DNA from: Cochliopodium minus
Lineage: Eukaryota; Discosea; Himatismenida; Cochliopodiidae
Direction of reading: 5' to 3'
NCBI GenBank assembly: GCA_024220525.1
Contig: JAMYWO010000053.1
Coordinates: 125,039-146,296 of the forward strand
DNA: 21,258 nucleotides
The notes under the pieces were generated by a model that worked only from the letters and a program-made list of their open reading frames with translations, had not been told where the DNA came from and searched no databases. The stretch's first letter is position 1, and each line of letters starts with the position of its first letter. The translations under genes and the position numbers were made by a program. Below are positions 1-21,258 of the stretch, one piece after another.

Positions 1-498
1 TTTTGTTTGTGGAACCAGACCATCTTTCAATTTTTTTTATTTATCCAAATAGAAATATTTGTGCAAATTAAAAACTATTAATTCAATCAAATTAACTTTG
101 GAAACTCTTGTTAAAAATCTTTGAATGAATCTTTTATGAATCAAAATTCTAATATAAATTTTCAATTCACTAAAATATTTTTTAACTGAAAAATAATTAT
201 AAAAAAAAATTCATTTGATATTTCTTTTTTGCTTTCCAAAACTATCCCTTTTTTAAATTCAAACATTGATCAAATTTCACTTTTGCAACAACCCAAAAAG
301 TTTTAAATGTAAAAAGGCAATTAAAATTTTTAAAAATGTTGAAATAAAAATAAAAAATTGAATTCTCTTTCTCTTATTTCGCTTTCTTATTTGAATCACC
401 TACTATATCGATTGGAGAATTTGAATAAGATAAATTATATAGTTAAAGAAAAACATAATCTTATTTTCCACAACTTTTAAAGATTTTATAAAATCAAA
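1..498. other. Noncoding stretch upstream of the F-box gene
   Basis: This is A/T-rich sequence without a supportable gene. Bases about 8-30 are richer in G+C than the rest and could be the edge of an exon of a gene lying to the left, but the piece is too short to assign a strand or product. The remainder presumably contains the promoter and 5' leader of the F-box gene. I saw no recognisable promoter element, repeat or RNA gene. Confidence 0.4.
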
Positions 499-2688
499 AT
501 GAACAATCCAAGTAAGACATAATAACAATAAATTTTATATTTCATATCCTTTGACAATAATAATATTTTTATAACAGTAAATTATGATAATCTCATAAAG
601 GAAATGAGTGAACAATTTCCTTTGTTGCCAAGAACAAATAAAAATCATAATACCTTTGGAGATTTCTATATAATCGAGATAAATGAAGAAGATGATCCCA
701 CATCTGTTCTCCATAATGAAATAATGCTCAAGATCTTCTCTCATTTTGATGTTGAAGATTTGGGAAGGATATCATCTGTAAATAAGAGATGGAAAGAATT
801 AGCTTCAGATGATGTAATGTAAAAAAAAAAAGAAAATATATCTTAATATCCAATTATATTCCCTTTATTTAAGAAAAATAAAATTAATAACATTTTATTC
901 TTCATCATATCGATTATTTTCTTCATATCCATTCTTTTATTCAATTGAAGATCAAATCACTTTGTTAAATTAAAAAATATTAATTTATTTGGAAATATAA
1001 ACTTTTACTTTTATAATACTCCAAATACTCTTTTTGAAAAAATATTCATCAATTCTCCATAATATTAAATAAGATTTTGTTTATTGACAAACCAACTCAA
1101 TATATCTTTTAAATAGATGGAAGAGATTATACAATAGAGATTATTTAGAATTAGATACAGATTTCGCTCATTATAAGTACGAATATTGGAAGAGATTGAT
1201 CCAATTCAACAGTAAGGAGGATTTCACAGAATATTTCAAAGATGTTGGTTTAGAATTTTTGACCAAAAAACAAAGACAAAAGATATTGTGCTGGCACTAT
1301 ACATTACATAATCCAATCGTTGATCTGATTGGATATATCCTATTTATATTGTTTTCTATCTTAGGTAATATTTAAAACAAATAGATCAAATTTCATTAAT
1401 TCCAAAAATATCTCTTAAATACATTTAATATATTACTTTCTTTGAAATATACCTCATTTCATCAATAGATCCAACCAAATCAACCGAATTATAATTAATT
1501 CATTTCACCATTTTCTTACAAACTTTTTATTTGAACATAGTTCCTTTGAAATTAGACGAAATTTTCAAAGCATCTTGGTTCTTTGTATTTCTCCCAGCCT
1601 TCATCTCTTTCATCATGATGTTGGTGAGGATTTTTTCTGTGATTCCAGACAGGATGGCGATGATGAAACATGGCGCGACGAGGTACAACCCGAAACTGAC
1701 GCGACAAGGAGGCTTCATCTATTGTTTCGCACATCACCATCGTAAGAAATACCCCGCCAGGATACATCTCTTCATTCTGGCTTCTATTCTTTTCGTCTTT
1801 TTCATCATGGTTTGGTCTCGACTTTCGGAATGGAAAGTATCTGATTTCATGGCTCATTGGTATCTTGTTTTTTATTAAACAAAATTGAAAAAATAATGTT
1901 AACTATTTTAAAATAGGACTTACGCTGCGATACCTTTAATTATATTCTTCTCGTGTTTGATTCAGGCAAATTTTTTTTTTTCCCCAATTTAAAACAAGAT
2001 AAAAAGATAAATTTATAATTTTTAAAGCAAAACATTAATAAATTCCATTTATCTAATTTTTTTCTTTGTAAAGGTTACTTTTTGTGGTTGTGGAGTACCT
2101 CATTTTAAAAAATCAGGCAGATGGATCTTTTTGTTGTTTCTCATCCCAATCGAAATCATCATTTTGCTTTCTTGCCTAAAACTCGATGGAGTGTTAGACT
2201 GGAGTTGGTGGGTTATTACCTCTCCCAGCTGGTTCCTCTACATCATCGTCTGCTTCGTTTTCTTGCTCACTTGGATGAACGTCTTGAAGGACTCTATCTT
2301 CCAAAAGAGACAAGGTTGTTGTAACGTTCTATACAGTGGACTTTCGATGGCCATTTTCTTTATTTTCATGTTTGGTCCAATCATTGTCTTTCAATTATTG
2401 GTAAAAAAAAAATTTTTTACTAATTTTTTATTTTAATATTTTTTTTAATTTTTTAATTTAAATGTTACATTGTTTTTATTTTTGAAGAAATTTTTTTTTT
2501 TATCTTTTCTTTTTATTAAAATTTTTTTTTAAACTTATAATTGACATTTAATTTTATTTTTTTATTAGGTTCTCTTTCGTCTTCAATATTCTTGGAATGT
2601 TCATTACTGGGTTTCTTCTATTCCTTTGTTTATCCAGGAATTCTTGCTTTTCCCTATCGTCTACATGTTCTGGAAGAAGTACTATTAA
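499..2688 (+). CDS. F-box protein fused to a polytopic membrane domain (TMEM185/Fragile-X-F-like)
   Basis: The joined reading frame is about 438 aa. Exons: 499-511, 578-818, 1117-1364, 1541-1859, 1917-1965, 2074-2400, 2569-2688. Phases agree at every junction, including a 13-nt first exon; if that exon is wrong, translation would start at 604. Residues ~49-90 form an F-box: LHNEIMLKIFSHF, then RISSVNKRWKELASDD and WKRLY. F-boxes bind Skp1 in SCF ubiquitin ligases. From residue ~150 there are about eight hydrophobic segments. One stretch has a short LKLDG motif followed by W-x-W-W-V-I-T-S-P-x-W, which recalls the TMEM185/'transmembrane Fragile-X-F' family (recalled, not searched). This suggests a membrane-embedded ubiquitin-ligase adaptor. 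The fifth intron is GC-AG. The gene stands alone, 412 bp upstream of the dismutase gene. The F-box call is solid; the membrane family name is less so. Confidence 0.8.
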
Positions 2689-3100
2689 TCTGCTGCCCAT
2701 GCTTCGGCTACTTCTTGTTATCACTCGTCCCTTTCCATCTCTATCATTTTTTTTAAAACAAAAAAAATATTTTTTCTATTTTTTGAAAACTTTTTCAATT
2801 CCTTTTTTTTGTTCTTAAATCAAAAAACAAAAAAAAAACCTTAAATTATTTTAATAAAAAAAACAAACTTTTTTATTCTTTTTCTTTCTTTTGATAAGTT
2901 GTTCCACCTATTATTATTATTATTTTTATTTTATTTTTATTTTTTAATTTGATAACTTTTAAACTCTTTAAATAACAAAAAAAATCAACAATCATGTCTT
3001 ATCTTGAGATACCCAAGAAATGATTCAATCATATAAGAGTGTTTCATTTGTAACCAAATTTTAAATTTTAAAAAATAAAAAAATTGAAATAAATCTTAAA
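2689..3100. other. Intergenic region between the F-box and dismutase genes
   Basis: This 412-bp stretch is A/T-rich and carries homopolymer runs and a short TTA-type microsatellite near 2910-2930. It should hold the 3' end of the F-box transcript and the promoter of the dismutase gene. I see no ORF or RNA gene. Confidence 0.5.
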
Positions 3101-5392
3101 ATGAAGAAATTGTTCTTCTATCTATTTATTTTCACCTTCCTATTTAATTATATCAATACCCAGATCCCAATAGGTGTATGTAACTTGAAGGGAACCAATC
3201 AAGACCCCACCATCAAAGGTCAAATCATCTTTCAAGCAGATCAGGAAAACAATATCCTCATTCTTGTGAATATTTCAGGTGTTACCCAAAACATTTCTTC
3301 CAATCATGGAATGCATATCCATCAATATGGTACCATCTCTTATTTATAATCTATATCTTTATTTTTTAAACTTATTTATTTAATATTAAAACAGGAGATA
3401 TAACATCTCTTGATGGAACATCGACTGGAGGTCATTTTATAGGTATTGGTAAGATATAATTTTCCAATAAAATTTCACTGAAATTTTTACTTTAAATCTC
3501 CTTTCTTATTTCTCTCAATTTATACTAAAATTACTCCGAATTTTGATTTAATTACTTCAAAAAGGTTCTCCAAATCATGGGTGCCCACCATCAAACAATA
3601 GACATGCAGGAGATATGGGAAATTGGTTTGTAAATTCACAAGGTATGATTTAAATTAAAATAATTTTGAAGAATAAGAACTTCTGATGCTTATCCCAAAC
3701 AATAAAACTAATAGAATTTAAAATTTTAAAATTATTTAATAATCACATTTCCTTTTGAAATTTGATAGGTTCCATAATAAGTTCTGAGGGCCTTCAAAAA
3801 TTTCCTATCATGTTCGGGGAAAACAGTATAATAGGAAGAGCAGTAATTCTCCACAGAGCAAGAGGTTTCTTTAAAAAGAAATAAATGAAAAATTTGAATA
3901 TTTTTCTTTGAACCTTTTTCAAAATAATTTTTTTTTTTTTAAAGATGATTGTGTTACTCAACCCACAGGTGATGCAGGAAGCAGATTGGCACAATGGTAA
4001 AATTTTGTTAAAAAAAAAATATTTTCAAAGTTTTAGTTCAAATAAATTTTTTATTTCATCCATTTTTTTTATTTTTATTTTATTTTATTTTTTTATTTTG
4101 TTCAGATTAGTTTGAATTAATTTTTTTTGTAATTTTTATAATTTATTTTTTCATATTTTTATTTTTATTTTTATTTTTTTGATCAAAAGTGTGATAGGAA
4201 TCGCAAATCCATCTCTTCTTTCCAAGACTAGCAACTTGGCAGTGGTTAATGACACAACAGTCACAAAAGCTGTATGCGTCCTCCAACCAACCACAAACTC
4301 CAACATTAGCGGGTAATAAAATAAGAAATAATTGATTTTAAATTTAAAAATTTTTTATTTTTTTAACATTTTTTTTTTAAAAAAATTATTTTACATTTTT
4401 TTATTTTTATTTTAATATTTATAGAACAATTTGGTTTGAACAAACAAATGGGAAAGTTCAAGTGACCGCTCGTGTATCTGGACTTTCCACGGGAAACGGA
4501 AGTGGTTTCTCTATAAACACATTTGGAGATATTTCATTGAATGGTAATTATGAATAATTTTATTTTATTTTTTATTTTTTATTTTTTATTTTTTATTTTT
4601 TATTTTTTATTTTTTATTTTTTATTTTTTATTTTTTATTTTTTTTATATTTTTATTTTTATTTTTTTAAAAGATGGATCATCTACTGGTGTCCATTACAA
4701 CCCTTTGAAAGAAAAACATGCAAGTCCTCCCACTAAAAAACGCCACTTGGGAGATTTGGGAAACATTGTTTATTCTACTCCAGACGGTGTTTTCTGGTAT
4801 CGCCAAACATTAAATAATTTCGGGTAAAAAAAAGTTTTTTAATTTTTAATTTTCTAAATTGAATTTTTTTATTTTTTTTTATTTTTTTAAACTGATTTTT
4901 ATTTATTTTTTTAGTTTGTCAAGAACAAATAATGTTTTAGGGAGAAGCGTAGCTATTTATAGTGGTTTTGATGATGGTTGTACACAACCAAGTGGTAAAT
5001 CTGGCAAAATAATTGCTCAATGGTAAAAATTCTCTTTATTTTTTTTTTTTATTTTTTTTTTTTATTTTTTAATTTCATTTTTTAATTTCATTTTTTTTGT
5101 TTGTTATTTTTTTTTAAATTCTTTCATTATTTTTTTTTTAAATTTTTTTTTTTTCAGTGTGATCGGCTCTGCAAACCCAACAACTCAGATTCCCACACCC
5201 CCAACAACTTTCGCAGAGATCAAACAACCAGATTGTGTTGGATTGAATGGAGCTTACGATTATGGAGTGGTAGCTGGCCTCGTCATAGCAATGTGTGTTG
5301 GTTTCATCATTCTTGGTTTCCTTATTTCTTATTGTGCAGTAAAAAAGGAAATTCCTGTAAATTACAGACCTTCTCATTTTTTGGAAGATTAA
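3101..5392 (+). CDS. Membrane-anchored protein with two Cu/Zn superoxide dismutase domains
   Basis: There are ten exons: 3101-3329, 3395-3448, 3565-3642, 3769-3864, 3945-3996, 4190-4312, 4425-4543, 4673-4823, 4915-5022, 5158-5392. They give 414 aa with continuous phase. Residues 1-20 are a signal peptide. Domain 1 (~24-177) has every metal ligand of a Cu/Zn dismutase: H72, H74, H90, H99, H108, D111, H149, plus the substrate-guiding arginine R166. Domain 2 (~196-344) keeps the zinc ligands H258, H266, H275 and D278. It has S240, N242 and Y316 at the copper-histidine positions, and K332 for the arginine. A hydrophobic segment (~372-398) and a 16-residue tail follow, so this is probably a type I membrane protein with the enzyme outside the cell or in a secretory lumen. 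Tandem SOD domains recall Dictyostelium SodC, which I remember as GPI-anchored; here the tail argues for a transmembrane anchor. Expected reaction: superoxide to O2 and H2O2, by domain 1. Confidence 0.88.
4557..4645 (+). repeat. ATTTTTT heptamer microsatellite in a dismutase intron
   Basis: The intron 4544-4672 is mostly a tandem array of the heptamer ATTTTTT, about ten near-perfect units, lying between two exons of the second dismutase domain. It is a local low-complexity expansion, in keeping with the T-rich sense strand of all introns in the window. Confidence 0.8.
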
Positions 5393-5537
5393 AATTTGTA
5401 TTTTTTTTGTTTTGGTTTATCTTCATCTTTTTTGAGTTTAAAAAAGGAAAATCATTTAAAATATTTTTTTTTGTTTTTTTTTGTTTTTTTTTTTTGGTTT
5501 TATAAATAAATTTATTGAGCTCCCTTTTTTGTTGTTG

Positions 5538-7944
5538 TTAAAAGATTTTTTCTTTGTTGGTTGCAAAAGAATCTTTAGAGAAGGTGTTTTTCTCTTTATT
5601 GAAGAGATCAGATTTAAATTGTTTTCTGTCTGGTTGATTCTTCGGAACAAATAATTCATCAATCTCTTTAGTATGAATACCATAGAAACCTAAATGGAGA
5701 AACAACAAATAAAATGAATCAAAAAATAAAAAATAAAAAATAAAAAATAAAAAAATGAAAAATAAAAAATAAAAAAATAAAAAACAAAAATAAATAAATA
5801 AAAAAAAATAAAAAAATAAAAATATAAATTAATTTTTACCAGGAAAAAAGTAATCAGTGATTCCCAGTTTGACGTCAAGCAAGTATCTGAAGAAAGGGTT
5901 ATGACTGGTCCAGTGTGTGAAGGTGGCGAGGGGAGAAGCACCGTAGTAACCGTTGAAAGTTCTTCTGAGTTCGTGCATGCCGATTATCGCTCCCGAGAAC
6001 AACGCGAAAAGACCCAGATAATTCAACTTGTTTATCAAAACTGGGTTGTATTGTTTATAATAATATAAAAATCCTAAAATAAAAAAAAAATTAATTATTT
6101 TTGGAAAGAAATTTTTTATTTTTGAAAAGAAATTTTTTATTTTTTTTACTTAATATAATCCATATTTTATTTTATTACTTTAATTTTTTATATTTTTATT
6201 ATTTTATTAATTAATTTATTTTTTATATTTTAAATTCTTATTTTTAATTTTATTTTTAATTTTTTATTTTCATCATTTTTATCATTTTTTTTTTTGTTTA
6301 AGTAGTTACCCATGGCCAAACCGGCGATACGAACATATTCATCAGTAGTCCCATAAGCGAAACCCAAGGAGAGCTGAGTAACACCAATGGCAGCTGCCAC
6401 ACGCAAAGACATGTTTGCTCTTCTTTCTACGATAGGCTAAGTAAAAAAAAATTTAAATAAAATGAAAATAAAAATAAATTAAAAATAATAAAAATAATTT
6501 AAATAATAAAAACAAAAAATAAATTAAAAATAATAAAACACATTATTTTTTTTTTTACTTTTGAAAATTCATAACAATCGATGAATCTGTCAAGACCTCT
6601 TTTGGGAGTTCTGAGAAAAGACTTTGCGAAACCAGAATATAGACCACTGATAGCCCCTCCTTTTTTTTTTTTGAATAAAAAATAAATAAACGAATTGAAA
6701 AAAGACAAAAAAAATAAAATATTAAAACAATAAAAATAATTAATAAAAAAATAAAAATTGAAGAAAAATTATAAAAAATAAAAAGAAAAAATAAAAACAT
6801 AAATAAAAAATAAAAAAAATATCAAAATTAAAAATATTTATAAATTACCCAACCAACAAGAACCAATGAAGACAAACATAAGCCCACCTTCAGGGTTTCT
6901 CAAATCGGTGATCATCTTTTGGTATTTGTCGATGTCCATGTCGTTTTGGTCCAAGTCCAAGTCATTCACGTTGTCCAAAGGGTTCACATCTTCTTTTTGT
7001 CCCATCTCTTTTTTTTTCGCCTGTGAATTTTAACGAAAATTAATTAAAATTTTAAACAAGAGCTTTTTTTTTTTGTTAGCGGAGAATTATATTTTGGAAT
7101 GTAATGGATATTCTTAATGATACTCAGATTTGGAATGAAATAAAAATGATATATTGTGAGATAAATTGGATAGATTTCAATAAGAATTTAAATGAGAGCT
7201 ATATTTTGGTTGAGATAAGGATTTTAATTTATATATCAAGATACTTATATGATTGTAATTCAATGAATCCATTTGTAATGATGTGATATACCAAATATTT
7301 TTGTTGAACAAAAAAAATTTTAAATATTCTTATCAAGTTATTACTCAATTATTCATAGCTATAAAAGGATATATTAAAATCAAAAATATCCCTTCTATAT
7401 AATTGCCATATATCCTATACTTGTTTTTTTTATATACCTCTAATTTTTCTTCGAAATCTTCATCAGTGATGAGGAGATATTTGATCTTTTTATAAAACTG
7501 AGATTCTAATCCCCTCTTGGAAGAGATGGCATTATGATCGAGATTGGTGAAGAGGAAATTCTCCTGAGGGACCTCCAATTTGTTGATATATTCGACAGGA
7601 TCCTGGAAGACAGGCTTGACTGTCATTTCTCCATTCTCATCATACAACGTACTGACATCTCCTTCTGTTTCATGTGCATGTTTTTCTATCATCTCTTCTA
7701 CTACTTGATATGGATCATAAAACTCATCTACTTCTTCTTTCTTCTTATTGAATAATCCATACCTATCTTCGAAATCTATTTCTTTGTGTCCTTCTGTCGC
7801 ATTCTTTCCCAATATCCCAAATTTTTTGAAAAATGATTCTGCTCCTTTTGTTGGTCTGTATTTTTTTATCCCCAATTCTCCCTTTTTGTTCAGATCATTA
7901 TTTTTGTAGAAATTATTCAACAATGATTGAAAATCTTCTTCCAT
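5538..7944 (-). CDS. Polytopic membrane protein, possibly Tim17/22/23-like, with a long soluble N-terminal region
   Basis: Exons in coding order: 7944-7438, 7020-6849, 6659-6559, 6436-6310, 6073-5840, 5689-5538. Joined they give 430 aa. Residues 1-169 are soluble and charged, and unrecognised by me. Residues ~170-210 are acidic (DNVNDLDLDQNDMDIDKY). Then come glycine-rich hydrophobic segments: GLMFVFIGSCWLGGAISGLY, SLRVAAAIGVTQLSLGFAY and YLGLFALFSGAIIGMHELRR. The small-residue spacing (GxxxG-like), and the position of RTPKRGLDRF and ERRANMSL, recall the Tim17/Tim22/Tim23 fold of mitochondrial import and complex I proteins, but this is only resemblance. The tail is a hydrophilic ~50 residues. 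The first join (intron 7021-7437) is phase 0 and in frame. The alternative is two genes: one of 199 aa at 7345-7944, and one of 256 aa starting at the ATG at 7005. It is convergent with the dismutase gene. Confidence 0.6.
7021..7437 (-). other. Probable 417-nt intron of the membrane-protein gene
   Basis: In the coding direction this begins GTATAT after a glutamate codon and ends TTCACAG. Its base composition is intron-like: the open frame that runs on to 7345 becomes markedly poorer in G+C past the donor. A 60-aa plus-strand ORF at 7104-7286 lies inside and has no recognisable features. If there are really two genes here, this is intergenic DNA. Confidence 0.5.
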
Positions 7945-8310
7945 TTTTTTTTTTTTTTTAATTTATATTTCACTTGTAATTTTTAAACCAATTAAATCTG
8001 ATAGTATAGCGTGAAAGTATGTTTAATCACTTTTAATGTATAATATAATTGAACAGCATTCTTTAAAAGCTTCAATATTTCCTTTTTTGTTATGATGATT
8101 CTTCCACTTTTGTATTCATTCATTCAATCATTTGTATTTTCAAAAAAATACATAATTCCAATTTAAATTTTTTGCTTTTTTTCAGTTTTTTTTTTAATTT
8201 TACCGCCCAAATATTAAAAAATATAATAATGATGGTTAATTTATATATTTTAAAAAAAAAAAAGGTAATTAAAAAATTTCTGAAGCAATCGCTATTTATA
8301 AAAGAAAAGA
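7945..8310. promoter_or_regulatory. Divergent intergenic promoter region
   Basis: This 366-bp gap separates the start codons of the minus-strand membrane-protein gene and the plus-strand SAP-motif gene, so it must carry both promoters. A TATTTATAAAA stretch lies just before the plus-strand ATG at 8311, but it is very close to the start codon and may be chance in such A/T-rich DNA. I see no RNA gene. Confidence 0.4.
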
Positions 8311-10283
8311 ATGAACAAAGAATTAAAATTGGTGGATTTGTATGAATTAGAGAATGCATTGCAGAGTATCCCTGAGAGTCTATTGGCAAAATCGTTGAAG
8401 CAAGTGGAATGCGAAGTAAAGACAACAAAAGAAGAAATGATAGAACAAATAATCGGGCTATGTATGGGAATAGGAATAGATACATTCGTGGAAGAAATAG
8501 ATGAGAATCTCTTGAGATTATGCTTGGAATCTTGTGAGATGAACATTTTGAAGGATAAAAAAAAATCACGTGCTAATTTATGTGAGAAAATTAAAAAGGA
8601 TGTCTCGTTGTTCTATTCTTCATTGAGGGATGAGGCTCTTTTCAAGATCTGCGAGCATCTCATGTTGGATCTCAATAGCGATCAGGATCTGATGTTGAAG
8701 ATGTCCATCTTGCACGTCACCATCCTCAGGGAAGTATTTTTGAGAGGTGTAGAGGAATTCTTCAATTCACTCACATTGGAATCCTTGAAATTGTATGCAA
8801 AGAATTTGAAAATGAAAAACATCAAAGGTATCTCTTTAAACTTTAATTTATTCTTTATATTATAAAAAATTTATTCACTTAAAATAATTTAAACTGAAAT
8901 ATTTTTATATTTTTGCTTATTCTTTTTTGAATATAGATTCATTTGATATGATTGAAGATATAATCAACCATATTTTCCATTTGGATTCTGAAGAAATAGA
9001 AACAATTGCAGAGAAAATGGACAACACTCATCTCGAAGTGACAACAGAGAAATCACCATCCAAATCCAAAAGAGTGATCGAAACAGATGAACCTGAAGAA
9101 AAAAAAATCTCACCAAAAAAGAATGAAAAGAATCAACAAAAACAAAAGGAAGAAGAAGCGATGGAAGACGAGGAAGAAGAAAAGAAGGAAGAGAAATCTT
9201 CAAAAAAGAAATCATCCAGCAAGATGATCGTGGTCAATGTTGAAGAGGAAGAGGAAGAAGAGATGGAGGAAGATAGCGTCTCTGAAGAAAAACCTGTCAA
9301 GAAATCTTCTAAAAGCAATCTCCCAAATAAAACCACATCAACAAAAAATACAGTAGAGAAGCCATCATCAAATCAAACAGCAACAACAAAGAAGACAGTA
9401 GAAAAAGAAAAAGAAAAAGAAGAAAAGAAAACTTCCTCCTCCTCTTCCAAAACTTCCGCTCCACAAAAAACCAAAAAAGAGACTGAGAAAAAAGTTACCA
9501 CTAAAAAAACATCAAAGAAAGAAGAGAGTGATGAAGAAAGTGATGAAGAAAGCTACCAAAGTGTAGAGAGTGAAGAAGAAAAACCAGCCAAAAAAACAAC
9601 AGCTAAAAGCACCACTTCAAAGAAAGTTGAACCTCCAAAGAAATCTACCACAACAACCAAATCAAAGAAAGAGGAAGTTAAACCTTCTTCCACTGCCAAA
9701 AAAACTTCCTCTAAGAAAATGGAGAGTGAAAGTGATGAAGAATCTTCTTCTGAAGAAGTAGAAGAGAAGGTCACCAAGAAAGTTGCAACAAAGAAAGAAG
9801 CTCCAAAAAAAGTTGAAGAAAAGAAAAAAGTTATCACCAAAAAAACTTCTAAAAAACAAGGTAAATAAAAAAAAACTTTTTCAATTTTTTTAAAATAATA
9901 ATTTAATTTTTTAAAAAAAAATTTTAGAAAGTGAAGAAGAAAGTAATGAAGAGAGTGACAGTGAAGAAAAAGTGACTTCACAAAAAAAAGAAACTTCCTC
10001 CAAATCAAAAACTACCTCTCAAAAATCCTCCGCAGTCAACAAAAAAGAAACTACCTCCAAAAAGAAAGTTGTAGAAGAGGATGAGGACAAAGAAAACGCA
10101 GCCCCAAAGAAATCAAACAAGAAATGTTTCCTCAAAATCTCTGATATCAAGCCAGGTATTTCTGCCAAGGAGTTGGATGAGATTTATGCGAATGATTTGA
10201 GAACTTATTGTAAGGAAAATCAGCTTGATTTTAAAGGAAGAAAACATAACCTCATTCAAAACATCTTAGATTCTTTTAAATAA
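8311..10283 (+). CDS. Lysine/glutamate/serine-rich, probably chromatin-associated protein with a C-terminal SAP-like motif
   Basis: Three exons, 8311-8827, 8937-9860 and 9928-10283, give 598 aa with continuous phase. Residues 1-~210 are helical and ordered. Residues ~230-540 are low complexity, alternating acidic and serine runs (EEEEEEEMEED, SDEESDEES) with many TTKK/KKTS-type basic blocks, as in nucleolar or chromatin proteins with casein-kinase-2-like sites. The C-terminus (LRTYCKENQLDFKGRKHNLI followed by QNILDSF) matches the helix-loop-helix spacing of a SAP domain, which binds A/T-rich DNA. Similar units may occur in the N-terminal part, for example LLRLCLESCEMNIL and LKLYAKNLKMKNIKDSF. 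A nuclear location is likely. I cannot name an orthologue; a DEK-like or nucleolin-like role is possible but unproven. It is convergent with the Sel1 fragment, 84 bp away. Confidence 0.75.
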
Positions 10284-10367
10284 ATTCTTGTTTTAAAATA
10301 ATGGTTTTTAATTAATCAATAAAAGTATTAATAAGAAATAATTTCAAGATTTTTTTTTAATTTTCTG

Positions 10368-10574
10368 TCAATTCTTCTTAATTCTTTTTTCCCATTCTGA
10401 AGACATTATGAAAAGTTGAATTGCTTTGAAGGTATTTTTTTCAACAATTCCTTCTTCTCCATATTGATAAATTAATGCAAGATTATACATTGAATTTGAA
10501 TTGTTTAATTGAATTGCTTTTTCATAAAGTTGAATTGCTTTCAAAATATCTTTTTCGATAATTCCTTTTTCACC
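10368..10574 (-). CDS. 3' end of a Sel1-repeat (TPR-like) protein gene, cut at an assembly gap
   Basis: Sixty-eight codons and a TGA stop are open on the minus strand up to the N at 10576. They hold two consecutive Sel1-type repeats with the phrases GEKGIIEKDILKAIQLYEKA, then LNNSNSMYNLALIYQYG, and then GEEGIVEKNTFKAIQL. The spacing is the usual ~36 residues. Sel1 repeats are helical scaffolds for protein-protein contacts and say nothing specific about function. The last repeat ends in a short unrelated tail. Upstream of the N the repeat does not continue, so the 5' part of this gene is missing from the window. The short piece does not show introns. Confidence 0.75.
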   Translation of the reverse strand, partial: GEKGIIEKDILKAIQLYEKAIQLNNSNSMYNLALIYQYGEEGIVEKNTFKAIQLFIMSSEWEKRIKKN

Positions 10575-10575
10575 A

Positions 10576-10576
10576 N
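10576..10576. other. Ambiguous base, probable collapsed assembly gap
   Basis: This single N interrupts the Sel1-repeat coding frame. Beyond it, bases 10577-10704 show no Sel1 repeat and no gene in any frame; they lead into the 3' end of the first nucleotidyltransferase-like gene. The join is therefore probably between two sequence pieces rather than one miscalled base. Confidence 0.6.
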
Positions 10577-10704
10577 GACTACATAATTAGGTCACGTTTC
10601 ATAATTCTCTTTTTAAGAAAAGGATGTCAATTAAATATCTTTGTCACGAACGAATTTAATCAAATATTAAATCTTTTATATTAAAATAATTAAATTTCAA
10701 ATTT

Positions 10705-13062
10705 TCAGTATTCATTAAAAGAGGTGGTTGCCTTTCTTTTTTTCTTATTGGAGTTTGCATTTATTGATTCGATGTCTACAGTGCCAAAATATTTAGAACA
10801 ACTATCCAACAACTTGGAGGAGCAAAGAAAAGTTGCGACCATGTACATAATTGGCTTTGTTAATTTCAAAACCTTTGAACAAAGTAACCAATACATCACA
10901 TCTTTTAAAATCAATAATAAACATAATAAACAAAAAAATAAAAATTTATATCAAAAAAATTATTTCAAATTAAAATAAATGATAATAAAATAAAAAATTG
11001 AATAAAACGAAAATATTTCAAATTAAAATAAAAAATAAGGAATAATAAAAATAAAAAATTAATAAAATAAAAAATTATTTTTAAAAAATAAAAAAAACAA
11101 ATATAAAAAAATTGATTAAAAAAGTTAAACTACCAGGTGTTGAAAAATCATGAGGGATGTACTTGTGCTTGAAAATCTTTTCTTTGAAAGAAACAAGCTC
11201 AGAAAGAGTTTTAAACTCAAGAGGATGAAAAGAAGAAGTGTGTTGGCCACCAGGATTAGAAATACGGTATCTGTCAACAATAGAAGCGTACTCATTGTAA
11301 TAAGCTTCGATGTTCTTCACTCTCAACTGATAAACAAACTCGGCCAACAATTTAGGTCTAACAGGATCGTTAATTTCGAACTTTGAAAAAGTGAGAGCAT
11401 TATCAGTTTTGGGGAAAGTACGATCATTGGTAGAGTAATGATTGATGAGATTGTATCTTGTTAGGTCTTTTTTCTTCATTTTGAGAGCCATGTCGAGGAA
11501 ATCTTGTTTGGGGAAGATCTTTCCGTTGGCGATGCTGAAGCAGTCGACTTGTCTCCTCATAAAACAAGAAAAGTTCAAAAACTTGATTTTCTGGTCCAAA
11601 GCAAAATACATGTTCTTGCCAAGCTTGATGGAATAATCATCGAAAAAGGCGCTGGAATTTCCTTTCGGGACGTGATACTGGTTCAATTTTTTGCGCTGAT
11701 ACATTCGACCATCGATTTTGGATTCATAAGCTTTGTTGGAGTGAATGGGGACGAAACCTTTCATACAATACTTTTTAATTCTGTAAGAAAAAGAGGAGCT
11801 GTACGCACAAAAGTTGATTGCGTTGATTCCGTACAAGATGGATGCTAACCCTCCTGTTGTTGTGAACACTTCTAGGTTTGAATTCATGTAGAATCTTGAG
11901 GAGTCGAGGTCGAATCCTCCTATCACTTGTTCGGGGCTGTCGTAGATCCTTTTTACTATTTGGAGCACTGGTTTTGTTAGTGTGGTGATGCTTTTGCTCG
12001 TTTCTATGCTTTTGTCTTCGAATTTGAAAGAGGGTCTTTTGCCAATACAAAATAGATCATAATCTTTGTTAAAAATTAAAATTAAATTAATCGGATTTCC
12101 CAAATGAAAATTTGTTGGTAAAAATGATTGTTAATTGGATCAATATTAATCAACATATACTAATGATAATATGATTATTTGAAGTATCTTATGTTGAGAT
12201 TATAAATCGATCAAATCATATGCAGATTAAATTCTCACGAAAAAATTCTCAAATATATTGAAATTCATTCTCCAATAATCAAAGAGATATATCTCATTCT
12301 CCAACTCAAATGAGATTTATCCATTCAAATCAAAGAAATAATTTGATTGCAAAAAATTATTTAAAAGTATAAAATATTTAGCTTCTATAATCACTTGTCC
12401 CTTTTAAATTATTACCCTTTATCCATGCAGATCTTCCTTTCAATAAATCCACAATTGATCCTCCCGCCAAAATCAAATTCCCTTCGTTTTCATAGAGTAA
12501 TTGTAATACTTCAGCATCTATCGTGGCTCCATTGGCCTTTTCGAAATTAAAGAGAGAGCTTTGAAAATTGAAAACATTCCCATCATTGACAAATTTTCCT
12601 AAATCAGTTAACAAAATTATGAATTTTTTAATCTTAAAAAAGCAAAAAAATAATTTGTTATTTTACCCAATCTTTGTATTGGCCAATTCATACATTTTCT
12701 AATTCAATTATGTTTTTTTTTTGAGTATATAACTGACAAATTTAATTTATTTTTTTTTACCTTGAAAATTCTTGGACGAGAATGCACATATCAGCTATCT
12801 TTACCCTCTCAATGTGTTGATCATTTGGTCCTCTCTTTTTCCTTGATAATCGATAATTTACTTTGGGCTTTCCACAGTACAATTTCAAGAAATTCTCAAC
12901 AAAATGTTCACTACCTATCTTTATCAAATCCTTTCCATACTCATCATCATCATCATCTCCTTCATCAATGAACTCATTATCCTCATCATTTTTTATTAAT
13001 CTTGATTTAGCTTCTAATTCAACCACATTGATATCTTCATCGTCACAATAATCGTCTTCCAT
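10705..13062 (-). CDS. Nucleotidyltransferase-fold protein, tandem copy A
   Basis: Exons in coding order: 13062-12761, 12698-12667, 12598-12416, 12063-11134, 10901-10705; 547 aa. The acidic N-terminus (~1-45, with a DEGDDDDDEYGKD run) is followed by a helical part with KIADMCILVQEFSRKCMNW. Residues 153-178 read LILAGGSIVDLLKGR...DYDLFC: the G-G-S and D-x-D signature of the nucleotidyltransferase fold (poly(A)-polymerase/CCA-enzyme type), G157-G158 and D173/D175. IVKRIYDSPEQVIGGFDLD follows, with D224/D226 as a candidate third acidic residue. The distal part has GGQHTSSFHPLEF. The tail is hydrophobic then basic (NKKKRK), possibly a nuclear signal. I recall similar D-x-D/F-D-x-D proteins, often with ankyrin repeats, in protists and giant viruses, but the activity is unproven. 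The gene lies 127 bp downstream of its paralogue. Confidence 0.75.
11183..11357. repeat. 175-nt block identical to 13633-13807
   Basis: Every base, including third codon positions, matches the paralogue over 175 nt in the distal part of exon 4 (coding for the KLLAEFVYQLRVKN to SFHPLEF region). Both sides diverge at once. This is a paralogous segment, not an independent mobile element. Confidence 0.95.
11850..11959. repeat. 110-nt block identical to 14291-14400
   Basis: This block encodes the IYDSPEQVIGGFDLD part of the nucleotidyltransferase region and is identical in the two tandem genes, synonymous sites included. Adjacent exon 3, of similar importance, carries several silent differences. 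Confidence 0.95.
12064..12415 (-). other. 352-nt intron splitting the nucleotidyltransferase motif in copy A
   Basis: It runs from GTAATA to CAAAG in the coding direction, phase 1, and separates the G-G-S exon from the D-Y-D exon. It is A/T-rich without an ORF. A short palindrome (GAGATATATCTC) occurs near 12285-12296. The equivalent intron in copy B is 14502-14815 (314 nt), at the same codon and phase. Confidence 0.75.
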
Positions 13063-13189
13063 TCTTTTTTTTCTTTTTTTTTGTTTTTGATTTTATTTGA
13101 TAATATTTATTTTTTTTTGATTCAAAATATTTTTAATGTGAAAAAACAATTTATTTATCTAGGAAAATTTTTTTTTTTTAATTAAAATT

Positions 13190-15380
13190 CTAATTAAATA
13201 ATTCTGATTCACTATCATCCGAGTTGAAAAATCCTTTTCTCTTCCTATTTTCGACAATCTGTTCGTTTGGCTTTTTTTTCTTGAAATTTCCAGAGCAATA
13301 ATCCAACAACTTGGAGGAACAAAGAAAAGTTGCAACCATATACATGATTGGCTTTGGTATTTTCATAAATTTTGAAGAAAGCAACCAATACATCACATCT
13401 ATTTTTTAAATAAATTATTTCAAATTAAAAAAATTAACAAAAAAATAAAAATAAAAAAATTATTTAAAATTAAAAAATAAAACGTCAGTTTTTAATAAAA
13501 ATAAAAAATTAATAAAATAAAAAATTATTTTTAAAAAATTAATAAAACAAAATTAAAAAAATTGATTAAAAAAGTTAAAGTACCAGGTGTTGAAAAATCA
13601 TGAGGAATGTATTTTTCTTTAAATATCTTTTGTTTGAAAGAAACAAGCTCAGAAAGAGTTTTAAACTCAAGAGGATGAAAAGAAGAAGTGTGTTGGCCAC
13701 CAGGATTAGAAATACGGTATCTGTCAACAATAGAAGCGTACTCATTGTAATAAGCTTCGATGTTCTTCACTCTCAACTGATAAACAAACTCGGCCAACAA
13801 TTTAGGTTTAACAGGATGATTGATTCCCAAATTAGAAAAAGAGACAGCATTTTCAGTTTTAGGAAAAATATGACCAGAAATGACATAATACTTGGTGAGG
13901 TGTAAAATGTTGATGTCTTTTTCTCTTTCTCTCATTTCGAGAGCTAAATCGAGGAAATCTTGTTTGGGGAAGATCTTTCCGTTGGCGATGCAAAAATGAT
14001 CGACCTGCTGTCTCACTAAACTGGAGAAATTCAAAAACTTGATTTTCTCGTCGAAAGAAAAGTAGGCGCTGGTGCTAAGTTTGACGGAATAATCATCGAA
14101 ATGAGCATAAAGAAAAACTAGAGGCGGGTAAAATTTTTTTGAAAATTCACAAGTATCCCTCTCTTCGTAAGCTTTGTTGGAATAAATGGGGAGAAATCCT
14201 TTTTGTTTGTATTTTCTGATTCTACGCGGAAAAGAGGAGCTGTACGCACAAAAATTGATTGCATTTATTTTGTGGAAAAATGAAGCCAAGCCTCCTGTTG
14301 TTGTGAACACTTCTAGGTTTGAATTCATGTAGAATCTTGAGGAGTCGAGGTCGAATCCTCCTATCACTTGTTCGGGGCTGTCGTAGATCCTTTTTACTAT
14401 CTGTATGATTGGATTTGTTAAGGTGGAGATACTTTTGCTTGTTTCAATGTATTTTTCTGATTTGAATTTGGGTCTTTTCCCAATACAAAACATATCATAA
14501 TCTTTGATTTTAAAAAATTAAATCAGGAGGTTTTTTTTCTTATTATTTAAAAATATTTTTTTTATTTTTTAAAGTTCTTTAAAGTTTATATCTCTAGTTT
14601 TCTTGTTTAAAAATAATTTTAACATTTTAATAATTTAATATTTTATCAAATTATTTATTTTTTTATTTTTATTTTATTTTTTAATTCAAAACCTTTCGGT
14701 TAAATGTACAAAAAATTTATTACATCGTTTGTTAGTTTATTAATCATAAATTTTTAAGTTGTAAAACTAAAGAGTCTGACATTCTTTCATTTTTTTTTCA
14801 TTTTTTATTTTTTACCTTTTAAATGATAGAAACTACCTCTCAAAATGTCCACAATCGATCCTCCTGCCAATATCAAATTTCCTTCGTTTTCAAAAAGCAA
14901 TGCTATTACCTCTGCATCTATTTTCACTTTTTTTGCTTGAGGAAAATCAAAGAGTTCACTCTCAAATTTGTAAGAATTTGACTTATTCACGAATGTTCCT
15001 TTTTACAAGTATATTTGATATGAAATTATAAATATTTCTGAATTATTAATCTCACCTAATTTTTGAATAGGCCAATTCATACACTTCCTATTGGATTTTT
15101 ATTTTTCATTAATTTATGAAATATTTTTTTTTATTTGAGGAATTATTTTTTACCTTGAAAATTCTTGGAAGAGGATACATAAATCTGCTATCTTTATTAT
15201 ATTTTTTTGTTTCTCTGTTATTTTGGGGATTATCTTTTTTTTTTTCTGTTTAGGCTTCCAACAGTATAATTTGAAGAAATTATCAACAAAATCTTCACTA
15301 CCCATCTCTATATCATCTTTTACATTCTCATCATCAACAACATCAATATTATGATCCTCTTCTTCCAAAAAGAAATCCAT
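13190..15380 (-). CDS. Nucleotidyltransferase-fold protein, tandem copy B
   Basis: Exons in coding order: 15380-15154, 15087-15056, 14998-14816, 14501-13584, 13398-13190; 522 aa. Exons 2 and 3 are exactly 32 and 183 nt, as in copy A. The acidic N-terminus is shorter (~1-30). Signature: LILAGGSIVDILRG (G132-G133), DYDMFCIGKRP (D148/D150) and VIGGFDLD (D197/D199), so all three acidic clusters are kept. The middle of exon 4 has drifted strongly from copy A, while two blocks (13633-13807 and 14291-14400) are identical to it base for base. The C-terminal exon has MYWLLSSK, the shared block KPIMYMVATFLCSSKLLD, and a different tail with a basic patch (ENRKRKGFF) and acidic end. An active nucleotidyltransferase is possible; substrate and role are unknown. 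The frame is intact, so both copies look functional. Confidence 0.75.
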
Positions 15381-15919
15381 TTTTTTTATTTATTTATTTT
15401 TTTTTTTTAATTTTATTATTTTATTTTATTTTCAAAAAACAAAACCAAAAATTTTTTGTATAATTTTCAGAAAAAAACTATTTTAAAAAAAAAAACCAAA
15501 AAATTTTTTTATTTATTTAAAATATAATAGAATTTGCTATCTTTCAAAGGATCTTTGAGACCCATCTTCTTAGCTTCCTGTTTAATTAACAAATCCAAAC
15601 TCTCACAAGGTCTTCCACCTTGAACCTTATAACCAACACCTAACAAAAAAAAAAAAATAAAAAATAAAAAAATAAAAATAAAAAATATAAAATAAAAAAA
15701 AATAAAAAATAAAAATAAAAATAATTAAAAATAAAAAAATATTTCATTTAATTTTTACCTTCTGTGTAAATTATACGGTAATGATTAGCAACATTTTTTT
15801 GTCGATACAAGTGACAGTGTAGCTTCCAGGGAAGAGCTGAAACGAAGGACCCATGTTCCTGCTTTTGGTTGGCAAGAGCCTTTTCTGCTTCTTGTACGGA
15901 GAAATTACCATAAAAGCCG

Positions 15920-16223
15920 CTTTATCAAAAATAAAAATTAAAAATAAAAATAAAAATATTAATAAAATAAAATCAAAAATTAAATGAAAAATAAATAAAA
16001 ATTTAATTGTAAATAAAATATTAAAAAAAAAAAAATAAATAAAAATTTTCAAACAAAATGATATTAAATTCGATTGAAAAAAATAAAAATAAAAATTTTG
16101 TAAAAATAATAAAAATATTTCAAAAATTATAAAAAATATAAAAAAATAAAAATGATTTTTACTTGATTTCAAATAAAAATAAAAAATTTCAAAAATGTAA
16201 AAAAAAATGATAAAAATTATTAC
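15920..16223 (-). other. 304-nt intron between the linker and SH2 exons
   Basis: A/T-rich, T-rich on the sense strand, with GTAATA donor and TAAAG acceptor. The minus-strand open frame that crosses it is only low-complexity Phe/Ile/Leu sequence and is not a gene. Confidence 0.6.
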
Positions 16224-16434
16224 GTGATTGATGCAATTTTCATCATTTTATTAACCAAAACGCTATTTCCTTCATTGGACCGAACCACCTTACAAAAGTG
16301 GAGAAATCTTCGATGGAAATGATTTTGGAGTCGTTGGGGTCAATAAGTTCTCGAAGCAAATACACTGAGGGTTGTTTTTCTCATATTTTAAGCCTTCTAC
16401 TTCAAAATTTATTGCTTAGAACGTCAAGAGGTAC

Positions 16435-16768
16435 CTAAGAATTAAATATAAAAATATGAATGAAAAAAAAATCAAAAATCAAAATAATCTGAAATAAAGA
16501 TATAGATAAAAATAAAAATAAAAATAAAATAAAAAATAAAAAAATAAAAAAATAAGATTAAGCAAATGGTTGTTCAAAAATATTATGAAGAAAAAAAAAA
16601 TTAATAAAAATAAAAGAATAAAATAAAAAGTAAAAATAAAAACTGAAATATGGATAGAATAAAAAAATAATAAAAATAGATAAAAATAAAAAAATAATAG
16701 ATAAAAAAATAAATGAAAAATGAAAAATATAGATAATAAAAAATGAATAAAATACATAAAATTCTTAC
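16435..16768 (-). other. 334-nt intron between the kinase and linker exons
   Basis: Donor GTAAGA and acceptor TTCTTAG in the coding direction, phase 0. It contains only low-complexity A/T sequence on both strands. Confidence 0.6.
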
Positions 16769-17066
16769 ACCATCAATCTCCAAAAAATTGTTGGTCCAAA
16801 AGCCCAAAGCATTCTTATCAAACCCCAACAAATAAGTTGCGCAAATGTGTTCAAAGCTCTTCTCCTTCATCAACAAAGTGAAGGAAGGTCTCTCCTCAGG
16901 GTTGGAGTCCCAACACTTCTTGAGGAGTTCTTTGAGGAGTTTGGGACAACTTTCCGGGATGGATGGTCTGCGATTGTCGTTGCAAACGTCGTCTAGGAGC
17001 TCTGTGATTGATAATCCCTCGTATGCGATTTTTAACGTGAGTATTTCCCATACTATAATCGCAAAA

Positions 17067-17377
17067 CTGCAAGAAGGAATTTTCATAAAAATTTTAAAAA
17101 TGTAAAATAATGTGTTTGCTTGAATAAAAAATAAATCAACAAAAACAATCAATCCTCTAATAAGAACGAGAAATATTGAAAATAAAAATAATCAATCTGC
17201 TATTAAAATTTAATGAAAGTATAAAATAAAATGTTAAAAATAAAACGTTCAAAATAAGTTTAATTAAAAAATAAATATAATTTTAAATTGGGTTTAGAAA
17301 AAGAAACAAATAAAAAAATGTTGATTGTTTGATTTTAAATTAATGTCAAAAGTTTTTTTTTTAAAAAAAAATTATAC
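17067..17377 (-). other. 311-nt intron inside the kinase domain
   Basis: Lies between CDVY and FAIIVWEIL, with the serine codon split across the junction (phase 2). Donor GTATAA, acceptor CTTGCAG. It contains no ORF of interest. Confidence 0.7.
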
Positions 17378-17741
17378 CTGTAGACATCACATTTATTATT
17401 GAAATTTTGCTTCATCAAGATTTCAGGTGCCAAATAATTGAAATTGAAATCTTGCAAATGAGTATTCCTCAATCTTTTCTTGGCCTCATAAAAGCCATAA
17501 TCTGTCAATTTGACATTATTGTTCTTATCGATGATTATCGTGGTGGTATCCAAATTATAAAAGATTATATTGCTGTTATGCAACCAATTCATCCCAAATA
17601 CAATCTGTTTGCATATCTTCATCTTTAACGAGAAGGAGATCACTTTTTCTCCTTTCTTCAAATATGACGATAAATTTTCTCCTTCTACATATTCTGATGA
17701 GATTAGATATGGTATCGAATCTAAGCATACTCCCTATCAAA

Positions 17742-17742
17742 N
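17742..17742. other. Ambiguous base, probable collapsed assembly gap
   Basis: To the left is a minus-strand kinase whose 5' part should continue to the right. To the right is a plus-strand hydrolase whose 5' part should continue to the left. Both are cut here, and base composition flips from A-rich to T-rich. One missing base cannot explain this. Confidence 0.75.
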
Positions 17743-17817
17743 TTATTTTATTTATTTTATTTATTTTATTTATTTTATTTATTTTATTTATTTTATTTAT
17801 TTTATTTATTTTATTTT
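17743..17817 (+). repeat. 9-nt tandem repeat (TTATTTTAT) beside the gap
   Basis: About eight near-perfect copies of a 9-base unit begin immediately after the N. The array lies in what is probably an intron of the hydrolase gene. A repeat in this place is a common reason for an assembly to break. Confidence 0.85.
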
Positions 17818-18004
17818 ATAATTTTTATTTATTTATTTTATAATTTTTATTTATTTTATTTTAATATATTTATTATTTTAATTTATTTATTATTTTTATT
17901 TGTTTTTTACTTTTTTTATTTATAAGATTTTATTATATTTCATTTTATTTTATTTTTTTAATCTATTTGTTATTCAAATTTAATTTTTTCATTTTTTTTA
18001 TAAG

Positions 18005-18708
18005 CTCCTCATCATGGAACAAGTTGGGCAGACTTTTGGATAGACGAGAACAACAAAGTGTGGAACTTGCCTAAGATCTCCGAGATTCTCCCCTTCGAAA
18101 TGGATGCGGCCTACTGCATGACTTCTGCGTACATGAAAAACGTTTTCAACCCTCAAACTCCCAATCATCCTGATGTCTATTACATGTCTTATGGAGGGTC
18201 AAGGTTAAAAAATTTTGTTTTAATTTTAATATTTGACATTTTATTTATTTTTATTATTTATTTTAATTATTTTAATTGTTTTAATTTTAATATTTTTAAT
18301 TTTTGTTAATATTTTTTTGTTTATTTTTATTTTTTGTTTTTTATTTATTAAAGGAAAATGGATCTTTCAAATCTTCTCTTGTGGGTACCACATTCTATCA
18401 TAAACAAAAGAGAAGGTAAAAAATTTTTTTTTTTTTTTTTTTTTCTGTTTTTTATTTAAATCATTTTTTTTGTTTTTAGGAGAGAATGATGGTCTTGTTC
18501 CGTTAAGTTCTTCCAAGTGGGGAAATTTTGTTAGAAAATTGGATGCAGATCATGCTGACATGATTGGATGGGGAAGAAATTTTGTAAGAAAACTTTTTTT
18601 ATTTGTTCAATGTTTATTTTCTTAAAAATTTTTCTTTTTCTTTAATAATAGGAACACAGAAATGTTTACAGAGAAATAGTCAATATTTTGAGAGAAAGAA
18701 ATCTTTAA
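18005..18708 (+). CDS. C-terminal part of a lipase-type alpha/beta hydrolase
   Basis: Four exons, 18005-18203, 18354-18415, 18480-18583 and 18652-18708, give 139 codons plus stop with continuous phase. The piece opens with PHHGTSWADFW, the P-H-x-G-[ST] strand motif of triacylglycerol-lipase-like hydrolases. It carries GENDGLVPLSSSKWG, with the likely catalytic aspartate, and DADHADMIGW, with the likely catalytic histidine. The nucleophile serine (G-x-S-x-G) would lie in the missing N-terminal part, lost at the N at 17742. The expected role is hydrolysis of an acylglycerol or similar ester; the substrate cannot be read from this. No signal or membrane segment is present in the visible part. 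The gene ends 109 bp from the stop codon of the convergent methionine aminopeptidase gene. Confidence 0.75.
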
Positions 18709-18817
18709 AAAGAAAGAAAGAAAAAAATATTTTTCTAAATATGTTTGTTAAACTTTGTTTTAGATTAAAATTCTAATTTGTCAAAAAAAAAAAAAGATTA
18801 TTTATCAATATTTTTAT

Positions 18818-19055
18818 TTAAAATCTGTCAATATAAGTTCCATTCTTTCTTAAAGTCAAGACCTCACAACCGTTGTCAGTGATAAGGAGAGTGTGTTCGA
18901 ATTGGGCGGATCTTTTTCCATCTTCAGTTGAAGAAGTCCACTTGTCAGGCCAAGTTACATCTTTCCAAGTACCCACGTTAATCATTGGTTCAATAGTGAA
19001 AATATGACCTGCTTTCATGATACCTTTCGCTTTATTTTCTAATTTTTAAAAGAAT

Positions 19056-19087
<32 letters not shown>

Positions 19088-21241
19088 TAAAAATTTTTTT
19101 TTTTACTTCCATAGTGAGGGACTGTTGGGTCTGCGTGAAAGAGTTCACCCACACCATGACCACAATAACTTCTTACAACACTCAAATTATTTTTAGTAGC
19201 ATGTTTTTGGATGACATCTCCAATGTTACGATAAGGAACACCTTTAAAAAAAAAATAATAAATAATAATGAAAAATTATTTATTATTTGTAAATTACCAG
19301 GTTTGCATATTTTGATAGCTTCTTCCAGACATTCGTAAGTGGTTTGAACTAAATGTTTTCCTTCCTCATCAACATTACCAACTAAAAAAAAAAAAAAATT
19401 TTTTAAATATAAAAGTTTAAAAATGAAAGTTTAAAAAAAAAAATAAAATTTTAAAAATGAAAGTTTAAAAAAAAAATAAAATTAATTTATTTATTTTTTT
19501 TTTTTTTACCAAGAAAAGTTTCGTTTAAATCAGCATGGAAACCTTCGTAATAAACAGAAACATCAACGTTAAGAATATCTCCATCCTTCAGGACGGTGTC
19601 ATCAGGAATTCCGTGGCAGATGATTTCGTTGAGGGAGGTACAGCAAGACTTTGGGAAAGTGTAGTAGTTAAGTGGAGATGGATACACTCCTCTTTCTACA
19701 CATGCTTCGTGAACAACTCTTTTTTTATATTTTAAAATAAAAAAAGAAAATTTTAAAATTGAAAAAACTTTTAAAATTAAAAAGTAATAACAAGAAAAAT
19801 TAAACTTTAATTGATAAAATTTATTTTCTAATTAAAAAATATTTTAGAATTAAAAATTAAAAAATAAAAAATTTAAATCGAAAAACTTTTGAAAATTAAA
19901 ACTTTAAAAAATGAAAAATAATATAATAATTAAACTTATTTGATGAAATTTATTTTCTAGTTAAAAATTTTTTAAATTAAATTTTTAAAATAAAATATTT
20001 AATTTTAAATTGAAAAATTAAAACTAAAAATAAAAATAATATAATAATTAAACTTTAATTGATTAAATTTATTTTCTAATTAAAAAATTTTTAAAATAAA
20101 ATATTTAATTTTAAATTAATAAATTAATAAATTAAAAAATAAATCCTTTTGAAATTTTTTTTTTACTTGTCAATTTCTTCGGTGGTTACTCCTACTTTGA
20201 CAAACTTTCCAGCTAAGTCGAGAACTTCTCTTCCAATGAGGCAGGCTTTTCTCATTTTCTCGATCTCGTGTTTGCTGTGCACTTTAATGTAGTAGCTTCT
20301 CCTCATGTTCTGCTCTATCATTGACACTCCTTGCTTGTGGGTTGCGTAGTCTGGTCTAAAAAAATGTAAAAATAATTTTAAAAAATAAAAATAAAAATAA
20401 AAAATAAAAATAGTAAAAAAAAAAAATAAAAACAATAAAAATAAAAATAAAAAATAAAAATAATTGTAAAAAATTCTTGAATAAAATCAAATTATAAAAA
20501 TAATAAAAATAAAATAATAAATATTAAAATAAATAATAAATAATAAATAATAAATAATAAATAATAAATAATAAAAATAAAAAATAAAAAAAAAAATAAT
20601 AAATAATAAATAATAAAAATAAAAAATAAAAAAAAAAATAATAAGTATGAATGTTTTTTTTTACCTTTTGATAGTTTTTGGTACTTCTCTTACTGGAGTG
20701 ACCTTTCCCTTTCTCAAGTTTCCTCTATATTCAAACCCAATGAATCTGTCATCAACTGGCTTATCATTAGATGGGGTGCCTATTCAAAGAAACGACTTAT
20801 ATAAAATTTTTGTTAAACAAAATAATGCAGTTTGAAAGATTTTATATTCAAAATTTTAAGAAACATTCAATTATTTTTTATTATTTTTATTATTTATTAA
20901 TATAATAATTATTTTGAAAGTAATAATGGATAAATTCTAAATTAACTATTCTTCTACAGTTATATATTAGGAAGATTGATTTATCATTTTTCTTTGGACA
21001 GATTATTATATTGTGAAGATTAAAATTTTAGGTTATATATTATTTTCACTAATATTTGTTTGGAAAAAGATAGATTGTTTAAATTGATCAAAAGGATGAT
21101 TTTTACTTCCTGTATGAATCAATTTGTGGATTGGCCAATTTTTTTTGAAACATTCTTGCGTACAGAAGAAAGTAGCCTTCAAATTTAATTTAACGCAAGT
21201 GGGGCATTTCAAACTTTCTGCTGGTTTATCGCAGCCGATAC
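18818..21241 (-). CDS. MAP1: Methionine aminopeptidase 1 (zinc-finger type), extreme N-terminus outside the window
   Basis: Exons in coding order: 21241-21107, 20779-20665, 20355-20167, 19718-19510, 19381-19298, 19241-19107, 19038-18818; 361 complete codons. The first visible exon is the C6H2-type N-terminal zinc finger ([29 protein letters not shown]) that docks on the ribosome. The peptidase core follows: [49 protein letters not shown] and ICHGIPDD. Metal ligands are all present: D in GDILNVD, D in HADLNETF, H in [10 protein letters not shown] in FTIEPM, E in AQFEHTLL. It removes initiator methionine from nascent cytosolic proteins. Length fits type 1 enzymes (human about 386 aa), with roughly 20-25 residues missing beyond the window edge. 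The frame is clean throughout. This is the surest call here. Confidence 0.95.
19411..19484. repeat. Two ~34-nt tandem copies in a MetAP1 intron
   Basis: The phrase AAAATGAAAGTTTAAAAAA, followed by an A-run and TAAAATT, occurs twice in a row within intron 19382-19509. It is a simple local duplication with no evident function. Confidence 0.7.
19800..20145. repeat. Three imperfect ~120-nt tandem copies inside a MetAP1 intron
   Basis: The 448-nt intron 19719-20166 contains a unit marked by ATTTATTTTCTA, seen near 19820, 19950 and 20069, each preceded by TTAAACTT-type sequence and followed by A-rich stretches. The copies differ by substitutions and short length changes, so the duplication is not recent. 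Confidence 0.65.
20515..20646. repeat. TAAATAA heptamer array and a following duplicated A-rich unit in a MetAP1 intron
   Basis: Within the 309-nt intron 20356-20664, the heptamer TAAATAA repeats about seven times. It is followed by two copies of a longer A-rich unit of about 45-50 nt that contains part of the same array. This is low-complexity sequence only. Confidence 0.75.
20780..21106 (-). other. 327-nt intron after the zinc-finger exon of MetAP1
   Basis: Donor GTAAAA, acceptor TGAATAG, phase 1. This is A/T-rich sequence with no ORF or repeat of note, and it separates the zinc finger from the linker to the catalytic domain. Confidence 0.75.
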
Positions 21242-21258
21242 CTTTAAGGGATCAAAAA

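Follow-up and report, generated by a model that had tools for sequence, protein, structure and literature searches.

Gad2 of Bacillus phage SPbetaL6 (WIT27925.1) blocks Gabija, a bacterial defence, by a mechanism described as yet to be elucidated (PMC12904381). The core of Gad2 was modelled with a pLDDT of 90. The structural matches of this model are headed by class-II CCA-adding and poly(A) polymerase heads, followed by FAM46/TENT5 with a Foldseek E value of only 3e-3. The modelled core has the fold type of the PF01743 head found in class-II CCA-adding enzymes and in poly(A) polymerase I of bacteria. A further described enzyme, RlaP, is an RNA-ligase-associated nucleotidyltransferase (PMC7824862). 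Gad2 and the Gad2-like phage proteins (phrog_1614 and phrog_4400) have a core of about 135 columns in common with a eukaryotic protein family, two members of which, A and B, are encoded in the window studied here (the whole 21,258-nt stretch of DNA that was analysed). Among what was searchable, the family core appears, by sequence comparison, to be related most closely to the Gad2-like proteins of tailed phages.

A tandem pair of genes had been placed in this interval by a preliminary description of the DNA, and the pair was confirmed as two minus-strand genes (Table 1). Each gene is made up of five exons separated by four GT-AG introns, and the spliced frames are without in-frame stops. The intron positions of A match those of B, and the four introns of B were recovered by spliced alignment of protein A to the DNA of B. 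The acidic N-terminus and the basic C-terminal cluster that had been ascribed to both proteins are present in the translations, the latter as KKKK and RKRK in A and as KKKRK in B. Full-length A and B gave no Pfam match at all, ankyrin included, and a PDB sequence search with B returned a single chance-like match (E 0.031), in which the acidic N-terminus was aligned with a phage portal protein. In the window, no Rfam match was found at gathering scores and no tRNA was found by a tRNA scan.

Table 1 Coordinates of genes A and B, their core motifs and the tracts identical between them.
Feature	Position in window	Strand	Remarks
Gene A, 522 aa	13190..15380	minus	exons 15380-15154, 15087-15056, 14998-14816, 14501-13584, 13398-13190
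Gene B, 547 aa	10705..13062	minus	exons 13062-12761, 12698-12667, 12598-12416, 12063-11134, 10901-10705
A motif 1, GGSIVDIL	14841..14864	minus	exon 3; from translation, aligned to AGG/VGG of phage and CCA profiles
B motif 1, GGSIVDLL	12441..12464	minus	exon 3; from translation, aligned to AGG/VGG of phage and CCA profiles
A DYDMF (D-x-D)	14488..14501	minus	start of exon 4; codon of first D split by intron 3
B DYDLF (D-x-D)	12050..12063	minus	start of exon 4; codon of first D split by intron 3
A GGFDLD	14344..14361	minus	counterpart of phage FDFT and CCA-adding RRDFT (profile alignments)
B GGFDLD	11903..11920	minus	counterpart of phage FDFT and CCA-adding RRDFT (profile alignments)
110-nt A/B-identical tract over GGFDLD	B 11850..11959, A 14400-14291	minus	run length computed, placed by reading
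175-nt A/B-identical tract over the conserved C-terminal block	B 11183..11357, A 13807-13633	minus	placed by reading
A SNPGGQHTSSFHP	13672..13710	minus	most conserved block of C-terminal half; NPG.Q.TSSFHP invariant in 8/8 aligned rows (A7)
B SNPGGQHTSSFHP	11222..11260	minus	most conserved block of C-terminal half (A7)

In the A/B family, a G-G/S turn is followed by D-x-D, and both align to the same motifs in the phage and CCA profiles. The GGS and DYD motifs of A and B lie on separate exons, with D-x-D in the context K-DYD-[ML]-F. The motif order and the gap of about 50 residues before GGFDLD that had been reported earlier hold, with GGFDLD starting 48-49 residues past the start of DYD, but the reported 14-residue gap between GGS and DYD does not, as DYD starts 16 residues past the first Gly of GGS. 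Wherever the alignment of a family place spans the core, GG..D, D-x-D and FD are kept (20 of 20 places, with A and B among them). The statement that all acidic motifs are intact is supported for GG..D and D-x-D but not for GGFDLD as the third acid: in four of the four alignments made, the RDFT of CCA-adding enzymes is paired with GGFDLD or with the corresponding phage motif. Membership of the nucleotidyltransferase superfamily, also proposed in the preliminary description, is supported by matches of 12/12 core members to phrog_1614 ('nucleotidyltransferase'), by the Gad2-like profile match and by the likeness of the Gad2-core model to CCA-adding enzymes. With the Gad2 core as the modelled relative, A and B themselves very likely carry the nucleotidyltransferase fold; a model of exon 4 of B, folded with A and ten phage rows, had a pLDDT of 39.3 and was not used.

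The kinship to the phage proteins was observed at the level of profiles. All 12 core members match both phrog_1614 and phrog_4400. The former also matches in 9 of 14 control genomes and thus lacks specificity for Gad2-like proteins; its own-genome list does not include A and B, in which an intron interrupts the core. In hhalign comparisons, the family core matched a mixed, Gad2-headed phage profile (A2) with an E value of 1e-14, versus 1.7e-5 for CCA-adding enzymes. The match to a larger Gad2-only profile (A5, E 4.5e-8) was weaker than that to the mixed profile, and Gad2 alone gave an E value of 7.8e-6. The phage profiles matched the CCA-adding enzymes with E values of 4.1e-6 (A2) and 0.0023 (A5). 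The family profile (A1) consists of core stretches only, taken from first-pass paralog models. Single-sequence similarity is weak (E 0.02 for the best phage match of one family member). In the tree, the family is placed among the phage rows via open forks only, on a long branch, and the seven CCA/poly(A) polymerase rows form a separate clade (100/100). The family and the Gad2-like proteins share the order GG, D-x-D, an [IL]-[QE]-[LMI]-I strand, FD(F/L) and R..KY..(K/R)G(Y/F). Unlike Gad2, the family is eukaryotic, contains introns, includes an acidic N-terminal part in proteins of 522 and 547 residues (A and B) and is represented in a single genome by up to 27 places. In PADLOC, Gad2 gave a weak match to the candidate PDC-S19 (E 3.1e-4) and two family cores gave no match.

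The CCA-adding enzymes and poly(A) polymerases likewise contain GG and D-x-D, and FDL(D/E) of the family is aligned with their RRDFT. However, the family lies below the Pfam cut-off for PF01743, with 20.4 bits for the best own-genome family exon versus 23, and a weak match to this model was seen in 10 of the 12 core members (best E 7.9e-4). The listed Pfam matches of A, B and the cores include no TENT5 family, and an RlaP model is likewise absent from those listed for the 12 core members, 14 phage relatives and A and B. A Glu residue, which we take to be the third metal ligand, is conserved in all seven correctly read CCA/poly(A) polymerase rows; a further row in the wrong reading frame (L179) was left out of this count and of the tree but is part of the hhalign CCA alignment. 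When the mixed phage profile A2 was aligned to the CCA/poly(A) polymerase rows with hhalign, the Gln of the strand fell on this Glu. In the hhalign alignments of A1 and of A5, and in a HMMER alignment to 1miv, the Gln strand was placed elsewhere. This Gln is found in 21 of the 21 family copies covering the position, as well as in 53/54 Gad2-like viral rows and 10/14 phage relatives. If it occupies the position of the Glu, as in one of the three profile alignments, catalysis could be altered or lost, and the family might consist of pseudo-nucleotidyltransferases, with a conserved fold that serves, without any transfer, to bind nucleotides, RNA or a viral partner as a scaffold or decoy. The strong conservation of the C-terminal block would also fit a binding role. 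We regard this reading as unlikely, given that GG..D and both Asp residues of D-x-D, not required of a dead enzyme, persist in every one of the 20 places, that most of the phage relatives contain the same Gln and that the remaining alignments keep it off that Glu. Catalysis by the family, inferred in the preliminary description, is probable rather than established.

The similarity of A and B to other parts of their own genome is far beyond chance: 75 exon-level matches were obtained at E<=1, of which 66 are off contig C53, the best of these at 4.4e-113. A search for further copies, as suggested in the preliminary description, revealed up to 25 additional family gene places, spread over 12 other contigs in the 44.7-Mb genome and with 11 of them on one contig (up to 27 places in total). 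Where a first-pass paralog model had an intron of >1,000 nt, it fused adjacent copies, and revised models were used instead. Purifying selection was detected in the 15 long family copies tested. The longest run identical between A and B, 175 nt, was reached in 0 of 2000 codon shuffles (longest shuffled run, 58), and both this tract and the 110-nt tract are likely products of gene conversion. The copies and the conversion tracts bear out the earlier proposal of a recombining, lineage-specific expansion. Together, purifying selection, tandem duplication and gene conversion suggest a role in conflict with viruses or other invaders. This role is put forward tentatively, at somewhat less than even odds, on the basis of the evolutionary pattern and the name of one distant relative; the involvement in defence or RNA end modification that the preliminary description had raised is likewise tentative. 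The expansion also bears on the alternative of a housekeeping RNA enzyme, that is, a terminal nucleotidyltransferase of diverged CCA-adding or TENT5-like type acting on the cell's own RNA. CCA-adding enzymes and FAM46/TENT5 are indeed the nearest folds to the Gad2-core model, but distinct PolyA_pol places that exceed the Pfam cut-off are present on contigs C53, C155 and C386, the core is nearer to phage families than to CCA-adding enzymes by PHROG matches, hhalign and tree, and up to 27 tandem-array places with conversion would be unusual for such an enzyme, which makes this alternative rather improbable.

The C-terminal half of the family differs from that of Gad2, which was not recognised when a family C-terminal profile (8 rows) was compared with a Gad2 alignment (4 rows) by hhalign (Prob 0.2, E 0.35). 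Neither in A nor in B does this half match a Pfam family, and it has no match among PDB sequences.

We favour, with a probability of roughly 0.6, the reading that A and B are lineage-specific, tandemly amplified eukaryotic nucleotidyltransferases that perform template-independent transfer and have a role in conflict. The core of ~150 residues would be a head of the class-II CCA-adding/poly(A)-polymerase type, captured from, or common with, viruses and then amplified under conflict. With metal and NTP bound by its D-x-D pair, the enzyme would add one NMP unit, or a few, to the target without a template. The target would be chosen by the family-specific C-terminal half, an RNA 3' end being the most likely candidate and a protein the other; for RNA as such we would give slightly less than even odds. 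A protein-modifying (AMPylating or UMPylating) nucleotidyltransferase of the MNT/MenT kind has a low likelihood. Similarly doubtful is an immune-type extension of the favoured reading, in which a viral counter-defence Gad2-like enzyme was captured by the protist, fused to a new recognition half and kept in a recombining tandem array as an arsenal for defence or counter-counter-defence, adding nucleotides as tags to RNA (viral or cellular) or to proteins. An annotation or contamination artefact is highly improbable in view of the introns, the in-frame splicing, the occurrence of 25 more family places across 12 other contigs and the purifying selection in the 15 copies tested. A eukaryotic family with a Gad2-homologous core and many diverging copies would offer a second, independent route to the activity of this enzyme type. 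If the family acts in conflict, Gad2-like nucleotide transfer would join the activities common to phage-bacteria warfare and eukaryotic immunity.

Close viral relatives were sought in viral contigs, and none was found with the single protein B or with the family profile A1. Scanning with a DNA pattern built on the FD block gave one match (L064), around which the listed ORFs included no relative, and a pattern for the C-terminal NP..Q.T.SF(N/H)P block gave none; both patterns are strict, and absence is not implied. No relative was found by a search of the genome contigs collection with A1 or of plasmids with a divergent family member (C65). The preliminary description had mentioned related protist and giant-virus proteins with ankyrin repeats. 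For A and B, the ankyrin link is rejected on the Pfam result for the full-length proteins. The viral part of the claim is supported indirectly, through Gad2: the Gad2-core model, rather than A or B, matches giant-virus and entomopoxvirus proteins in BFVD, some of them annotated as ankyrin repeat proteins, with E values of ~1e-7 to 1e-5.

Genes A and B, two neighbouring genes of Cochliopodium minus contig C53 (from an assembly of 44.65 Mb in 598 contigs), are intron-bearing, and the four introns of A correspond to the four introns of B. In both genes, separate exons carry the GGS and DYD motifs. All motifs were found where the preliminary description had placed them, with a correction to the first spacing: GG and DYD are 16 residues apart, not 14.

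Genes and neighbouring features of the C. minus window
Feature	Position	Strand	Description
Gene A	15380-13190	minus	522 aa, stop-free after GT-AG splicing
Gene B	13062-10705	minus	547 aa, stop-free after GT-AG splicing
Sel1 stretch	10371-10574	minus	open frame with two Sel1 repeats, directly downstream of gene B (Pfam Sel1 E 3e-13)
Cu/Zn superoxide dismutase gene start	3101-3349	plus	signal-like leader (Sod_Cu E 4e-5, below cut-off)
Tyrosine-kinase-like protein kinase exons	16604-17661	minus	PK_Tyr_Ser-Thr E 9e-13 and 3e-15
Low-complexity frame and SAP domain	8927-10283	plus	long Lys/Glu/Ser-rich frame, then weak SAP (E 2e-4, below cut-off)

At E<=1, protein B as query yields 75 matches at the exon level in the C. 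minus genome, including nine on C53. Using a spliced-alignment script, which recovers B's four introns with protein A as query, 25 additional family gene places were resolved on 12 contigs besides C53: 11 on C247, two each on C331, C276 and C7, and one each on C127, C1, C65, C4, C117, C76, C145 and C99. Some of these are fragmentary or located at the end of a contig. Counting A and B, 27 places is therefore a maximum for the genes observed, and the search itself yields lower bounds. The GG..D, D-x-D and FD motifs are retained in all 20 places whose core is covered by the alignment (18 of the 25, plus A and B), one of which, on C4, has an in-frame stop in its model. Six of the other seven lack the core as recovered, and the seventh (C331_1655) has the later part only, FD block included. 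On C331, a pair of very similar copies on opposite strands (354-1655 and 13878-15844) is a recent duplication, the first copy being recovered without the N-terminal motifs. Contig C7 holds one N-terminal piece and, about 8 kb upstream on the same strand, one C-terminal piece, which may be two partial copies or a single rearranged gene. Selection was assessed with our own Nei-Gojobori script on 15 stop-free copies of at least 380 aa, A and B included. Across the 105 pairs, pN/pS has a median of 0.46 and a maximum of 0.58; for A versus B, dN is 0.23 and dS 0.65. The A/B codon alignment (514 codons, 76% identity overall) contains two stretches without any difference, 175 and 110 nt long, the former reached by none of 2000 codon shuffles (longest, 58). 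When only amino-acid-identical columns are kept, the longest identical-codon run is 61, also reached by none of 2000 shuffles (longest, 40). The tested copies are therefore maintained on average, and sequence has been exchanged between A and B.

A Pfam scan of A and B at E<=5 gave no family. Among 12 family cores, PolyA_pol (PF01743) weakly matches 10 (best 7.9e-4), and the phage protein families phrog_1614 (nucleotidyltransferase) and phrog_4400 (unknown) match all 12 (best 1.8e-9 and 5.6e-9, respectively). phrog_1614 is non-specific, because it also matches in 9 of 14 control genomes; in the C. minus genome, 14 of its 16 matches are family, with A and B absent from the list and the two places above the PolyA_pol cut-off ranked 14th and 15th. 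The 12-member core profile (A1) aligns over 135 columns with a mixed 14-member phage profile headed by Gad2 (A2; Prob 98.4, E 1e-14), and another script-made pair of family-core and phage alignments gives Prob 97.7, E 1.5e-12. The values for A1 are Prob 94.9, E 4.5e-8 against 54 Gad2-like viral sequences (A5), Prob 83.9, E 7.8e-6 against Gad2 alone, and Prob 78.4, E 1.7e-5 against eight head rows, one of them misread, of class-II CCA-adding enzymes and poly(A) polymerases (CCA/PAP). The Gad2 core itself matches one place in the genome, a family member, weakly (E 0.017). In a tree of 41 rows (all 12 family cores, 14 phage rows, 8 of the 54 viral rows and 7 of the 8 CCA rows), one branch, at 100/100, sets the family apart and another, also at 100/100, sets CCA/PAP apart; the family is placed among the phage rows, where forks are open and branches long.

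In a tblastn search of phages, the family member on C117 retrieved five weakly matching records, headed by Stenotrophomonas phage DLP_6 (E 0.02), in which two such genes, AAY80_218 and AAY80_219, are adjacent. These diverged Gad2-like genes (L051:1867-2998) overlap head to tail, a tandem arrangement resembling that of A and B. AAY80_219 as query retrieved 118 phage records, one annotated Gad2 (Bacillus phage SPbetaL6). Gad2-like proteins are widespread in phages (192 records at E<=0.001) and were found in 15 bacterial genomes in one pattern scan. No close relatives of the eukaryotic family were found in scans of viral contigs, prokaryote genomes and plasmids, and no description of it in a search of open papers. 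The authors of the original Gad2 study reportedly predicted a nucleotidyltransferase domain. In the literature, Gad2 is named as an anti-Gabija protein (PMC11263360), given without a Pfam domain (PMC10767833) and described as having a mechanism yet to be elucidated (PMC12904381). The Gad2 fold is also matched by Klosneuvirus, Catovirus, Pithovirus, Megavirus, Terrestrivirus and entomopoxvirus proteins (E 1e-7 to 1e-5), and a number of these carry ankyrin repeat or F-box annotations. The PADLOC candidate defence family PDC-S19 matches the Gad2 core (E 3e-4), and a related core may therefore also occur among bacterial defences.

GGFDLD had been proposed to supply the third acid; FDLD aligns instead with the RRD motif of CCA enzymes. 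HMMER aligned phage FDFT to RRDFT of the CCA-enzyme structure sequence 1miv, and hhalign of A1, A2 and A5 against CCA put FD(F/L) on RD(F) in all three cases, which makes FDLD the sequence counterpart of RRD. On the strand preceding the FD block, a Gln is invariant in the family (IQIIKRIY; 21 of 21 places covering the strand) and is found in 53 of 54 Gad2-like rows and 10 of 14 rows of the mixed phage set, with Glu in the other four. The A2 alignment places this Gln on the Glu of FEVTTFR, present in all seven correctly read CCA/PAP sequences, which we take to be the class-II enzymes' third catalytic carboxylate; the A1, A5 and HMMER 1miv alignments put the Gln-bearing strand elsewhere. A Gln at the third-acid place of the family is thus possible, and, with or without it, motifs alone cannot tell whether family members are active. 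That the proteins serve as a scaffold or decoy without catalysis is the less likely alternative. For an active transferase, the fold and motifs predict that NTP-Mg would bind at GG/D-x-D and that template-free NMP transfer would follow. An RNA 3' end would be the favoured target because the head is CCA- and TENT5-like, with protein as the main alternative. Tandem organisation combined with conversion, together with kinship to a counter-defence protein, hints at a possible role in conflict.

The C-terminal half is the truly uncharacterised portion of the family proteins and the best candidate for a target-binding half. Its 200 residues show good conservation, with a mean column identity of 56% (8 rows) versus 68% for the core (12 rows), and NPG.Q.TSSFHP is invariant in all 8 rows. 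This half gave no match to PDB sequences or to Gad2, nor, in A or B, to any Pfam family.

Finally, among the neighbours of the pair, the Sel1 stretch adjoins one undetermined base (N), terminates at a stop and looks like a gene tail or fragment. The low-complexity frame and SAP domain perhaps form a single DNA-binding, chromatin-type protein.
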